Below are positions 1-62,321 of a DNA stretch of 62,321 nucleotides, piece after piece; within the stretch, counting starts at the first letter, position 1, and the number at the start of each line of letters is the position of its first letter. A program made the position numbers and the translations under genes. This DNA is from a virus. The stretch spans positions 1 to 62,321 of IMG/VR virus record IMGVR_UViG_3300030202_001124, one strand, 5' to 3'. The notes under the pieces were generated by a model that was not told the DNA's origin, did not search any database, and saw only the letters and a program-made list of their open reading frames with translations.

Positions 1-2112
1 TTACTATTCGGAACAGACACAATTACCCTTAGAGGCGATTCAGGAATAACTCTTGATGGCCCTGTTACAGCAAATGAAACAGTTACAATAACTGGAAACA
101 TAACAACAGACGGTATATTTATAAACGATTCTGCCCCGGATGGTAATGTTTTTGAAGCAATACAGAGTGGTAGAAAAATGGCATTGTATACGTATTTTTC
201 ATCTAATGCAACTGATAGTGAATGGAGATTTAGAACGTCAACTGGTAATGTAAATGGCACAACAACAGATGCTTTAATACTAAAACCACTAGCAGCAACT
301 TTCGCAGGAAACGTTGGTATAGGTGATAGTGCTCATGTCACTGCTTCTTTAACTCTTAAAAATACAAGCCAACATATTAGATTTGAAAATAATGGTGAGT
401 TTGCCTTCGTTTCAGTTTTATCAACTGGTGAGTTAGATATTTTTGGGCACGGAACTGATGAAACAATAAACTTTAGAACTGGTACTGGTAGTGGTACTGT
501 TGCTATGATTATAGTTGGAGATAAAGTAGGAATTGGAGCGCCTTCGCCTGGTGCTAAGTTAGAAATAAACGATGGTTCTACACAAACTGAATTAAGAATA
601 TCTGTAACAGGAGATACGGGTTATTCTACTATTAATTTTGCAGATGCAAGCGATATAAACCCTGGTCAAATATATTACCACCATGAGCAAAATCTAATGA
701 ATTTTAGAACAAATGATGTTGATAAAATGCAGATAACATCCGCTGGTGATATTTGGCAATTAAATGGAGCTAATAGTACAAGTGCTTTTGCTCCTTGGGA
801 CGTTTCATACCCTGATGAGGGAATTTGCATAAACACACCATCAGGTGGCACAAAGTATTTAAGTTTTGCTGATAGTCAAACACCAAGTTATGGAGCTGGT
901 ATGAGATATTTTGAAGCAAGTAACTTTACTGAACTTTATACTAAATTAGCTGGAGCTTACACTACACATGTTAGACTTGATAGAGCTTCACCATATACTA
1001 CTTGGTTAAACCCTGAATCAGGTGGAAGCGTTGGTATTGGAATTGCAACCGCACCTCTTGCTAAACTACATCTTGAAGGAACTGGTGACATGATTCGGGT
1101 GGTAAAAAATGCAAATACTTATGGCCCACAAATGGATTTGATTTTAAATCAAACCAGCCCATCAAATGGTGATACAGCTGCATATATTAACATGGGGGCA
1201 AAAGATAATTCTGGAAACCCTAAATACTGGGGAAGCATAAGAGCTGTTGTTGATAATATATTTACTGAAATAGGTGGTTTTGAATTTTATACAAGAGCTG
1301 CTAGTGATTTTAGTAAACGGTTAAAAATATCTGCTCAAGGTAAAGTTATAGTTTATCAAAAAGATAATGTTTCTGGTTTTTATTTAGATGGAGCTAACAC
1401 TAGATTATATGCAAACGGTGGAGGTGGAACAGATTATAGAGGAATTGAGTGTAATTCATCTGGTATGTGGTCATGGGGTGAAACTGGTTCATCTAACTTT
1501 TTTGCTAATAAAGTAGGAATTGGTGATTCATCAGTTCCTAATACGTTAAGCGTAAAAGATACTGGAAATTTAGTTTGTAGATTTACAGGTGGAACAACAT
1601 TTTCTTTAATTCAAAACAATACAGATAGTTCAGTTATATTTTCAGCAAATCACGGTAATGCATCTCCTACCGGAGTTGAAAAAAGATTTATATGGCAAAT
1701 GGCTGGAGGCACAGCAAAAATGAAACTTGATGACGGAACGTTAACAGTATCAGCAGATTTAATAGCTTATGGTTCACCATCAGATAAAAGATTAAAAGAA
1801 AATATAAAACCTATTAAATCAGCTTTAGATAAAGTAGAAAAACTACAAGGTGTAACCTTTGATTGGAAAGATAAAAAACAAGATAAAGCTTATGATCCTG
1901 ATCAAAATTGGAAACATGATATAGGGTTTATTGCACAAGATGTACAAAAAATTATACCAGAGCTTGTAAGAGAAAACAAAGATGGTATGCTATCGATGAG
2001 ACATCAAGGTATGGCTCCAATATTACTTGAAGCAATAAAAGAATTAAAAGCTGAAATAGAAGTATTAAAAAATAAGCCGTGTGCTTGTAATAATTGTAAT
2101 TGTAAAGAGTAA
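1..2112 (+). CDS. Tail fibre with C-terminal S74 chaperone (5' partial)
   Basis: The frame is open from base 1, so the gene starts upstream of the window; the ATG at 178 is internal. The 703 visible residues are Gly/Ser/Thr/Asn-rich beta repeats punctuated by VGIG-type turns, typical of trimeric phage fibres. Residues from about 594 begin with SDKRLKENI and continue to an LLEAIKELKAEIEVLKN helix; this is the intramolecular chaperone (peptidase S74) of fibres and endosialidases, which trimerises the fibre and usually cuts itself off at the Ser of this motif. The extreme C-terminus is Cys-rich (CACNNCNC). It overlaps the next gene by one base (TAATG). Its missing front may be the gene that leaves the right end of the window at 59803. 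Confidence 0.85.
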   Translation, partial: LLFGTDTITLRGDSGITLDGPVTANETVTITGNITTDGIFINDSAPDGNVFEAIQSGRKMALYTYFSSNATDSEWRFRTSTGNVNGTTTDALILKPLAATFAGNVGIGDSAHVTASLTLKNTSQHIRFENNGEFAFVSVLSTGELDIFGHGTDETINFRTGTGSGTVAMIIVGDKVGIGAPSPGAKLEINDGSTQTELRISVTGDTGYSTINFADASDINPGQIYYHHEQNLMNFRTNDVDKMQITSAGDIWQLNGANSTSAFAPWDVSYPDEGICINTPSGGTKYLSFADSQTPSYGAGMRYFEASNFTELYTKLAGAYTTHVRLDRASPYTTWLNPESGGSVGIGIATAPLAKLHLEGTGDMIRVVKNANTYGPQMDLILNQTSPSNGDTAAYINMGAKDNSGNPKYWGSIRAVVDNIFTEIGGFEFYTRAASDFSKRLKISAQGKVIVYQKDNVSGFYLDGANTRLYANGGGGTDYRGIECNSSGMWSWGETGSSNFFANKVGIGDSSVPNTLSVKDTGNLVCRFTGGTTFSLIQNNTDSSVIFSANHGNASPTGVEKRFIWQMAGGTAKMKLDDGTLTVSADLIAYGSPSDKRLKENIKPIKSALDKVEKLQGVTFDWKDKKQDKAYDPDQNWKHDIGFIAQDVQKIIPELVRENKDGMLSMRHQGMAPILLEAIKELKAEIEVLKNKPCACNNCNCKE

Positions 2113-2594
2113 TGAGTTTACCAAGTTCAGGAGAAATAAAAGCAAGTCAAATGAATACCGTAGCTGGTAGGTCGGCAACTGCTAATGCACCTTTGTCTGG
2201 TAGTAGCTCAACGCCTCAAACAGGCTCGCTTGTAAAAATATATGCTACAGCTAGTCCGCCTGTAAATCAAAGTGCTCCTCATGCTTTTAGTGAGTTTTAC
2301 GGAAGAAGTTTTGTGTCTTTAAGAGGTTTTTTAGTTGGAGCAGGTATAGTTGAAAGCGGAAACACTTCTTGTAGTACCTTAGGATCTTCTGCTACATACT
2401 ATCATGATGGTAGTGGAACTTACCCTGCTACAGGTGATATAGTGTATACTAATTCTAGTGGAACAACACCAGCCTCTGGTGGTACTGGAACAAACTACGC
2501 TATATTTGCAGCGGGCCCACCAGCACCTCCAGTAAGATTTTTTAGACTACTAGGAAATACAGGAACAGTGCAAGCAACAAGTACATGTCCTTAA
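2112..2594 (+). CDS. Small tail protein with one Cys-bounded repeat module
   Basis: 160 residues in two parts. The N-terminal half (PSSGEIKASQMN...) is a polar segment of the kind found at the start of phage tail accessory proteins. The second half (from about residue 85) begins with a Cys, then ATYYHDGSG, VYTN and a C-terminal TC; this is the module that recurs at the end of the 18403 gene and several times in the 23231 gene. Start ATG overlaps the stop of the fibre gene, so it is translationally coupled to it. Function inferred: adhesion or decoration at the tail tip. Confidence 0.6.
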   Translation: MSLPSSGEIKASQMNTVAGRSATANAPLSGSSSTPQTGSLVKIYATASPPVNQSAPHAFSEFYGRSFVSLRGFLVGAGIVESGNTSCSTLGSSATYYHDGSGTYPATGDIVYTNSSGTTPASGGTGTNYAIFAAGPPAPPVRFFRLLGNTGTVQATSTCP

Positions 2595-2604
2595 TTTAAA
2601 TTAA

Positions 2605-2612
2605 TATCTTTG
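2605..2612 (+). promoter_or_regulatory. Bacteroidetes-type -7 box (TATCTTTG)
   Basis: TATCTTTG matches the TAnnTTTG -7 element recognised by the Bacteroidetes primary sigma factor. It lies 13 bases before the ATG of the 2626 fibre gene, implying a leader of only about 6-8 nt. I see no convincing -33 element. Confidence 0.6.
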
Positions 2613-2625
2613 TAAAAACATTATA

Positions 2626-4917
2626 ATGGCGATTAAATTTTTAAGTAGCGGGAATGTAACAGGGGGATTAACACTAAGCGGTGCTTTATCAGGAAGTACT
2701 GCAACTTTTTCAGGTATTGTTGGGATGGGTGCAACTGGAATATATACAAGTGGTATAACCGCTCAATTAAATTTACCTAGTTATGCTTTAGCTATAAAAA
2801 ACAATGTAAGCGGTAGTAATAATAATTGGACTTATATAAGAAACACAGCAACTGGTAGTGGTTCAAATTTAGAATTTACAACTGGTCAAGGTATAGCTTT
2901 AACATTAAATCATGATAAATCTGCAACTTTTACTGGAAACGTTTTTGCAAGGCGTGGAAGTTTTGGCACTGCTTCTAATTTTAATTTTGATTTATATTGT
3001 AATGGAAATGCTTATATAAATGATGAACTAACAGTAGATGATAATGCAACTTTTGCAGGAGATGTAACAATAACTAAAGCCCAACCTAAACTAACAATAA
3101 ACGACACGGCTGCAAGTGACTTACAACTTATAATACAGCAATCTGGTTCAACTGCTCTTTTTCAATCAAGAGGTGGTACTAATACTACAGGTCAATTTAT
3201 ATTTAGGACAACAAACGGAACAGCAAGTACTAATGCCTTAATAATAAATCAACAATCTAATGCAACTTTTGCAGGTAATTTAACTTTAACAGGTGCAACT
3301 GCTTTAGATTTTCAAGTAGCTGATTTTGCACAAATTAAGTTTAGAGAATCAGGTGCTATAATGATTGATTCAGATGATGACCAATCTTCAAGAAACTTTC
3401 AAATAAAAGACGGTAGCGGGTCAAGTTTGTTAACAGTATTAGATACTGGAAATGTTGGTATTGGTGGTACACCTGGACAAAATCTTGATATTCAAAAATC
3501 TGGTGCTAGATTTAGATTAATTGATGGAACAAATCAATTAAATATGGGGCTTTGGGATAGTGTTAATTATAGATTTGAAGGAGACGCAAATAGACCAATG
3601 TTTTTTACCTCTTACCAAGGTAACATATACTTTGGTATTAGTGGTGGCACAACTATGACCATACAAAGCAGCAGCGTAGGAATTGGAGTAACTTTGCCTC
3701 AAGCACAATTACATATTAACGAAGATACATCAAATTCTTATGCTACATTAAGATTAGAAGGAGCTAACAGAGGTGGAATAATTGAAATGTATAATGCGAC
3801 ATATCCTGTTTCAAAAATACAAACAGACCAAAGTGGTAACATTGGTATTTATACCTCAGGTGCTTTTGCTTCTGGAACTATGACAGAAAAAGTTGCTATC
3901 TCAACAGCAGGGGCATTAAAATTAATTGCTAATGGAAATAGTGGAACTGATAGTGGTGGGTTTACTGCTGAATCAAATAATTTTACTTTTGGTGCAACAG
4001 GAGAAACAGGTTTATTAGTAAGAAATAATGGTTCAACAGGTGAATATGCTACTATTGGTTTTGGATATTCAGAAAACAATAGAAGTCCTGTAACAATTGG
4101 AAGTGTAATTACAGATGGTGGTGGTGCTACCAAAGGAGATTTTATAGTCGGAACAAGAAACACAACATCTAATACTGATTATCCAACAATAAAATTACAG
4201 GTAACAGGTGCAGGAAATGTGGGGATAGGAGTAACATCTGCTTCTTATAAATTAAGAGTTTTAACCGATTCAACTTTAGCAAATGGAATTTACTTGAGTG
4301 CAGGTTCATCAAGTTCAAATCACGCTTTTTATGTAGAAAATCTTGCTGCTGCAACTGGAGCATCTGGTGGTGCTGAACATTTTGCAGTTAGAGGTGATGG
4401 GCAAATTAGATTAAATGCAAGTAGGGTTGGAGATGTTTTATTTGGATGTACCGCTTTACCATCTGCAAGTGTTTTTGGTAGCGCTTTTAAATCAGATTCT
4501 AAAGCAAGATATACTTTAATGCAATCTTGTAATAGCGCAACTTTAAGTGATTTACAAGAATTTTTTAATACTAATGGACCAGTGGGTAAAATACAAACTA
4601 GTGGTTCTGCTACAATATTTAACACAAATTCAGATTATAGATTAAAAGAAGATTTACAAGATTTTCAAGGGTTAGATATGGTTTTAAAAATACCTGTTTA
4701 TAATTTTAAATGGAAAATAGATGGTAAAAGAAGTTATGGAGTACTAGCTCATGAACTTCAAGAAGTTATACCAGATGCAGCAGCAGGAGATAAAGATTTA
4801 GTAAATGAAGATGGGAGTATTAATCCACAGGGGGTTGATTATTCAAAAATAGTACCAATACTTGTAAAAGCAATACAAGAACTAAAAGCAGAAGTAGAAA
4901 TTTTAAAAAAGAAATAA
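2626..4917 (+). CDS. Tail fibre with S74 chaperone domain
   Basis: 763 residues. It opens with MAIKFLSSGNVTGGLTLSG, nearly the same as the start of the fibre at 59803 (MAIKFLSGQTITGNITLSG), so both fibres probably use the same virion anchor. The body is beta-repeat sequence with NVGIG and VGIGV turns. From about residue 669 (SDYRLKEDL) to the Lys-rich end is an S74-type autoprocessing chaperone. Preceded by its own -7 promoter box, so it can be expressed separately from the upstream fibre. Inferred role: receptor binding. Confidence 0.85.
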   Translation: MAIKFLSSGNVTGGLTLSGALSGSTATFSGIVGMGATGIYTSGITAQLNLPSYALAIKNNVSGSNNNWTYIRNTATGSGSNLEFTTGQGIALTLNHDKSATFTGNVFARRGSFGTASNFNFDLYCNGNAYINDELTVDDNATFAGDVTITKAQPKLTINDTAASDLQLIIQQSGSTALFQSRGGTNTTGQFIFRTTNGTASTNALIINQQSNATFAGNLTLTGATALDFQVADFAQIKFRESGAIMIDSDDDQSSRNFQIKDGSGSSLLTVLDTGNVGIGGTPGQNLDIQKSGARFRLIDGTNQLNMGLWDSVNYRFEGDANRPMFFTSYQGNIYFGISGGTTMTIQSSSVGIGVTLPQAQLHINEDTSNSYATLRLEGANRGGIIEMYNATYPVSKIQTDQSGNIGIYTSGAFASGTMTEKVAISTAGALKLIANGNSGTDSGGFTAESNNFTFGATGETGLLVRNNGSTGEYATIGFGYSENNRSPVTIGSVITDGGGATKGDFIVGTRNTTSNTDYPTIKLQVTGAGNVGIGVTSASYKLRVLTDSTLANGIYLSAGSSSSNHAFYVENLAAATGASGGAEHFAVRGDGQIRLNASRVGDVLFGCTALPSASVFGSAFKSDSKARYTLMQSCNSATLSDLQEFFNTNGPVGKIQTSGSATIFNTNSDYRLKEDLQDFQGLDMVLKIPVYNFKWKIDGKRSYGVLAHELQEVIPDAAAGDKDLVNEDGSINPQGVDYSKIVPILVKAIQELKAEVEILKKK

Positions 4918-4918
4918 G

Positions 4919-4926
4919 TAACTTTG
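4919..4926 (+). promoter_or_regulatory. -7 box (TAACTTTG)
   Basis: TAACTTTG, a TAnnTTTG match spanning the stop region of the 2626 fibre gene, 14 bases before the ATG at 4941. Same geometry as the box at 2605. Confidence 0.5.
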
Positions 4927-4940
4927 TAAAAAATTAAATT

Positions 4941-5303
4941 ATGGCAATATTATATAAGTGGACAATTAATCAATTAAACGCAAAGATTGAATCAGACGGA
5001 CAAGACAATGTTATTTATAACATTCATTATACCTACACAGGTATTGATGAAGATGAGCAACAATATCAAGCATCAACTATTGGTGTTTACAGTGTAACTT
5101 ATGTTCCTGGCACTCCATTTATTCCTTGGGCAGATGACCAAGCATTTGAAAATGTAGTCGTTGGATGGTTAGAAGATGGATTAGATACAGCTGTAATGAA
5201 AGATGGTATAGGTAAACAAATAGCTCTAGAAAAAAATCCAGTAGACGAGGATTTATATTTCACATGGAATAACCCAATGCCTATTCCACCCGTAGAAGAA
5301 TAA
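4941..5303 (+). CDS. Small conserved-type tail-region protein
   Basis: 120 residues, acidic, mostly beta with a Pro-rich end. The middle (about residues 45-75: VYSVTYVPGTPFIPWADD then an aromatic stretch) has the look of a small tail-associated protein placed next to fibre genes in many phages. I do not recognise a family with certainty. It has its own promoter box and sits between two fibre-related genes, so a structural or fibre-assembly role is inferred from context only. Confidence 0.6.
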   Translation: MAILYKWTINQLNAKIESDGQDNVIYNIHYTYTGIDEDEQQYQASTIGVYSVTYVPGTPFIPWADDQAFENVVVGWLEDGLDTAVMKDGIGKQIALEKNPVDEDLYFTWNNPMPIPPVEE

Positions 5304-5314
5304 TAATATTTTAC

Positions 5315-5322
5315 TATCTTTA
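5315..5322 (+). promoter_or_regulatory. Weak -7 box (TATCTTTA)
   Basis: TATCTTTA differs from TAnnTTTG at the last base. It lies 31 bases before the ATG at 5354, in a 50-base gap. Confidence 0.35.
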
Positions 5323-5353
5323 CAACTTAAAATTAATCTTTAAAATAAATAAA

Positions 5354-5617
5354 ATGAGTCAAATTAAATTAACTGAAGAAGAACTAAAAAGAATTCAAGA
5401 TTTAAACCAAGAGTTTACAAAAGCTAAACTTGAAATTGCCGATAATGTTTTAAGAGAACAAGCTTCGCTAAAACAGCTTGATGACCTTAGAGCTGCCTTT
5501 GGTGTAGAAGAAAAAAAATTAGCTGAAACTTACGGAAAAGACGCTATTATTGATTTAGCAACAGGAGTTGTTACTAAAAAAGAAGCGGAAGTAGTTGAGG
5601 TTGAAGAAGTGAAATAA
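5354..5617 (+). CDS. Small coiled-coil protein
   Basis: 87 residues, highly charged and helical throughout: residues 5-60 carry regular Leu spacing (LTEEELKRIQDL...), and the C-terminus is Val/Glu repeats (EAEVVEVEEV). It has no enzyme motif. Small Glu-rich helical proteins like this occur between tail genes and could be assembly factors; that is inference. Confidence 0.6.
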   Translation: MSQIKLTEEELKRIQDLNQEFTKAKLEIADNVLREQASLKQLDDLRAAFGVEEKKLAETYGKDAIIDLATGVVTKKEAEVVEVEEVK

Positions 5618-5624
5618 ATATAAT

Positions 5625-6152
5625 ATGGCTAGAATAAGTAACACGGCTGCGTATGCCAACATCAATCCTGTTTTAACAGACTACTTTGTGTTAACCGACA
5701 AGGGAAATAACCTTGCGACTAAAACATGTACACTACAGTCTCTACAAACATTATTTGGTTTAGGAGATTCGCAACTTAGTGTTAGTGTTCCAGCAGCTTC
5801 ATTACATTTTTTACTTACAACTCCTTATGAATTAATTGCATCACCTGGCGCAGGATATGTTTTGGTTATAAAAGAAATAGTGTGTTTTATGGATGCAGGG
5901 CCCACTCCTTTTGATTTTGCAAACGGAGCTATTCCAAAATTAGGAACTGTTGATTTTAATGCCATTCCACAAGCAACTTTAAATTCTGCAACAGATACTG
6001 TGTTTAATGTAGGAACAAAAGATAATGTTACACTGCCAGCTAGTACACCGTTAACTTTAACATCAGTTGCTAATACCGCAACGACTAATGGAAACGGTAC
6101 TTTATATTTTAATATAACATATCAGACACTTAAATTAGCGTCTACATTTTAA
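5625..6152 (+). CDS. Small virion/tail protein (MARIS N-terminus)
   Basis: 175 residues. The first ~45 (MARISNTAAY..., DYFVLTDKGNNLATKT) match in pattern the start of the 57525 gene (MARISTYPLD..., DYWIGSDANSAYATKN), suggesting a shared attachment segment. The rest is a Thr/Ala/Pro-rich beta domain ending in YQTLKLASTF. Seven bases separate it from the coiled-coil gene upstream. Probably a tail-tip protein. Confidence 0.6.
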   Translation: MARISNTAAYANINPVLTDYFVLTDKGNNLATKTCTLQSLQTLFGLGDSQLSVSVPAASLHFLLTTPYELIASPGAGYVLVIKEIVCFMDAGPTPFDFANGAIPKLGTVDFNAIPQATLNSATDTVFNVGTKDNVTLPASTPLTLTSVANTATTNGNGTLYFNITYQTLKLASTF

Positions 6153-6156
6153 TTAA

Positions 6157-6381
6157 ATGGATATTAGAAAGATTTCAATAGGAGCAGACTATAAGTCTGG
6201 AGCTATGCATTACATAGTAGGGCAGGATGTTCTTGGGGGTTCCTATTTTATTCATTTAATTCAGCACGATCCTTTATCAAAATCTTACAAAATATGGATA
6301 GAGAAAAACAAAGAAGTGGTTATATGGAAAGAGTTTAAAACAACTCTTCCTATCTCTCTTGAATATAATATAAACTTCTAA
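6157..6381 (+). CDS. Hypothetical small protein
   Basis: 74 residues, no recognised family. It begins MDIRKISIGADYKSGAMHY and has a His-rich centre (FIHLIQHD) and a Trp/Lys-rich end. The last base of its stop is the A of the next ATG (TAATG), so it is coupled to the Cpn10-like gene. Real because of tight packing and AT-rich codon use like its neighbours; function unknown. Confidence 0.6.
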   Translation: MDIRKISIGADYKSGAMHYIVGQDVLGGSYFIHLIQHDPLSKSYKIWIEKNKEVVIWKEFKTTLPISLEYNINF

Positions 6382-6944
6382 TGCAGTCTCCATATTCTTT
6401 TATTGTACGTCCTTTAAAAGGTAAAAGGTATGACAATACAAAAGAAATAGGTGGCTTAGATTTTATAGTTAGCACATCAAAAGAAGATCATAAAGCATCA
6501 AATAGGTTTGGACAAGTAATATCTTTACCATTGTCTTATAAGGGTGATGTGAATATTGGAGACATATTACTTGTGCATCATAATGTATTTAAATTTTACT
6601 ACGATATGCAGGGAAGAGAAAAAAGTGGTAAAAGCTTTTTTATGGAAGATATGTTTTTAGTAGATGAAGATCAGTTTTTTTTATACTATCAAAACAAAAA
6701 GTGGATAGCTCATTCTAAATATTGTTTTATAAAACCTGTAAAAGCAAAAGAATCTTTTTTAGGTAAAACAGGAAAAGAAGAACCATTAATAGGAACTGTA
6801 AAATATATTAATAAAGAATTGATTAATCTAGGAGTAAAACAAGGTGATGAAATATCTTACACTCCAGATAGTGATTATGAGTTTATTATTAATGATGAAA
6901 AATTATATCGTATGTATACCGAAAATATTACAATGATTTTATAA
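6381..6944 (+). CDS. Cpn10/GroES-like protein of the packaging region
   Basis: 187 residues. The order of elements follows co-chaperonin 10: an N-terminal strand with VRPLKGKRYDNT, a Gly-containing loop (IGGLDFIVST) where GroES has its mobile loop, then FGQVISLP and the D-V-x-x-G-D-I-L-L turn near residue 58, and an ED-F-x-V-x-ED strand. A second, similar turn (GVKQGDEISYTP) follows near residue 150, so there may be two half-barrels. It lies two genes before the terminase. Known parallel: T4 gp31 replaces GroES for capsid folding. A role in capsid or tail folding, perhaps with the GroEL at 50115, is inferred; remote similarity only. Confidence 0.5.
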   Translation: MQSPYSFIVRPLKGKRYDNTKEIGGLDFIVSTSKEDHKASNRFGQVISLPLSYKGDVNIGDILLVHHNVFKFYYDMQGREKSGKSFFMEDMFLVDEDQFFLYYQNKKWIAHSKYCFIKPVKAKESFLGKTGKEEPLIGTVKYINKELINLGVKQGDEISYTPDSDYEFIINDEKLYRMYTENITMIL

Positions 6945-7219
6945 TGGATATAAAACAAATAAAGTTAGAAATAATAAAGGCTGGAGAAAGGGCAGTTATT
7001 CAGTTAATTAAAGTTGCTAAAGAAGATATAATTAAATACGATGCTGAAGATGAGTTGGCAGCTGATAGATTAAAAAATGCAGCAGCAACAAAAAAGCTAG
7101 CTATATTTGATGCGTTTGAAATATTAAAAAGAATTGAAGAGGAAAAACAAATGTTAGAAGGAACGGACATAGTTAAAAACAACACCCCTAAAGGATTTGC
7201 AGAATCAAGATCAAAATAA
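6944..7219 (+). CDS. Small helical protein, candidate terminase small subunit
   Basis: 91 residues, almost entirely alpha-helical and charged (residues 1-75, many Lys/Glu/Ala), with a short polar tail. It directly precedes and overlaps the large terminase by 23 bases in another frame. Position and size fit a TerS, but I see no clear helix-turn-helix, so this is a positional guess. Its ATG overlaps the upstream stop (TAATG). Confidence 0.45.
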   Translation: MDIKQIKLEIIKAGERAVIQLIKVAKEDIIKYDAEDELAADRLKNAAATKKLAIFDAFEILKRIEEEKQMLEGTDIVKNNTPKGFAESRSK

Positions 7220-9446
7220 ATTATTTTTTCCGCTATATAATATAGTGCCTAAAAACGTATTGTCAACAAAAAACAAAGCTAAGAGTTGGCAGTATGGTTA
7301 CAACGAAAAGTATGATATTGTTGTTATATCTCGTTCAGGTCAAATTCAAGACATTATAAACATAAGTGGTTTAAACATAGCACTTCCTAAACCACCAAGT
7401 AAAATATACCAGCGTTCAAAAAACAAAGAAGAACAATACTGGGAGCCACACGAGTTACCAAAAGAATTAAAACGTATACAATCAATATTTCATTGGCATG
7501 ATGCGCCACCTCAGTTTAAAAACACCTGGGTAGATTACATTGAAAGCGAGTTTGATAAAAGAGAAGAAGGTTTTTGGTTTCTTAATAATAGTATTCCTAC
7601 ATACATTACAGGAACACATTATATGTATTTACAATGGACAAAGATTGATGTTGGTCATCCTGATTTTAGAGAAGCTAATAGATTGTTTTATATATTTTGG
7701 GAAGCGTGTAAAGCAGACAAAAGAAGTTTTGGAATGTGTTATTTAAAAATAAGACGTTCAGGTTTTTCATTTATGAGCTCGTGCGAGGGCGTGAATACGG
7801 CTACTATAACAAAAGATTCTAGAATTGGTATACTATCAAAAACTGGTGCAGATGCAAAAAAAATGTTTACCGATAAAATAGTTCCTATATCCAATAATTA
7901 TCCTTTCTTTTTTAAACCTATTCAAGATGGTATGGATAAACCTAAAACAGAATTAGCTTATAGGGTTCCAGCTTCTAAGATTACTAAAAAAAATATGTAT
8001 GTATTGGATGATCAAGAGCTTGAAGGATTAGACACAACTATTGACTGGAAGAATACATCTGACAACAGTTATGATGGTGAAAAGTTACAGTTATTGGTTC
8101 ATGATGAAAGTGGTAAGTGGGAGCGTCCTGAAAACATACTTAATAACTGGAGGGTAACTAAAACATGTTTACGTTTAGGTAGTAGAGTTATAGGTAAATG
8201 TATGATGGGATCGACATCAAACGCATTGGATAAAGGAGGTAGAAATTTTAAAGATTTATTTGAGTCTTCTGATTGTAAAAACAGAAACTCTAATGGCCAA
8301 ACAAAAAGTGGGTTATATAATTTGTTTATTCCAATGGAGTGGAATATGGAAGGGTTTATAGATATTCATGGTATGCCTGTTTTTAATAATCCTACAAAAA
8401 AAATAGTTGGCATAGATAAAGAAACAATTACACAAGGTGCTTTAGATTATTGGCAGAACGAAGTGGATTCATTAGCTTCAGACCCCGATGCTTTAAATGA
8501 ATTTTACAGACAATTTCCAAGAACAGAGTCACATGCTTTTAGAGATGAAAGTAAACAGTCTTTGTTTAATTTAACAAAAATTTATCAACAGATTGATTAC
8601 AATGATTCTTTAAATATCCATCATCATGTTACTCAAGGAGGTTTCCATTGGAAAGATGGTGTTAAAGATAGCAAGGTAATATGGACTCCAAATAAAAGAG
8701 GAAGATTTTTTGTAACTTACATACCTAAAGCTACGCTTCAAAATAATGTTATAACTAAGAACGGTAAAAAATATCCAGGAAACGAACATATAGGTTCTTT
8801 TGGATGTGATTCTTATGATATATCAGGAGTTGTTGTTGGTAAAGGCTCTAACGGAGCTTTACATGGAATGACAAAATTTAGTATGGATGATGCGCCTAGC
8901 AATCATATATTTTTAGAATATATTGCTAGACCTCAAACCGCTGAAATATTTTTTGAGGAAGTCTTGATGGCATGTATATTTTATGGCATGCCTATTTTAT
9001 GTGAGAACAACAAACCTCGTTTATTGTATCATTTTAAAAATAGAGGATACCGAGGATATAGTTTAAACCGACCAGACAAGTCTTATAATAAGTTGTCTAA
9101 AACAGAAAAAGAATTAGGGGGTATCCCTAACACTTCTGAAGATGTGAAACAATCACACGCCTCTGCTATTGAGTCGTATATTGAAAAACATATAGGTTTA
9201 GATTTAGAAGGTAGCTATAGAGATAAAGACGATATGGGTAGTATGTATTTTCAAAGAACGCTAGAAGATTGGGCTAAGTTTGATATTTCAAACCGAACAA
9301 AATTTGATGCGGCTATAAGTTCAGGATTAGCAATTATGGCTAATCAAAAGCACCTATACACACCTGTACAAAAACAATCAAAAATAAGCATTAACTTTGC
9401 AAGATATAATAACAAAAACTCAGTAAGCCAATTACTTAATAGATGA
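7197..9446 (+). CDS. terL: Terminase large subunit
   Basis: About 749 residues; packages DNA into the prohead. A degenerate ATPase P-loop region (KIRRSGFSFMSS, about residue 186) is followed by a Walker B (LLVHDE, about 300). The C-terminal nuclease shows GCDSYDIS (about 537) and FDAAIS (about 703), giving the acidic residues of the RNase H-like fold. The stretch YITGTHYMYLQW (about 140) is typical of terminases from Bacteroidetes podoviruses. No ATG exists in frame upstream of this core (the stop is at 7170); TTG 7197, inside the preceding gene, is the best start. The stop overlaps the portal ATG (ATGA). Confidence 0.88.
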   Translation: MQNQDQNKLFFPLYNIVPKNVLSTKNKAKSWQYGYNEKYDIVVISRSGQIQDIINISGLNIALPKPPSKIYQRSKNKEEQYWEPHELPKELKRIQSIFHWHDAPPQFKNTWVDYIESEFDKREEGFWFLNNSIPTYITGTHYMYLQWTKIDVGHPDFREANRLFYIFWEACKADKRSFGMCYLKIRRSGFSFMSSCEGVNTATITKDSRIGILSKTGADAKKMFTDKIVPISNNYPFFFKPIQDGMDKPKTELAYRVPASKITKKNMYVLDDQELEGLDTTIDWKNTSDNSYDGEKLQLLVHDESGKWERPENILNNWRVTKTCLRLGSRVIGKCMMGSTSNALDKGGRNFKDLFESSDCKNRNSNGQTKSGLYNLFIPMEWNMEGFIDIHGMPVFNNPTKKIVGIDKETITQGALDYWQNEVDSLASDPDALNEFYRQFPRTESHAFRDESKQSLFNLTKIYQQIDYNDSLNIHHHVTQGGFHWKDGVKDSKVIWTPNKRGRFFVTYIPKATLQNNVITKNGKKYPGNEHIGSFGCDSYDISGVVVGKGSNGALHGMTKFSMDDAPSNHIFLEYIARPQTAEIFFEEVLMACIFYGMPILCENNKPRLLYHFKNRGYRGYSLNRPDKSYNKLSKTEKELGGIPNTSEDVKQSHASAIESYIEKHIGLDLEGSYRDKDDMGSMYFQRTLEDWAKFDISNRTKFDAAISSGLAIMANQKHLYTPVQKQSKISINFARYNNKNSVSQLLNR

Positions 9447-11878
9447 AAAAAGTAGACATAAATATTCAGGCTGCTGCATTCCCAGATCAATTTGTTTCTG
9501 ATGCTACTAAAGACACTATGGAGTATGGTTTACAGATAGGTCAAGCGATACAATACGAATGGTTTAGAAGAGATAATGGCTCTTGTAGATTTTATGATCA
9601 ATGGGGTGAATTTATGCGTTTAAGATTATACGCTAGAGGAGAGCAGTCAATAGCCAAGTACAAAAACGAATTAGCAATAGATGGTGATTTAAGCTATCTT
9701 AATTTAGACTGGACACCAGTCCCTATTATACCAAAGTTTGTAGACATCGTAGTTAACGGAATGTCTGACAGACTTTTTAAAGTTAAGGCTCACGCTGAAG
9801 ATGCAATGTCGGCTGAAAAAAGAAATGAATTTCAAAAAGCAATTGAAGGAGAGGTTCTTGCTAAACCATTGTTTGAGCAAATTGAAACAGATTTTGGTAT
9901 AAATGTTTTTGAAACTAATCAAGATGATTTGCCAGAAAATGATGAGGAGATGGAATTGTTTATGCAAATGAAATATAAACCAGCTATTGAGATAGCAGAA
10001 GAAGAAGCTATTAATGTTCTTTTTGAAGAAAATCATTATAATGACACTAGAAGTAGGGTTGATTATGATTTAACTACTATTGGTTTAGGTATTACTAAGC
10101 ATGAGTTTTTGCCAGGACAAGGTGTAAAAGTTGATTATGTTGATCCTGCAAATGTTGTTTACAGTTACACAGAAGATCCTTTTTTTAAAGATTGTTTTTA
10201 TTGGGGTGAAATTAAAACTGTTCCTATGACAGAATTAATAAAAATAGATCCTACTTTAACAAATGAAGATTTAGAAGAAATTGCTCAGTCAAGTCAGTCA
10301 TGGTATAATTATTTTAATACCGCTCAGTTTTATGAAAACAGTATGTTCTATAGAGATACTGCTACTTTGATGTATTTTAATTACAAAACTACACACTCGT
10401 TTGTTTACAAAAGAAAAAAACTTTCAGATGGTACATATAAAACTGTAGAAAAAGACGATCAATTTAATCCACCAGAAGAAATGATGGAAGAAGGTAATTT
10501 TGAAAAAGTTACAAAAAGAATTGATGTTTGGTACACTGGAGTTATGGTGATGGGGACTAATATTTTATTAGAGTGGAAGTTAGCGGAAAATATGGTAAGG
10601 CCTAAATCAGCAAATCAGTTTGCAATGCCTAATTATGTGGCATGTGCACCTAGAATGTATAAAGGTCAATTAGAGTCTTTAGTAAAAAGAATGGTTCCAT
10701 TTGCAGATTTAATTCAAATGACTCATTTAAAAATACAACAAGTAGTTTCAAGAGTTGTGCCAGATGGTGTGTTTATTGATGCCGATGGTCTGAATGAGGT
10801 GGATTTAGGAACTGGAAATGCTTACAATCCTGAAGACGCTTTAAGGTTATATTTTCAAACAGGTAGCGTAGTGGGGCGAAGCTTTACCCAAGATGGAGAA
10901 TTTAATAACGCTAGAGTTCCTATTACACAACTTACTTCAAATAGTGGAGCCAGTAAAATGCAAATGTTGATTGCTAATTACAATCATTATTTAGATATGA
11001 TTCGAGCAGTCACTGGTTTAAATGAGGCTAGAGATGGGTCTACTCCAGATCCTAATTCACTTGTAGGGGTTCAAAAACTTGCTGCATTAAATTCAAATAC
11101 TGCTACTCGACATATTCTTCAAGGTAGTTTATATATAACTAGAACAATTGCAGAATGTTTATCAATTAGAACAGCTGATATTTTGGAATATGCTGATTTT
11201 AAGGATGAATTTATTATGCAGATTGGGAAATATAATACTAGAATATTAGAAGAAATTAAAGATTTGTATTTATATGACTTTGGGATATTTATAGAAATGG
11301 CTCCAGACGAAGAAGAAAAAGCTATGTTGGAACAGAATATACAAATGGCTTTATCAAAACAAGATATTAATTTAGAAGATGCAATAGATATCAGAGAAAT
11401 TAATAATCTTAAAATGGCTAATCAATTGCTTAAATTAAAAAGAAAACAAAAGCAGGAAATGGAGCAGGAGCAAAAGATGCAAGAACAACAAATGCAAGCT
11501 CAAATGCAAATGCAGGCGCAGCAAGCACAAGCACAATTAGAGTCTCAAAAAATACAAATGGAATCGCAAGCTAAAATTCAATACAGACAAGCTGATGTTG
11601 CGTTTGAAATTGAAAAAATGAAAAATGAGGCTGAATTAAAAAGGCAATTAATGCAAACTGAGTTTGAGTTTCAAATGCAAATAAAAGGAATGGAACAAAC
11701 AAACTTAAGTCAAAGAGAGCAAAATAGAGAAAAGGCAAAAGATGATAGGGTTAGCTTACAGTCTACTGAGCAATCTAAATTAATTGAACAGCGTAAAAAT
11801 AATTTACCACCAATTAACTTTGAGTCTAATGAAGATAGTTTAGATGGTTTTGATTTAGCTGAATTTGAGCCTAGATAA
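9443..11878 (+). CDS. Portal protein
   Basis: 811 residues, the size of the large portals of Bacteroidetes and crAss-like podoviruses. The N-terminal part carries WTPVPIIPKFVDIVV and NGMSDRLFKV, typical of this portal group; the middle holds the clip/stem region (RMYKGQLESLVKRMVPF..., about 410). Residues about 665-780 form a Gln/Met-rich coiled coil (repeated MQ and AQ), the crown/barrel helix. Forms the dodecameric ring at one vertex through which DNA enters and to which the tail binds. Placed between terminase and scaffold. Confidence 0.82.
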   Translation: MKKVDINIQAAAFPDQFVSDATKDTMEYGLQIGQAIQYEWFRRDNGSCRFYDQWGEFMRLRLYARGEQSIAKYKNELAIDGDLSYLNLDWTPVPIIPKFVDIVVNGMSDRLFKVKAHAEDAMSAEKRNEFQKAIEGEVLAKPLFEQIETDFGINVFETNQDDLPENDEEMELFMQMKYKPAIEIAEEEAINVLFEENHYNDTRSRVDYDLTTIGLGITKHEFLPGQGVKVDYVDPANVVYSYTEDPFFKDCFYWGEIKTVPMTELIKIDPTLTNEDLEEIAQSSQSWYNYFNTAQFYENSMFYRDTATLMYFNYKTTHSFVYKRKKLSDGTYKTVEKDDQFNPPEEMMEEGNFEKVTKRIDVWYTGVMVMGTNILLEWKLAENMVRPKSANQFAMPNYVACAPRMYKGQLESLVKRMVPFADLIQMTHLKIQQVVSRVVPDGVFIDADGLNEVDLGTGNAYNPEDALRLYFQTGSVVGRSFTQDGEFNNARVPITQLTSNSGASKMQMLIANYNHYLDMIRAVTGLNEARDGSTPDPNSLVGVQKLAALNSNTATRHILQGSLYITRTIAECLSIRTADILEYADFKDEFIMQIGKYNTRILEEIKDLYLYDFGIFIEMAPDEEEKAMLEQNIQMALSKQDINLEDAIDIREINNLKMANQLLKLKRKQKQEMEQEQKMQEQQMQAQMQMQAQQAQAQLESQKIQMESQAKIQYRQADVAFEIEKMKNEAELKRQLMQTEFEFQMQIKGMEQTNLSQREQNREKAKDDRVSLQSTEQSKLIEQRKNNLPPINFESNEDSLDGFDLAEFEPR

Positions 11879-12414
11879 TGTTTGATAATTTTAGTATACA
11901 AAAATATAAAACTTTAAAACATCCACCTAGTTCATCTTTAAAAACGCTGAGTGAAATTAAATTTTTAAAATCTAAACAAATAAACGCAGGGTTTGCACAA
12001 AAGTATAATAATATTCAAAGGGTGTTTAAAGATTTGTTCAATAATAAATCTAGAAAATATCCATCTGAGCTTGTAGCTAACTTAATTAAAGAAAGCTCAA
12101 AACCTATTTTAAAAATAAAAAACTACCATAATAGAGAAAGGCCAAATGTTGTAGCAGAAAAATATGGTATAAATTTGCCTTATGTAAAAATGTCCTCAGC
12201 TCAAACTCCTTCATTTCCATCAGGACATTCAGCGCAAGCTTTTTTAATAAAAGAAGTTTTGACTGATATGTATCCTGAAATGAATTCTTTATTTGTTAAG
12301 GCAGCTGACAATATTTCGAAAAGCAGGATTATTGCGAACGTACATTATAATTCAGATAAAGTTGTTGGTGAGCGACTTGGTATTGATTTATATAATCACT
12401 TAAAAAATATATAA
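11878..12414 (+). CDS. PAP2-superfamily phosphatase-like protein
   Basis: 178 residues with the complete PAP2 / class A acid phosphatase signature: K81-x6-R88-P89, P114-S-G-H117, and S149-R-x5-H156-x3-D160. His117 and His156 would be the catalytic pair. Unlike lipid-phosphatase members it has no hydrophobic membrane helices, so it should be soluble or virion-bound. It sits between portal and scaffold, coupled to the portal by a TAATG overlap, so it is made with the head genes. Substrate is unknown; dephosphorylation of lipids, nucleotides or a capsid partner is open. Confidence 0.72.
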   Translation: MFDNFSIQKYKTLKHPPSSSLKTLSEIKFLKSKQINAGFAQKYNNIQRVFKDLFNNKSRKYPSELVANLIKESSKPILKIKNYHNRERPNVVAEKYGINLPYVKMSSAQTPSFPSGHSAQAFLIKEVLTDMYPEMNSLFVKAADNISKSRIIANVHYNSDKVVGERLGIDLYNHLKNI

Positions 12415-12423
12415 ATTTTTGTT

Positions 12424-12431
12424 TAACTTTA
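12424..12431 (+). promoter_or_regulatory. Weak -7 box (TAACTTTA)
   Basis: TAACTTTA, one base off TAnnTTTG, 16 bases ahead of the scaffold ATG at 12448 in the only gap of the packaging/head block. Confidence 0.35.
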
Positions 12432-12447
12432 CAAAAAATATAATCTA

Positions 12448-13584
12448 ATGGAAATCAAAGTAAAAGACTTAGGGGCGGTCAAAGAAAAGTCTCGTGCAGA
12501 AATCGAAGAACAATTACTTCAAAAACATGAAGAAAAATTTGAAGACACTGCAAAACCTACTGAAAATGTAGAAAAGGTTGAAGTAGAAAAAGAAATACCA
12601 GTTGCAGAAGAACCTGTTGCTGTTGAAAAAGAAAACACTCCCGTGCCAGAGTTAAATGACACAGACGTTCTTTCTTATATTAAAGATAGATACAACAAAG
12701 ATATAAATTCTGTTGACGAACTATTTGCGGAAAAAGAGGCAAATGAAGAATTACCAGAAGATGTATCTGCGTATTTTAAGTACAAAAAAGAAACTGGTCG
12801 TGGTATTGAAGACTTTTACAATTTACAAAAAGACTACAGTAACATGGACGAAGACGATGTACTAGCTAATTATTATTCTGCAACTGAAGAGGGGTTGGAT
12901 GCTATAGATATCCAAGATATCATAATAGATAAATTCAGTGTTGACGATGATGTTGACGACCCTAAAGACGTTAAAAGAATAAGGTTAGCAAAAAAAAGAG
13001 AACTTGCGAAAGCTAAAAAGTTTTTGAATGAACAAAAAGATAAATATAAAATTCCGCTTGAGTCGAGTGGGGATGGATTATCTGCTGAACAACAAGAAAA
13101 TTTAAATGCTTATAAAAGTTACATTGAGGAATCTCAAACTGTTGAGGAAAGGCAAAAGAAAAGGTATGATTATTTTTTAAATAAAACTAGTGAAGTTTTT
13201 AACAACGAATTCAAAGGTTTTGATTTCAAGGTTGGAGAAAATAATATTACTTATAAACCTGGGACTTCTGACGAACTTAAAAATGTTCAATCCGACATAA
13301 ATAATTTTGTCGGTAAATTTATGGACAAAGAAGGTTTAATTTCAGATGCACAAGGTTATCATCGTTCAATGGCGGTAGCTATGAACCCTGAGAAGTTTGC
13401 TCAATTTTTCTACGATCAAGGTGTCACAAACGCTGTAGATAATGTTTCTAGAAAATCTAAAAATATTAACATGGATATGCGACAGGCTCCCCAAACCGTT
13501 TCTAAAGACGGAATGAAAATAAGGCCAGTAGGAAATACTGATAGTGGAAGAGGACTTAAAATTAGAAGTATTAAAAGAAGTTAA
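12448..13584 (+). CDS. Head scaffolding protein
   Basis: 378 residues, very acidic in the first 180 (Glu/Val repeats near residues 40-75, DDDVDDPKD near 170), coiled in the middle and basic at the C-terminus (RGLKIRSIKRS). This acidic-to-basic polarity, with a basic tail that contacts the capsid protein, is typical of phage scaffolds. It lies immediately before the major capsid gene. No protease motif is visible. Assigned from composition and position. Confidence 0.72.
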   Translation: MEIKVKDLGAVKEKSRAEIEEQLLQKHEEKFEDTAKPTENVEKVEVEKEIPVAEEPVAVEKENTPVPELNDTDVLSYIKDRYNKDINSVDELFAEKEANEELPEDVSAYFKYKKETGRGIEDFYNLQKDYSNMDEDDVLANYYSATEEGLDAIDIQDIIIDKFSVDDDVDDPKDVKRIRLAKKRELAKAKKFLNEQKDKYKIPLESSGDGLSAEQQENLNAYKSYIEESQTVEERQKKRYDYFLNKTSEVFNNEFKGFDFKVGENNITYKPGTSDELKNVQSDINNFVGKFMDKEGLISDAQGYHRSMAVAMNPEKFAQFFYDQGVTNAVDNVSRKSKNINMDMRQAPQTVSKDGMKIRPVGNTDSGRGLKIRSIKRS

Positions 13585-13606
13585 ACATTATTAAATTATT
13601 AAAATT

Positions 13607-15079
13607 ATGGCAGTAAATGCAATCCCTGGTTTTGATTTGCAACCAAGTTCACAGCAAGTGCCCTTGTCTACAAATTACATTCCTAGCTCAGGTTTTACTT
13701 GGGTACAACAATATCTTCCTGACACTTACGAAAAAGAATTCGAGCGTTATGGAAATAGAACAGTAGCATCATTCTTAAGAATGGTAGGCGCTGAAATGCC
13801 TTCTAATTCTGACCTTATCAAATGGGCAGAACAAGGAAGATTACACACTAAATACGTCAACTGTACTTCGGGAGGAGCTGCGGGCGTAGATGCTGGTGTA
13901 TGGACAATCAACAATGCTCTTGAAAATTTCAACCCTGCATTAGCTGGAACTCCAAACCAAGCGTCTCTTAGAGTGGGACAAACTGTAGTTATTTCTGACA
14001 AAACTGTTGGATCTAATTTACAAAACAAAGGTATAATTACTGTAGCTCCTACAGCTGCTAATCCAAATGTAGTAACAATAGCTTACTATGAAGCAGGAGG
14101 ACAAGCAATGGCTGCTGGAGTAAATTGTGATATCTTTATTTATGGTTCTGAATTTAACAAAGGAACTAACGGTATGGTAGGTTCTAACGATGCAGATGAC
14201 TTCATCTTTGAGAACAAACCAATTATCATAAAAGATAAATACCAAGTTTCAGGATCTGATATGGCTCAAATAGGTTGGATAGAAATTACAACTGAAAATG
14301 GCGCTAGCGGATATTTATGGTACTTAAAATCTGAGCATGAAACAAGACTTAGATTTGAAGATTATTTAGAAACTGCTATGCTAGAAGCTGTACCTGCTGC
14401 TGCTGGTTCTGGAGCGGCATCTTACCTGCAAAATGGTGGTGTTGGTTTAGGAGCTGCTGGTGTTGCAAACCTTAATGGTTCTGACGGTGTATTTTTCGTA
14501 GTTGGAAATAGAGGAAATGTATTTGGTGGTGGTAACCCACAAAACCTAGCTGCATTTGATTCTATTATCCAAAGACTAGATAAGCAAGGAGCTATAGAAG
14601 AAAATGTAATTTTCTGTAATAGACAATTTTCATTTGATATGGACGATATGTTAGCTGCACAAAACTCTCACGGAGCGGGTGGTACATCGTATGGTTTATT
14701 TGACAATGATAAGGATATGGCTTTAAATCTTGGATTTACAGGATTTAGAAGAGGTTATGATTTCTATAAGTCTGACTGGAAATATCTTAACGATCCTACT
14801 ATGAGAGGTGGTGTTAGTGCTGGCGCAATCAACGGGCTTTTAGTTCCTGCTGGTTCAACTACAGTTTATGACCAAATCTTAGGTAAGAATGCTAAGAGAC
14901 CTTTCTTACATGTTAGATATAGAGCTTCAGAAACTGAAGACAGAAGATACAAAACTTGGATTACTGGTTCAGCTGGTGGCGCAAGAACTTCTGACTTGGA
15001 TGCGATGGAAGTAAACTTCCTATCAGAAAGAGCTGTATGTACTTTAGGTGCAAACAACTTCTTCTTATTCCAAAACTAG
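13607..15079 (+). CDS. Major capsid protein
   Basis: 490 residues, preceded by the scaffold gene and followed by a strong terminator, as expected for the most abundant virion protein. N-terminal WVQQYLPDTYEKEFERYGN followed by an E-loop-like Gly/Ala-rich region (residues 80-200) and aromatic-rich C-terminal domain fits an HK97-fold protein. The ATG context AAAATTATGG is A/T rich with no Shine-Dalgarno. Codon use is the most GC-leaning of the head genes, consistent with high expression. Confidence 0.82.
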   Translation: MAVNAIPGFDLQPSSQQVPLSTNYIPSSGFTWVQQYLPDTYEKEFERYGNRTVASFLRMVGAEMPSNSDLIKWAEQGRLHTKYVNCTSGGAAGVDAGVWTINNALENFNPALAGTPNQASLRVGQTVVISDKTVGSNLQNKGIITVAPTAANPNVVTIAYYEAGGQAMAAGVNCDIFIYGSEFNKGTNGMVGSNDADDFIFENKPIIIKDKYQVSGSDMAQIGWIEITTENGASGYLWYLKSEHETRLRFEDYLETAMLEAVPAAAGSGAASYLQNGGVGLGAAGVANLNGSDGVFFVVGNRGNVFGGGNPQNLAAFDSIIQRLDKQGAIEENVIFCNRQFSFDMDDMLAAQNSHGAGGTSYGLFDNDKDMALNLGFTGFRRGYDFYKSDWKYLNDPTMRGGVSAGAINGLLVPAGSTTVYDQILGKNAKRPFLHVRYRASETEDRRYKTWITGSAGGARTSDLDAMEVNFLSERAVCTLGANNFFLFQN

Positions 15080-15094
15080 AATTACCTTAAAGTT

Positions 15095-15128
15095 TATCTC
15101 CGTCTTCGGACGGAGGTACTCTTTATTT
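15095..15128 (+). terminator. Rho-independent terminator after the capsid gene
   Basis: Perfect stem CTCCGTC-TTCG-GACGGAG at 15098-15115 with an ultrastable UUCG tetraloop; the stem extends by a wobble and two A/T pairs (15095-15118) and is followed by a T-rich tract. It sits 19 bases after the capsid stop and probably limits read-through or protects the 3' end of the capsid mRNA. Confidence 0.82.
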
Positions 15129-15156
15129 TTTATAAATCAAATTAAATTATATTATA

Positions 15157-15909
15157 ATGAAAAAAAAGAATACCCAATTAGTAGATAAAGCATACAGACT
15201 AACTAGAGAAGAAAGACCTCTTTCTTATATGCTATCATCACGACACTCAGTAAGATCACCTTTATTATATTTTGACGAAGAACAAGGTGTTAATCGTCCT
15301 TTAAGATATGCAAGAAACCAAAAAACTCCTTTTGAAGATGAGCAAGATGGAAACGCTATTTTAGAGCCTGTTGTTTTTGAAGACGGGATGTTATTTGTCC
15401 CAAGAGAAAATCAAATACTTCAAAAGTTTTTGCATTATCATCCAGGTAACGGAATGGTATTTCAAGAAATAAATAAAGCTGACGATGCTGCTGTTGAATT
15501 AGAACATGTTGAATTAGAGATTGACGCACAAGTTTTAGCAAAAGATTTGTCTACTGAAAAATTAATTTCAGTGTGCAGGATACTTATGGGCAATCAGTCT
15601 AACAACATGACAACACCAGAATTAAAAAGAGATATACTTATCTATGCCAAAAACTATCCAGAGGATTTTATTGATACAGTAAACGATCCTATGTTAGAAA
15701 TGCAAAATGAAGTACATCAATTTTTTGATGCAGGTTTTTTAAGTTTAAGAAACAACAATAAAGATGTTTATTACAACTTGCCTGGAAACAAAAAGAAAAT
15801 GTTGACAGTACCTTTTAATGAAGATCCGTACACAATAACAACATCGTATTTAAAAAGTGATGAAGGTATTGAAGCGTACAAGTTCTTGAAGAAGCGCTTA
15901 AAAAAATAA
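15157..15909 (+). CDS. Post-capsid conserved-type protein
   Basis: 250 residues, no recognised catalytic motif. N-terminus is basic (MKKKNTQLVDKAYRLT); residues 95-135 are acidic (DDAAVELEHVELEI) and the C-terminus is Lys-rich (AYKFLKKRLKK). The gene comes right after the capsid terminator. Its position would suit a head-completion or DNA-packing accessory; this is context only. Confidence 0.6.
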   Translation: MKKKNTQLVDKAYRLTREERPLSYMLSSRHSVRSPLLYFDEEQGVNRPLRYARNQKTPFEDEQDGNAILEPVVFEDGMLFVPRENQILQKFLHYHPGNGMVFQEINKADDAAVELEHVELEIDAQVLAKDLSTEKLISVCRILMGNQSNNMTTPELKRDILIYAKNYPEDFIDTVNDPMLEMQNEVHQFFDAGFLSLRNNNKDVYYNLPGNKKKMLTVPFNEDPYTITTSYLKSDEGIEAYKFLKKRLKK

Positions 15910-15921
15910 ATAAATAAAGAT

Positions 15922-15929
15922 TATCTTTG
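15922..15929 (+). promoter_or_regulatory. -7 box (TATCTTTG)
   Basis: Exact TAnnTTTG match 30 bases before the ATG at 15960. It would restart transcription after the capsid terminator block. It also shows that a TTG at 15927 cannot be the start of the next gene. Confidence 0.6.
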
Positions 15930-15959
15930 TTGTTTATTAACCCATTAACATTATTACCT

Positions 15960-16385
15960 ATGGAAAAATTTATTAAACTATTTATATCAGGCAGCGGACA
16001 AGATGTTGGATATAAACTAATCCCCGTGAATGGAATCATGGAGATTAAACAAGAAAGCACAACAAAAGTTAACATTTTTTACAATGAACTTTCTAGCGCA
16101 CAGGCAGCTGGCTCTATTAATTATGGAGCTGACGCAAGTCAAACAGTACCTGCTGTAACTAATGTAGTGCAGTCTTTTGAAATTACTCATGATGCAATTG
16201 CAGCTAATACTTCTTCATGGAAAGATTTCTTAAATGAGGCGGTAGAAACATCACTTACGCTTTCATGGCAACAACCAGTTCACACACCATTAGGATATCC
16301 TAAGAGTGCTGCATCTGGTAACCCACCTTCTACAATCACTGGAATTGTATCAGGCGTTAAGGCAGCTGGATTACAGACCACATAA
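15960..16385 (+). CDS. Small head/decoration-type structural protein
   Basis: 141 residues from ATG 15960 (MEKFIKLFISGSGQDVGY). A TTG 33 bases upstream in frame is rejected because it lies inside the promoter box. The protein is a compact beta domain rich in Ser/Thr/Ala, ending GIVSGVKAAGLQTT. It is flanked by its own promoter and terminator, suggesting a high-copy structural protein such as a head fibre or decoration protein. No family recognised. Confidence 0.62.
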   Translation: MEKFIKLFISGSGQDVGYKLIPVNGIMEIKQESTTKVNIFYNELSSAQAAGSINYGADASQTVPAVTNVVQSFEITHDAIAANTSSWKDFLNEAVETSLTLSWQQPVHTPLGYPKSAASGNPPSTITGIVSGVKAAGLQTT

Positions 16386-16406
16386 GTTTTTTACTTATTA
16401 AATTAA

Positions 16407-16440
16407 AGAGGGGTTACAAAAAAGTAACCTCTTTTTTTTT
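16407..16440 (+). terminator. Rho-independent terminator
   Basis: An 11-pair stem (16407-16417 with 16424-16434, including GGTTAC/GTAACC and two G-U pairs) with an A6 loop, running into a T9-T10 tract. It closes the transcript of the 15960 gene; a new -7 box follows within 5 bases. Confidence 0.85.
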
Positions 16441-16443
16441 GAC

Positions 16444-16451
16444 TATATTTG
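16444..16451 (+). promoter_or_regulatory. -7 box (TATATTTG)
   Basis: Exact TAnnTTTG match directly after the terminator, 15 bases before the ATG at 16467. Likely drives the tail operon. Confidence 0.62.
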
Positions 16452-16466
16452 TAAAAACAATTTGAG

Positions 16467-17477
16467 ATGATTAACTCAGTTAGAAATACAGTTTTAGCTA
16501 TAGCAAATAAAAATAATTATGGATACATAGCTCCACAGGATTTTAATCTATATGCGCAACAAGCGCAAATGGATATGTTTGAAGATTATTTTTATCAGTA
16601 TAATAGCTGGATAGTAAAACAAAACCAAAGAGTTTCAGGAACAGGATATGCTGATATAGTAAAAAGTTTAGTAGAAGTTATAGATAGTTTTTCTGTAACT
16701 AAAGGCTTGTTGAAACAAGGAAACAACATGTACTACTTGCCTGAAGATTACTATTATATTAATAAAATAAACTACTACCCTAATTTTATAGTATCAGGAA
16801 CTAACAATATGAACACTGTAGTTAATCAAGTAGGAGATTCTAACTCTACTTTTATAACAAGCGGGGTTTTACCAGGACAAATAATAGTTAACACTACAGC
16901 AGGTAGTACTTATAAAGGTTTTAGTGCTTATGTGGTTAGTGTAGATAGCCAGACTCAATTAACATTGAGTACAAATATATTACCAGTTGCTAATCCAGCC
17001 GCTGCTAGTGGAAACACTTTTTCTATATTTACTACTAATGGTATTGTAGAGGCTGAAAGAGTAAATCAAAATAAAATATTTTATTTAAACAATTCACCTT
17101 TAACAGCACCATCTACTGGATATCCAGCATATGTGCTAGGAGGCGCAACTAGTGGTATTACAGGAGTTTCTACAACAGGAAAGTTGGGTAACAGTATATC
17201 TATGTATCCCTCTACATTAACAACAGAAGGTTCAATAATAACTGAATATGTAAGATATCCATTACCTCCAAACTGGACGTATGCTACAGTGTTAGCAGGT
17301 GGCGCTCCAGTGTTTAATTCGGCGGCAGCGGATTATCAAGATTTTGAATTACCATTATCAGATGAGCCTGCGATTGTAGCTAAAATTTGTAAATACATAG
17401 GTATTGAAATTAGAGAGGCAGATGTTTATCAATTTGGTCAAGCAGAAATAGCAGAAGATAATCAAACACAAGGATAA
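16467..17477 (+). CDS. Head-tail connector / tail protein
   Basis: 336 residues. Residues 1-110 are helical and aromatic (NLYAQQAQMDMFEDYFYQY). Residues about 120-190 hold a beta module with the pattern VLPGQIIVNTT...VVSVDSQTQLTLSTNI that also occurs in the 55318 protein. The C-terminus is again helical (EPAIVAKICKYIGIEIREADVYQFG). Placed between the head and the tail-tube genes, it fits one of the stacked ring/adaptor proteins under the portal in crAss-like and related podoviruses; assignment is by context. Confidence 0.6.
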   Translation: MINSVRNTVLAIANKNNYGYIAPQDFNLYAQQAQMDMFEDYFYQYNSWIVKQNQRVSGTGYADIVKSLVEVIDSFSVTKGLLKQGNNMYYLPEDYYYINKINYYPNFIVSGTNNMNTVVNQVGDSNSTFITSGVLPGQIIVNTTAGSTYKGFSAYVVSVDSQTQLTLSTNILPVANPAAASGNTFSIFTTNGIVEAERVNQNKIFYLNNSPLTAPSTGYPAYVLGGATSGITGVSTTGKLGNSISMYPSTLTTEGSIITEYVRYPLPPNWTYATVLAGGAPVFNSAAADYQDFELPLSDEPAIVAKICKYIGIEIREADVYQFGQAEIAEDNQTQG

Positions 17478-17480
17478 GAT

Positions 17481-18401
17481 ATGGCATATATAAATGATTA
17501 CGCATATTACACAAACTCAGGAAATGTTCCTGAAGCAAAAAATTGGGGATCTTACCAATATGTTTCTTTAAACGATATAGTTAATAATTTTATATTAATG
17601 TATCAAGGGAATAATTCTCTTATTAATAACATTGAAAGATATCAAGTATTGTTTCATGCAAAAAGAGGTATTCAAGAATTGAATTACGACGCAATGAAAG
17701 AAATTAAGATATTGCAAATGGATTTAGGGGAAGAGTTGAAGTTTATTCTACCACATGACTATGTTAATTGGGTAAGAATCTCTGAATTTGTAAATGGAGT
17801 TTTACTACCATTAACAGAAAATATTCAAACAGGTTGGGCTTCTACTTACTTACAAGATAATGATGGTAAAATTATATATGATCAAGATGGTAATGTTTTA
17901 AAACCACAAGATTCTCCATTAGATTTATCATTTAGAAGCGGAGAAACAAGTATATACTTAAACGCTGATAGTCCTTATGATGGTCAAGAAGGTTATAATG
18001 TGGATGGATGTTGGTATTTTGATTTTGCAATAGGAAGCAGGTTTGGTTTAAATACAGAAACTGCCAATATAAATAAAACATTTTCTATAGATAAACAAAG
18101 GGGTGTTATAAATTTTAGCTCTGCACAATCAGCAACCTCTATAGTTTTAGAATATGTTTCTGATGGTATGGAAAGAGGAGTAGATGCTGACATTAGTGTC
18201 AATAAGCTTTTTGAGGAATTTATATACGCATACATTAAGTATTCTATTTTAAATAGCAAGTTGGGTGTTCAAGAGTATATAGTCAATAGAGCTAGAAAAG
18301 ATAAGTCATCTTTACTTAGGAATGCTAAAATAAGATTAAGTAATATTCACCCTGGAAGACTCTTGATGAGCATGAGAGGAAAGGATAAATGGATAAAGTA
18401 A
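17481..18401 (+). CDS. Tail tubular / ring protein (T7 gp11 analogue)
   Basis: 306 residues. N-terminal helices (LNDIVNNFILMYQG, YQVLFHAKRGIQELNYDA), a beta core with HDYVNWVRISEFVNG, and a C-terminal helical stretch ending MSMRGKDKWIK. This architecture and the position directly before the giant nozzle-like gene match the gatekeeper/ring proteins of short-tailed phages that infect Bacteroidetes. It would assemble as a ring between portal and nozzle. Three bases separate it from the upstream gene. Confidence 0.65.
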   Translation: MAYINDYAYYTNSGNVPEAKNWGSYQYVSLNDIVNNFILMYQGNNSLINNIERYQVLFHAKRGIQELNYDAMKEIKILQMDLGEELKFILPHDYVNWVRISEFVNGVLLPLTENIQTGWASTYLQDNDGKIIYDQDGNVLKPQDSPLDLSFRSGETSIYLNADSPYDGQEGYNVDGCWYFDFAIGSRFGLNTETANINKTFSIDKQRGVINFSSAQSATSIVLEYVSDGMERGVDADISVNKLFEEFIYAYIKYSILNSKLGVQEYIVNRARKDKSSLLRNAKIRLSNIHPGRLLMSMRGKDKWIK

Positions 18402-18402
18402 A

Positions 18403-21400
18403 ATGCCAATAGTAACTACAAATTTTATCGCTGGACGAATGAACCAAAGCGTGGATGAAAGATTAGTTCCACCAGGCGAATATGTTTCAGCGACAAACGT
18501 AAGACTAGGAGCAACCGAAACGACTGAAATAGGTGCGTTAGAAAACTCTAAAGGAAACACAAAGTTAACCACGCTTCAATACAATAACGGAACTTTACTT
18601 GCAGCAGACGCTTTATGTATAGGAGCTTTTGATGACGGGGCTAATGAAACCATGTATTGGTTTGTGGCTTCAGACGCAGTGGACATGATTGTATCGTATG
18701 AAGTTAAAACCACGCTAGTAAACTATCATGTAGTAGATACTGGTAATGTTTTAAATTTTGACTCTAAATATCTTATAACAGGTGTAAATAAAATAGGAGA
18801 CTTATTGTTTTTTACTGATGATAAAAATCCTCCTAGAAAAATTAATATTACAAGGTCATATCAAAATGTTACAGCAGCTGATTTAAATGTTATAGTTCAG
18901 CCACCGCTTGCAGCGCCTACTATTACTTTATTTACACAAGCTACTGAAGCAAATTTTATGGAAACTAGAATGATATCTTTTGCTTATAGGTATCAATACC
19001 AAGATGAAGAATATAGTGCGTTATCTCAGTTTACAGATATTGCTTTTGCACCAGGAGTTTTTGCTTACGATCCAGCTACTAACCTTAATAAGGGAATGAT
19101 AAATATTTACAACGCTGTAAATATTGGATTTAATACTGGTAATTCAAATGTGATTGGAGTAGATTTAGTTTTTAAGTTTGCCAACAGCAATATAATTAAT
19201 GTAATAGAAAAATTTAAAAAAGCTGATTTTGGTTGGCCAGATAACTCAACTCAAACTCAAGTATTTACAAACAGTAAAATATATACCACATTACCAGAAA
19301 GTGAGTTATTAAGATTATACGACAATGTGCCATTGATTGCAAAAGCACAAACCATTATGGCTAATAGACTTATATATGGTAATTATGAAGACGGAAGAGA
19401 TGTAGTTGATAGTGATGGTGTTAATTGTAGAATGAATTATGTTGCTGATTTAAATACTGAAGAAATACAAACAGCAGATATTGGAACATCATTAGGAAGT
19501 GGATTAGATTACACAATTGATACCACACAAACAGTAGCCAACTCTACTTTAATTTTAGACTTAGCGGGTGTTAGTACTACTTTAAAATCAGGTGCTGTTT
19601 TTGCAGTTTCTATTTCATATCTAAAAGATAGATATACTGGCAATAATGGAACAGTTACGGGTAATCAAGGATCTACTACAATAGACTTTATATATACATT
19701 GCCTCAAGATTTTTCATCAGTTCAAGAGTTAGCTACTAGCGACTCGTTTAAATCAGCTATACTAACAGGGTTTCAAACAGTTGGAAATTGCGCTACAGGA
19801 ACAACTTTAACAGATTCTTTTAATTGCTCAGTTGAAAACCCTGCTGAAGGAAATCCAGATATAACATGGCAAAAAGATGAGTCAGGAATTACAGGGTTAA
19901 ATCAAGGTATTTTAATATCATCAGGCCCTGGAAGTAATGTTATTACACTACAGCTTCCAGCAATGAGATTTGCTGACATAGAAGGAACAGCGCCTACCCC
20001 ACCTTACCTGTACGCATACTATAAAATTATTAGCTCTAACGCAACTTTTATAGTAAACTCTAGTATACAAAGTTTACATAGTAATAGAAACTACGAAGTG
20101 GGTATAGTGTATATGGATGAATACTTAAGAAGTACTACAGCTTTAGTGTCACAAGGTGTTGACCCTACAGTTTTTGTTCCTGCTAGTAATTCAATATTAC
20201 AAAATAAAATTAAAGTTACTATTCCTACATTTCAAAATCCACCAGTGTGGGCTACAAAATATAAGTTTGTAATAAAAAAAGCTGAAGGGCCTTATGAAAC
20301 TATTTATAGTAATTTTTATTATTCTGATTCAACAGACAATTCTATTTATTTTAAGCTAGAAGGTCAAAACCAAAATAAAGTTAAAACAGGAGATATATTA
20401 AGAATAAAGGCTGATAGTTCTGGTGCACTTGCTCAATTAGCAGTTGCAGAAGTCTTGGGGGTTGAAGCTAAAGAACAAAATTTTTTAACACCATCAGCAA
20501 ATGTAAGAAGTAGCGATAACTCTGTAGAGCCTTATATCGCTGAACTACCTGGGTTATATATGCAAATGAAACCTACATCGTTTTCAGTTGACACATCAGG
20601 AGACACAACTTTTTTTGATAGCGGACGAAGAACTACTTGTAGAAAATCAAGCAATGGCTTTCCTGGCATTCAACTTCCATGTTTTAAAACATCATCTGAT
20701 GGCCAAACAAAAACTAATTTAGCAATACCTGTAGGGAGTATTGTTAATTTTAATATAGAATTAACAAGGATAGGTCAAAATGGTGTAGGTAAAAGATGTG
20801 GAAAAATATTTTACATATACGACAAAACTTTTCAAGCTAGTCAAGATTATAATAATATGTATGATTTTGTTAATGGTGAAAATATAGATTTTAAAGGTGG
20901 TACGTTTACTAATTTTGATGATGGTGGTGATCCTACTATTCAATATATAAATACCATATCAAGCACTAACCCAGCAAGTGTTAGGGGAGTTCATCAATTT
21001 AAATTTATTACAAGCGATGGTCAAGCGCCAGGCAATACAAATGAATTACAATTAGTTGTTATTAGTGGTGTATCAGGATGTTTTGGACAAAAAAATTCGT
21101 GTGCAGATGGAAGGATTACAGTTCAAATTGCAGACTCACTAATGGTTTTCGAAACCACTCCGATTGACATTGACAATGATATATATTACGAAAATGATAC
21201 TTGTTATGACATAACAAACAATCGACATATGTCAGGTTCATCAGCAACAGACCAAAATCAAACTAACCTATTACCAGCTATTGTTAATTTAGGATTTTTT
21301 GATTGTTATGCTTTTGGAAATGGAGTTGAGAGTTTTAAAATAAAAGATTCGTTAGTTGGTCAATCTTTTGATTTAGGGCAAAGAGTAACATCTGTGTCAT

Positions 21401-23226
21401 CACAGGATTTTAAAAAAGCTGACAGATTTGCTGGTTTGACGTATAGTGGTACATATAACGAAGAAACTAACATAAACAAACTTAACGAATTTAATTTAGG
21501 ATTAGTTAATTTTAAAGATTTAGAAGTAAGCTACGGTGATATAGAAATTTTACACGGAAGAGAAACGGATGTTCTTGTTTTACAGGAAGATAAAATATCG
21601 TATGTGTTAGCTGGTAAAAACTTATTATCAAGCGCAGCAGCAGGAGGAGCAATAACCAATACAGCAGAGGTTTTAGGAACACAGATAGCTAGAGTAGAAG
21701 AGTTTGGAATTAGTAATAATCCAGAAAGTTTTGTGACTTATGGTTTTGATAAATACTTTACAGATTCAAAAAGAAATGTAGTATTAAAATTAAGCGGATC
21801 TGGGCAACAAGAAAGTTTAGAAGTAATTTCTGAAATAGGAATGAGGTCATTCTTTAGAGATATGTTTACGACTGGATTTCAAACACAAAAACTTGGAGGA
21901 TTTGATCCTTACATGAATGAATTTGTGTTGTCAAGTAATTCATTAGCTATACCCGTTGCGGTAGTACCTATTAGTTGTGGTGCTACTATATCAAGACAAA
22001 ATGTTACAGACGCATCGTCTTACACACTTTCTTTGGGTAATGCTCAGGGTTCTGTTGTGTTTAATTTTGACGTTACAGGAACAGTAAATCTACAAGTGGT
22101 GTATAATAGCGCTTCAGTTATTAATCAATCTATTACTGGTTCTAGTTCTGTTAATTTTATCAAAAGCTCTTCTACACCAACTACAGCTACGGTAACAATT
22201 ACACCTACAGGTACAGCATCATTTGATATTACACCTCAGTGTCCTCAAACATCAGAATTAAGGATTGTGCAGATAACTTTAGGTTCACCACAAGATGACA
22301 ATAAGTTTATTCATAACGAATACTATTGGTCAGAAGGTTCTACTAGTAGTCCAGTATCAAGTGAATTAATTAATTTTATAACAGATACTACAACTCCAGT
22401 AGAAAGTTGGATTCAAAATATAGGCCAATCTTCTTTAGGAGTTTTTCCACCAAGTGGAGCTACTGTTAAAATGCAGTCAAATAAAAAAGATTTTGATGAT
22501 TTTGTTTTTGACCCTGCGGTAGATAAATTTAAATATTTAGTAACTGCTGTTGGTTATGCTGAGTCACAATGGGCAACTATTGATGCAGCTGCTACTACAG
22601 CTACACCGATTGCAAATCCATCAACTGGCGTGTATGAAGCTTCTTTTACTTACACTAACACAGTACCTGTTGCATTTCTTTATTTAATATGGGATTATAG
22701 AAATCCAACAAGTATAAGTTTGAGGTATGGTTCGTCTACTTCTATTGCGTGTTGTTCTGGCCCATCTGCTACATACTTTTTAGACACATCTGATTTCGCA
22801 ACCGCAACTGCTGTTTTTGCAGATTCAACATTACATACTAAAGCAGGGGATCAATATTATCAAACAGGAAATTCTGTAAGAAGACAGTTAAATGGTGTGT
22901 TAGAATTAGCCACTTCTTGTGGGCCTTGTGGTACTACAATTCCTTTGTGTTTTGGTAGTTCGGCAGATGATGTGTGTTGTACGGCGTGTACATATTCGTC
23001 TTATAGTTCTTCTTTAATGTCTACAACAAGATCAGGTGCATGTGGGTTGTCTCAAACAGCGACATATTATCATAACGGATCTGGAACAACTCCAGTAGTA
23101 AATAATTTTGTTTTCTCTGATGATAAAGGAACTACAAAATTAGGTGTAGGATATTATTCTTTAAGTGCAACTTCAGTAATTTATGTTGACTCTAGCGGAA
23201 TGGTAGAAAATTTATTAACTTGTTAA
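18403..23226 (+). CDS. Nozzle/muzzle-like tail tube protein with C-terminal repeat modules
   Basis: 1607 residues, the main short-tail protein. It begins FIAGRMNQSVDERLVPPGEY, the characteristic start of podovirus nozzle (T7 gp12-like) proteins of Bacteroidetes phages. The body is beta-propeller-like. Near residue 1190 is a beta-sandwich beginning CGATISRQN; a sandwich of the same kind is in the next gene. The C-terminus carries two Cys-bounded ~60-residue modules (about 1448-1508 and 1545-1607, the second with TATYYHNGSG...VFSDD) shared with two other genes. It would form the tail tube and display modules at the tip. Confidence 0.72.
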   Translation: MPIVTTNFIAGRMNQSVDERLVPPGEYVSATNVRLGATETTEIGALENSKGNTKLTTLQYNNGTLLAADALCIGAFDDGANETMYWFVASDAVDMIVSYEVKTTLVNYHVVDTGNVLNFDSKYLITGVNKIGDLLFFTDDKNPPRKINITRSYQNVTAADLNVIVQPPLAAPTITLFTQATEANFMETRMISFAYRYQYQDEEYSALSQFTDIAFAPGVFAYDPATNLNKGMINIYNAVNIGFNTGNSNVIGVDLVFKFANSNIINVIEKFKKADFGWPDNSTQTQVFTNSKIYTTLPESELLRLYDNVPLIAKAQTIMANRLIYGNYEDGRDVVDSDGVNCRMNYVADLNTEEIQTADIGTSLGSGLDYTIDTTQTVANSTLILDLAGVSTTLKSGAVFAVSISYLKDRYTGNNGTVTGNQGSTTIDFIYTLPQDFSSVQELATSDSFKSAILTGFQTVGNCATGTTLTDSFNCSVENPAEGNPDITWQKDESGITGLNQGILISSGPGSNVITLQLPAMRFADIEGTAPTPPYLYAYYKIISSNATFIVNSSIQSLHSNRNYEVGIVYMDEYLRSTTALVSQGVDPTVFVPASNSILQNKIKVTIPTFQNPPVWATKYKFVIKKAEGPYETIYSNFYYSDSTDNSIYFKLEGQNQNKVKTGDILRIKADSSGALAQLAVAEVLGVEAKEQNFLTPSANVRSSDNSVEPYIAELPGLYMQMKPTSFSVDTSGDTTFFDSGRRTTCRKSSNGFPGIQLPCFKTSSDGQTKTNLAIPVGSIVNFNIELTRIGQNGVGKRCGKIFYIYDKTFQASQDYNNMYDFVNGENIDFKGGTFTNFDDGGDPTIQYINTISSTNPASVRGVHQFKFITSDGQAPGNTNELQLVVISGVSGCFGQKNSCADGRITVQIADSLMVFETTPIDIDNDIYYENDTCYDITNNRHMSGSSATDQNQTNLLPAIVNLGFFDCYAFGNGVESFKIKDSLVGQSFDLGQRVTSVSSQDFKKADRFAGLTYSGTYNEETNINKLNEFNLGLVNFKDLEVSYGDIEILHGRETDVLVLQEDKISYVLAGKNLLSSAAAGGAITNTAEVLGTQIARVEEFGISNNPESFVTYGFDKYFTDSKRNVVLKLSGSGQQESLEVISEIGMRSFFRDMFTTGFQTQKLGGFDPYMNEFVLSSNSLAIPVAVVPISCGATISRQNVTDASSYTLSLGNAQGSVVFNFDVTGTVNLQVVYNSASVINQSITGSSSVNFIKSSSTPTTATVTITPTGTASFDITPQCPQTSELRIVQITLGSPQDDNKFIHNEYYWSEGSTSSPVSSELINFITDTTTPVESWIQNIGQSSLGVFPPSGATVKMQSNKKDFDDFVFDPAVDKFKYLVTAVGYAESQWATIDAAATTATPIANPSTGVYEASFTYTNTVPVAFLYLIWDYRNPTSISLRYGSSTSIACCSGPSATYFLDTSDFATATAVFADSTLHTKAGDQYYQTGNSVRRQLNGVLELATSCGPCGTTIPLCFGSSADDVCCTACTYSSYSSSLMSTTRSGACGLSQTATYYHNGSGTTPVVNNFVFSDDKGTTKLGVGYYSLSATSVIYVDSSGMVENLLTC

Positions 23227-23230
23227 AATT

Positions 23231-25144
23231 ATGGCAACTGACAATACATTTTATATAGACGCTACAACTTTTGCAAATGCTACGGCTGTTTACACAGACC
23301 AAGCGTTGACAGTAAAAGCCGCAGATGGTTTTTATCAAGCGCCAATTGAAGGTGTTGTAACATACAGAGAACAAAGCGGAGGTACTTTAGGTACAGCTGC
23401 AAACTGTACATGTGCTGTTAGTCAAGTTTTAGATTTCAACACTTCACCTACTAATTTATGTTGTGTAAGCCAAACAGGAGTTACATATTTTATTGACCAA
23501 GGAACTACGTTTGATACAACAACAGGGCTGTATACAGACGCAACAGCACAAACTCCCGCACCTGACAATACATATCAGGTTAACGGAACAACAACTTATA
23601 GAGTACAGAGTGGAGGAAGTTTAGGTGCGGTTACAGCTTGTGCTACATGTCCTGTATCATGTGGCGCTATATCTATTCCTAGTGGAGCCAAGGGATCTTA
23701 CAGTTTAAATGTAACTTTAGGAACAGACTTAGGAGCAATTGTAGTTTATTTCAATCCTCAATCTATACCAGATGGAGTTAGAGGGGTTTATAACAATGTA
23801 AGTTACAACGCATTATCAATACCAGGAGCTGGTTATGTTAAATCAACTAGTGGTGTGTTAGATGCTTTTACTGTTTTAGGAGATGCTAGTGATGCGTGTC
23901 TACCTTCTATTCCAAACACAACTACCTATAATTTATATGACTCTATAAGTGGAGGAGCTTGGGTACAAAATGGAACAGAATCAGTAACTATTAATACTGG
24001 AGACGTACAAGGGGGGGGAATAAATGTATACAGTACTATGGTAATTCCAAAAGCAAATGCTAATCCTCAAACAATGGATTTAAAAGCTTTAGGCCCTTGT
24101 AATTCTACTGCTTGGAATTTAGAAGTTGTTTGCCCAACAGCTTTACCCTCATGGTCTACAAGTACAATTGCACAAAACAGTTCAGCTAATTCAGCATGCG
24201 CAGGTTCTGGTGCAACAGCATATTTTGCTAAACAATACACAGATAGAAATGATGCTAGTGTAGTGCTACCAATATTGCACAATTGGGTGTTCTCAGATAG
24301 CACTGGCGCAACTACATTGCCTGATGGGTTTTATAAGATAACTGCAACTACTGTAGCTCAAGTAGCTAATGGTGTTGTCACAGCTATCACGGCTTGTTCA
24401 GGCGGAAATGTATCATTCTCTAGTTCTGGGGTTCAATCTACTGTTGTTGCAGCATGTGTTGATACAGTAGATGAAACTTATTTCCATAATGGATCAGGTG
24501 GTGCAGGATCTCTTCCTTCATCTGGTAATACAGCGTGGTCGGATAACGGAACTACAGTATTACCTAACGGTATATATAAACTTAACGGAACGTCATACTA
24601 TGAAATTACAGGCGGTAATGGGACTGTAGCAGGCCCGTATAGTTTTGCTTTAGGTGTAGCATGGACAAGTAGCGTTTCAGCTGCGAGTGTAAATGCAGCA
24701 TGTGCTTTATCAACCAGCACTACTTTTTATCACAATGGAAATTCAGGTGTTGATCCTGTGGTTAATAACACTTGTTATACAGACGCTTGTAAAAGCACAA
24801 CACTACCAGATGGTTTTTATAAAACATCAAACAGTACAGTTGTAACAATTTCTGGTGGATCTGGAAATGTATCAGCAGTAACAACTTGTGTAACTTATTA
24901 TTCTTTTGCAGTACACCAAGTAGCCAATCCTACACTAGCTTGTAGTTATAGTGGTACGTTAGACGAAACTATTTACACTACAATAGGAACAGGCCCTGCA
25001 CCTGGTGTCATAATTTATAGTGATCAGTCGGGTACAGCTGTATCTTCAGGAGTTTATGTTTATCAAGTGGTAGGAACCAATGCGTACTTTGCTACGTTAG
25101 GTAATGGTGCTGTAGATAGTAACGGAGTACAGAGTTGCCCTTAA
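23231..25144 (+). CDS. Multi-module tail adhesin
   Basis: 637 residues made almost entirely of repeats. Six copies of the ~60-residue Cys-bounded module (pattern: YF/YH start, a VYTD or VFSD turn, DGFYK or NGIYK, a Gly-rich strand, a C-terminal Cys) lie at about residues 3-60, 76-140, 320-390, 410-475, 490-555 and 570-637. Between the second and third is a beta-sandwich (about 143-300) starting CGAISIPSG with VVYFNPQSIPDG, similar to one in the nozzle-like protein. Four bases after that gene. Likely forms or decorates the tail tip and binds surface glycans; inference. Confidence 0.62.
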   Translation: MATDNTFYIDATTFANATAVYTDQALTVKAADGFYQAPIEGVVTYREQSGGTLGTAANCTCAVSQVLDFNTSPTNLCCVSQTGVTYFIDQGTTFDTTTGLYTDATAQTPAPDNTYQVNGTTTYRVQSGGSLGAVTACATCPVSCGAISIPSGAKGSYSLNVTLGTDLGAIVVYFNPQSIPDGVRGVYNNVSYNALSIPGAGYVKSTSGVLDAFTVLGDASDACLPSIPNTTTYNLYDSISGGAWVQNGTESVTINTGDVQGGGINVYSTMVIPKANANPQTMDLKALGPCNSTAWNLEVVCPTALPSWSTSTIAQNSSANSACAGSGATAYFAKQYTDRNDASVVLPILHNWVFSDSTGATTLPDGFYKITATTVAQVANGVVTAITACSGGNVSFSSSGVQSTVVAACVDTVDETYFHNGSGGAGSLPSSGNTAWSDNGTTVLPNGIYKLNGTSYYEITGGNGTVAGPYSFALGVAWTSSVSAASVNAACALSTSTTFYHNGNSGVDPVVNNTCYTDACKSTTLPDGFYKTSNSTVVTISGGSGNVSAVTTCVTYYSFAVHQVANPTLACSYSGTLDETIYTTIGTGPAPGVIIYSDQSGTAVSSGVYVYQVVGTNAYFATLGNGAVDSNGVQSCP

Positions 25145-25154
25145 ATAAATAATT

Positions 25155-25940
25155 ATGTCAGTAACAACATTAACATACAGTAACGATAAAAGAACACCAG
25201 GGTGGCCTTCTTTTTATTCATATATTCCCGACTACATGAAAGGTTTAAATGGATTTTTTTATACTTTTAAAAACGGAGAACTTTACAGGCACAACACTAA
25301 TGAAACTAGAAACAATTATTATAACGTACAATATAGTTCAAGTATAAAAAGTGTATTTAACCCTGAGCCTACTCTTTCAATTAAATTGTTTAAGACTATG
25401 TCTTACGAAAGTGATGACAAGTGGTCGGTAACATTAACAACAGATTTAAATGCAGGTTCAATGTTAGGAACATATTTTGAACAAAAAGAGGGAGAGTGGT
25501 TTACATATATTAGAAGTAATTCAGGAGCTGTAAATTGGAAGCTTAGATCCGCTCAAGGTATTGGAATTGCTCAAGCCGTTTCTGGCCCAACTTCTGCAAG
25601 AGAAATAAAATTTGCAGAACCAATTGGCAACATAGTAAATATAGGCGATATCGTATATGTATCAACCAATAATGGAGGGGTATACACAACCCCAGTGTTA
25701 GCGTCTGCAATAATAGCTAAAACAAGCAATAGCATTACTATTGATGTTTCACAGAACCCACCACCCGTACCACCATTAGCAAATCCTCAAGCTGGCGATG
25801 CTATATTAGCTTATAAAGATAGTGTTGCGGAGTCAAATGGAGCAAGAGGATATTATATGGAATTTAATATGACTAACGATAGCACCTCAGCAGTTGAGCT
25901 ATTTTCTGTAGGTAGTAGTGTGATGAAAAGTTATCCTTAG
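25155..25940 (+). CDS. Tail structural protein (GWPSFYSYIPD type)
   Basis: 261 residues. The N-terminal motif PGWPSFYSYIPDYMKGLNGFF followed by FKNGELYRHN is a pattern I associate with the C-terminal part of nozzle/muzzle proteins in Bacteroidetes podoviruses; here it is a separate gene after the nozzle and adhesin. The rest is beta-rich with a GDIVYVSTN turn. It may cap or complete the nozzle. Family recall, not a search result. Confidence 0.6.
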   Translation: MSVTTLTYSNDKRTPGWPSFYSYIPDYMKGLNGFFYTFKNGELYRHNTNETRNNYYNVQYSSSIKSVFNPEPTLSIKLFKTMSYESDDKWSVTLTTDLNAGSMLGTYFEQKEGEWFTYIRSNSGAVNWKLRSAQGIGIAQAVSGPTSAREIKFAEPIGNIVNIGDIVYVSTNNGGVYTTPVLASAIIAKTSNSITIDVSQNPPPVPPLANPQAGDAILAYKDSVAESNGARGYYMEFNMTNDSTSAVELFSVGSSVMKSYP

Positions 25941-25947
25941 AATTTCT

Positions 25948-25955
25948 TATCTTTG
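25948..25955 (+). promoter_or_regulatory. -7 box (TATCTTTG)
   Basis: Exact TAnnTTTG match 15 bases before the ATG at 25971; separates the tail genes from the cupin and ejection-protein block. Confidence 0.6.
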
Positions 25956-25970
25956 TTCATATTTGAATAA

Positions 25971-26498
25971 ATGGAAGTATTAGACTCTAGTGCTGGACAA
26001 GAAGTTTTAAAAAGTATTCCGTTGATTAGAGGAATGATGTGGGAAAAGATTGAAACTTTTAAAAATCAAATAGAACAACTGGAAGGGTGTCTTACACACA
26101 AGCCTGGTGAAATACAATCAGACAAATTGAAAGATACATTTCCTATAAAACAACATATTGAAGGAGGAATGTATACAAGAGAAATATTTATGCCTAAAGG
26201 AAGTTTAGTTATAAGTATGATACATAAACAAAACCATCCTTCATTTTTGTTAAAAGGAGAAGTGTCTTATTTAACGGATAACGGAGAGGTTGAAAGAATA
26301 GCAGCTCCACATAAAATATTTACAAAACAAGGTACTCAAAGAGTGTTATATATACATGAAGATACAGAGTGGTGTTGTGTTTACAAAACAGACGCTACTA
26401 ATTATGAAGAAGCAGAAGCTGATGTATACGCTGAAACTTATAAAGAATTACCTAAAAAATTAATTAAAAAAAATAAATTATTATGGCTGGATTATTGA
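25971..26498 (+). CDS. Cupin-like protein
   Basis: 175 residues. The centre (about 60-145) has the double-stranded beta-helix pattern: GGMYTREIFMPKGSLVISMIH, NHPSFLLKGEVSYL, then KIFTKQGTQRVLYIHEDTEWCCVY. A metal site could be formed by His residues at the IHKQNH and YIHED positions, but the canonical cupin HxH is not clear. It overlaps the next gene by 16 bases. Cupin-fold genes are found next to tail genes of several marine phages with unknown role. Confidence 0.6.
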   Translation: MEVLDSSAGQEVLKSIPLIRGMMWEKIETFKNQIEQLEGCLTHKPGEIQSDKLKDTFPIKQHIEGGMYTREIFMPKGSLVISMIHKQNHPSFLLKGEVSYLTDNGEVERIAAPHKIFTKQGTQRVLYIHEDTEWCCVYKTDATNYEEAEADVYAETYKELPKKLIKKNKLLWLDY

Positions 26499-27406
26499 CT
26501 GGATTAGCTATTGCAAGTACAGCGATGGGTGGTGTTAGTATGATTGGGGGATTAACGCAAGCTTCCAAACAAAGAAAAGCTGCTGCTCAAGCAGAAGCCC
26601 AAAGTAGAAAATTAATGAGCGAAGCAAAAGCATTGGCTACAAAAAATTATTTTGAAAAAATTCAAATACCTATGCAAGCTTACGAAAGACAATTTAGAGA
26701 AAACACTGCACAGCAAATGCAAAATGTACAGTCACTTCAAGAAGCTGGAGGACGAAGTTTAGCTGCTGGAATAGGAAAAGTAGCTGGGCAAGGCACTCAA
26801 GGTAATCAAATTATTGCTGACAAAATGGCTCAAGATTTATATGAAAATCAAGTATTAAAAGCCGAGGCCGCTAGAGATGTGAATAACGATTTGATAGATA
26901 TAAATGTTGGTGCTGCTAGAGATGAATCGTTAAGAGCAAGAGACGCTAGAACTTTAGGTAATCAAGCTATGGGACAAGCAGTTAAGGGCATGCAAGCAGG
27001 TTTAAAAGGTGCATCAGATTTGTTTGGTGAAGGTGGATATATGAGTGGCGGACAAGCTGGTAGGACGTTTAGAAATTTAACCCCAGAGCAAAAGAAATCT
27101 TTTATAAATTCAAGGGGTGTTCAAATGAGTGATGATGAAATAAAAATGGAATTAGCAAAAATAAAAGATAAAGGCACTCTTAAAAACATTAGAGATGGTA
27201 ATTATGATATGAAAAATTTTAGCTATGGTAATACCCCTGGAATTACTTTTGGAGGTACGGGTGCAAACACATTAACTACTCCACCTGCTGTTACTGGAAA
27301 TGCGTTGGGTAATTTTCAAAGCTTAAGCCCTAATGCTCAGCAATCATTTATAAACCCTATACAATTAGATCCTTTACTTTTCCCACAATCAAATTTTACT
27401 AACTAA
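26483..27406 (+). CDS. Internal virion / ejection protein (T7 gp14-like)
   Basis: 307 residues. A hydrophobic Gly/Ala N-terminal helix (AGLLTGLAIASTAMGGVSMIGG) is followed by a long Ala/Gln/Glu helix with Lys/Arg (residues 28-150), then a Gly-rich linker and a Pro-rich tail. A small membrane-active protein followed by two larger ones is the layout of the T7 gp14-gp15-gp16 ejection set. It may insert in the outer membrane on ejection. Assigned from architecture and order. Confidence 0.62.
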   Translation: MAGLLTGLAIASTAMGGVSMIGGLTQASKQRKAAAQAEAQSRKLMSEAKALATKNYFEKIQIPMQAYERQFRENTAQQMQNVQSLQEAGGRSLAAGIGKVAGQGTQGNQIIADKMAQDLYENQVLKAEAARDVNNDLIDINVGAARDESLRARDARTLGNQAMGQAVKGMQAGLKGASDLFGEGGYMSGGQAGRTFRNLTPEQKKSFINSRGVQMSDDEIKMELAKIKDKGTLKNIRDGNYDMKNFSYGNTPGITFGGTGANTLTTPPAVTGNALGNFQSLSPNAQQSFINPIQLDPLLFPQSNFTN

Positions 27407-29358
27407 TGGCAGATTCTAAAAAAGCAACAGGCGGTAACAGATTTTCAGTTTATGCTGGTTTAGGTGATTCACCTGAAATTAGCTGGAGTACAGTAGCCTC
27501 TACGTTAAGTGAAGACTTGACTTCTATGCGTGAGACTAAAATGAAAGAGCGTGCAGCTATAGAAAAAGCTACCAATGAACAGATGGAAGCTTTAAATAAG
27601 CTTCAAGATGTTAACAGTAGATCTTTAGGTAGAGTAGTGTTAGAAGGTTCATCGCAATCAAAAGAAGAACTTAGACTTCGTATGGATTTAGTTAGAAAAG
27701 GTTTATTAAAACCTGCTGACTATAAATTATTTATGCAAGAACAAAAAAGTGGCTATAGTAATTTCAGCAACATTGTAAAAACTTATGATCAATGGCACAC
27801 TAAAGCAATGGAAAAAGTGAATGCAGGGACAGCTACAGATGCTGAAATATTTGTATTAAAACAAATAGAATCGTTTGGTAATTTAAATAATAAAAAAATA
27901 TATACTAATCCAGCAAATGGGCAGATACAGGTAGTTACAATGGAAAAAGATGCGGATGGTAAGTATACTAAAATGCCTAGCGCAAAAGATAACCCGAATA
28001 GCTTTAGTAATCCAGGTAGTATGTTAGACTTAATGTCTTATGATGGTGGAGTAAAAAAAGAATTAAGAGATGAAGCTAAAAAAATAACCGACTCAATAGC
28101 AACAATTATTACCTCTAGCGTATCAAACGGAAGTGTAACAAAGACTTCTGACTTTAGACAAATTTTTGATGATCCTGCCAGCTTAAAAGATTTTGGTATT
28201 ACAGACGAAAATATTACTACATTCGATCAGTGGTTAGACTCTCAAGTAGATACACTAACGGCAACAGATGCGGATATGGCTCAAATACTTTCTCAAAGAG
28301 GTTATCAATACAATGATCCAAAAGCGGCTAACTATATAAAGACCGATTTATCTGGTGGGCAATTAGTATTTGAATTAACTGACGAGCAAAAAGCAAAAGC
28401 TAGACAAATTGCTAAGAATGAAATTAATATGCAAATTGATTCTGAGATAACAAAAACACCTGGGTTTGATCCTTTAAGATCTAATGCAAGAGGGTTTGAA
28501 CAAGAGGAAGATAATAAATTTGGAAGAGTGAAAGCTATGAATGATATATTAAGTGCTGACAACAGTCAGGATGCTATAAATAGAATTGATACGGATCCAA
28601 CTTATGAAAACGTAGAATCAATGCAAATGGTAGATGAAAATGGAAACAATATAGATCAAAAAGATTGGCTCAAAGCTAAAGAAATAAAAATTCAATATTA
28701 CGACCCTAACAAAGGAGAGTTAACAGAAGGTACGGTTAGGTTGTTTGATGACAAAGGTGATAGAAAGAACAGTGATAAAATAGTTATGGATATGGTAGAA
28801 AAACTTGGTATACCTACAGAACAATTGGAAGCATATAAAAAAGCATTTTTAGCTAAAAAAGGTAAATTTAACTCATTTAAAGGAATTGCAAACTATACTA
28901 GAGGCGCTAGTGAATTAACAGAATCAGGTAATGTTGAAGTGTCTTTAGGTAAATCTAAGTATCCTTCTTCTCAAGCGATAAGTAATATATTAAAAGAAGA
29001 TTTTAAAGACGATGAACAAGGTGTGACTTTGTTATCATTGAAATCAAAAGCTGATGAAGGAGAAGATTCTGAAGAACAAAAAGCGGCTGATCAAAAAATT
29101 GATCAATACAAATGGTCTCAAATAACAAACATGATAAACGCAACATTTAAACCTCGATTAAGAGGAAAATCATTTGAATTTAACATACAATCAGACGGTA
29201 ATTTACAAGTAATTTATAATTCTAAACCTATTAATCTAGGTGTAAGCAAAGAAGGTTTAGGTAATGACGGTTCTAAATTGATAAAATTAATAGAACAAAA
29301 AATTAATGAAATTAATTTTTCTAAACCCCCTTCAGGTGGTGGTGGTGAATTAGATTAA
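27406..29358 (+). CDS. Internal virion / ejection protein (T7 gp15-like position)
   Basis: 650 residues, charged and mainly alpha-helical, with no signal or membrane segment. It contains long Lys/Glu/Gln-rich helices (for example residues 40-70 and 325-350), and the C-terminus is a Gly-rich GGGGELD. Start overlaps the stop of the gp14-like gene (TAATG). The middle member of the three-gene ejection block; forms part of the conduit by analogy only. Confidence 0.6.
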   Translation: MADSKKATGGNRFSVYAGLGDSPEISWSTVASTLSEDLTSMRETKMKERAAIEKATNEQMEALNKLQDVNSRSLGRVVLEGSSQSKEELRLRMDLVRKGLLKPADYKLFMQEQKSGYSNFSNIVKTYDQWHTKAMEKVNAGTATDAEIFVLKQIESFGNLNNKKIYTNPANGQIQVVTMEKDADGKYTKMPSAKDNPNSFSNPGSMLDLMSYDGGVKKELRDEAKKITDSIATIITSSVSNGSVTKTSDFRQIFDDPASLKDFGITDENITTFDQWLDSQVDTLTATDADMAQILSQRGYQYNDPKAANYIKTDLSGGQLVFELTDEQKAKARQIAKNEINMQIDSEITKTPGFDPLRSNARGFEQEEDNKFGRVKAMNDILSADNSQDAINRIDTDPTYENVESMQMVDENGNNIDQKDWLKAKEIKIQYYDPNKGELTEGTVRLFDDKGDRKNSDKIVMDMVEKLGIPTEQLEAYKKAFLAKKGKFNSFKGIANYTRGASELTESGNVEVSLGKSKYPSSQAISNILKEDFKDDEQGVTLLSLKSKADEGEDSEEQKAADQKIDQYKWSQITNMINATFKPRLRGKSFEFNIQSDGNLQVIYNSKPINLGVSKEGLGNDGSKLIKLIEQKINEINFSKPPSGGGGELD

Positions 29359-29362
29359 TAAT

Positions 29363-32300
29363 ATGGAAGAATTACAAAAATTATTTGATGTGTTAACAAG
29401 GGATGGTTATTATACTAAATCTTTTGAAGAATTTAAAACTCAGTTTGGAACAACAGAATATCAAGATAAAGTTTTTGATGTCGTAACACGAGATGGTTTA
29501 TTTACACAAGATAAAGCAACTTTTTTAAATAAATATACGGTAAAAAAAAAAGACGAATTCGACTTATCTGTTCTGGAAAAGGATTTGGTATTTGGTACAG
29601 CACAAAAAAAAGCAAGTGGTTTATCGGATGGTTTAGAAGTAAAAAATGAAGAAATTCCAGAGAAAATACCAGAAGAAGTTACAAAAGAAGTTTCCTTACA
29701 GCCCGATAATGTAGTTGTAACAGAAGAAGAACAAAAAACTACTAACAATAAAAAACAATTCTTAATTTCTCAAAACATAAACATTGATGCTTTATATAAA
29801 CAAGCTCGGTTTGGCAACCCCTCTACTGGACAGGGTGGTGATTTTACTGGGTCTGAAGAAGAGTTTGTGGATGGATATTACGCTACTTACTTAGTAGATA
29901 AAGGTAATAATAAAACTCAAATAGACTTTGATTCTAAAATATTAAAACCTAAAATTGAAAGAGAGGCTAGTGAAGATTATGAGACAAGTGTAACAGAAGC
30001 TTTACTTGATAAAGTTCAAATAGACCCTGACGATTACAAAGCTTGGGAAGAAGAAACCACGAGAGATGAGGGTAAGGCTTTTCAGTGGACAAAAAATCTT
30101 TTAACTACAGATAAAACTGAAACTTTTAATAAAGAACAAAGAGATTTTGAAAAGATTGCTAGTTATAAAGCTTCTGTGTTAGGGAAATTAAATGATGATA
30201 TTAATTTAGTCAATACTAAATTAGAATTAGCTAAAAATCCTGTAGATAAATTACAACTTCAAAATATTAAAAGTCAACTTGAATCAAAATACATAGAAGA
30301 ATTACAGCAATTAAATAACTTAGCAAATTCTTTTCCTACCTTAAAACAATATACCACTGATAGAGATGTAAAAAGAAGAAAAAATATTTATGATGCTGCA
30401 TATTCAGATGATAATGTAGGAGAAGTAACTACGGAAATTGGAAATGTTTTAAAAACTATACCTGTGGCATTAGGAGATTTTGTAATGGGTAGTTTAGCTT
30501 TTATAACTTCAGGAGCTGATCAAGTTTTGAGTGGAGTAGGTTTTAATCAAAAAGGTTTATTAGCTGGATTAACAGAAAGGTTTTTAGACGGACAAGAAAG
30601 TTTTGAGCAGTTTGTCGATCCAGTACAGCGTAGTGGAATTATTGACGGTAAGGCTGTGACTGTAAGTGGGAAAGAATATATAGTTACAAATGATGGTACA
30701 GTTTTAGACAGAAAGTCTCATGTCAGAATGAACGGAATAATTTCTGATGATTTAATAAAAGAAGTAAAAGAGCGATCTAAAAAAGTATCAAATACAGAAA
30801 CATTTTTTGACGGAGGAGGAGTAATATCTTCAGGGTTTACAACTTTAGCCAACCTTTATGGTTTAATTAGGGGAGGTAAAGGTCTAAGCAAAACACTAGG
30901 CGTATCTCCAGGAGTAGGAATGGGATTAGCATCTTACGGAAGTTCTATGGCTGGAGAAGTTGAAAGTATGAGGGCTGATTTGATGGCTGCTGGATTAACA
31001 GAAAAAGAAGCCATGGCTAAAGCTATTATAGCTGGTAATGCAATTGCTTCTTTAGATGGATTGTTTTCAGGTTTAGCTGGTGGCAATCAAAAAGTATTAT
31101 CAAACTTAGCAGGGTTTAAACAACAGGTAATTAATATAGTAAAAAAAGATGGAGCTAAATTTAGTAAAGATGAGTTAAAAAGAAAACTTAAAGATTTAGG
31201 AATTGAGATGAGCAGAGAAACTTTAATTGAAGAGCTTCCTGTTTTGTTTTCAACTAAAGCAGTTAACGCAGCTGTAAATTATAATATTGGTAGAGAGGTA
31301 AGAAGCGCGGAAGTGTCTCAAGCAGAAATTTTAGAAACAGTAATATTAACTTTGGGCGCTACTGGAACTCTTGGTGGTAGAACTTTACTCAGCAAAAACA
31401 CTAGATTAGATGCTTTAAGGTATGTAGGAATGAATGTAAATGACCTTCAAAAAACAATAGATCAACTTGTAAAAAATGGAGAGATAACAATTCAGGAAGG
31501 GCAAAATGTTTATCAAGAAGTTTATGACATGCAAGCTGCTGAATTAAGAACTAAAGGAACTATTACTAATAGTAATAATATGTTAGAGACTTCTGATCTA
31601 CTACAGCAACGACAACAGTTAATATCTCAAAGAGAAGGTTTAGAAGGTAGATTAAAAGAAGATGTAGATAAAAAAATTGAAGATATTGATGAACAAATAA
31701 ATGAAGTAGTTAATAGAGATAAAAAAGAAACCGAAGATAAACTTAAAATAGAAAAAGATGCCATTCAAAAGCAAAGCCCAGAAAGCGTGGATGATAAAAA
31801 ACTTACCGAAAGTAGCCAAAAAGTGGATGAGTCTTTACTCGACTCAGAATCTACCACAAAGAGTGACCCCGAAAGTAAAAGTAAAGCTAAAAAGAAGACC
31901 CAAAAGGAAATAAACTCTTTAAAGAAAAAAATAGAAGAAACTAAAGCTGATTCCAAAATAAATAGACCTACAAAAGCTGCTAGAATAAAAGAATTAAATG
32001 ATAAAATTTCTGAATTAGAAGCTCAAGCAGAAACAGAAACAAACATTGAAGAAGAAGTAGAGTTAACAGAAAACGAAAAGTTAGATAGAGACACAAGATT
32101 AAGTGAACAAGAAGTAAAAGAAGCGCAAAGAAAAGAAGGTTATACCTCTCTTGATGGAGACGCAGAAATCACTGTACCTATTTTATCAAAAATATTTAAA
32201 GGATTAAAGTTGAATATAGATTCTAAGAAAAATCCTAATATAGCAAAAGCGGTAAATTTCATAAACAGTTACACTAAAAAAGCTTTTCAAGCAGCTGGTA

Positions 32301-35092
32301 ATGTGCCAAAGAGTATATTCAAAGCTAAAGAAGCTAAAGGTGATCAATACAATGCGCTACTATTTAAGGCAGAAAAAACTGCAACAGAATTTAACAGGTT
32401 GTTTGAAAAATTAAAAAAATCTAAAAAGTTAGACCAAAAAGCTTTAGAAAAATTAAACGAGGATTTAGGTAAAGTGCTAAGAGGTGAGATGAACGCTAAA
32501 GATATTGTATTTAAAAATAAAAAAGGACAAGCAAAAGAAATTAGTGATAGGTTAGCTCAAGTTGTTACCAACATGAGACAAGATATAGATGCTATGTCCA
32601 AGCAGATATTAGAAAATTCTAATTTAGCAAAGGATGGTGCAAAAGAAACAATAGAAAGTCAGATAGGTAAATATGTAACTAGATCATACAGATTGTTTGA
32701 AGGGAGGGTAAAAGGTGAAAAATATAAAGAAACTTTAAGTGAAGAGGTTTTGGAGGAGGCTAGAGATTTTATAAAAAAAGATAAAGGGTTTATAAAAGAA
32801 GTTGAATCTGAAGCCGCTAAAACAAATGAAAAGTTTGAAGATGCATTAAAAAGACTGGTAGAAACACGAATAGATGATTTATTAGCGGACACATCTTTTG
32901 GTACAGATTATTTAAACAGGCCAACGGGTGGAAAAAATTTAAAAATATTAAAACAAAGAAAAGAAGTCCCTGAACCTATTAGAAAATTGTATGGAGAGAT
33001 TACTGATCCAGTAGCAAATTACTTGACAACAATGACAAAAGTTGGTTCAGTTTTAAGTAGCGCAAATTTCTTACAATCCGTTTATGAAAATGGAATTGGT
33101 AAATATATTTTTAGTGAAAATGATCCTAACAGACCTCCAGGTGTAAAGCCTATTGCAACTAAAGATAATGAAAACTATTCACCTTTGGATGGATTATATA
33201 CTTATCCTGATATTCAAAATTCTTTGTTTCCCAAAAAAACATCTATAATTCCAAGACCAGAGGGACAAGACACTAAATCTAAACTAGCTAGAGGAATTTA
33301 TGATTTTTACATGAAAGTTTTAGTAGCTTATCCAAGAGCAGCTAAAACAATATTATCTCCTTCAACTCAATTAATAAATGTTTTATCAAACGTAAACTTT
33401 GCAATTGCTAACGGACACCTTCCAATATCTATTGTAAATGGAGAGTTAAATTTTAGTAGTTATGTAAAAGCCGCTAAAGGTATAAAAGCTATATGGAATA
33501 ATAAAAGTAGTGAAGAACAAGCTAAGACGTTAGAAGAGTATTACAAGTTAGGTATAATTGATCAGAATGTAGATGTAAGAGAATTACAAGATTTGTTAAA
33601 TGAAGCTGATAACGAAAGAGATATGTTTGAAAGATTATCACAAGAGCCTAGTTATAGAAAAAATCTAGTTAGTTTTTTATGGAGTAAGACTGGTGGGAAG
33701 TTATATAAGAAAGCTGCAAAAAGTTATAGAATAGGAGATGATTTTTGGAAAATTATGGGTTATGAACAAGAGTCAAAAAACTTATCTAAAGTTTTGTTTA
33801 ATAAAGAAGTAAAAGATTTAAATAAAAATGAATTAAAAAAAGTTCAAGAAAAAGCGGCAGAAATGGTTAAAAACCAATATCCTAACTATTCTAGAATACC
33901 AGCTTTAGCTAGGTTTTTTAAAACTTTTCCATTAGCTGGTAACTTTATTTCTTTTCAAGCTGAATCTTATAGAACAGCTTACAATACTGTGGGTAACGCT
34001 TATAATATGATAGTAGAAGGTAATAAACTTATAAAAGATAAGTCCGATAAAGCAAAAGGAGAACGATTAAGAAAAGAAGGTATAAGAAAAATAGGCAATA
34101 TAATGTCGTATATAGGTTTTAGAGATGGAGCGTTTTATACAACTGCGACTGCGTTAGGAGGTAAAGTGTTAGGAGGGTTCTTACCTTTATTTGGTTTAGG
34201 GTTTAAGGGTGAGGAGCCTGAAGAAGAAGAGGCTCAAACTTTTGGACAGCTATCCGCTAAGGAGCTTGCAATTAGAAATTTTGTTTATACATGGCAAAAA
34301 AACCAAAAACTAATAATAACTCAAGCTGAAGATGGTAAGTTAAAATTTACAGATGCATCTACATTTGATCCGCATCAGTTACTAGAAGCTAATATTAGTG
34401 TTTTATTGCAGTCAAAAAATTGGAAAGATGCGCTTAAAGGATTAGCTGTTGAACAAGTAAGAACATTTGCTAGTCCTGATTTTGTTGTTCAAGCTTATGT
34501 AGATGCTGTTAAAAAACTAGAATCAAAAGGTAAAGCTGGTGAATTTACTGATGATTTTTTAGTTCCTTTTGTAAGAAGAGCCATACTACCTGGAGCAGTA
34601 TTGCAGCTTGAAGATGCATTTGGGAATGGCTTTTTGTCAGGAAGAGATCTTACAGAATCTAAAATAGGAAAGTTGTTAGGTAAAAGAGATTATGATATTG
34701 ATGTTTCAAGGCAATTGTATTTTAATTTACAACCTGAAAGAGAGTCTCAGATGTTGGCAGAAAAAGAATATTATAATGATGTTAGTAATTTTATAAGAAA
34801 AAACCAAATAACAGATGAAGGGGTTGATGAGTTAATTAAGTTGTATGAAAAAACAAATGAACAAAAAAAAGAAAGTTTTCTGTATGCATACGAACAAATT
34901 AGAGCGGCTTTATATTTAGGGGTAGATCCTAAAAAAATAGAAAATACACTTAGAGGAAGAAAAATTAATTTTAGTAAAAAAGAAATTAACGCTATAGTTC
35001 AAGCGGCATACATTCCTTTAAAAGAAATGCCCTCTAAATTTAGACCTGATGGAAAGAAAAAATCTCAAACAGAAAAGGATTTAGGATTATGA
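29363..35092 (+). CDS. Giant internal virion / ejection protein (T7 gp16-like)
   Basis: 1909 residues, the largest gene. The N-terminus has two copies of a ~30-residue unit (LFDVLTRDGYYTKSFEEF and VFDVVTRDGLFTQDKATF). Gly/Ala-rich hydrophobic stretches near residues 350-380 and 490-580 could enter membranes. Residues about 790-920 are an extreme Lys/Glu coiled coil, and the last ~850 are helical. I see no lytic transglycosylase motif. Likely forms the DNA channel through the cell envelope. The stop overlaps the next ATG (ATGA). Confidence 0.65.
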   Translation: MEELQKLFDVLTRDGYYTKSFEEFKTQFGTTEYQDKVFDVVTRDGLFTQDKATFLNKYTVKKKDEFDLSVLEKDLVFGTAQKKASGLSDGLEVKNEEIPEKIPEEVTKEVSLQPDNVVVTEEEQKTTNNKKQFLISQNINIDALYKQARFGNPSTGQGGDFTGSEEEFVDGYYATYLVDKGNNKTQIDFDSKILKPKIEREASEDYETSVTEALLDKVQIDPDDYKAWEEETTRDEGKAFQWTKNLLTTDKTETFNKEQRDFEKIASYKASVLGKLNDDINLVNTKLELAKNPVDKLQLQNIKSQLESKYIEELQQLNNLANSFPTLKQYTTDRDVKRRKNIYDAAYSDDNVGEVTTEIGNVLKTIPVALGDFVMGSLAFITSGADQVLSGVGFNQKGLLAGLTERFLDGQESFEQFVDPVQRSGIIDGKAVTVSGKEYIVTNDGTVLDRKSHVRMNGIISDDLIKEVKERSKKVSNTETFFDGGGVISSGFTTLANLYGLIRGGKGLSKTLGVSPGVGMGLASYGSSMAGEVESMRADLMAAGLTEKEAMAKAIIAGNAIASLDGLFSGLAGGNQKVLSNLAGFKQQVINIVKKDGAKFSKDELKRKLKDLGIEMSRETLIEELPVLFSTKAVNAAVNYNIGREVRSAEVSQAEILETVILTLGATGTLGGRTLLSKNTRLDALRYVGMNVNDLQKTIDQLVKNGEITIQEGQNVYQEVYDMQAAELRTKGTITNSNNMLETSDLLQQRQQLISQREGLEGRLKEDVDKKIEDIDEQINEVVNRDKKETEDKLKIEKDAIQKQSPESVDDKKLTESSQKVDESLLDSESTTKSDPESKSKAKKKTQKEINSLKKKIEETKADSKINRPTKAARIKELNDKISELEAQAETETNIEEEVELTENEKLDRDTRLSEQEVKEAQRKEGYTSLDGDAEITVPILSKIFKGLKLNIDSKKNPNIAKAVNFINSYTKKAFQAAGNVPKSIFKAKEAKGDQYNALLFKAEKTATEFNRLFEKLKKSKKLDQKALEKLNEDLGKVLRGEMNAKDIVFKNKKGQAKEISDRLAQVVTNMRQDIDAMSKQILENSNLAKDGAKETIESQIGKYVTRSYRLFEGRVKGEKYKETLSEEVLEEARDFIKKDKGFIKEVESEAAKTNEKFEDALKRLVETRIDDLLADTSFGTDYLNRPTGGKNLKILKQRKEVPEPIRKLYGEITDPVANYLTTMTKVGSVLSSANFLQSVYENGIGKYIFSENDPNRPPGVKPIATKDNENYSPLDGLYTYPDIQNSLFPKKTSIIPRPEGQDTKSKLARGIYDFYMKVLVAYPRAAKTILSPSTQLINVLSNVNFAIANGHLPISIVNGELNFSSYVKAAKGIKAIWNNKSSEEQAKTLEEYYKLGIIDQNVDVRELQDLLNEADNERDMFERLSQEPSYRKNLVSFLWSKTGGKLYKKAAKSYRIGDDFWKIMGYEQESKNLSKVLFNKEVKDLNKNELKKVQEKAAEMVKNQYPNYSRIPALARFFKTFPLAGNFISFQAESYRTAYNTVGNAYNMIVEGNKLIKDKSDKAKGERLRKEGIRKIGNIMSYIGFRDGAFYTTATALGGKVLGGFLPLFGLGFKGEEPEEEEAQTFGQLSAKELAIRNFVYTWQKNQKLIITQAEDGKLKFTDASTFDPHQLLEANISVLLQSKNWKDALKGLAVEQVRTFASPDFVVQAYVDAVKKLESKGKAGEFTDDFLVPFVRRAILPGAVLQLEDAFGNGFLSGRDLTESKIGKLLGKRDYDIDVSRQLYFNLQPERESQMLAEKEYYNDVSNFIRKNQITDEGVDELIKLYEKTNEQKKESFLYAYEQIRAALYLGVDPKKIENTLRGRKINFSKKEINAIVQAAYIPLKEMPSKFRPDGKKKSQTEKDLGL

Positions 35093-35361
35093 GACATTTT
35101 GACGAACATACATGTATGCTTACAAGTTATTATGTTATAACCAACCAAGTGGGTTACGAGCAGTTACTAAATCGTGACTTGAAAGTTACTTTGATATTTG
35201 ATCCTACCCAAGAAGTTATAGAAGATTACCAGAATATATTTGATGAATTAATTGATTACTTTGAAGACTTAGAAGAGTATGAGAAATGCGCTCATCTTTT
35301 GCACTCTAAAAAATTAATGAGTAAACTAGAAAAAATGAGTCAGCCTCGCCACCTGGCCTAG
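35089..35361 (+). CDS. Hypothetical protein ending the rightward late block
   Basis: 90 residues, acidic, with an N-terminal MRHFDEHTCML and a central Asp/Glu run (YFEDLEEYEKCAHLL). It is coupled to the giant ejection gene by an ATGA overlap. Its last 36 bases overlap the 3' end of the opposing metallophosphoesterase gene, so the late and early transcripts converge here. Function unknown. Confidence 0.55.
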   Translation: MRHFDEHTCMLTSYYVITNQVGYEQLLNRDLKVTLIFDPTQEVIEDYQNIFDELIDYFEDLEEYEKCAHLLHSKKLMSKLEKMSQPRHLA

Positions 35362-36426
35362 TTCTTTATGGTGTATAAACCCCTCACAAGCCTTAGGAAC
35401 GCCTGTGTAGCCTTTTCGTGAGTGCCAGCTGTCAGTGCCTGAAGGAGACCTCATGTACTCTACAGTGACTCCTATGAAGTCCTTAGCGTCTCTCCACTTA
35501 TATTTAACTTTATGGTGTAAATGATGTAAGTACCAATACCTAGTCTTTGTATTAGCCCACATTTTAGGTTTTTCTTGAGCCATAAGTAAAGGTAAGTTAT
35601 CCATCTTAGCCCCATCACCATGCTCAATTCCTATTAAAGACGAACCGTATTTATAATACTTTCTGTGGGCAACACTTACATCAAAAGTAACATCATCAGT
35701 CTTTCTAAACCACGCCCGCAAAGTGTGAGCTAAATGAAACCCTGATTGGTAGTCGTGATTACTCATACTATGAACTACATCTACAGGAGCTATTTGTCTA
35801 AGAATTTCTATACACTCTACATAAAGCGCCAATGCAAGCTCGTAATGTTCCCACCACTTACCATCAGTATCCTGGTGAGTACCTTTTGTTGTAGTGCTAT
35901 ACACATTATCTATATGTAACACATCATTACCTATACAGAACAAAATCTTTTCTACTTGAAAGCCTTGTGCCTTCTCTATCAAACCATACAACCCATCCAT
36001 AACCCGCTTTACTGCAATTTCTGAATTATAATCTTCTCCTGTCTCAACAGCTTTAGCGTATTTTCCAATATGAATATCAGCAGGATTAATTACAAGCAAG
36101 TGCGAATCAGATAGTTTTTTTCTTTTTACAGGTTTGTAGTCAGGAGAATAATTTTCTATAAATTTATTAACCTTTTCAAATATATCTTTTTCTTTAATTC
36201 CTAAATTTTCTTTAGTTACAATAGAAAAACGATATTCACCACTTGCGCTTTGCCAATGCTTTACACTAATAACATCATCTTTATCTATACCTCTTTCGTT
36301 TAAATGGTCGGTGAGAGCAGAGTTTTCGTTAAGGTTGTCTATCTTGTTAGCCCTCAACTCCCTTATCATATCTACTTCATCCATAGATAATCTAAGGCGT
36401 GGGCCTTCAGCTTTTTTAGACTTCAT
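35326..36426 (-). CDS. Calcineurin-like metallophosphoesterase
   Basis: 366 residues. The metallophosphoesterase signatures appear in order: ADIHIGK (about 113-119), IGNDVLH (about 165), SNHDY (about 223), GIEHGD (about 268) and HLHH (about 304), supplying the two-metal ligands. The first 100 residues are an added helical region. Closest functional class is SbcD/Mre11-like DNA exonucleases or nucleotide phosphoesterases; location at the end of the replication block supports DNA processing. Overlaps the 63-residue gene upstream by 11 bases. Confidence 0.75.
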   Translation of the reverse strand: MKSKKAEGPRLRLSMDEVDMIRELRANKIDNLNENSALTDHLNERGIDKDDVISVKHWQSASGEYRFSIVTKENLGIKEKDIFEKVNKFIENYSPDYKPVKRKKLSDSHLLVINPADIHIGKYAKAVETGEDYNSEIAVKRVMDGLYGLIEKAQGFQVEKILFCIGNDVLHIDNVYSTTTKGTHQDTDGKWWEHYELALALYVECIEILRQIAPVDVVHSMSNHDYQSGFHLAHTLRAWFRKTDDVTFDVSVAHRKYYKYGSSLIGIEHGDGAKMDNLPLLMAQEKPKMWANTKTRYWYLHHLHHKVKYKWRDAKDFIGVTVEYMRSPSGTDSWHSRKGYTGVPKACEGFIHHKELGQVARLTHFF

Positions 36427-36607
36427 CTGAAAGTGATTGGATAAGATCTGTCATAATTTTGCAGACATTCTGAGCCTTTACTTTAGCATCAGCATGATCC
36501 CTTTCCATTAAATCTTCGTAAAGTTCAGTTATAAGGTCATGGGAGTTATTAGTCACATAATTTATGTGATTTATAGCATTTACGTCATCAACTGAAATCT
36601 TAGTCAT
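36416..36607 (-). CDS. Small helical protein
   Basis: 63 residues, helical and acidic (NNSHDLITELYEDLMERDHADAKVKA). It is the first gene after the leftward -7 box at 36625-36632 and overlaps the phosphoesterase by 11 bases, so the two form an operon. No family recognised. Confidence 0.55.
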   Translation of the reverse strand: MTKISVDDVNAINHINYVTNNSHDLITELYEDLMERDHADAKVKAQNVCKIMTDLIQSLSDEV

Positions 36608-36624
36608 TAGTTATCCCATCTAAT

Positions 36625-36632
36625 CAAAGATA
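36625..36632 (-). promoter_or_regulatory. Leftward -7 box (TATCTTTG)
   Basis: CAAAGATA on the plus strand reads TATCTTTG leftward, an exact TAnnTTTG match, 17 bases before the ATG at 36607. Gives the phosphoesterase operon its own start. Confidence 0.58.
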
Positions 36633-36638
36633 GTAAAT

Positions 36639-36929
36639 TTAATTAATATGTTTATTATAGATATGTGAGGAGACTGATATATCTTGCTTTTTAAACAACT
36701 CTAAATCATAAATAAATATTTCTATGCGAGAGATTTCTTTACAAATTGCTAAAATTTCATTAGCATTTAAATTATGTTTTGCCCTTTTATAATATCCAGA
36801 TTTATAAGCACAAGAACAAATAATAAATTGAATTAATCTTTTTTTATAATCAGAAAAGTAGTCTATTTCTTTATCTATTGGGCTTCTATTGTCTTCTTCA
36901 GAACTATATTTTATTACTGTTTCTTTCAT
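36639..36929 (-). CDS. Hypothetical protein
   Basis: 96 residues. Mostly helical with several Cys/Tyr in the middle (IICSCAYKSGYYKRAKHNL) and a polar C-terminus. Begins immediately (1 base) after the VRR-NUC gene ends, as part of the same leftward unit. No recognised domain. Confidence 0.5.
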   Translation of the reverse strand: MKETVIKYSSEEDNRSPIDKEIDYFSDYKKRLIQFIICSCAYKSGYYKRAKHNLNANEILAICKEISRIEIFIYDLELFKKQDISVSSHIYNKHIN

Positions 36930-37169
36930 TTATCCTTTATATACTTCAGTTTTTATACCATGGTCATTTAATTCTTTCATTCTATATTTCTGTAATGCCG
37001 ACACATGTCCTCTTTTAGTTTTAATTTCAGAAAACAAAGCATTACAATCTTTAGGAAATGCAACAAGATCAGGAATACCATTCTTATTTGTCTTAATTAA
37101 TTTTAAAACATAGTAGCCCTGGGCTTCTAACTCTTTTATTCTTTTGGATTGTACTTGTTGTTCTGTCAT
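36930..37169 (-). CDS. VRR-NUC domain nuclease
   Basis: 79 residues, a complete minimal VRR-NUC (PD-(D/E)XK fold) enzyme: GIPD (residues 31-34), SEIKTKRG with E48-x-K50, and the trailing Gln60 (ALQKYRM). Such stand-alone phage nucleases cut branched or structured DNA and often sit next to SNF2 helicases, as here, where the helicase gene ends on the A of its ATG (TAATG). Probably resolves replication or recombination intermediates. Confidence 0.85.
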   Translation of the reverse strand: MTEQQVQSKRIKELEAQGYYVLKLIKTNKNGIPDLVAFPKDCNALFSEIKTKRGHVSALQKYRMKELNDHGIKTEVYKG

Positions 37170-38401
37170 TACAAACTTAATAAGTCCTTTTTAAAATGCT
37201 TTAATGTATAATCTTTTTTATTTAATACGCTTTTGTAAATTTGTTTTTCAATACCACCTTTGGAAAACACCCAATATATTTTATTATACTTTCTGTCTTT
37301 GGTTGTCATTCTATCTCGTGACTGCCAATAGCTAGTAGCACTAAAATCTATGTTATAATATACAAGAGCTTCAGCCTTTCTTAAACTAATACCTTCTCGT
37401 CCAGAAACAATTTGCAAAGCTATAGATTTATCTGTAGAGTTAAACTCTTCTAAATCAAAACAAATAGTATCCTGGAATACTTGTTTTATAGCGTTAAGCT
37501 CTTCTTTAAACTTATAAAATATACCTATTTTTTTATTTTGAAACCTGTTTTTTATAAATTCAGCCTTGTCAGTACATAACACCATAGACTTACCACTCTC
37601 AAACTTCACAGTTCCAGAAAACATTTGATGAGTTTTACTCATTAACTTTACAGCTGTATCGGCAAGTATTACCTCCTCCTTGCCTTGTACTACTAAACTT
37701 TTCTTTAACTCACTTATAATCCCTAATACTTTTTTACACATATCTACATACAATATCTCTTCATCAGTCTGCACCTCGAACCCAGCTTCTTTTTGCGTGT
37801 AAGATATAGTAAAAGGTTTCATTTCATCTATAATAGAATTATAGCCCCCACTATAATCATTAATAGTCATAGAACCTATTTTTTTCTGCGTCACATTAAC
37901 ATACTCATGAGCAAACTTATAGAAACTCTTGTGTCGTTTAAACGGGTTGTTGTTGATTGAATAAACCTGATGATACATTTGAGAATAAGATTCAGGTGTA
38001 GGTGTTCCTGACAATAAAATTATATATGGGTTGTCATTGATCTGTATTAAAGATTTAACATCTTTAGCTCTTTTGCTTGGCTTAGGAAAAGCTCCCATGC
38101 CGTGAGCTTCATCACATATTATTACATCATAAGGAGAATAAGCTATTTTATGAAGAGACTCGTAATTGATAATAGTAATGTCAAAATCAGGATTGAGTAA
38201 ATTGTAATCATCTTGTATACTAGATATGGCTTTTTTTTTTGTTATAAACAATACGCTAGAAACGGCAAGAGAATTACTTATACTCAAACTCGTAAGTGTC
38301 TTGCCAGTTCTAACTTCCATGGCAAGATATAAAAATTTATGCTTCTTTAATACATCAATTCCTGTTTTCGCAATATTTTTTTGATAATCTCTAAGTTGCA
38401 T
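37169..38401 (-). CDS. SNF2-type DEAH helicase
   Basis: 410 residues, a compact SF2 helicase. Motif I MEVRTGKT (about 28-35), motif II CDEAH (about 97), motif III SGTP (about 132), and C-terminal motifs including SGREGISL and QSRDRMT (motif VI, about 365). The short length and lack of accessory domains are typical of phage SNF2-like translocases paired with a VRR-NUC protein. Likely remodels forks or recombination intermediates. Contains one copy of the CGTTTAAACG palindrome (37935-37944) as PFKRH codons. Confidence 0.85.
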   Translation of the reverse strand: MQLRDYQKNIAKTGIDVLKKHKFLYLAMEVRTGKTLTSLSISNSLAVSSVLFITKKKAISSIQDDYNLLNPDFDITIINYESLHKIAYSPYDVIICDEAHGMGAFPKPSKRAKDVKSLIQINDNPYIILLSGTPTPESYSQMYHQVYSINNNPFKRHKSFYKFAHEYVNVTQKKIGSMTINDYSGGYNSIIDEMKPFTISYTQKEAGFEVQTDEEILYVDMCKKVLGIISELKKSLVVQGKEEVILADTAVKLMSKTHQMFSGTVKFESGKSMVLCTDKAEFIKNRFQNKKIGIFYKFKEELNAIKQVFQDTICFDLEEFNSTDKSIALQIVSGREGISLRKAEALVYYNIDFSATSYWQSRDRMTTKDRKYNKIYWVFSKGGIEKQIYKSVLNKKDYTLKHFKKDLLSL

Positions 38402-38403
38402 AA

Positions 38404-40812
38404 TTAAAATTCAATAATTCCGTCAGTTTCCAACTCTTGTTTATGTCTAAATCTGATCCATCTTTGAGTATCTCTACCTTCTTCAGGATCACAGTCATAC
38501 TTAAATTGATTATACGCAATAAGCCACTTGTTAAATTTAATTCTTGACACAGTCATTTTTGCTTTTGGGGCAAAGTCTGGATTGTCTTCTATAAAATCAA
38601 TGTACAAGTCTTGTTTATAAGACCTTTTATTTAATCGCAACGACTCATGTTCAGTCATTCCTTTTAACAATCCACACCATTCTATAAACTCATGGCATGT
38701 TTCAGCTGACAATCTTCTAATTTTAAGATTTACAAACTCGCTTTTTATAAGACCATGTTGTAAATACATTTGTAAGCATTCTATCATGTAATTATCAAAA
38801 GCACACCACTCGTCTTCATCCCATTCTCCAAACATTAATCTTCCAAACTCTCTTAATGGAGTATTGTCTCTAGTATAATGTTGGGCCAATTCTAACTCCC
38901 ATTTTCTTCTTTCAAACGAACTTCCTTTTCCTTTAATAGCATAATTAGTAGTAATACAAACTTTTGGAGATTTCTTAAATGGTATTTTAATTGCATCTTT
39001 ATTTTTCTTTTCTAATGTCAAGCCTTCTGTTACAACAGAAAATAATCTTTCAAAATTAAAATGCTTACTAACATCATCAAAACAAAGTATTTGAGTGTCG
39101 GCACTTACAAGTTGATAAGCAAAACTTTTTTCAAAATTAAAAGACTTACCATCAATAACTACTAATTTTTTCATATACCCTAATGCAGTCATAAACAAAC
39201 CCTTGCCTGTGCCACCCTCTGGATTATCAGAAATAACTTCATCATTTAATATGGTTGCAGGACAATAAGATAAATTTTTCCAGGCGTGCAATAAATAACC
39301 AATAGTTGACTTCATTGAGTTTATTCTTGTTTTTTCGCCATTACAAATATTCTCTATAAATGATTTGTAATCACAATCTGATGATTCGCAATCTATATAT
39401 GGCCTATCAATTACATGGTCTTTCCAAACATAGCCACCTAAATCTAAATAATCTATAGATTTAATTTCATTATATGTAATTTTTACAGCTGAATTATTGT
39501 AATATAAATAAGCACTACCTTTTGTGTCTTCAATAAAATACACATCAATAGATGAAAGCAAGGTCAAAAACTCTTCCCTAAAATACCGAGTACATTCAGC
39601 AAAATGATTATAAGCCTGGAGTTCGTCAAGCTCTATCAAATGATTTAATATAAAATCTTTAATTTCTTTTTCACTTGTGTGGTCAATTAAATTATTAGTT
39701 ACCCTTACAAACACATAGTTCTTACTTCCCTCTGGATTAAACTTATAAAATCCATGCTCTTCTAGAAAGTGTTTAAACATGATGTGTATAATTTTGACTA
39801 CACCTTTTTCTGATACAGACCAAAATTTTTGATTCGTTTGCTCTTCTTCAATTCGATGAATAACATTATCAATCGTTCCGACCTCAATACTTGAATCCTC
39901 TAATTGAGATCGGATTTCTTTTTTTGGCACTCCTCTTTTAAGTTTTGCTCTAACCAAATTTACTTTATCTTCATCTTCATAGTACTTTGTGCCAAAATTT
40001 TGTACGTTTTGATAAGCTGAATCAATCGTTCTTTTAATTTCTCTTTTGTTAAAATCTTTAGATGAAAAATTATTCATCACATATTCGGCTAAAGTTTTGT
40101 TAATTCCAAAATCATTAAATGCTGAGGCCAACACAAACACATTATGATTACGTTGTCCCTCTATCATTGGAAACTTTTTTTCCCACCACTTGACTAGTAT
40201 TTCTACAATTTTATTTTCATCTGTTATAGGTATTGTTGGAACATCAATATTTTTTGTAACCTCATTAAATTGTTCTTCCTCAATTTTATCCCAGGTGCTT
40301 GATAGTTCGTTTACATATATTAAAGGGTCATAAGACTCGTAACAAACTCTAGATACATTTTTACAAGTCTTATCAAAATAAGGAGAATTTAAATTGTTTT
40401 GTATACTTATAAAGTAATTGACATGATTTTTAGGATCAGCGGGTATTCTAACTAACGCTTTTAAACCTTTGCCACTTGGAGAAACAAACACACTAAATAT
40501 ATATTTGTTTTTTGTAAGTTTTTCCTTGTCAGACAACAACTCTTTGTTTGTTTTGTAACCATCAAAATCTAAACACAACAACCCGCTATGCTCTTGTAAA
40601 GATTTATCGTTTCTTTTGGTAAACTTTCCACTAAAACAAACTGCTGGTAATTTTTGTTTTAATAAATTCCTAGTGTCTTTATTTTTTTCTAATCTAATTT
40701 TTTTTACTAAGTCTTTGGAGGCTCCCTCTTGTATTCTTTTTAGAATTACATGGACATCTCTAAAAAAAGGCTGGGAGGTAACCTTGATGTCTTTAAATAT
40801 TGTTATTTGCAT
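38404..40812 (-). CDS. Primase-helicase (VirE-N / SF3)
   Basis: 802 residues from ATG 40812 (MQITIFKDI); a longer reading from 40836 would start inside the tRNA-like RNA, so I prefer the shorter one. The N-terminal ~200 residues match the VirE N-terminal / BT4734-like primase domain (HSGLLCLDFDGY, VSPSGKGLKALVRI). A middle primase C-terminal-like region follows. The C-terminal domain is an SF3 helicase: Walker A GGTGKG (about 535), Walker B ILCFDD (about 577), then ITTNYAIKG. Would unwind and prime the phage chromosome. No DNA polymerase accompanies it. Confidence 0.85.
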   Translation of the reverse strand: MQITIFKDIKVTSQPFFRDVHVILKRIQEGASKDLVKKIRLEKNKDTRNLLKQKLPAVCFSGKFTKRNDKSLQEHSGLLCLDFDGYKTNKELLSDKEKLTKNKYIFSVFVSPSGKGLKALVRIPADPKNHVNYFISIQNNLNSPYFDKTCKNVSRVCYESYDPLIYVNELSSTWDKIEEEQFNEVTKNIDVPTIPITDENKIVEILVKWWEKKFPMIEGQRNHNVFVLASAFNDFGINKTLAEYVMNNFSSKDFNKREIKRTIDSAYQNVQNFGTKYYEDEDKVNLVRAKLKRGVPKKEIRSQLEDSSIEVGTIDNVIHRIEEEQTNQKFWSVSEKGVVKIIHIMFKHFLEEHGFYKFNPEGSKNYVFVRVTNNLIDHTSEKEIKDFILNHLIELDELQAYNHFAECTRYFREEFLTLLSSIDVYFIEDTKGSAYLYYNNSAVKITYNEIKSIDYLDLGGYVWKDHVIDRPYIDCESSDCDYKSFIENICNGEKTRINSMKSTIGYLLHAWKNLSYCPATILNDEVISDNPEGGTGKGLFMTALGYMKKLVVIDGKSFNFEKSFAYQLVSADTQILCFDDVSKHFNFERLFSVVTEGLTLEKKNKDAIKIPFKKSPKVCITTNYAIKGKGSSFERRKWELELAQHYTRDNTPLREFGRLMFGEWDEDEWCAFDNYMIECLQMYLQHGLIKSEFVNLKIRRLSAETCHEFIEWCGLLKGMTEHESLRLNKRSYKQDLYIDFIEDNPDFAPKAKMTVSRIKFNKWLIAYNQFKYDCDPEEGRDTQRWIRFRHKQELETDGIIEF

Positions 40813-40830
40813 TTGTTTGTTAAATTTAAT

Positions 40831-40914
40831 TGGCATTAAAAGAGGACTCGAACCTCAATTACTCGTCAGTAAATCTCGCCTCCTCCTTGAGTGTGGCTTC
40901 TCCTGATTTAATGC
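40831..40914 (-). tRNA. tRNA-like RNA (acceptor and T arm only canonical)
   Basis: Read leftward, an 8-pair end stem GCATTAAA/TTTAATGC, ending in CCA counting the last paired C, and a T arm GAGG-TTCGAGT-CCTC are clear. TTACT-GACG-AGTAA could be a class II variable arm. The 5' half does not give me a normal D arm or a 5-bp/7-nt anticodon stem-loop, so identity is unassigned. It fills the gap between two genes of the early operon. It may be a degenerate tRNA, a tRNA with an unusual 5' half, or a tRNA mimic. Confidence 0.38.
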
Positions 40915-40922
40915 TTGGTTAG

Positions 40923-41180
40923 TTAAAATATATCCTCAGACGATTTGCTTTTGGGCGCATCATTTGATTCAGGTTGTGTTGGTGGAACATAAGGAGCTTT
41001 GACATCGCCAGATTTATAACTATTACCAGCTTGTGAAATATTGTTCCACATACTTACTTCAAATTTTTCTCCTTTGTACATACCCCAACCAGTATGATCA
41101 GGTTGTTTACCCTCTTTTTTTGTGTTGGTAAATAAAATTATTTTACCCTCTTTGTACTTGCTTTCTTTGTTTTCTTCCAT
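40923..41180 (-). CDS. Small DUF736-like/ssDNA-associated protein
   Basis: 85 residues: a beta-rich N-terminal part (GKIILFTNTKKEGKQPDHTG, then KFEVSMWNN) and a disordered Ser/Pro/Asp-rich acidic tail ending SSEDIF. This type of small protein is frequent beside phage replication genes, and an acidic C-terminal tip is reminiscent of SSB proteins, but I see no full OB fold. Start overlaps the upstream stop (TAATG). Confidence 0.5.
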   Translation of the reverse strand: MEENKESKYKEGKIILFTNTKKEGKQPDHTGWGMYKGEKFEVSMWNNISQAGNSYKSGDVKAPYVPPTQPESNDAPKSKSSEDIF

Positions 41181-41371
41181 TATTTAATTATTTTAATTTC
41201 ACGCTCCAATCTATTAATAGTATCATAGAGAATTGATTCTTTCTCTAATCTAGAGGCGCAGGTGTTTGGAACATCCACCCACATAATACCTTTTCTTGTT
41301 GTGTTTACACCACTACAAAATTTAAAGAATTTCTTTATGAATGTAGTTATGTATGTTATGAGTCTTTTCAT
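41180..41371 (-). CDS. Small protein overlapping the exonuclease end
   Basis: 63 residues if started at 41371, overlapping the exonuclease gene by 50 bases; an alternative ATG at 41284 would give 34 residues (MWVDVPNTCASRLEKE...) with no overlap. The C-terminal part is a charged helix (YDTINRLEREIKIIK). No family recognised; the shorter start may be the real one. Confidence 0.42.
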   Translation of the reverse strand: MKRLITYITTFIKKFFKFCSGVNTTRKGIMWVDVPNTCASRLEKESILYDTINRLEREIKIIK

Positions 41372-42059
41372 TGCTAAAAAATTTATTATATACTTCAGTT
41401 GCTTTTTCTACTTTATTTTTACCACCCTCTATAAAATTAGGGGAGCAGTCGTAGATACCTAACTGAAACGATTGTTTATCTATTACATAAAACCTTAATG
41501 GTTTATTAAAAAACCTTTGATATAAGTAAGCCTGTGAATCGTAATTATAATTCATACAGCTCCAGTAAAATTTAGTTATATCATTGGTTGACTTGATGTC
41601 AATTACAAATTCATCTGTAACAATATCAGCTTTACCTTTCCAGGTGTTTCCCATTATTTGTGCAATTTGAGGCACTTCATACTGGTTGCCCTCTTTATAA
41701 ATTTCATCAAACATTTCAAGATTAGATTGCATTTTGTCAATCAAAGCGTCAAGATGAATCTTTTCTTTTTGTAATAATAATATCTCATCTTCGCCACACG
41801 CTTCTTTATATGCTTTTGTGGATCTAGAGGCTACATCTATTATTTGGAAATCTTTAAGTTTTTTTGGTTCCAAAATTGCAGTATGGAAATAATTACCCTC
41901 TACCATAGCTTTTGTTTTGGGTTGTGAAACCTTAAATTTTTCAGGAAACTTAAGCAAGTTTAGTATATCGGAGTTTGACAAAAATTGTTGTCCATATTCC
42001 CCATAATATTTGTTATCATCAGTCAAATTACTAATAATTTGTTTTGTAGAATCAGCCAT
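41322..42059 (-). CDS. PD-(D/E)XK exonuclease (RecE/YqaJ-like)
   Basis: 245 residues. N-terminal MVEGNYFHTAILEP (RecE-like GxxxHxxxLEP), nuclease core WKGKADIVTDEFVIDIKST with D and the D-x-K pair, then YDSQAYLYQ, the Gln/Tyr helix of phage lambda-exonuclease/RecE-type enzymes. Expected to resect double-strand ends 5'-3' for the annealing protein encoded one base upstream. Together they form a two-component recombination system. No C-terminal truncation evident. Confidence 0.8.
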   Translation of the reverse strand: MADSTKQIISNLTDDNKYYGEYGQQFLSNSDILNLLKFPEKFKVSQPKTKAMVEGNYFHTAILEPKKLKDFQIIDVASRSTKAYKEACGEDEILLLQKEKIHLDALIDKMQSNLEMFDEIYKEGNQYEVPQIAQIMGNTWKGKADIVTDEFVIDIKSTNDITKFYWSCMNYNYDSQAYLYQRFFNKPLRFYVIDKQSFQLGIYDCSPNFIEGGKNKVEKATEVYNKFFSNEKTHNIHNYIHKEIL

Positions 42060-42060
42060 A

Positions 42061-42651
42061 TTATATTTTTTTAGCTATTTCTTTTTTAACCTGAGAAGTA
42101 ATTTTATACTTAGTAGATAAAGTTTGAACTATTTTTTCTAATCCATCTCCACGCTTTTTAGATATGTAATTAAGAACTTTATCCCAATTACCGTCCCCTA
42201 CCTTTAAAGTGTATGTAATCTCTTTTTTTGGCTCTTTAGGTACGTTAGATTTAGGACTTGCAATATTTACTAAATCTTCGCCTTTAAATATAGCTATACC
42301 TAATCCATGCATGGCAATAGCTTTTGCAGTAGACCTTTGTATGGCAGTATTGACATCCATAGATGTTATTTTAGAGATAGGAATTGAATTGTTTCTGTAA
42401 TCCATTACAGGTAAATAATCAATATGTTCAATGCCATTTACTATTATACCAACTTTTACTGAAGCAGTATTTCCATCAGTAAAATAAGGCAATTCTGTTT
42501 GTGCTGATTCATAAACTTTTCTTTGTGCATCAGGATAAGCCTCTTTAACAAGCGACCAAGCATTTGCCCATGACAAGTAATTAAAATTTCCCTTTTTTTC
42601 CGCCATTCCTTTTACGTTGATGGCAGACAACTTTTTAAAATAATTTTCCAT
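42061..42651 (-). CDS. Single-strand annealing protein (Sak/DUF1071, Rad52-like)
   Basis: 196 residues. The DUF1071 pattern is clear: YLSWANAWSLVKEAYPDA, HIDYLPVMDYRNN, then DVNTAIQRSTAKAIAMHGLG. This Rad52-like family binds ssDNA and anneals complementary strands. Paired with the RecE-like exonuclease, it would mediate end repair, concatemer formation and mosaic exchange. The C-terminal ~60 residues are a basic extension. Overlaps the upstream gene by 17 bases. Confidence 0.82.
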   Translation of the reverse strand: MENYFKKLSAINVKGMAEKKGNFNYLSWANAWSLVKEAYPDAQRKVYESAQTELPYFTDGNTASVKVGIIVNGIEHIDYLPVMDYRNNSIPISKITSMDVNTAIQRSTAKAIAMHGLGIAIFKGEDLVNIASPKSNVPKEPKKEITYTLKVGDGNWDKVLNYISKKRGDGLEKIVQTLSTKYKITSQVKKEIAKKI

Positions 42652-43060
42652 TTTGTTTCGATTTTAGTTTATTTAATTTTCTTTTGTTGATTGTGTATTT
42701 GTTCAATATTCTCTCTCGGCTATTTTTTAAGTTCTGTATGTGCTTGTCATTCTTCCGAGTATTGACTTCTGTTTTTATATTATTCTCTATGATATCTAAT
42801 TTATGTAAGCAGTTGTTAATTGCTACTAGAAGAACCCCTTTTTCCCAACCATGGTCGTAGAAATAATCATATTCCTCTAAGGTGCATTCTCTTCCATAAT
42901 CGCCACCCTTAGCTACATTAAATATTTCTATTCTATCTTTAAATTTTTCTATCTTGACTCCTTTACATAAAATTGTTTGACTCTTGGCTTTGTTTAAACA
43001 CACTGCCTTTGGGTCTTCTAACGCTTGTCTATATATATATTCTAAATCCCAATTAATCAT
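42635..43060 (-). CDS. Hypothetical basic C-terminal protein
   Basis: 141 residues. N-terminal half is mixed (CKGVKIEKFKDRIEIFNVAKGG); from residue 85 on it is a highly basic coiled coil (KNDKHIQNLKNSRERILNKY...LNKLKSKQNGKLF). It overlaps both neighbours, between the DnaA-like and annealing-protein genes, so a DNA-binding or replication role is possible. No recognised family. Confidence 0.55.
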   Translation of the reverse strand: MINWDLEYIYRQALEDPKAVCLNKAKSQTILCKGVKIEKFKDRIEIFNVAKGGDYGRECTLEEYDYFYDHGWEKGVLLVAINNCLHKLDIIENNIKTEVNTRKNDKHIQNLKNSRERILNKYTINKRKLNKLKSKQNGKLF

Positions 43061-43349
43061 TGGCTTGAATATCTTTTATAAGTTTATTATAATCAGGATC
43101 AGAATCAATAAGTTTTTTTGCCTGTCTGTATCCATGAATAATAGTGGAATGAGAAACATCGTAATTATAGTCTTGCATAAAACATCTTATATAGCTTATT
43201 CTAATAGGTCTTTCCATGCAAAGAAAATACAACATTTGTCTAGCATCTACTACGTCTCTTTTTTTTGATTTGGTAAACATTTCTTCTAGTGTAAGATGAA
43301 ATTGTTTTGCGATTGCATTTGAATATTTAATAAATATTTCTTTTTTCAT
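43053..43349 (-). CDS. DnaA domain IV-like DNA-binding protein
   Basis: 98 residues matching the DnaA C-terminal helix-turn-helix (Bac_DnaA_C): KKRDVVDARQMLYFL, a degenerate helix, then SHSTIIHGYRQAKKLID, the signature recognition helix with the conserved HSTI. The ATPase domain of DnaA is absent. It could bind phage or host DnaA boxes to control initiation. Its leader carries a conserved hairpin element at 43365-43402. Confidence 0.8.
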   Translation of the reverse strand: MKKEIFIKYSNAIAKQFHLTLEEMFTKSKKRDVVDARQMLYFLCMERPIRISYIRCFMQDYNYDVSHSTIIHGYRQAKKLIDSDPDYNKLIKDIQAND

Positions 43350-43364
43350 TTAATTTAATTAAAG

Positions 43365-43402
43365 TTTTTACCACCAAAACCCCTTAGCTTTTGACTAAGA
43401 GG
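43365..43402 (-). promoter_or_regulatory. Conserved leader hairpin (copy A)
   Basis: Read leftward: stem CCTCTTAG/CTAAGGGG with a TCAAAAG loop, then TTTTGGTGGTAAAAAC, ending about 15 bases before the DnaA-like ATG. The stem is better in the leftward RNA (G-U) than in the opposite strand (C-A). Two other early genes have the same element. Could be a terminator/attenuator or an mRNA leader structure. Confidence 0.6.
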
Positions 43403-43502
43403 CTGGCGCAATTTAAACAAACAAACCTTATTATACAAACAGAAATTCTGTTTCGTATAGTTCTTCTAATTCAGGATCAATAATATACATAAGAATACGA
43501 AT

Positions 43503-43787
43503 TTACTTTATTTTTTTAGCAATTCCTAATGAATTAATTTCATAAAACCCTACTTTCGATTTTTTCATGTTTTCTTCATACTCCTCATCTCCATCAGCAA
43601 ATCCACATGCCTCAGCATCTACGTTGCTATAAACTTTACCTATGTAATTGCCATAAACCCTGAACCAATTTAACTCCTCCGTTATCTTAGCTTTATGCTC
43701 CAGAACTTTGTTAAATTTTTTTGTCAATTTTAACAAATCCTCTTGTGTTTCTAATAATTCTCCGTACAATTCTGTTGTATCTTTCAT
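43503..43787 (-). CDS. Small coiled-coil protein
   Basis: 94 residues. The first ~45 form a coiled coil (LYGELLETQEDLLKLTKKFNKVL), then an aromatic segment and an acidic loop (DGDEEYEENM). No family recognised. Downstream, the 153-base gap to the next gene holds a possible 19-residue reading frame (43431-43490) that I do not call. Confidence 0.52.
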   Translation of the reverse strand: MKDTTELYGELLETQEDLLKLTKKFNKVLEHKAKITEELNWFRVYGNYIGKVYSNVDAEACGFADGDEEYEENMKKSKVGFYEINSLGIAKKIK

Positions 43788-43791
43788 AACT

Positions 43792-43932
43792 TTATTTATC
43801 TTCTAAATTTTCGATTAAATTTTGGGCTTCAGTTATTTTTTCTAAAGCTTTTTTTTTGTCTTCGCTTTCTAAAGCATACTCGTCTACTTCCTGATAAACA
43901 TTATCAAGCATTACTATTATATGTCTAGGCAT
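43792..43932 (-). CDS. Small acidic helical protein
   Basis: 46 residues (MPRHIIVMLDNVYQ...). A longer reading to 44013 exists, but its front is the hydrophobic reverse of the neighbour. ATG 43932 is chosen because it is preceded by GGGAGGAGGA ending about 7 bases upstream, one of the few real Shine-Dalgarno sequences in the window. It overlaps the upstream gene by 8 bases. Confidence 0.5.
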   Translation of the reverse strand: MPRHIIVMLDNVYQEVDEYALESEDKKKALEKITEAQNLIENLEDK

Positions 43933-44215
43933 TACTATCCTCCTCCCTTTTATCAGCATATTCACAAGCATTGTTATAAATGTTTCTATGATTATCCTGA
44001 ACAAAATCCACAAAATTATTAAACCATATATATAAAGAGGTTTGTGAAAACTTCTCTACATCAGTCGGTTCGGTTTCTTTTAAATGAGATATTAATCTAT
44101 CTAAGCCATGAACAACGCCCTTGTGTTCATATTCTGAATGACTATCGTTAACCCATTCAGTATCGTTTTTTAAGTCGGTAGCAATTGCTACAATTCTATC
44201 TAAATTCATATTCAT
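43925..44215 (-). CDS. Hypothetical protein
   Basis: 96 residues, acidic, helical, with His/Trp residues (EWVNDSHSEYEHKGVVHGLDRL). Overlaps both neighbours by 4-8 bases in a tight cluster of small early genes. No family recognised; perhaps a host-takeover protein by context. Confidence 0.5.
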   Translation of the reverse strand: MNMNLDRIVAIATDLKNDTEWVNDSHSEYEHKGVVHGLDRLISHLKETEPTDVEKFSQTSLYIWFNNFVDFVQDNHRNIYNNACEYADKREEDSNA

Positions 44216-44418
44216 GATTTTTTCTTTTTAATTGATTCGATTATAATGTCTTCACATTTTTTCATGTGTTTTTTCATAGGCATGAAATCATCAAAGTCGA
44301 TGTGTTCGTGTCTATCGCCAAATGTTAACGAGATTTTCTCTATTAAATCTTTTGGCGTGAATGTGTCGATGAATTCATCGACAACTTGCTGATCTGTTTT
44401 TTTTACTTTTTTACTCAT
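44212..44418 (-). CDS. Hypothetical small protein
   Basis: 68 residues with basic ends and an acidic His-rich centre (FGDRHEHIDFDDFMPMKKHMKK). Leader is an AT-only stretch of about 28 bases. Part of the early small-gene cluster; function unknown. Confidence 0.5.
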   Translation of the reverse strand: MSKKVKKTDQQVVDEFIDTFTPKDLIEKISLTFGDRHEHIDFDDFMPMKKHMKKCEDIIIESIKKKKS

Positions 44419-44445
44419 AATTTATTATTTAATTTAATTTAATTT

Positions 44446-44745
44446 TTAATCTATTGTTCCTGATGTATTACCTCTTTTTAAATAATACTCTTTTTCTTTT
44501 ACTCTTTCCCTTTGCAATGCTTTTGCATGATTATAAATCTGAGCCTCAAAAAACCCTCTAACTTCCTCCATTATTTCTGTGCCATAATTTTTAAAAGTAT
44601 CGTGAAGAATTTTATCATAGTCATCAAAATCTAAATAATTAATATCTAAATTTTTAGCTATGGACTCTATATCTTCTGTTGACCATATCATTTCACTACC
44701 CCTATAATCTGAATATTGGTAAGTGGTTTTTATTTCTTTACTCAT
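44446..44745 (-). CDS. Hypothetical protein
   Basis: 99 residues from ATG 44745 (MSKEIKTTYQYSDYRG); the in-frame ATG at 44754 is an alternative, and longer readings would lie inside the neighbour. The sequence is acidic and Tyr-rich in the first half and basic near the end (LQRERVKEKEYYLKRG). Overlaps the upstream gene by 8 bases. Confidence 0.5.
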   Translation of the reverse strand: MSKEIKTTYQYSDYRGSEMIWSTEDIESIAKNLDINYLDFDDYDKILHDTFKNYGTEIMEEVRGFFEAQIYNHAKALQRERVKEKEYYLKRGNTSGTID

Positions 44746-44980
44746 GGTTTTCATGTTTATTATCGTATGCGTATCGCCAAACTTCATCGTGAAATTCATC
44801 ACACAGAAAGTCAATATAAAAAGTGGTTATATCCATGGCGTTTAAACGCACTTCTTTAATTTCTATATCATCTTCAAAAGGATGTTCGTGTGTTTGCTCT
44901 TTCCAATAATACTTATAATCTATCTCAAGATCATAACTTCCCATGTTTTCTTTTATTGTATAAGTTCCTTTTACATTCAT
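44738..44980 (-). CDS. Hypothetical beta-rich protein
   Basis: 80 residues: TYTIKENMGSYDLEIDYKYYW, an acidic His-rich middle (HEHPFEDDIEIKEVRLNAMD) and an acidic end. The VRLNA codons contain a perfect GCGTTTAAACGC palindrome (44838-44849). Start is an ATGA overlap with the gene upstream. Confidence 0.5.
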   Translation of the reverse strand: MNVKGTYTIKENMGSYDLEIDYKYYWKEQTHEHPFEDDIEIKEVRLNAMDITTFYIDFLCDEFHDEVWRYAYDNKHENHE

Positions 44981-45240
44981 GATAAATTGAATTTAGCTTT
45001 AAACTTTTTTTCTTCCTCTAATCTTTGATATGGTGTTATTCCCAGAAATTCATCAATTAGAATTTCAAGCTGATATTCTGTTAAATGATGATACTCATCA
45101 TTTCTTTCTGAATTTTCAATAAACGTACCGCCTCCGTCCCCGTCATTCCAAATTTCAATTCCCTTTACGTTTGTTTTACATTCATACCCTACTCCTCTTC
45201 GAGTATTAAATTCTCTGTAACTTGTTACTTTTAATTTCAT
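44977..45240 (-). CDS. Hypothetical protein
   Basis: 87 residues, mixed: a basic N-terminal strand (KLKVTSYREFNTRRGVGYEC), a Gly/Asp loop (WNDGDGGGTF) and a helical end. Coupled on both sides (ATGA downstream, TAATG upstream). No recognised family. Confidence 0.5.
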   Translation of the reverse strand: MKLKVTSYREFNTRRGVGYECKTNVKGIEIWNDGDGGGTFIENSERNDEYHHLTEYQLEILIDEFLGITPYQRLEEEKKFKAKFNLS

Positions 45241-45443
45241 TATTTAAATGTTTGTTTGATTAGACATAATATCATCCATGAAGTAGTTCCTAAAAGAGAC
45301 AAAATAAATGCCCATAGAACGCCCATAGCGACTCCCTGTAAGAGTGTTTCAATAGTAGGGGTAATATAGATTAATAAATCTATTATAACGTATCCTATAA
45401 AGAACATAACCATAGTTAATAAAATAATTAATAGTTTTTTCAT
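45240..45443 (-). CDS. Small two-TM membrane protein
   Basis: 67 residues with two hydrophobic helices (about 4-28 and 36-62) separated by a short loop with PTIETLL; the ends are basic (MKKLL..., IKQTFK), giving an N-in/C-in hairpin. Encoded in the early cluster, so not the late holin. A superinfection-exclusion or membrane-takeover role is possible, inferred only. Confidence 0.55.
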   Translation of the reverse strand: MKKLLIILLTMVMFFIGYVIIDLLIYITPTIETLLQGVAMGVLWAFILSLLGTTSWMILCLIKQTFK

Positions 45444-45445
45444 AG

Positions 45446-45718
45446 TTATTTATTTTTTAATTCTGTTTCTTTTTCAAATTGTGCGTGTTGTTTCCAATAG
45501 GAAAAAAACATTTCAATTTCTTCAATATCTTTTTTAAAGTTTTCATTTTGTCCACTTGCATAGATATTCTCTACTATTTCGTTAACATGATGTTCTACTT
45601 TTTTTAAGTCATCAATTAAAAATTCTTGTAATCTTGGACTGATTAACTTTCTATTTTCTTTTAATAGTTTGGCTTTATCTTTTTCTAGCTGAGCAATTTT
45701 TATTTCTGATTTATTCAT
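45446..45718 (-). CDS. Small coiled-coil protein
   Basis: 90 residues, helical and charged throughout (KIAQLEKDKAKLLKENRKL). It is the first gene after the tRNA and its terminator. No recognised family. Confidence 0.5.
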   Translation of the reverse strand: MNKSEIKIAQLEKDKAKLLKENRKLISPRLQEFLIDDLKKVEHHVNEIVENIYASGQNENFKKDIEEIEMFFSYWKQHAQFEKETELKNK

Positions 45719-45736
45719 AATTAATAATTTACTTTT

Positions 45737-45776
45737 AAAAAAAATGCCGAGGGGTTTGGAGTATCGCCACCCCTCG
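45737..45776 (-). terminator. Leftward terminator after the tRNA
   Basis: Leftward stem CGAGGGG/CCCCTCG (45770-45776 with 45748-45754) with additional TGG/CCA pairing in the loop, then GCA and eight T. It lies about 50 bases past the tRNA 3' end. Confidence 0.75.
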
Positions 45777-45826
45777 TTAGAAATTAGTACCCTTTTTTCA
45801 ATACTCGCCTATTTCTACATTTATTG

Positions 45827-45899
45827 TTGCGGGTAAAGGATTCGAACCTATGACCTTGAGTTTATGAGACTCACGAGCTGACCACTGCTCTAACCCGCA
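45827..45899 (-). tRNA. tRNA(CAU), initiator-like (fMet)
   Basis: 73 nt without encoded CCA. Acceptor TGCGGGT/ACCCGCA, D arm GAGC...GCTC, anticodon arm TGAGT-CTCATAA-ACTCA (anticodon CAU), variable AGGTC, T arm with loop TTCGAAT, discriminator A. The A11-U24 orientation (GAGC/GCTC) is a hallmark of bacterial initiator tRNAs. Against this, the three G-C pairs of the initiator anticodon stem are missing and positions 1-72 are a U-A pair rather than a mismatch. An elongator Met or a lysidine-modified Ile (AUA) tRNA are the alternatives. Confidence 0.85.
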
Positions 45900-45907
45900 T
45901 TTATTTT

Positions 45908-46258
45908 TTACCATGCGTCCATATGAACAACATCGCCTGTCATTGCTTTCTTTTTCATTTCCGCCTCTAACAACATATACTCGTCAAACATTTTAGTAAA
46001 ACTTTCTTGCAAGGTTTTTTTACTTCCCTTGATTCCAAAGTATTCTTTTACTTGTGATACTTTCCACCCTCTATGAGGTTTTACATTTAACTTAGTCCAA
46101 AGGGAGACATCTCTTTTTGAAACTATTAAATTGTACTTCGCCAAATTCATTTTCTTTCCACCATTGATACAATTTTCCATGTAGTGCAGAAAATCAGCCC
46201 AAAATTTAGTGTGGCGTTTAAACACCATCGGATAATCATTTAAATTAATTTTAGTCAT
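45908..46258 (-). CDS. Hypothetical early protein
   Basis: 116 residues: an aromatic N-terminal half (RHTKFWADFLHYMENC), a basic middle (SKRDVSLWTKLNVKPHRGW) and a Met/Lys/Glu helix at the C-terminus. The tRNA follows 9 bases after its stop, so both may share a transcript. Contains a GTTTAAAC palindrome (46216-46223) as VFKRH codons. Function unknown. Confidence 0.52.
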   Translation of the reverse strand: MTKINLNDYPMVFKRHTKFWADFLHYMENCINGGKKMNLAKYNLIVSKRDVSLWTKLNVKPHRGWKVSQVKEYFGIKGSKKTLQESFTKMFDEYMLLEAEMKKKAMTGDVVHMDAW

Positions 46259-46494
46259 TTTATTTATTTTAAATTACAGGTGTTTTAATTTGTCTTTGAG
46301 TAAGTGCCACCATTTTACACTTTTTTACTATTTATTTGATAGTTCAATTGTAATGTTTAAACTCGGGAACTCTGACCTTTTACGCGTTGTCCTTTAAGAT
46401 TAATAACTTTTATTTCTAAGTGTTTTAATCTTTTGCTGTCAATTACTTTGCTAATATATAACTAAATATTTATTAATTCCTAATTAATTTATAA
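46259..46494. other. Noncoding gap in the early block
   Basis: 236 bases with no credible gene on either strand. It is very AT rich, with one GTTTAAAC core at 46355-46362 and TA-rich runs near 46455-46490. I see no exact leftward TAnnTTTG box and no clear terminator. Confidence 0.5.
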
Positions 46495-46806
46495 TTATTT
46501 TCTTTTACCTCTGTTATTTTTTTTCTTCGTTACGTTTAAACGCTCTTTAATTTGTGCTTTGTCGTACTCGTTCGCTGACTTCCACAAACTTTTTCCGATT
46601 CTTTCTAAAAATGTTTCTAATCTTTCAACCTCTGTTTCTTCCATTACATTGTGGTTAGTTAATAAAGATGTAATTTCCTCAATGTTTGTTTTTTTATCTT
46701 TTTGAAGAAAAAAAGTCTCTAAAATTTCGCCGACTCGATCCCTTAATATTGCGGATTCAATTTTAATGTGATTTAATTTTGATAATTCAATATGTTTACT
46801 GCTCAT
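46495..46806 (-). CDS. Hypothetical helical protein
   Basis: 103 residues from ATG 46806 (MSSKHIELSKLN); a longer reading to 46869 would lie inside the neighbouring gene. Helical, with a Glu-rich middle (MEETEVERLETFLERIG) and a strongly basic C-terminus (RLNVTKKKNNRGKRK), where RLN codons are a CGTTTAAACG palindrome (46533-46542). Unknown function; basic tail suggests nucleic-acid contact. Confidence 0.5.
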   Translation of the reverse strand: MSSKHIELSKLNHIKIESAILRDRVGEILETFFLQKDKKTNIEEITSLLTNHNVMEETEVERLETFLERIGKSLWKSANEYDKAQIKERLNVTKKKNNRGKRK

Positions 46807-46823
46807 GATTTTATTTAATTTAA

Positions 46824-47051
46824 TTAATAATAATTTATAATTTCTTCGGGTGTCTCGTGGTTTTCCCAAATTACATTCTTTATACTTCGCACTTCAAATG
46901 TTGTTTCTTTTGTCGTGTAATTGTAATGCGGGTAAACGTCAATAAATTTGCCCTTGAAGAATTTTAATAATTCGCTTTTAGTATAGACCGCGTTTAAACG
47001 TTGTCTTTTTGCTTTCTTTACATTGTGGAAAAACTGCGCTTTGTTGCTCAT
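46824..47051 (-). CDS. Hypothetical protein
   Basis: 75 residues, basic N-terminal half (FFHNVKKAKRQRLNAVYTK) and aromatic C-terminal strand region (VYPHYNYTTKETTFEV). RLN codons again coincide with CGTTTAAACG (46991-47000). Unknown. Confidence 0.5.
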   Translation of the reverse strand: MSNKAQFFHNVKKAKRQRLNAVYTKSELLKFFKGKFIDVYPHYNYTTKETTFEVRSIKNVIWENHETPEEIINYY

Positions 47052-47068
47052 AATTTATTTATTTTAAT

Positions 47069-47713
47069 TTAACTTATTTTTAATTGTTCTTTTTTCATGC
47101 TTGCCCCGTGTCCCATGTACGCAATTATTTTGTTTTCTTTGCTCCAACAGGCGCGACACTTCAAACACTTTCCGCCATTCTCGTACGCCTTACAGATTTT
47201 GAAACTAGGATTTAATTTTGTTTTGTCGCTTATTATTGTGCTTTGATACTCCGCCCCGTCTATGGTTTCCCCGTTCACACCGTCGGAACTATAACGGACA
47301 ACGACGTTAGGGAGCGCGTTTAAACGCTCTAATATTGGGCGGAACCTTGAAAGTTTGTACATTCTTGTCGGGATCCAATGGAAAACCCAAGGCGTTGCGG
47401 TGCAAACTTCGAGGATTTTTTCAGCTAATTTAATACTGTAAATGTCGCCTGAATCAAACCACCTAAAAAAGCGGTCATTTAAATTCAATTCCTCAGTCAT
47501 ATCTTTTACCCAATCGTCACGCCTCCAATCTTTGCGATTTTCTTCGCGTACGCTTTTGACGTTCTTAAATCTATAATTTCCGCCGACCGCGTAGCAACCT
47601 TTACAGGCGGGAACAAGTTCCCCGTTTTTATCACGGGAGGCGGGGCAAGTGTCCAACGCTTGAAGACTCCAAGATCGACATGGCATTTTCCCCGCTTTGC
47701 TAAATCTTATCAT
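47069..47713 (-). CDS. GP88-like Cys-rich protein
   Basis: 214 residues. It resembles the phage gene product 88 family: SLQALDTCPAS near the N-terminus, CKGCYA, WFDSGDIYS and IPTRMYKL in the middle, and a C-terminal Cys cluster (KICKAY...GGKCLKCRACW), together a probable metal or Fe-S site. Function unknown. Base composition is clearly richer in GC than the phage average (about 48% in a counted 60-base stretch at 47101-47160), suggesting recent acquisition. Preceded by leader hairpin copy B; contains GCGTTTAAACGC at 47316-47327. Confidence 0.65.
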   Translation of the reverse strand: MIRFSKAGKMPCRSWSLQALDTCPASRDKNGELVPACKGCYAVGGNYRFKNVKSVREENRKDWRRDDWVKDMTEELNLNDRFFRWFDSGDIYSIKLAEKILEVCTATPWVFHWIPTRMYKLSRFRPILERLNALPNVVVRYSSDGVNGETIDGAEYQSTIISDKTKLNPSFKICKAYENGGKCLKCRACWSKENKIIAYMGHGASMKKEQLKIS

Positions 47714-47733
47714 AATTTAATTTAATTAAAGTT

Positions 47734-47767
47734 ACTACCACCAAAACCCCGCAACGAATGAACGAGG
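47734..47767 (-). promoter_or_regulatory. Conserved leader hairpin (copy B)
   Basis: Leftward: stem CCTCG/CGGGG around a TTCATTCGTTG loop, then TTTTGGTGGTAGTAAC and TTTAATTAAATTAAATT before the GP88-like ATG (47713). The downstream part is almost identical to copy A although the stem sequence differs. Confidence 0.58.
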
Positions 47768-47791
47768 CGAGGCGATGAGGTTTAAAAATTT

Positions 47792-48004
47792 TTAGTCGAA
47801 TAATTCTTCTAGTTTACATTTTAAAAGGTTGTTTTTGTCCAACTGGCGCAATGCTTCAAAAATTACATTCATTGAGAGTTTTTGTTCGGATGATGTTAAA
47901 TTAACATTATCTAATTTATCTAAATATTGACCGATTGAATTCATCGCTAATACTTCCGCGTTTGAGAACATTTTAATTGTTTTAACTTCTTTTTGTGTGT
48001 TCAT
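47792..48004 (-). CDS. Hypothetical small protein
   Basis: 70 residues from ATG 48004 (MNTQKEVKTIKMF). The longer reading to 48046 is rejected because the ATG at 48004 sits in a leader (AAACCC TTAAAAATATG) almost identical to that of the 48963 gene. Helical and Leu/Asn rich, ending CKLEELFD. Leader hairpin C lies upstream. Unknown. Confidence 0.55.
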   Translation of the reverse strand: MNTQKEVKTIKMFSNAEVLAMNSIGQYLDKLDNVNLTSSEQKLSMNVIFEALRQLDKNNLLKCKLEELFD

Positions 48005-48037
48005 ATTTTTAAGGGTTTTAATTAAAAACTTAATTGT

Positions 48038-48074
48038 TTTTACCACGAAAACCCCGCGCTATTGCTAGGCGGGG
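48038..48074 (-). promoter_or_regulatory. Conserved leader hairpin (copy C)
   Basis: Leftward: strong stem CCCCGC/GCGGGG (48052-48057 with 48069-48074), an inner CTA/TAG helix, then TTTTCGTGGTAAAAAC. Same downstream box as copies A and B. It lies between the SprT gene and the 48004 gene and could also terminate the SprT transcript. Confidence 0.62.
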
Positions 48075-48095
48075 CGTCGGGGCGTTTAAACGCGG

Positions 48096-48707
48096 TTAAG
48101 CCTCCGCCATATATCCCGCCTCATTTTGACAAGCTGGGCAAGTAAAATTTGTAATCAAATCAAAGTTTTTGCGCGATGTTCTGAAACTGAACCCGCACCC
48201 GTTTCCGTAATCGTCGGTGCATTCAATTTTTATATTTCGACTAGTTTGCTTTTTGCGTGCGCTGAGTAATATTTCCGCGTGTGGATATTTGCCTAATTTC
48301 TGAGCTATTTTTTCAAGCTCTACAATTAAACCGGGGCTCTCTGTGGTCATGGTCATTCTACCTTCTAAACCAATGGCGTGCGCCATGTCTCGAAATACTT
48401 TTCCGTGACCGTTTTTACAGTCGTCTATCGCGTGGATTAATTCATGAGCCAAAACGCCGAGCGTTTTTATAGTGTCATCATTTTGCGGGCTCATAAAAAT
48501 CTCATTCACATTAGCCGAAGAATGACTGCGCGGATGACATACGCCGAGTGTTAAAAATCTTGATGCCTTAGTTTTACGCGTTCCAAGTGCGAACCCGCAA
48601 GATATTTTAACGTCCTTTGGGATAGTCAAATTTGCGGTTTTAAATACTCCTTTTTGAAGTAAATTTTTAGCTTCGTTAAGCCAATTTTCACGAGTTAATT
48701 TTTTCAT
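48096..48707 (-). CDS. SprT-like zinc metalloprotease
   Basis: 203 residues. HELIH at 88-92 with the third ligand His101 (GHGKVF) is the SprT/Spartan active site. A C-terminal zinc ribbon (about 160-197, IECTDDYGNGCGF...FTCPACQNE) completes the family layout. Spartan proteins degrade DNA-protein crosslinks; as the second gene of the early operon it may process host proteins on DNA. GC content is higher than in neighbours to the left. Confidence 0.82.
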   Translation of the reverse strand: MKKLTRENWLNEAKNLLQKGVFKTANLTIPKDVKISCGFALGTRKTKASRFLTLGVCHPRSHSSANVNEIFMSPQNDDTIKTLGVLAHELIHAIDDCKNGHGKVFRDMAHAIGLEGRMTMTTESPGLIVELEKIAQKLGKYPHAEILLSARKKQTSRNIKIECTDDYGNGCGFSFRTSRKNFDLITNFTCPACQNEAGYMAEA

Positions 48708-48714
48708 AATTTTA

Positions 48715-48963
48715 TTATTTTAATAAGTTAGTATCAACAAAAGACGCATTTTCTAAATCTTCCGTAATAGTGTTAAAGATTCTCATAGATGTACCCATTA
48801 AGCGCCCATCCCAATAAGATGGCGCATAAATTAAATATTCAGTTTCATTTAATTTTTTTACTTTAAAATCTGATAATCTTTGATTAAAAAATTTTAATGT
48901 ATTTGCGCTGAAATAATGAGGCGCATTTTTTTTCGTTCTTTGTTTTATTTCTTGTATAGTCAT
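48715..48963 (-). CDS. First gene of the early leftward operon
   Basis: 82 residues, basic, no recognised domain (TKKNAPHYFSANTLKFFNQRL; LIYAPSYWDGRLMGTSMRIF). It is the first gene after the leftward -7 box (48996-49003), so it should be among the earliest products, typical of small host-takeover proteins. Its leader AAAACCCCTTAAAAATATG is duplicated before the 48004 gene. Confidence 0.58.
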   Translation of the reverse strand: MTIQEIKQRTKKNAPHYFSANTLKFFNQRLSDFKVKKLNETEYLIYAPSYWDGRLMGTSMRIFNTITEDLENASFVDTNLLK

Positions 48964-48995
48964 ATTTTTAAGGGGTTTTAATTAAACAATTTAAG

Positions 48996-49003
48996 CAAAT
49001 ATA
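48996..49003 (-). promoter_or_regulatory. Leftward early -7 box (TATATTTG)
   Basis: CAAATATA on the plus strand reads TATATTTG leftward, 32 bases before the ATG at 48963. Probable main promoter of the early operon. Confidence 0.6.
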
Positions 49004-49472
49004 ACGAATAAATGTTTATAAACTAATTAAATTATAATTAAATCATGTTTAAACACTACCCAACAGAAAAAAAATAATTTTTTTTATACTTCATTCAATG
49101 CGTTTAAACGCTTTTAATATCTGTGCGTCAATTGTTTATATCTGTTGTATTTGGGGAGGTTTTGTTTTCGTTTATTTGAGCGCGTTAGGGGTTTACTCTT
49201 TAACCGCGTACGCGTGAACAGGGGTAAAAGGGGGGAAGGTTAACAGATTGAGACGTTAAGGCGTAATATGTAGGGGTGTACAGGTACAATATAACGCGCG
49301 CGTGTGCGTGTGGTGTGCTACCCCTTAGACCAAAAGCTAAAAAATCCGAAAAGAAATTTTGATTTCCTCTGTTGACCTCTGTAAAATATCGGTTTCATAT
49401 TGGGGGGTGTGTTGCTCAGAAGTATATATAACCCTCAGGTTCTTTGTATCTGATGCTCAAAAAAATTTTTAC

Positions 49473-49480
49473 TATATTTG
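49473..49480 (+). promoter_or_regulatory. -7 box (TATATTTG)
   Basis: Exact TAnnTTTG match 17 bases before ATG 49498. It falls inside a longer in-frame extension of that gene (to 49444), which is why the shorter start is used. Confidence 0.6.
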
Positions 49481-49497
49481 TTCTAAACTTTACTACT

Positions 49498-49695
49498 ATG
49501 AAAGATATGAACTACACAGGTGGCCTATACGTTAAGAATGGCAGGTTAATAAACGATCGTATGGATGGACAGACTGGAATTGCTAGAGTTGCTTCTATGA
49601 AAAGAGCTGTAGACAATGACAAAAAAATTAACATGATAGCTGAAGGTATTCAGTTAGCAGAAGATAAAAAAGGATTTAATCAATTAGAGTATTAA
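49498..49695 (+). CDS. Small early protein opposite the replication block
   Basis: 65 residues from ATG 49498 (MKDMNYTGGLYVKNGRL). A short basic/acidic protein with AEGIQLAEDKKGFNQLEY at the end. It is a single-gene transcript: own -7 box in front, strong terminator behind. No family recognised; possibly a regulator or takeover peptide. Confidence 0.6.
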   Translation: MKDMNYTGGLYVKNGRLINDRMDGQTGIARVASMKRAVDNDKKINMIAEGIQLAEDKKGFNQLEY

Positions 49696-49727
49696 TACAA
49701 TATAGTTCTGTTTCGATTCGTTGATTG

Positions 49728-49762
49728 AAGAAGGGTTCTTAGTTGAATCCTTCTTTTTTTTT
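49728..49762 (+). terminator. Rho-independent terminator
   Basis: Nine-pair stem GAAGGGTTC/GAATCCTTC (49730-49738 with 49745-49753, one G-U) with two extra A-T pairs and a TTAGTT loop, then a T-run of eight or more. Ends the 49498 gene. Confidence 0.85.
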
Positions 49763-49864
49763 ACGACGAATTTGGATTTAACATAATGTTGAAAATAAAA
49801 ATATGTTATGCACGCATAATAAATTATTTTTTAGAATTTTTAAAAAACATTAAAAAACGTCAAG

Positions 49865-50049
49865 AGTTGTCGTAAGAAAAAAAAGTTGTCGTAATAGTTG
49901 TCGTAAATTAATTTATTGATAATCAATACTTTAACTATATATTTATATTAAAACGTCGTCTTCGACAACTAAAAGTACTATTATACTATAGAAAAAAAAT
50001 AAAATAAATAAAAAATACTATAGGCTGTATATACAACAAAAAGTTGTCG
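49865..50049 (+). repeat. AGTTGTCG iterated octamers
   Basis: Copies at 49865-49872, 49884-49891, 49896-49903 (each continued by TAA), an inverted copy at 49963-49970, and one at 50042-50049. The last two overlap mini-hairpins. One further copy, inverted, was noticed inside a gene near 44379. Candidate binding sites of a phage protein. Confidence 0.7.
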
Positions 50050-50082
50050 AAAGCGACGTAAACAATTTGTTTATTTATTTAC

Positions 50083-50090
50083 TATCTTTG
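50083..50090 (+). promoter_or_regulatory. groEL -7 box (TATCTTTG)
   Basis: Exact TAnnTTTG match 24 bases before ATG 50115 and 33 bases after the last AGTTGTCG copy, so proteins on that copy would overlap the promoter. Confidence 0.65.
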
Positions 50091-50114
50091 TTTAAAATTA
50101 AATTAAATCTTAAC

Positions 50115-51716
50115 ATGAACAAAGCTGGATACATACCTAAAGACTTAACATTTGATAGTGAGGGTCGTTCTAAACTCATTAATGGCATAACATCTATTTC
50201 TAAAGCAGTAAAGAGCACCTTAGGCCCTAGAGGCCGTACGGTACTAATAGAATCTCCTGAACACCTGGCAGGAATTACAGTGACTAAAGACGGTGTAACC
50301 GTAGCCAACTCCATTTTCTTAGACGATCCTATTGAGAATCTTGCGATTCAGATGATGAAGGATGCAGCTAGTCGAACCGCCCAGCAAGCTGGTGATGGTA
50401 CTACTACAGCCATTGTACTGACTGAAGCTATAGTCAATGCAGGTGAGAAACATTTAACTGCGGAACATAATATAACCGAGGTAATTAAATTTATAAATGA
50501 ATATAAAAATAAATTAATAGGTGAGTTAGAGAAAAGTTCTAAGAAAATAACGAAGTCTAGATTGTTAGACGTAGCTACCATTTCAGCTAACAACGACAAA
50601 GAGATTGGGTCAATCATTGCCGATGCCTACAAAAAGGTTGGAACGGACGGTATAGTAACGGTTGAGAAGAGTATGAACCACGAGACATATGCCGAGGTAA
50701 CAAATGGAATAAAAATAGACAGGGGATATACATCTAATTTATTTTTAAACAACCAACGTAAGGATGAGTGTATCATGGAGGATGTAATGGTTCTAGTTTG
50801 TGACCAGGAAATTAATAACATATTACAAATTGAGAATGTAATAAAACCAATCATACAAAAAAATAAAAAATTATTAATCATTGCACCATGTGCAACTAAT
50901 GTTGTAAATACCTTAGCCGCTAATGTGGTTAGAAATGGATTGCAACTTTGTAATGTCTCGCCACCAAACTTTGGATACAAACAACACGAGCTGATGCAGG
51001 ACATCGCTTTTGCGGTTGGAGCGAAATATTATTCTGAAAAGACAGGAGATGATTTGAGTCTGCTAAATCTTGATGACCTAGGGCATGTAGATAAAATAAT
51101 AGTGGGCAAGGATAATAGCGTGCTAATAAAAGATGCGCCCATCACACAACAGACTACTGATCGAATAGCGGAGCTTAGAGAACAACAACAAGCTACGGCA
51201 TTTCAGGCTGACCGAGATTTTATAAATCAAAGGATAGCAAGTTTAGCAGGAGCGATAGGGTGTATATACGTTGGGGCTAATAGCGATGTGGAACAAAAAG
51301 AAAAATTTGACCGAGTCGATGACTCGGTGTGCGCCGTGCGCAGTGCCTTACAAGAAGGCATAATAACGGGAGGAGGACTGGCACTGTTCAATTGTGTTGA
51401 CCAAGTGTTTAGTGAGACGGATAATCAAAACAAAGACGTAGCGTATGAGATATTGCGAGATGCCGTTAGAGTACCGCTACAACAAATTATAATTAATGCA
51501 GGTAAAGAACCAAATGATATAATAGTTCTTTTAAACAGAAATAACGAATTTAATCACGGTTATGATGTTAAGAACGAAAAGATGGGAGACATGTTCAAGA
51601 TGGGCGTGATAGATCCCCTTAAGGTTACGAAGAATGCGCTTATAAACGCAGTGTCTGTAGCAACAACCATATTATCAACTAATGCGATTGTAACACATGC
51701 AAGAGCAAAAAATTAA
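50115..51716 (+). CDS. groEL: Chaperonin GroEL (phage-encoded)
   Basis: 533 residues from ATG 50115; a longer in-frame reading starts inside the promoter. All key GroEL segments are present: LGPRGRTV, VTKDGVTVANSI, AGDGTTTA (ATP site), TISANND, DRGYTSNLF (apical domain), DRVDDSV with the hydrolytic Asp and EGIITGGGLAL. The flexible GGM-type C-terminal tail of bacterial GroEL is absent; it ends THARAKN. Folds phage proteins, probably capsid or other virion proteins, with the downstream GroES. Promoter and iterated octamers precede it. Confidence 0.95.
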   Translation: MNKAGYIPKDLTFDSEGRSKLINGITSISKAVKSTLGPRGRTVLIESPEHLAGITVTKDGVTVANSIFLDDPIENLAIQMMKDAASRTAQQAGDGTTTAIVLTEAIVNAGEKHLTAEHNITEVIKFINEYKNKLIGELEKSSKKITKSRLLDVATISANNDKEIGSIIADAYKKVGTDGIVTVEKSMNHETYAEVTNGIKIDRGYTSNLFLNNQRKDECIMEDVMVLVCDQEINNILQIENVIKPIIQKNKKLLIIAPCATNVVNTLAANVVRNGLQLCNVSPPNFGYKQHELMQDIAFAVGAKYYSEKTGDDLSLLNLDDLGHVDKIIVGKDNSVLIKDAPITQQTTDRIAELREQQQATAFQADRDFINQRIASLAGAIGCIYVGANSDVEQKEKFDRVDDSVCAVRSALQEGIITGGGLALFNCVDQVFSETDNQNKDVAYEILRDAVRVPLQQIIINAGKEPNDIIVLLNRNNEFNHGYDVKNEKMGDMFKMGVIDPLKVTKNALINAVSVATTILSTNAIVTHARAKN

Positions 51717-51726
51717 AATTAAAATT

Positions 51727-51876
51727 ATGGCACACACACCAAATGCTTTTGAAAATGAAATTTTTGAACATTTCAGAACAAAAGAAAAAAGATTGAAGGA
51801 AGCAAAAAAACTTTTGAAAAACAATGGCCACATAGTCATTGAAGCAAAAAACAAGATAGAAGGACAATACACATGA
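51727..51876 (+). CDS. Small basic protein between groEL and groES
   Basis: 49 residues, helical and Lys/Glu-rich (FENEIFEHFRTKEKRLKEAKKL). It starts 11 bases after groEL and overlaps groES by an ATGA, so the three are one operon. It resembles no chaperonin part. It could modulate the complex or be an unrelated passenger. Confidence 0.6.
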   Translation: MAHTPNAFENEIFEHFRTKEKRLKEAKKLLKNNGHIVIEAKNKIEGQYT

Positions 51877-52130
51877 AGCCAATAGGTAAGTATATTATCA
51901 TCAACAAGATTGATGAAGAAATAAAAACAAATTCAGGGTTATTATTATCAGCAGCCGATGTGCAAGAGTTTCGTTACATAAAAGGCCAAGTTGTAAAACC
52001 AGGCAGTGAGGTAAGCGTAATAAAAGAAAACGATTTAATTTATTACGACAGCGGCTCAGGTCACAGCATGCTTATAAACGATGAACCCTACACAATTATT
52101 CTTGAGAGAGATGTCGTTGTTGTTTTATAA
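51873..52130 (+). CDS. groES: Co-chaperonin GroES (phage-encoded)
   Basis: 85 residues, slightly shorter than host GroES (about 95). Starts KPIGKYIIINKIDEE, then a mobile-loop segment TNSGLLLSAAD with LLL where GroES has IVL, the turn KGQVVKPGSE, NDLIYYDSGSG in the barrel, and the terminal ERDVVVVL strand. It would cap the phage GroEL. The last 35 bases overlap the convergent winged-helix gene. Confidence 0.85.
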   Translation: MKPIGKYIIINKIDEEIKTNSGLLLSAADVQEFRYIKGQVVKPGSEVSVIKENDLIYYDSGSGHSMLINDEPYTIILERDVVVVL

Positions 52131-52578
52131 AGTTGTTTATTTCGACAATCATGTTACGGTAAACCTTATCCATGTAAGAAGCATCATTGCGGAATAAAGG
52201 GTTGGAGTGCGCTGTTTCAGCAATTTCTTCACCGTTTAATTTTTTATAAACTAATGTTATTATGCGTTTCGCCTTATAAGTTAGTTCATAGAGTGTAGTC
52301 TCTTTGCCCTTTCTCTTCCTCCAAACATGTATCCAATCATCTCTTAGTAATCTTTTAAATCTTTTAACATCCCAGCTCATTACCTCCTCGTATTTTAAAA
52401 ATTCTGTTTTGTTAAATATATCTTCGCTGTATAAAAACAATAGCATTTCTAAGTCAGGAGTAGTTAATCCATACTTAGCTTTTACCCAATACCTAATAAC
52501 TCTCCAATATTTTAAATAATCATGGCTAGGCTTACGTCTTGTGGTAGGTTTTCTTTTGGTTACGCCTTTAACTTTCAT
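52096..52578 (-). CDS. Winged-helix-like (MarR-type) DNA-binding protein
   Basis: 160 residues, the only leftward gene in the rightward arm. A basic N-terminus (KVKGVTKRKPTTRRK) precedes a helical domain with LTTPDLEMLLFLYSED, YEEVMSWDVKRFKRLLRDDW and a wing-like GKETTLYELTYKAKRI, the layout of a MarR-type winged helix. It is divergent from the small basic-protein operon (43-base gap), so it may control late or chaperonin expression. Its 3' end overlaps groES by 35 bases. Confidence 0.62.
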   Translation of the reverse strand: MKVKGVTKRKPTTRRKPSHDYLKYWRVIRYWVKAKYGLTTPDLEMLLFLYSEDIFNKTEFLKYEEVMSWDVKRFKRLLRDDWIHVWRKRKGKETTLYELTYKAKRIITLVYKKLNGEEIAETAHSNPLFRNDASYMDKVYRNMIVEINNFIKQQRHLSQE

Positions 52579-52591
52579 TTAATTTAATTTG

Positions 52592-52599
52592 TATATTTG
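52592..52599 (+). promoter_or_regulatory. -7 box (TATATTTG) of the basic-protein cassette
   Basis: Exact TAnnTTTG match 22 bases before ATG 52622, in the 43-base gap shared with the divergent winged-helix gene; an ideal place for that regulator to act. Confidence 0.6.
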
Positions 52600-52621
52600 T
52601 AAAAATACATAAATAATATAA

Positions 52622-52750
52622 ATGGCTAAACCCAATGCATCAAAGTATATATCTAAATCTAGCAAGCGTCCTGGAGTACATTCCAAAAACGCTTCTAGAG
52701 GACAAAGCGGATATAAAAACATATACAGAGGGCAAGGCCGAAACAGATAA
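52622..52750 (+). CDS. Tiny basic protein
   Basis: 42 residues (MAKPNASKYISKSSKRPGVH...). About a quarter Lys/Arg, Ser/Gly rich, no acidic residues. First gene of the cassette of small basic proteins; followed 3 bases later by the next ATG. Function unknown. Confidence 0.55.
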   Translation: MAKPNASKYISKSSKRPGVHSKNASRGQSGYKNIYRGQGRNR

Positions 52751-52753
52751 ATT

Positions 52754-53014
52754 ATGATGAATAAAAAACCAATGCTAAATGCAGTTCAAAAACCTATGAT
52801 GTCTATGAAAAAACCTAAGTTTAATGCAAAACTCAAATCAGCAGCTAAGTCTGGTAAGTTAGACAAAAATCCAAAATTCAAAGCAGCAGTTATGAAAAGC
52901 AAGCCTAAAATGTCAATCAAAAAGAAACCTATGATGATGGCTAAGAAAAAGAAACCTATGATGATGGCTAAAAAAAAGAAGCCTATGATGATGGCTAAGA
53001 AGAAGAAAAAGTAA
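52754..53014 (+). CDS. Lys/Met-rich repeat protein
   Basis: 86 residues, roughly 40% Lys and 15% Met, with no acidic residue except one Asp. The C-terminal third is three tandem 9-residue units KKPMMMAKK (27-base DNA repeat, 52922-53002). Such extreme composition suggests a DNA-compacting or RNA-binding protein. Overlap or 0-base spacing with the next gene. Confidence 0.6.
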   Translation: MMNKKPMLNAVQKPMMSMKKPKFNAKLKSAAKSGKLDKNPKFKAAVMKSKPKMSIKKKPMMMAKKKKPMMMAKKKKPMMMAKKKKK

Positions 53015-53353
53015 ATGTCATTTAAGTTAAAAAATACCTACGAAATGTTTGGGTATAATAAACAATTTAGTAATGGAGATAGACTCGTTACTGAAAAAAA
53101 ATTACCTAAAGATGTTTATGGACAAATAAATCCTAATGGAGTTATTGAAATAAACAAAGACATTTCTAATAAAAATAAAAAGCGTGCGGTTGCACATGAA
53201 CAAGTTCACTTGAATCAAATGAACGAAGGCAGGTTGCGTTATGATCATAATAATTATTATTACAGAACAAGTAGTACTTCACCTATAGAAGTGATACCTG
53301 TTTCTAAAATTAACACAAGAGACAGGGATTTACCTTGGGAAAATCATAGTTAA
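53015..53353 (+). CDS. HExxH-motif putative metallopeptidase
   Basis: 112 residues. AHEQVHLNQM (His61, Glu62, His65) is a gluzincin-type HExxH with the Gln following as in DUF4157-like proteins; the third metal ligand is not evident. N-terminal half is beta (GDRLVTEKKLPKDVYGQI). Starts on the base after the previous stop. In a cassette of basic proteins; could process them or virion proteins, but this is inference. Confidence 0.6.
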   Translation: MSFKLKNTYEMFGYNKQFSNGDRLVTEKKLPKDVYGQINPNGVIEINKDISNKNKKRAVAHEQVHLNQMNEGRLRYDHNNYYYRTSSTSPIEVIPVSKINTRDRDLPWENHS

Positions 53354-53365
53354 ATTAAAAATATC

Positions 53366-53683
53366 ATGCCACGCAATAACGTTACAACTATATACACTTC
53401 TAAATCTAATAATAAAAAAGTAAAACGTAAAGAACGAACGGTAGTAACTAATTCGACTGGCGCATATAAATCTAAAAGCTCGAGTTCATTAAGAAAGCCT
53501 AGGGGAAGATATAAACAAAAAGGTGTATTTTTAAATAATGATGGAACTGCTACAGTATCTACTAGTAGTTTGAGAAATCCTAAAGGAAGAACTAGAGTGA
53601 TTACTAACAAAAAGAAAGCAAAAAGAAAAGTGGATAAAAGTAAAAAAAGATTTCAAAAACAAATAGATAAAAAACTAAAATAA
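53366..53683 (+). CDS. Basic Ser/Lys/Arg-rich protein
   Basis: 105 residues, strongly basic (start PRNNVTTIYTSKSNNKKVKRKERT; end RKVDKSKKRFQKQIDKKLK). Two similar segments SSSSLRKPRGRYK and STSSLRNPKGRTR suggest an internal duplication. Probably binds nucleic acid. Stop overlaps the next ATG (TAATG). Confidence 0.55.
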   Translation: MPRNNVTTIYTSKSNNKKVKRKERTVVTNSTGAYKSKSSSSLRKPRGRYKQKGVFLNNDGTATVSTSSLRNPKGRTRVITNKKKAKRKVDKSKKRFQKQIDKKLK

Positions 53684-53835
53684 TGGCAAAGGGAAGAACT
53701 AAAAAAAAAGGCAACAAAATATGTTCAGCAGGTATAGCTTGGGCAAAAAGAACATTTGATAAATATCCGTCTGCTTATGCTAACATGGCGGCTAGTAAAT
53801 ATTGCAAGGATCCTAATTATGGCAAAAAGAAATAA
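53683..53835 (+). CDS. Small basic Cys-pair protein
   Basis: 50 residues: AKGRTKKKGNKICSAGIAWAK, then FDKYPSAYANMAASKYCKDP and a basic end. The pattern C...KxTFDKYPSAYAN...C is familiar from small phage proteins in structural regions. Two Cys could pair or bind metal. Coupled by TAATG on both sides. Confidence 0.55.
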   Translation: MAKGRTKKKGNKICSAGIAWAKRTFDKYPSAYANMAASKYCKDPNYGKKK

Positions 53836-54077
53836 TGGGTGAGCTAGCAAAATGGAGAAAACAAAAATGGGTTCGTGTTGGAACTGATGGAAAAATTAAA
53901 GGAGCTTGTGGAACAAGTAAGAATAAAAAAAATCCAGACAGGTGTCTACCGTTAGCCAAAGCTCGTAGTTTATCAAAAAGACAATTAGCAGCAACAGCTA
54001 GAAAAAAGAAAAAAGCAGGTTCAAAAGGCAAACAGTTTGTATCAAATACATCAGCAGCAAAAGTAAGAAGTTCGTAA
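53835..54077 (+). CDS. Small basic protein (DUF5872-like)
   Basis: 80 residues: WVRVGTDGKIKGACGTSK, NPDRCLPLAKARSLSKRQLA, then a Lys-rich tail. This resembles a DUF5872-type domain found as small basic proteins in marine phages. Two Cys residues. Function unknown; likely nucleic-acid binding from charge. Confidence 0.55.
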   Translation: MGELAKWRKQKWVRVGTDGKIKGACGTSKNKKNPDRCLPLAKARSLSKRQLAATARKKKKAGSKGKQFVSNTSAAKVRSS

Positions 54078-54334
54078 TGGCCGAAAAAAACATCAGAAAA
54101 ACTACTGTAGGTAAAGGAAGAAACTTTCGTAAAGCTTCTGAAGGTGCAGGTATGACTAAAGCAGGGGTGGCTGCGTACAGAAGAGCTAACCCTGGATCAA
54201 AACTTAAAACAGCCGTTACAGGTAGGGTAAAAAAAGGAAGTAAAGCAGCAAAACGAAGAAAAGCTTTTTGTGCAAGATCGAGAAGTTGGACAGGAGAACG
54301 AGGAAGAGCGGCTAGAAGACGCTGGAGATGCTAA
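54077..54334 (+). CDS. Small Arg/Lys-rich protein (DUF6321-like)
   Basis: 85 residues: GAGMTKAGVAAYRRANPGSK, LKTAVTGRVKKGSKAAKRRK and CARSRSWTGERGRAARRRW. It resembles the DUF6321 pattern (GMTxxGVxxYRRxNPGSKLKTAVT). Very high Arg content at the C-terminus. Coupled to the gene upstream by TAATG. Possible DNA-condensing protein. Confidence 0.58.
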   Translation: MAEKNIRKTTVGKGRNFRKASEGAGMTKAGVAAYRRANPGSKLKTAVTGRVKKGSKAAKRRKAFCARSRSWTGERGRAARRRWRC

Positions 54335-54345
54335 AAAATATTTAT

Positions 54346-54353
54346 TATATTTG
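54346..54353 (+). promoter_or_regulatory. -7 box (TATATTTG)
   Basis: Exact TAnnTTTG match 17 bases before ATG 54371, splitting the cassette into two transcripts. Confidence 0.55.
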
Positions 54354-54370
54354 TTACTTAAATTATTATT

Positions 54371-54568
54371 ATGAAAAAACAAGGGTATAATTCTAGACTA
54401 GATGAATCTTTAGGTTCTAGAAACGGAAAAAAGTCTCAATCTATGAAGGATCGTAGAGATGAGTCTAAAGCAATGTCTAAAAAAATGTATGGTCATGCTT
54501 ATGGCGCTGACAAATCTATGTCATACAGACATACACCAAAAGTTGTTAAGCACGATCATTTAAAGTAA
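54371..54568 (+). CDS. Small basic polar protein
   Basis: 65 residues, Lys/Arg/Ser/Met-rich with a His-containing end (KQGYNSRLDESLGSRNGKK...RHTPKVVKHDHLK). No family recognised. First gene after the second cassette promoter. Confidence 0.52.
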   Translation: MKKQGYNSRLDESLGSRNGKKSQSMKDRRDESKAMSKKMYGHAYGADKSMSYRHTPKVVKHDHLK

Positions 54569-54572
54569 AATT

Positions 54573-54731
54573 ATGAGCTTTAAAAAAGTAGCTGCAAAAA
54601 TTGCAAGAAAAGGAGGGTACTCTAAAAAAGCAGCTTCTGCTATATTAGCCTCTGCAAGTAGAAAAGCTAGCGCTAAAGCTAAAAGAAAAAACCCTAAACT
54701 TAAAAAAGTTAAAGGAAAAGCAAAGAAATAA
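54573..54731 (+). CDS. Small histone-like basic protein
   Basis: 52 residues, a Lys/Ala helix (KKVAAKIARKGGYSKKAASAI, AKAKRKNPKLKK). About a third is Lys/Arg. Resembles short histone H1-like tails. Function unknown. Confidence 0.52.
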   Translation: MSFKKVAAKIARKGGYSKKAASAILASASRKASAKAKRKNPKLKKVKGKAKK

Positions 54732-54741
54732 ATCAAATTAA

Positions 54742-54888
54742 ATGGCTAAAAAGAAAAAAAAATTAGTTTTAAAAGAAAAGAAAAATCCTATCAATGCTCA
54801 AAAAGAATATCAATTGAGAATGATAGAAAGAGCTAAAGAAATAGAAGAAAGAATTAAAGGAAGAAATGCACTGTTAAATGAAAAATAA
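54742..54888 (+). CDS. Small Lys/Glu helical protein
   Basis: 48 residues: MAKKKKKLVLKEKKNPIN then a helix ERAKEIEERIKGRN. Short, charged. Overlaps the CDGSH gene by 11 bases in another frame. Confidence 0.48.
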   Translation: MAKKKKKLVLKEKKNPINAQKEYQLRMIERAKEIEERIKGRNALLNEK

Positions 54889-54964
54889 AGTAAAACCTTG
54901 TCAATGCGGTTACACTGAAGATCCTTCAGGAAAATGCGATGGCTCTCATTTAAATAATAATTAA
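54878..54964 (+). CDS. Mini CDGSH-type iron-sulfur protein
   Basis: 28 residues (MKNKVKPCQCGYTEDPSGKC, then DGSH). Cys8, Cys10, Cys20 and His24 match the CDGSH C-x-C...C-D-G-S-H ligand set that binds a [2Fe-2S] cluster, although the spacing between the second and third Cys is slightly longer than in mitoNEET-type domains. The rest of the usual domain is absent. It overlaps both neighbours (11 bases and a TAATG). A peptide binding a cluster only as a dimer would be plausible. Confidence 0.5.
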   Translation: MKNKVKPCQCGYTEDPSGKCDGSHLNNN

Positions 54965-55143
54965 TGTTAGGAAGCAAGAAATCAGACACGTTGAAAGTTA
55001 AGAAAAAAATGTCTAAATTAGATTCAATTAATTTTAGCAATAAAAACGTGTCTAAATTAATGAAGAAGTTTAGAAAAAGTTTATATAACAAGTCAAAGAA
55101 ACATATGGATTCTATGGCCCAATTTGTTAAACCTAAAAAATGA
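54964..55143 (+). CDS. Small Lys-rich helical protein
   Basis: 59 residues, Lys/Ser/Met-rich helix (SKKSDTLKVKKKMSKLD; SKLMKKFRKSLYNKSKKHMD). ATGA overlap with the following gene. Function unknown. Confidence 0.5.
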   Translation: MLGSKKSDTLKVKKKMSKLDSINFSNKNVSKLMKKFRKSLYNKSKKHMDSMAQFVKPKK

Positions 55144-55286
55144 AATCTAAAGGATTAGGTGATAGTATAGAAAAGTTTACTAAAGCCACAGGAATAAAAA
55201 GAGTTGTAGAGTCAGTCACTAATGGCGATTGCGGGTGCAACAAGCGTAAGGATTCTTTAAATAGAATGTTTCCTTACAAAAAATAA
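55140..55286 (+). CDS. Small Cys-pair protein (CGCNKRK type)
   Basis: 48 residues: GLGDSIEKFTKATGIKRVV, then DCGCNKRKDSLNRMFPYKK. The pattern GLGDxIxxxTxxTGI...CGCxxRxxxLNxxFPY is one I recall from many Bacteroidetes phages, usually close to structural genes. CxC could bind metal or pair. Ends the cassette. Function unknown. Confidence 0.58.
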   Translation: MKSKGLGDSIEKFTKATGIKRVVESVTNGDCGCNKRKDSLNRMFPYKK

Positions 55287-55317
55287 AAGAGAATTTTTAA
55301 CCCTCTAAATTAAAATA

Positions 55318-56130
55318 ATGGCATATCCAAAAATAACGGTTAACACCACACAAGCGATTCAAGTTACTCCAAGTGATTCGATTCCAATTCCAAACCCAAA
55401 TTTTTTAGCAGCAATAGGTACAGGTAACTTTGTTACAACTGGTACAACTACAAACACTGTTACAAATAAATTAATTGACGCATCGGCAACATTTCAAGCG
55501 GCTAACCCGCCACTTCCAATTATTATTGGAGATGTTGCTTATAATATCACCAATACTGCAAACGCAGCTGTAACTGCTGTAGATAGCGGGACACAACTTA
55601 GTCTAGCTTCTGATGCTTTTCAAGCAGGAGGTAATAGTGAGAATTATAAGATAGTAAGACAAAACTCTTTGATTGACGAAGAAATAAACTTTGTAAATTT
55701 AGGTGTTAAAGTTGGAGATATTGTAGTTAATACTGACAATGCAGGAATCGCAACAGTAACTGCTGTAGGAAATGAAGACCAGCTTACTTTAAGTGCCAAT
55801 ATTTTTGGTTCATTAACAACAGCTGACGATAATTTTAGAATTTATTCTCAACAAGAAGGATCTGAATATTATCCTGCTTATTTAGGAAGTAATGGAGGTT
55901 CATCAACTACTTCAAATAACCCTGGATGTTTAATTTATGTAGGAGATACAGGAGTTATAAATACAGGTGCTGATGCAACTTCTAATCAATATAAAAATGT
56001 GACAGTAAGAACTGTAAGCGGAGAAATTATATCATTCAAAAATTTCCCTGTAGGTGATTACCTACCTGTACAAGTGATTCAGGTAATGTCAGGAGGAACA
56101 ACTGCTAATTCTTTGATAGGAATATGGTAA
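55318..56130 (+). CDS. Structural protein with two repeated beta modules
   Basis: 270 residues. Two tandem modules (about residues 45-110 and 112-175) follow the pattern IDxxxxFxxxxVxxGDxxxNxxxxxxAxVTAVxxxxQLxLxxxxF; the same module is in the 16467 connector protein. A C-terminal beta domain (NVTVRTVSGEIISFKNFPVGDYLPVQVIQV) resembles a capsid-decoration domain. Located between the basic-protein cassette and the lysis genes. Confidence 0.62.
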   Translation: MAYPKITVNTTQAIQVTPSDSIPIPNPNFLAAIGTGNFVTTGTTTNTVTNKLIDASATFQAANPPLPIIIGDVAYNITNTANAAVTAVDSGTQLSLASDAFQAGGNSENYKIVRQNSLIDEEINFVNLGVKVGDIVVNTDNAGIATVTAVGNEDQLTLSANIFGSLTTADDNFRIYSQQEGSEYYPAYLGSNGGSSTTSNNPGCLIYVGDTGVINTGADATSNQYKNVTVRTVSGEIISFKNFPVGDYLPVQVIQVMSGGTTANSLIGIW

Positions 56131-56175
56131 ATTATACACAAACAAACTCTTTACTTTTAGATTTAGAGATAACAT

Positions 56176-56340
56176 ATGAAATTGTTAATAATGACAGACT
56201 GGAAACTATACACGATTAACAGTATAGCCTTAGGATTATCTTTAACTCAAATAGAAATTTGGCTCAAGATTATTCTACTTGTATTAACTATTGGCTACAC
56301 TGCACACAAATGGCTAAAGTTAAAACAAAATGATAAGTAA
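56176..56340 (+). CDS. Single-TM small protein (lysis accessory)
   Basis: 54 residues; one hydrophobic helix (about 27-45, WLKIILLVLTIGYTAHKWL) preceded by a polar Tyr/Thr segment; basic end. Overlaps the M15 endolysin by 11 bases, so it belongs to the lysis cassette; antiholin or accessory holin candidate. ATG 56191 is an alternative start. Confidence 0.52.
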   Translation: MKLLIMTDWKLYTINSIALGLSLTQIEIWLKIILLVLTIGYTAHKWLKLKQNDK

Positions 56341-56794
56341 AAATATTTCAGAGAAAGAAGCAACAAAATCCATAACAGCTTTACGATTAGGTATTGCAAA
56401 CACTCCTGATGGCACGATTTTAGCCAATATGAAAGCGTTAGCGGAAAAAGTATTTCAACCATTAAGACAATGGGTTGGAGGGCCTATAAAAATTAATAGT
56501 TTTTATAGATCTGAAGCTTTAAATAAAGCAATTGGCGGAAGTGCTACTTCACAACACTGTGAAGGAAAGGCAATGGACATAGATGATTTGTATGGTTACA
56601 AAACAAATATGGAAATGTTTAATTATATTAAAGAAAATCTAGATTTTGATCAAATGATTTACGAGTTTGGGAATGAATCAAATCCAGATTGGATTCATGT
56701 TAGCTATGAATCAAAAGAAGAGAATAGAAACAGAATATTAAAAGCGGTGAGAGATAAAGGTAAAACAATTTATATAGATATTACAAATGGCTAA
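56330..56794 (+). CDS. M15-type peptidase endolysin
   Basis: 154 residues with the M15 / D,D-carboxypeptidase-like zinc site: S74-x-H76-x2-G79-x-A81-x-D83 (SQHCEGKAMD) and His123 in WIHVSY. Cleaves peptidoglycan peptides to release progeny. No signal peptide, so export needs the holin encoded two genes downstream. Overlaps its neighbour in front by 11 bases and behind by 8. Confidence 0.85.
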   Translation: MISKNISEKEATKSITALRLGIANTPDGTILANMKALAEKVFQPLRQWVGGPIKINSFYRSEALNKAIGGSATSQHCEGKAMDIDDLYGYKTNMEMFNYIKENLDFDQMIYEFGNESNPDWIHVSYESKEENRNRILKAVRDKGKTIYIDITNG

Positions 56795-57092
56795 CAATAA
56801 TATAGAAAAAAAAGCGGTAGGGATTGATTTAGATGGAGATGGAGTTAAAGACTTCACTCTTGACTTAAAAACAATAATAGTGTGTTTAGGTGGATTAATT
56901 TCTTTGGTATTAACTTACTCAAAGTTGACTGAACAGATAGAATTAAACAAACAAGAGATTGAAGTTGCTAAAACTTTACCACCCTCACAATCACTTGAAA
57001 TAATTAATCAAAAAATATTATTTTTAGAACAACATATTGAGGCAGAAGCAAAACGACTGGATAAAATAGAAGATAAAGTTTATAAAAGATGA
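56787..57092 (+). CDS. Membrane-anchored coiled-coil (spanin-like candidate)
   Basis: 101 residues. N-terminal VGIDLDGDGVKDFTLD, one membrane helix (about 29-46), then a periplasmic-type coiled coil (LNKQEIEVAK...IEAEAKRLDKIED). Topology resembles an inner-membrane spanin or holin partner. Between endolysin and holin, coupled by overlaps. Confidence 0.55.
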   Translation: MANNNIEKKAVGIDLDGDGVKDFTLDLKTIIVCLGGLISLVLTYSKLTEQIELNKQEIEVAKTLPPSQSLEIINQKILFLEQHIEAEAKRLDKIEDKVYKR

Positions 57093-57487
57093 AAGAAATA
57101 TTAGCAAAATTATTTGGCAAAGCTGGTGGGGGGTTAGCTAGTAAAATATCATCCATAGTTGACAAGTTTGTACACACTAAAGATGAGCAGGCTGCTTTTA
57201 AAAAAGAAATGGATAAAATATGGATAGCAGCAGAAGCTGATATGCAAAAAAATGTGACGGAAAGATGGAAGGTAGATTTACAGCATGGAAACTGGCTAAC
57301 AAGATCAGTACGCCCTTTAATTCTTATATTTCTAGTAGTGTCTACAGTACTTATGGTTTTTATAGACAGCGGGTTTATCGCTTTTGAGGTTGATGAAAAA
57401 TGGACGGATCTTTTGCAGCTTGTTTTAATGACAACCATCGGAGCTTATTTCGGAGGAAGGTCGATTGAAAAAGTAAAAAAAGGATAA
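57089..57487 (+). CDS. Holin (GTA_holin_3TM-like)
   Basis: 132 residues. A soluble helical N-terminus (about 1-55) with AEADMQKNVTERW, then HGNWLTRSVRPLILIFLVVS (first membrane helix), MVFIDSGF, and a final helical segment LLQLVLMTTIGAYFGGRSIEK. This matches the 3-TM holin family of gene transfer agents and many phages. Would permeabilise the membrane for the M15 endolysin. ATGA overlap with the gene in front. Confidence 0.8.
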   Translation: MKEILAKLFGKAGGGLASKISSIVDKFVHTKDEQAAFKKEMDKIWIAAEADMQKNVTERWKVDLQHGNWLTRSVRPLILIFLVVSTVLMVFIDSGFIAFEVDEKWTDLLQLVLMTTIGAYFGGRSIEKVKKG

Positions 57488-57499
57488 AATCTTTTTGAT

Positions 57500-57507
57500 T
57501 ATCTTTG
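57500..57507 (+). promoter_or_regulatory. -7 box (TATCTTTG)
   Basis: Exact TAnnTTTG match 17 bases before ATG 57525; separates the lysis cassette from the fibre genes. Confidence 0.6.
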
Positions 57508-57524
57508 TTTCATAATAAATTAAT

Positions 57525-58295
57525 ATGGCTAGAATTAGTACCTACCCCTTAGACACAAATCTTGTAGGAACAGATTATTGGATTGGGTCAGACGCTAACA
57601 GTGCGTATGCTACCAAAAACTTTACAATTGATTCTGTTGCTGCCTACATGAACCAAGAAGGAGCTGCAAGACAAGCTCTTAATTACAAATATACAGAAAC
57701 AGTACCTGTAGGTGCTGGGACAATAGGTTTTAGAAATCCTGCATCTGGAGTGTTGACTCCATTGGGAAATATAAATTTTGATCAAATAGGAAATGGTGTT
57801 AGTGGAAAGCCTGTAAGTGTAGCATTAAGCAAAAATGAGTTATCTGAAATTGGAGTAGACATATCTCCATTTTACATTAATCCATTAGCTAGTGCTGATG
57901 TTTTAATTACACAAACAGACAATGTAAATAATTTTGGAATTTTTACATGGGGATCTGCAACAGCATTACCAGCTCCACATGAAGATTTTTATAATGTTCC
58001 GCTTACCTTTATTTCAGGGGCTGGAACCTTAACAATAGGAAAAGAATATTTCATATCTTTGCTTACGCCAGCAGGTAGTTCTGGAGATGCAACTAAAAAA
58101 GTTACATTAACTGGAGCAAGTACCTATACGGTGACACATGGATTGAATAAATATCCATCTGTTTCAATTGCTTCATTAGTAAGTGGAACAACAAAATATA
58201 AAGAAGTTTATGCGGACGTAACGTATGATGATATAAACACTGTCACTATTGACTTTGCCACAACATTTAACAACGGAGAAGCATATTTTAATTAA
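57525..58295 (+). CDS. Small tail fibre protein
   Basis: 256 residues. N-terminus MARISTYPLD...DYWIGSDAN is like the start of the 5625 protein. The C-terminal ~60 residues (YTVTHGLNKYPSVSIASL...DINTVTIDFAT) share their pattern with the end of the next gene (ITVTHSLNTKDVIVQL...). A beta-sandwich fibre with a conserved adhesin tip. First of the 3' fibre group. Confidence 0.62.
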   Translation: MARISTYPLDTNLVGTDYWIGSDANSAYATKNFTIDSVAAYMNQEGAARQALNYKYTETVPVGAGTIGFRNPASGVLTPLGNINFDQIGNGVSGKPVSVALSKNELSEIGVDISPFYINPLASADVLITQTDNVNNFGIFTWGSATALPAPHEDFYNVPLTFISGAGTLTIGKEYFISLLTPAGSSGDATKKVTLTGASTYTVTHGLNKYPSVSIASLVSGTTKYKEVYADVTYDDINTVTIDFATTFNNGEAYFN

Positions 58296-58309
58296 GAAAA
58301 CAAAAAGCT

Positions 58310-59785
58310 ATGGCAATATCATATTTATCGAATATAAACCTTAACAATAATCAATTAAAATCTTTTTCAGTTGATAATTTAGGTTCTGATCCAACTCAAG
58401 GAAATTCTGTACAAGGTCAGTTAATATACAGAACTGACACAGATGTTTTAAAGTTTAATAATGGTACTGCCTGGGTAACACTAGATGGATCATTATATAG
58501 CTGGACAATTGACGGTGATAATTCAAATCCATTATCAGTTCCAAACTCAAAAGTAGTAAATTTTAAAGGTTTACAAGGTATTACAACTAATGTTGCGGCT
58601 AATGGAGCTGCTATTGACACTACCATAACCTTAAACAACACGGCCACAGACATGACTGGCCAAACTTATACAAATGCTACGGTAACTGTTGACAGGCAAG
58701 GTAGGTTATTGACCGCTGCTTCAGGAGCATCACCAGTTGTTTCTTTTGATATTGAAGGTAATGGAGCAAATGCTCAAACAATTACAAATGGAGTTACTAT
58801 TGATTTTGTTTCTAACACAGGAATTACCCTTGTAACGTCAAGTGTTGATGCTAGCAATAAGGCGGCTACAATTAATTTAGCTTTACAAGATTTACCAGAC
58901 ATGACTCAAGCTTGGGTTGCGACTGATGAATTTATTGTTTTGGATGGAACGGATCAAAAAAGAAAAGCAGGTAATGAAATTGCAATAAACTTATTAGGAA
59001 CTCCTAATGCAGATCTAGCTATAGGAAGTAATAAAATTACAGGTGTAACAGATCCTACTGCTGCTCAAGATGCCGCTACAAAAGCGTATGTTGATGCGGC
59101 AACAGCTGGGGGAGTTATATTTCAGGGAGGGTATAACGCAGCAACCAACACGCCTGACTTAGATAGCAGCCCAAGTGCAGCTATTAAAAAAGGATGGATG
59201 TACACTGTTACACATGCGGGAGACTTTTTTACAGAAGCAGTTGAAGTAGGAGATTCTTTAATAGCTCAATCAGATTCACCAACCGCATTATCAGACTGGA
59301 CAACAATTCAGAATAATATTGATGTAGCTACGGCAACCGTAAGAGGTATTGCTAATTTTCCTACAGCAGGAGGATTAGTTGTTACAGCTGGAGCAGTTTC
59401 TATAGCACCACAAACATCAAACGGAACTTATGGAGGTGCAGCCAAATCATTATCAGCCACTATTAATACAGACGGTATTGTAACAGGAATGTCAGACCAA
59501 AATATTGCTATTACAGCATCTCAAGTGACTGATTTTTGTACAACAGTTCAAACATGTGTTGGAACAAATTTAAATTTCTCAGCTAATATTGGAGATGGTA
59601 CTACAAATCCTATTACCGTAACTCATTCATTAAACACTAAAGATGTTATAGTTCAATTGTTTGATATTGCAACAGGAGATACTGTTTACTGTGATGTTCA
59701 AAGAGATTCTACCACAACAGTTGTAATAAGTACCACTACGGCACTTGCAAATGCATCGACAAGAATATTGATATCTGTAGTGTAA
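58310..59785 (+). CDS. Tail fibre
   Basis: 491 residues. N-terminus (MAISYLSNINLNNNQLKSF), a repeat-rich shaft (LIYRTDTDVLKFNNGTAWVTL; DAATKAYVDAATAGG), and a C-terminal domain of ~70 residues shared in pattern with the 57525 gene. The DAATKAYVD motif is typical of phage fibre shafts. Probably one of several adhesins. Confidence 0.75.
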   Translation: MAISYLSNINLNNNQLKSFSVDNLGSDPTQGNSVQGQLIYRTDTDVLKFNNGTAWVTLDGSLYSWTIDGDNSNPLSVPNSKVVNFKGLQGITTNVAANGAAIDTTITLNNTATDMTGQTYTNATVTVDRQGRLLTAASGASPVVSFDIEGNGANAQTITNGVTIDFVSNTGITLVTSSVDASNKAATINLALQDLPDMTQAWVATDEFIVLDGTDQKRKAGNEIAINLLGTPNADLAIGSNKITGVTDPTAAQDAATKAYVDAATAGGVIFQGGYNAATNTPDLDSSPSAAIKKGWMYTVTHAGDFFTEAVEVGDSLIAQSDSPTALSDWTTIQNNIDVATATVRGIANFPTAGGLVVTAGAVSIAPQTSNGTYGGAAKSLSATINTDGIVTGMSDQNIAITASQVTDFCTTVQTCVGTNLNFSANIGDGTTNPITVTHSLNTKDVIVQLFDIATGDTVYCDVQRDSTTTVVISTTTALANASTRILISVV

Positions 59786-59802
59786 AAATTTAATTTACCT
59801 AC

Positions 59803-62321
59803 ATGGCGATAAAATTTCTTAGCGGACAAACCATAACAGGCAATATAACGCTTTCTGGAGATATAACAGCTGCTACGTTTAACAGTCTAGCTATTAATTC
59901 TACAGGCACTAATAATGTTGCTAATCAAATAGTAAGAACTCAAGCTAATGGTTATGCGAACTTTGGCTGGATAAACTCAGTATCTGGAAACCATACAGGA
60001 TCAATCACAAGAATTACAGCAAGCAACGATGCGTATTTAAGATATGTAACACCAGCTCAATTTAGAACAGGAGTAACTGACGGATACTATGCTTCAGCAG
60101 GAACAGTGGATGGTGTAACATCTGTGGCTACAGGCAACGGATTATCAGGTGGCACAATAACATCAACTGGAACACTTACTATGTCTGGTTCTTATACAGG
60201 TGATTTTAGTGTAACTGGAGAGGTTGGTATTGCAACATCATCACCTAATTATTCTTTAGATATTCAATCTACTGCCACAGGATTAACTAGTAATTTAAAA
60301 CTTAATAAAAATTCAACTACAGGTGATTATGCAGAAATTGCTTTTCAACTATGGAGCGGCGCTGGATCAGGTTTAAATACTTTTGGTGGTACTGGAAACT
60401 CTAGACCAAGCGTTGTATTAAGAGCTATTAATGAAGATGGAAATCAAGCTGCAGGAGCTTTTGTTGTTGGAACATTTACAGGTGGTTCTAACAACTCAAC
60501 TTTAACAGAGAAATTTAGAATTTCATCTGCTGGAAACGTTGGAATTGGAACGGATTCACCTGATGCTAAACTTGAGGTTGAAGGCAACGTAAACAGTGGG
60601 TTGTTTAGTGTTTTTGCTAAAAATTCAAATGCTGGAAGTTCTGCTTATGTAAGTAAAAAGTGGTTAAATGATGATGCTGCTTTTGGTGAAATATGGAGAA
60701 ATAGTTCTGCTAGATCAAGCGGTGGGCAAGGTGCTTCATCTTTTAATATGTACAATAGTGCAGATATAAACTTTTGGTCTGGTGCTTCACACACTATGGC
60801 TTTAGTGGGTAACAACGTTGGAATAGGCGCAACTTCTCCTAATGAAAAGTTAGTTCTTAGAGAAACTAGTAACACAGCGACAACAACGTTAAAAATAGAA
60901 GGAGGATCATATGGTTTTGAGCTTAGTAAAACAAGTCAATCAGCTGATTATGTACACTTAAAACCTAGAGGTAGTAGTATAAGTGTTTTAAGAGTAATGC
61001 CTAATGCCACTAATTCTGATTCTTATGTTGAAGTTTGGGGAAGTGATTATGATAATGATACTTCTAATTGGAATAGAGCATATATGCACTTAGCCGCCTC
61101 TACTGGAAATTTTCACATAAAAACAAGTAGTTCTGGAAACAGGCCTGTAGGAAAATTAATTTTAGGCACTCAAAATACTTCAGATGCAATAACAATATTA
61201 GATAACGGAAATGTTGGATTTTCAGATACATCTCCAAATTTAAAATTAACAGTAAACGGTGCTATACAAAGAAAAAACAAAAGAGGAAATACTGGAAAAC
61301 ACAGCGTAGGTCATTATGATAGGGGTGAGGCAGTATGGGAATTAGATCCTACAATGTCAAGTCAAGAAATTGCAGATTTATTTGGTGGAACTACTTCTAC
61401 TGTATATTGGGATCAAACTAGTGGACAATCATCTCTAGCACCAGGAGGCTGGTGTTTATATTTAGCAGGTGGTGTATATGTAGGTGGTGTATATAATTCA
61501 GGTTTTCCCTACTTGCCTGTAGAAACTGATTCACCTACTCAAGCTGATTATTACATGGAATGTTATATTCAAAATGTAGGTACCGATCAACGCCATTACA
61601 TGGGTAGTAACGAATTTAATGAAAATTTTAGTAGTTTAGGTGGTCATCCAGGTTCTTATGGATATTGGGTTATGTCTAATACAAATCCAGGTACATCATG
61701 GACTAAAGTTTCTGGTTATATTGGTGGTTTTAGTGCAAGCACTATTGGCACATTTGAAAACGGAACAAAATATTGGACACCTCAGGCTTTGTTTAACTAT
61801 GGAGCTGGAAGCGGAACAAGGGCTTGTAGAATATCAGGATGGAAAGTATATAAAGTATATCAAAAAGGAAATAGAAAACTAGCTGGGACTTTAGATGTTG
61901 AAAGCACTAATTCACAATTAAGATTAACAGATTCAGACGATAATAAATTTGTATTATTCAGTTATTCAAGTAGTATATTAGCAGTTAGGAATAATTCAAC
62001 TAATACAACAGTAAATCAATTTACTTTAACGGAATCAGGAAATTTTGGAGTTGGTACAATTTCGCCTGATATGAAAATAGATGTAGAAGATAATTCTACA
62101 ACTTGGGCAGGTAGAATATTAAACACAAATTCAAATGGAGCAGGTTTACTAGTTAGGTCAGATTCAACTACTGCTTCAAACCTTGTTTTGGGTGTATATG
62201 GCAACGGCGGTTATAAAATGGTAGTTAGATCTGACGGCAACGTAGGAATCGGAACAACTTCGCCTGGACAAAAGCTTCATGTAAATGACGGAAGTACGGT
62301 GACTACTACTGACGCAAATAA
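59803..62321 (+). CDS. Large tail fibre with inserted domain (3' partial)
   Basis: 839 codons from ATG 59803 to the end, no stop. Begins MAIKFLSGQTITGNITLSG, like the 2626 fibre. The shaft has NVGIGTDSP, NVGIGATSP and NVGIGTTSP turns. Residues about 488-692 are unlike the rest: aromatic and Gly-rich with SVGHYDRGEAVWELDPTMS and GGWCLYLAGG..., a compact inserted domain that may bind the host surface. The S74 domain expected at its end is probably the one at 1-2112, but the ends do not join in frame. Confidence 0.85.
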   Translation, partial: MAIKFLSGQTITGNITLSGDITAATFNSLAINSTGTNNVANQIVRTQANGYANFGWINSVSGNHTGSITRITASNDAYLRYVTPAQFRTGVTDGYYASAGTVDGVTSVATGNGLSGGTITSTGTLTMSGSYTGDFSVTGEVGIATSSPNYSLDIQSTATGLTSNLKLNKNSTTGDYAEIAFQLWSGAGSGLNTFGGTGNSRPSVVLRAINEDGNQAAGAFVVGTFTGGSNNSTLTEKFRISSAGNVGIGTDSPDAKLEVEGNVNSGLFSVFAKNSNAGSSAYVSKKWLNDDAAFGEIWRNSSARSSGGQGASSFNMYNSADINFWSGASHTMALVGNNVGIGATSPNEKLVLRETSNTATTTLKIEGGSYGFELSKTSQSADYVHLKPRGSSISVLRVMPNATNSDSYVEVWGSDYDNDTSNWNRAYMHLAASTGNFHIKTSSSGNRPVGKLILGTQNTSDAITILDNGNVGFSDTSPNLKLTVNGAIQRKNKRGNTGKHSVGHYDRGEAVWELDPTMSSQEIADLFGGTTSTVYWDQTSGQSSLAPGGWCLYLAGGVYVGGVYNSGFPYLPVETDSPTQADYYMECYIQNVGTDQRHYMGSNEFNENFSSLGGHPGSYGYWVMSNTNPGTSWTKVSGYIGGFSASTIGTFENGTKYWTPQALFNYGAGSGTRACRISGWKVYKVYQKGNRKLAGTLDVESTNSQLRLTDSDDNKFVLFSYSSSILAVRNNSTNTTVNQFTLTESGNFGVGTISPDMKIDVEDNSTTWAGRILNTNSNGAGLLVRSDSTTASNLVLGVYGNGGYKMVVRSDGNVGIGTTSPGQKLHVNDGSTVTTTDAN

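What the first reader, a model, noticed from the sequence alone, without database searches (positions are those of the whole stretch)
44838..49111. Over-represented palindrome CGTTTAAACG in the early block, mostly inside genes
Seven perfect 10-base copies were found by eye, all in the leftward early/replication region and its control region (37935, 44839, 46533, 46991, 47317, 48083, 49101). With the window's AT-rich composition well under one would be expected. Four extend to GCGTTTAAACGC. In five genes the site is read as RLN or FKR codons, so coding sequence seems shaped to keep it. Candidate operator for a phage regulator, a recombination or replication site, or a modification mark (GTTTAAAC is also a restriction site).
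Basis: seen in the sequence. Interest (0 to 1): 0.72.

Follow-up and report, generated by a model that had tools for sequence, protein, structure and literature searches.

The report
Phage palindrome tied to SprT-like protease
The short mirror-symmetric DNA word that keeps recurring in this phage is almost certainly the landing site of a phage-encoded protease-like protein (SprT-like), because the word follows that one gene through unrelated phages of several bacterial phyla and changes spelling when one amino acid of the protein changes.

Summary
In detail: CGTTTAAACG occurs 7 times (0.03 expected), GTTTAAAC 15 times, and coding sequence is bent to keep it (early genes: 5 ten-mers against 0.07 after synonymous-codon shuffling). 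The motif follows one gene, an SprT-like metallopeptidase with a C-terminal zinc ribbon (window 48096-48707, minus strand). Among 17 complete relatives sharing the replication module, motif and gene occur together in 4 and are both absent from 13. Across 68 SprT-bearing viral loci GTTTAAAC is seen 334 times against 23 expected. A motif-first scan led back to the same gene. Two SprT lineages that independently lost Arg157 have CTTTAAAG instead, and relatives fetched afterwards confirmed the switch. In 7 of 8 additional proteobacterial isolate phages, and in 3 found earlier, a site lies about 16-27 bp before the sprT start codon, in most next to a -10-like hexamer. I conclude that the SprT-like protein reads the palindrome as a dimer and very probably regulates itself. 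What the many dispersed sites do (early-gene shut-off, or anchoring the protease on phage DNA) is inferred. No held paper describes it.

The parts
48096..48707 (-). SprT-like metallopeptidase gene (203 aa), proposed reader of the palindrome: HExxH (H88 E89 H92), G100 H101, KKQTSR (K152-R157) and C-terminal zinc ribbon (C163, C171, C190, C193)
   Evidence: Pfam SprT-like 4.6e-6, phrog_6361 1e-29, conserved residues, AF2 model pLDDT 90, co-occurrence with the motif
48083..48092 (.). CGTTTAAACG (core 48084-48091) directly after the sprT stop codon; part of GCGTTTAAACGC
   Evidence: a site within -20..+60 of the sprT stop is found in 26 of 43 independent loci
49101..49110 (.). CGTTTAAACG in the control region upstream of the leftward early block; GCGTTTAAACGC
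49046..49055 (.). TGTTTAAACA, second site of the control region, 55 bp from 49101
47317..47326 (.). CGTTTAAACG inside the GP88-like gene (RLN codons); GCGTTTAAACGC
46991..47000 (.). CGTTTAAACG inside ORF 46824-47051 (RLN codons)
46533..46542 (.). CGTTTAAACG inside ORF 46495-46869 (RLN codons)
46215..46224 (.). CGTTTAAACA, one-mismatch copy inside ORF 45908-46258 (FKR codons)
44839..44848 (.). CGTTTAAACG inside ORF 44738-44980 (RLN codons); GCGTTTAAACGC
37935..37944 (.). CGTTTAAACG inside the helicase gene 37169-38401; G002 (L006) has a GTTTAAAC at the same offset (458)
48964..49443 (-). Control region between the leftward early block and the rightward GroEL side; holds two sites and a Bacteroidota-type -7 element (TATATTTG, about 49003-48996)
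   Evidence: sequence read; promoter assignment is inference
43053..43349 (-).
   Evidence: Bac_DnaA_C 1.1e-8; present in every non-carrier
52096..52578 (-).
   Evidence: weak SarA/Rot-like and PHROG matches; present in most non-carriers

Best explanation
GTTTAAAC (extended dyad RnnnYGTTTAAACRnnnY) is the binding site of the phage-encoded SprT-like metallopeptidase (window 48096-48707), which reads it as a symmetric dimer through its C-terminal part, with Arg157 of the KKQxTR motif contacting the outer G. The protein very probably controls its own gene: in proteobacterial phages a site covers the region just downstream of a -10-like hexamer, 16-27 bp before the sprT start, and in most lineages a site sits near the sprT start or stop. 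In the window and its relatives further sites are spread through the early operon, densest around sprT and thinning with distance, so accumulating protein would shut down or coat the early region in the manner of dispersed phage operators (stoperators). Shown by sequence statistics: enrichment, co-occurrence with sprT, specificity switch with residue 157, positions. Inferred: direct binding, dimer, autorepression, early-gene shut-off, and any role of the peptidase activity.
For: Within the replication-module family, sprT is present in all 4 complete carriers (window, G002, G021, G029) and 0 of 13 non-carriers (Fisher p 4e-4). SprT-first: in 68 non-redundant SprT viral loci GTTTAAAC 334 vs 22.9 expected, z 64, next palindrome z 7.6; in 67 SprT loci of bacterial genomes 87 vs 8.6, z 26, next 3.3; in 40 relatives without sprT 23 vs 33.7. 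Motif-first: of records of at least 24 kb found by two close CGTTTAAACG, the 6 with at least 5 sites encode SprT-like and the 6 with only 2-3 do not encode the full protein, leaving aside one tandem-repeat record. No other gene is shared: sprT in 61 carrier neighbourhoods, next family 22. High-GC isolates: Mica 7 vs 0.12, Persinger 4 vs 0.08, Arya 7 vs 0.79; 8 of 8 further proteobacterial isolates carry 2-17 sites, controls 0-1, 7 of them with a site 18-27 bp before the sprT ATG. Specificity: Arg157 in 58/58 GTTTAAAC loci, but Tyr/Ala/Ser in 8/8 CTTTAAAG loci from two separate branches of the tree, the only column so clean; relatives fetched afterwards (L424, L425, L426, L428) have 4/4, 9/9, 2/2 and 3/3 of their TTTAAA as CTTTAAAG and no GTTTAAAC. 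Bacterial SprT loci with KxQxTR: 40/45 have the site; without: 6/35, p 7e-11. Symmetric flank preference. Gradient around sprT; intergenic 1.85 vs genic 0.37 per kb.
Against: No binding experiment. Some SprT proteins that keep KKQxTR lack the site: actinophages (first CxxC of the zinc ribbon lost; over 65% GC) and Streptomyces phage Crosby, whose ribbon is intact; L243 lacks it although its protein is close to that of L229. The CTTTAAAG class rests on two evolutionary events. Residue classes were compared after the motif classes had been set, though confirmed on loci fetched later. I know of no SprT protein that reads a specific sequence; the fold search and PDB profile search found no DNA-binding precedent. 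Many sites lie deep inside late genes, which simple promoter control does not explain.
Confidence: 0.65

Rival explanations
1. The SprT-like protein binds the sites, but their main purpose is not transcription: they anchor or switch on the peptidase on phage DNA, so that host or defence proteins bound to the phage genome are cleaved while the host chromosome is spared (self-marking).
For: Catalytic HExxH...GH residues are invariant; many sites lie inside late genes with no promoter and recur in distant relatives (terL and neck genes in Mica, Arya, KA2-1, MQ-4); SprT-fold proteins act on DNA-bound proteins (SPRTN, PMC5127644) and ArdC has an antirestriction role (PMC7213743).
Against: Density peaks at sprT and in intergenic DNA and sites sit at the sprT promoter, as for regulation. 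Phage Bas97 is reported very sensitive to restriction systems (PMC11990801), so there is no general antirestriction effect there. Mutation of ArdC's protease centre did not reduce its effect in conjugation.
Confidence: 0.3
2. Another protein, host or phage, reads GTTTAAAC, and SprT only cleaves or regulates that reader.
For: Metalloproteases of the ImmA/IrrE type act on a separate repressor (established knowledge); a few SprT loci lack the motif.
Against: No second gene is shared by carriers; hosts span Bacteroidota, Proteobacteria, Planctomycetota and others; the motif changes with residue 157 of SprT in two lineages.
Confidence: 0.1
3. Replication or recombination site, for example read by the DnaA-domain-IV protein of the window.
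For: Clustered in the early/replication block; a solo DnaA domain IV protein is encoded.
Against: The DnaA-like protein and the replication module are present in all non-carriers; the word is unlike a DnaA box; the same sites occur in phages with other replication genes.
Confidence: 0.02
4. Restriction or modification mark (GTTTAAAC is the PmeI/MssI site).
For: Same sequence.
Against: Targets of restriction are avoided, not enriched; no methyltransferase shared by carriers; some carriers use CTTTAAAG instead.
Confidence: 0.01
5. Compositional or codon artefact.
For: AT-rich genome with frequent TTTAAA.
Against: Synonymous-codon shuffles, Markov models and 62-63% GC phages in which 7 of 8 or 4 of 5 TTTAAA lie in the motif.
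Confidence: 0.005

Closest known systems
Stoperators of mycobacteriophage L5-type phages and SPbeta repressor sites (own knowledge)
   Same: One short word repeated many times over a phage genome, inside and between genes, denser in the early region, read by one phage protein
SprT-like / Spartan (SPRTN) metalloproteases, Pfam PF10263
   Same: HExxH catalytic core, zinc-binding C-terminal part, association with DNA
   Different: Known members bind DNA by structure, not by sequence (own knowledge); this branch has KKQxTR plus a zinc ribbon tied to a specific palindrome
ArdC antirestriction protein (PMC7213743)
   Same: Mobile-element protein with a metalloprotease domain and a DNA-binding domain
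   Different: ArdC prefers single-stranded DNA through an N-terminal domain (ArdcN, not found in the window); no dispersed sites described
LexA/CI-type repressors (own knowledge)
   Same: DNA-binding protein with a peptidase domain that controls its own gene
   Different: Serine autoproteases with helix-turn-helix domains; unrelated in sequence
SAS/ESAS repeats of cluster K mycobacteriophages (PMC3203893)
   Same: Dispersed conserved repeats in phages, some of which encode an SprT relative
   Different: SAS are non-palindromic and lie 3-7 bp before start codons; no link to SprT was made

Membership tests
SprT-like metallopeptidases (PF10263) | Pfam SprT-like match above the curated cut-off | tested here: met
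   Window protein 26.9 bits vs cut-off 25.6; 39 of 40 aligned members match at E 0.01
SprT-like metallopeptidases (PF10263) | HExxH zinc motif with a third His ligand | tested here: met
   H88 E89 H92 and G100 H101 invariant in alignments A1 and A2; assignment of H101 as third ligand is inference
SprT-like metallopeptidases (PF10263) | Proteolytic activity | not testable with these tools
   Needs an experiment
Dispersed phage operators (stoperators) | Many copies of one site over the genome, in and between genes | tested here: met
Dispersed phage operators (stoperators) | Site is asymmetric and oriented with transcription | tested here: not met
   Site is palindromic with symmetric flanks
Dispersed phage operators (stoperators) | Bound by the immunity repressor of a temperate phage | tested here: not met
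   No tyrosine integrase or HTH_3 repressor match in the window; serine integrases were not searched
ArdC | N-terminal ssDNA-binding ArdcN domain (PF08401) | tested here: not met
   No match in the window and none among the 40 family members
DnaA box / DnaA-dependent origin | Motif goes with the DnaA-like gene | tested here: not met
   DnaA-like gene also in all non-carriers
Restriction-modification site | Cognate methyltransferase gene in carriers | tested here: not met
   No gene other than sprT shared by carriers

The most novel reading that the evidence does not exclude
A very widespread class of mobile-element proteases is guided by DNA sequence: each element writes its protease's recognition word many times into its own genome (GTTTAAAC, or CTTTAAAG when Arg157 is lost) so that the peptidase acts only on proteins bound to its own DNA, a sequence-coded self/non-self protease system with an evolvable recognition code.
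Probability: 0.25. Interest if true: 0.95.

Novelty: new variant of a known kind. Interest (0 to 1): 0.86.

Why it matters
SprT-like proteins are annotated in well over a hundred cultured phages and many more viral contigs with no known phage function. This gives the family a DNA target, a candidate recognition residue and an autoregulatory operator, all testable in E. coli K-12 phage Bas97. To my knowledge it would be the first SprT-family protein shown to read a specific sequence, and a natural series of specificity switches to study how a DNA-reading protein and its many dispersed sites change together.

Tried and rejected
Composition and codon artefact: rejected. DnaA-like and winged-helix proteins as readers: rejected. 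Hidden alternative palindromes in non-carrier relatives: none comparable. A partner gene beside sprT: none. Actinophages with SprT: no GTTTAAAC; a search for their own word gave only codon-like signals and weak hits (CGTTnAACG, TTCGCGAA, TTGCGCAA), left open. ATTTAAAT in L243 judged insignificant, since the closely similar protein of L229 goes with GTTTAAAC. Close CGTTTAAACG pairs in G054, G059, G066, G072, G073 and G092 (2-3 sites, no full SprT): chance or other; G075 is a 29-bp tandem array. A Foldseek search of the PDB with the AF2 model gave no significant match. DNA similarity search of the window's early region against cultured phages: none. Papers on GTTTAAAC in phages or on phage SprT function: none relevant in the library.
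Full report
OBSERVATION. The core GTTTAAAC occurs 15 times, 3.5 expected. Synonymous-codon shuffling of the 27 early genes, which keeps protein and codon usage, gives 0.07 ten-mers against 5 observed and 0.89 eight-mers against 8, so the coding sequence is indeed bent to hold the site.

THE SITE. Aligning sites from related contigs shows a symmetric preference outside the 10-mer: purine at -5, pyrimidine at -1, purine at +8, pyrimidine at +12 around GTTTAAAC, an 18-bp dyad expected for a dimeric DNA-binding protein. Some intergenic sites in close relatives extend to 20-24 bp palindromes.

RELATIVES. The window is an uncultured virus record of 62 kb. Its primase-helicase (phrog_28855) retrieved 80 loci. 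Whole-record counts split them sharply: G021 and G029 have 21 CGTTTAAACG each, G035 11, G030 9, G002 and G023 7, G022 6, G028 5, G027 4; two have one, all others none. In G021 and G029 GTTTAAAC occurs 46 and 42 times, every 40-400 bp at the start of the early operon and thinning out with distance. Site positions differ between the window/G002 group and the G021 group, so sites are gained and lost while the class is kept.

WHICH GENE. Comparing whole records, one gene of the early block is in all four complete carriers and none of 13 non-carriers: the SprT-like gene at 48096-48707. One small membrane protein (45240-45443) is also in the four but occurs in G004 too, which has one site. The DnaA-like and helicase genes are in every non-carrier, the annealing-protein gene in all but one, and the winged-helix gene in most.

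TESTS OF THE SprT LINK. (a) SprT-first: four contigs found with the window's protein all have the site; with an alignment, 80 loci, most of them enriched even at 50-66% GC. Pooled without duplicates: 334 observed, 22.9 expected; SprT loci in bacterial genomes 87 vs 8.6; relatives without sprT 23 vs 33.7. (b) Motif-first: viral contigs with two close CGTTTAAACG; among records of at least 24 kb every one with genome-wide enrichment, bar a tandem array, encodes SprT-like and none with only the pair encodes the full protein. (c) Cultured phages: Burkholderia phage Mica (62% GC) has 7 sites, 0.12 expected; Persinger 4, 0.08; Arya 7, 0.79. Eight further proteobacterial isolates, including E. coli phages Bas97 and ep3, all carry sites. 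(d) No other gene is common to carriers' neighbourhoods.

SPECIFICITY. Four SprT loci without GTTTAAAC have CTTTAAAG (5-7 against about 0.2 expected). On the SprT tree they form two separate long branches. In both, Arg157 of the otherwise invariant KKQxTR is replaced (Tyr; Ala or Ser): 58/58 Arg in the G class, 0/8 in the C class, the only column so clean. Relatives fetched after this was seen behave as predicted, while a relative with Arg157 (L421) has GTTTAAAC. The site near codon 18-20 of sprT is kept in place in both classes with the class-specific spelling (+53/+59 in L270/L242; +40-70 in 12 of 43 loci). Bordetella phage CN1 and Pseudomonas phage Epa5, which have lost KKQxTR, have no site. 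In bacterial genomes 40/45 loci with KxQxTR and 6/35 without it carry the site.

HOW IT MAY WORK. In seven of the eight later isolates a site lies 18-27 bp before the sprT ATG, usually about 6-9 bp after a -10-like hexamer such as TATAAT (read by eye, since the simple promoter scan did not flag it), where a bound dimer would block initiation; Mica, Arya and Persinger have it at about 16-26 bp. A site lies at the sprT stop codon in 26 of 43 independent loci, and in the window. Sites are five times denser between genes than within and peak in and just after sprT. This points to autoregulation and control of the early operon. Sites deep in late genes, conserved among distant relatives, leave room for a second role such as anchoring the peptidase. 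The AF2 model is confident (pLDDT 90): HExxH helix at 79-94, C-terminal beta zinc ribbon at 158-202 with residue 157 at its edge.

KNOWN OR NEW. No paper in the library connects phage SprT proteins with a DNA site; the Bas97 paper does not mention SprT or the palindrome. The protein is a member of the SprT-like family by sequence; reading a specific sequence would be new for that family as far as I know.

LIMITS. Everything here is sequence inference. Actinophage SprT proteins are unexplained. Proteins within one clade are not independent; the specificity code rests on two events plus confirmation on later-fetched members of one of those clades.

Noticed in passing
window 50067-51716 and 51873-52130: The phage encodes its own GroEL-like and GroES-like proteins side by side; the GroEL gene also occurs in relatives with and without the motif.
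   Followed up: no
window 43053-43349: A solo DnaA domain IV protein (98 aa, no ATPase domain), conserved in the whole relative group; its DNA target is unknown.
   Followed up: partly
L241, L239, L251 and other actinophage SprT loci: SprT proteins that keep KKQTTR but lost the first CxxC of the zinc ribbon have no GTTTAAAC; weak candidates for another word (TTGCGCAA, TTCGCGAA) were not resolved.
   Followed up: partly
L373-L417 (sphingomonad contigs): Short contigs of Sphingobium, Novosphingobium and Sphingomonas carry a sprT relative with a conserved GTTTAAAC at +308 of the gene; nearly all TTTAAA of these 63% GC contigs lie in the motif. Plasmid or prophage was not determined.
   Followed up: partly
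G075 (L302, L314): Record ends carry a 29-bp tandem array whose unit contains CGTTTAAACG, without an SprT gene.
   Followed up: no
G035 (IMGVR_UViG_3300030101_004148, 105 kb): Contig seems to hold two related phage genomes: motif sites only in the first 40 kb, a second primase at about 66 kb.
   Followed up: no
primase-family loci without sprT: GGTATACC is over-represented (32 vs 6.7) in relatives lacking the GTTTAAAC motif.
   Followed up: no
L200 (Enterobacter phage Arya): Another strong dyad, ACAAnnnTTGT (13 vs 0.4), perhaps the operator of its CI-like repressor.
   Followed up: no
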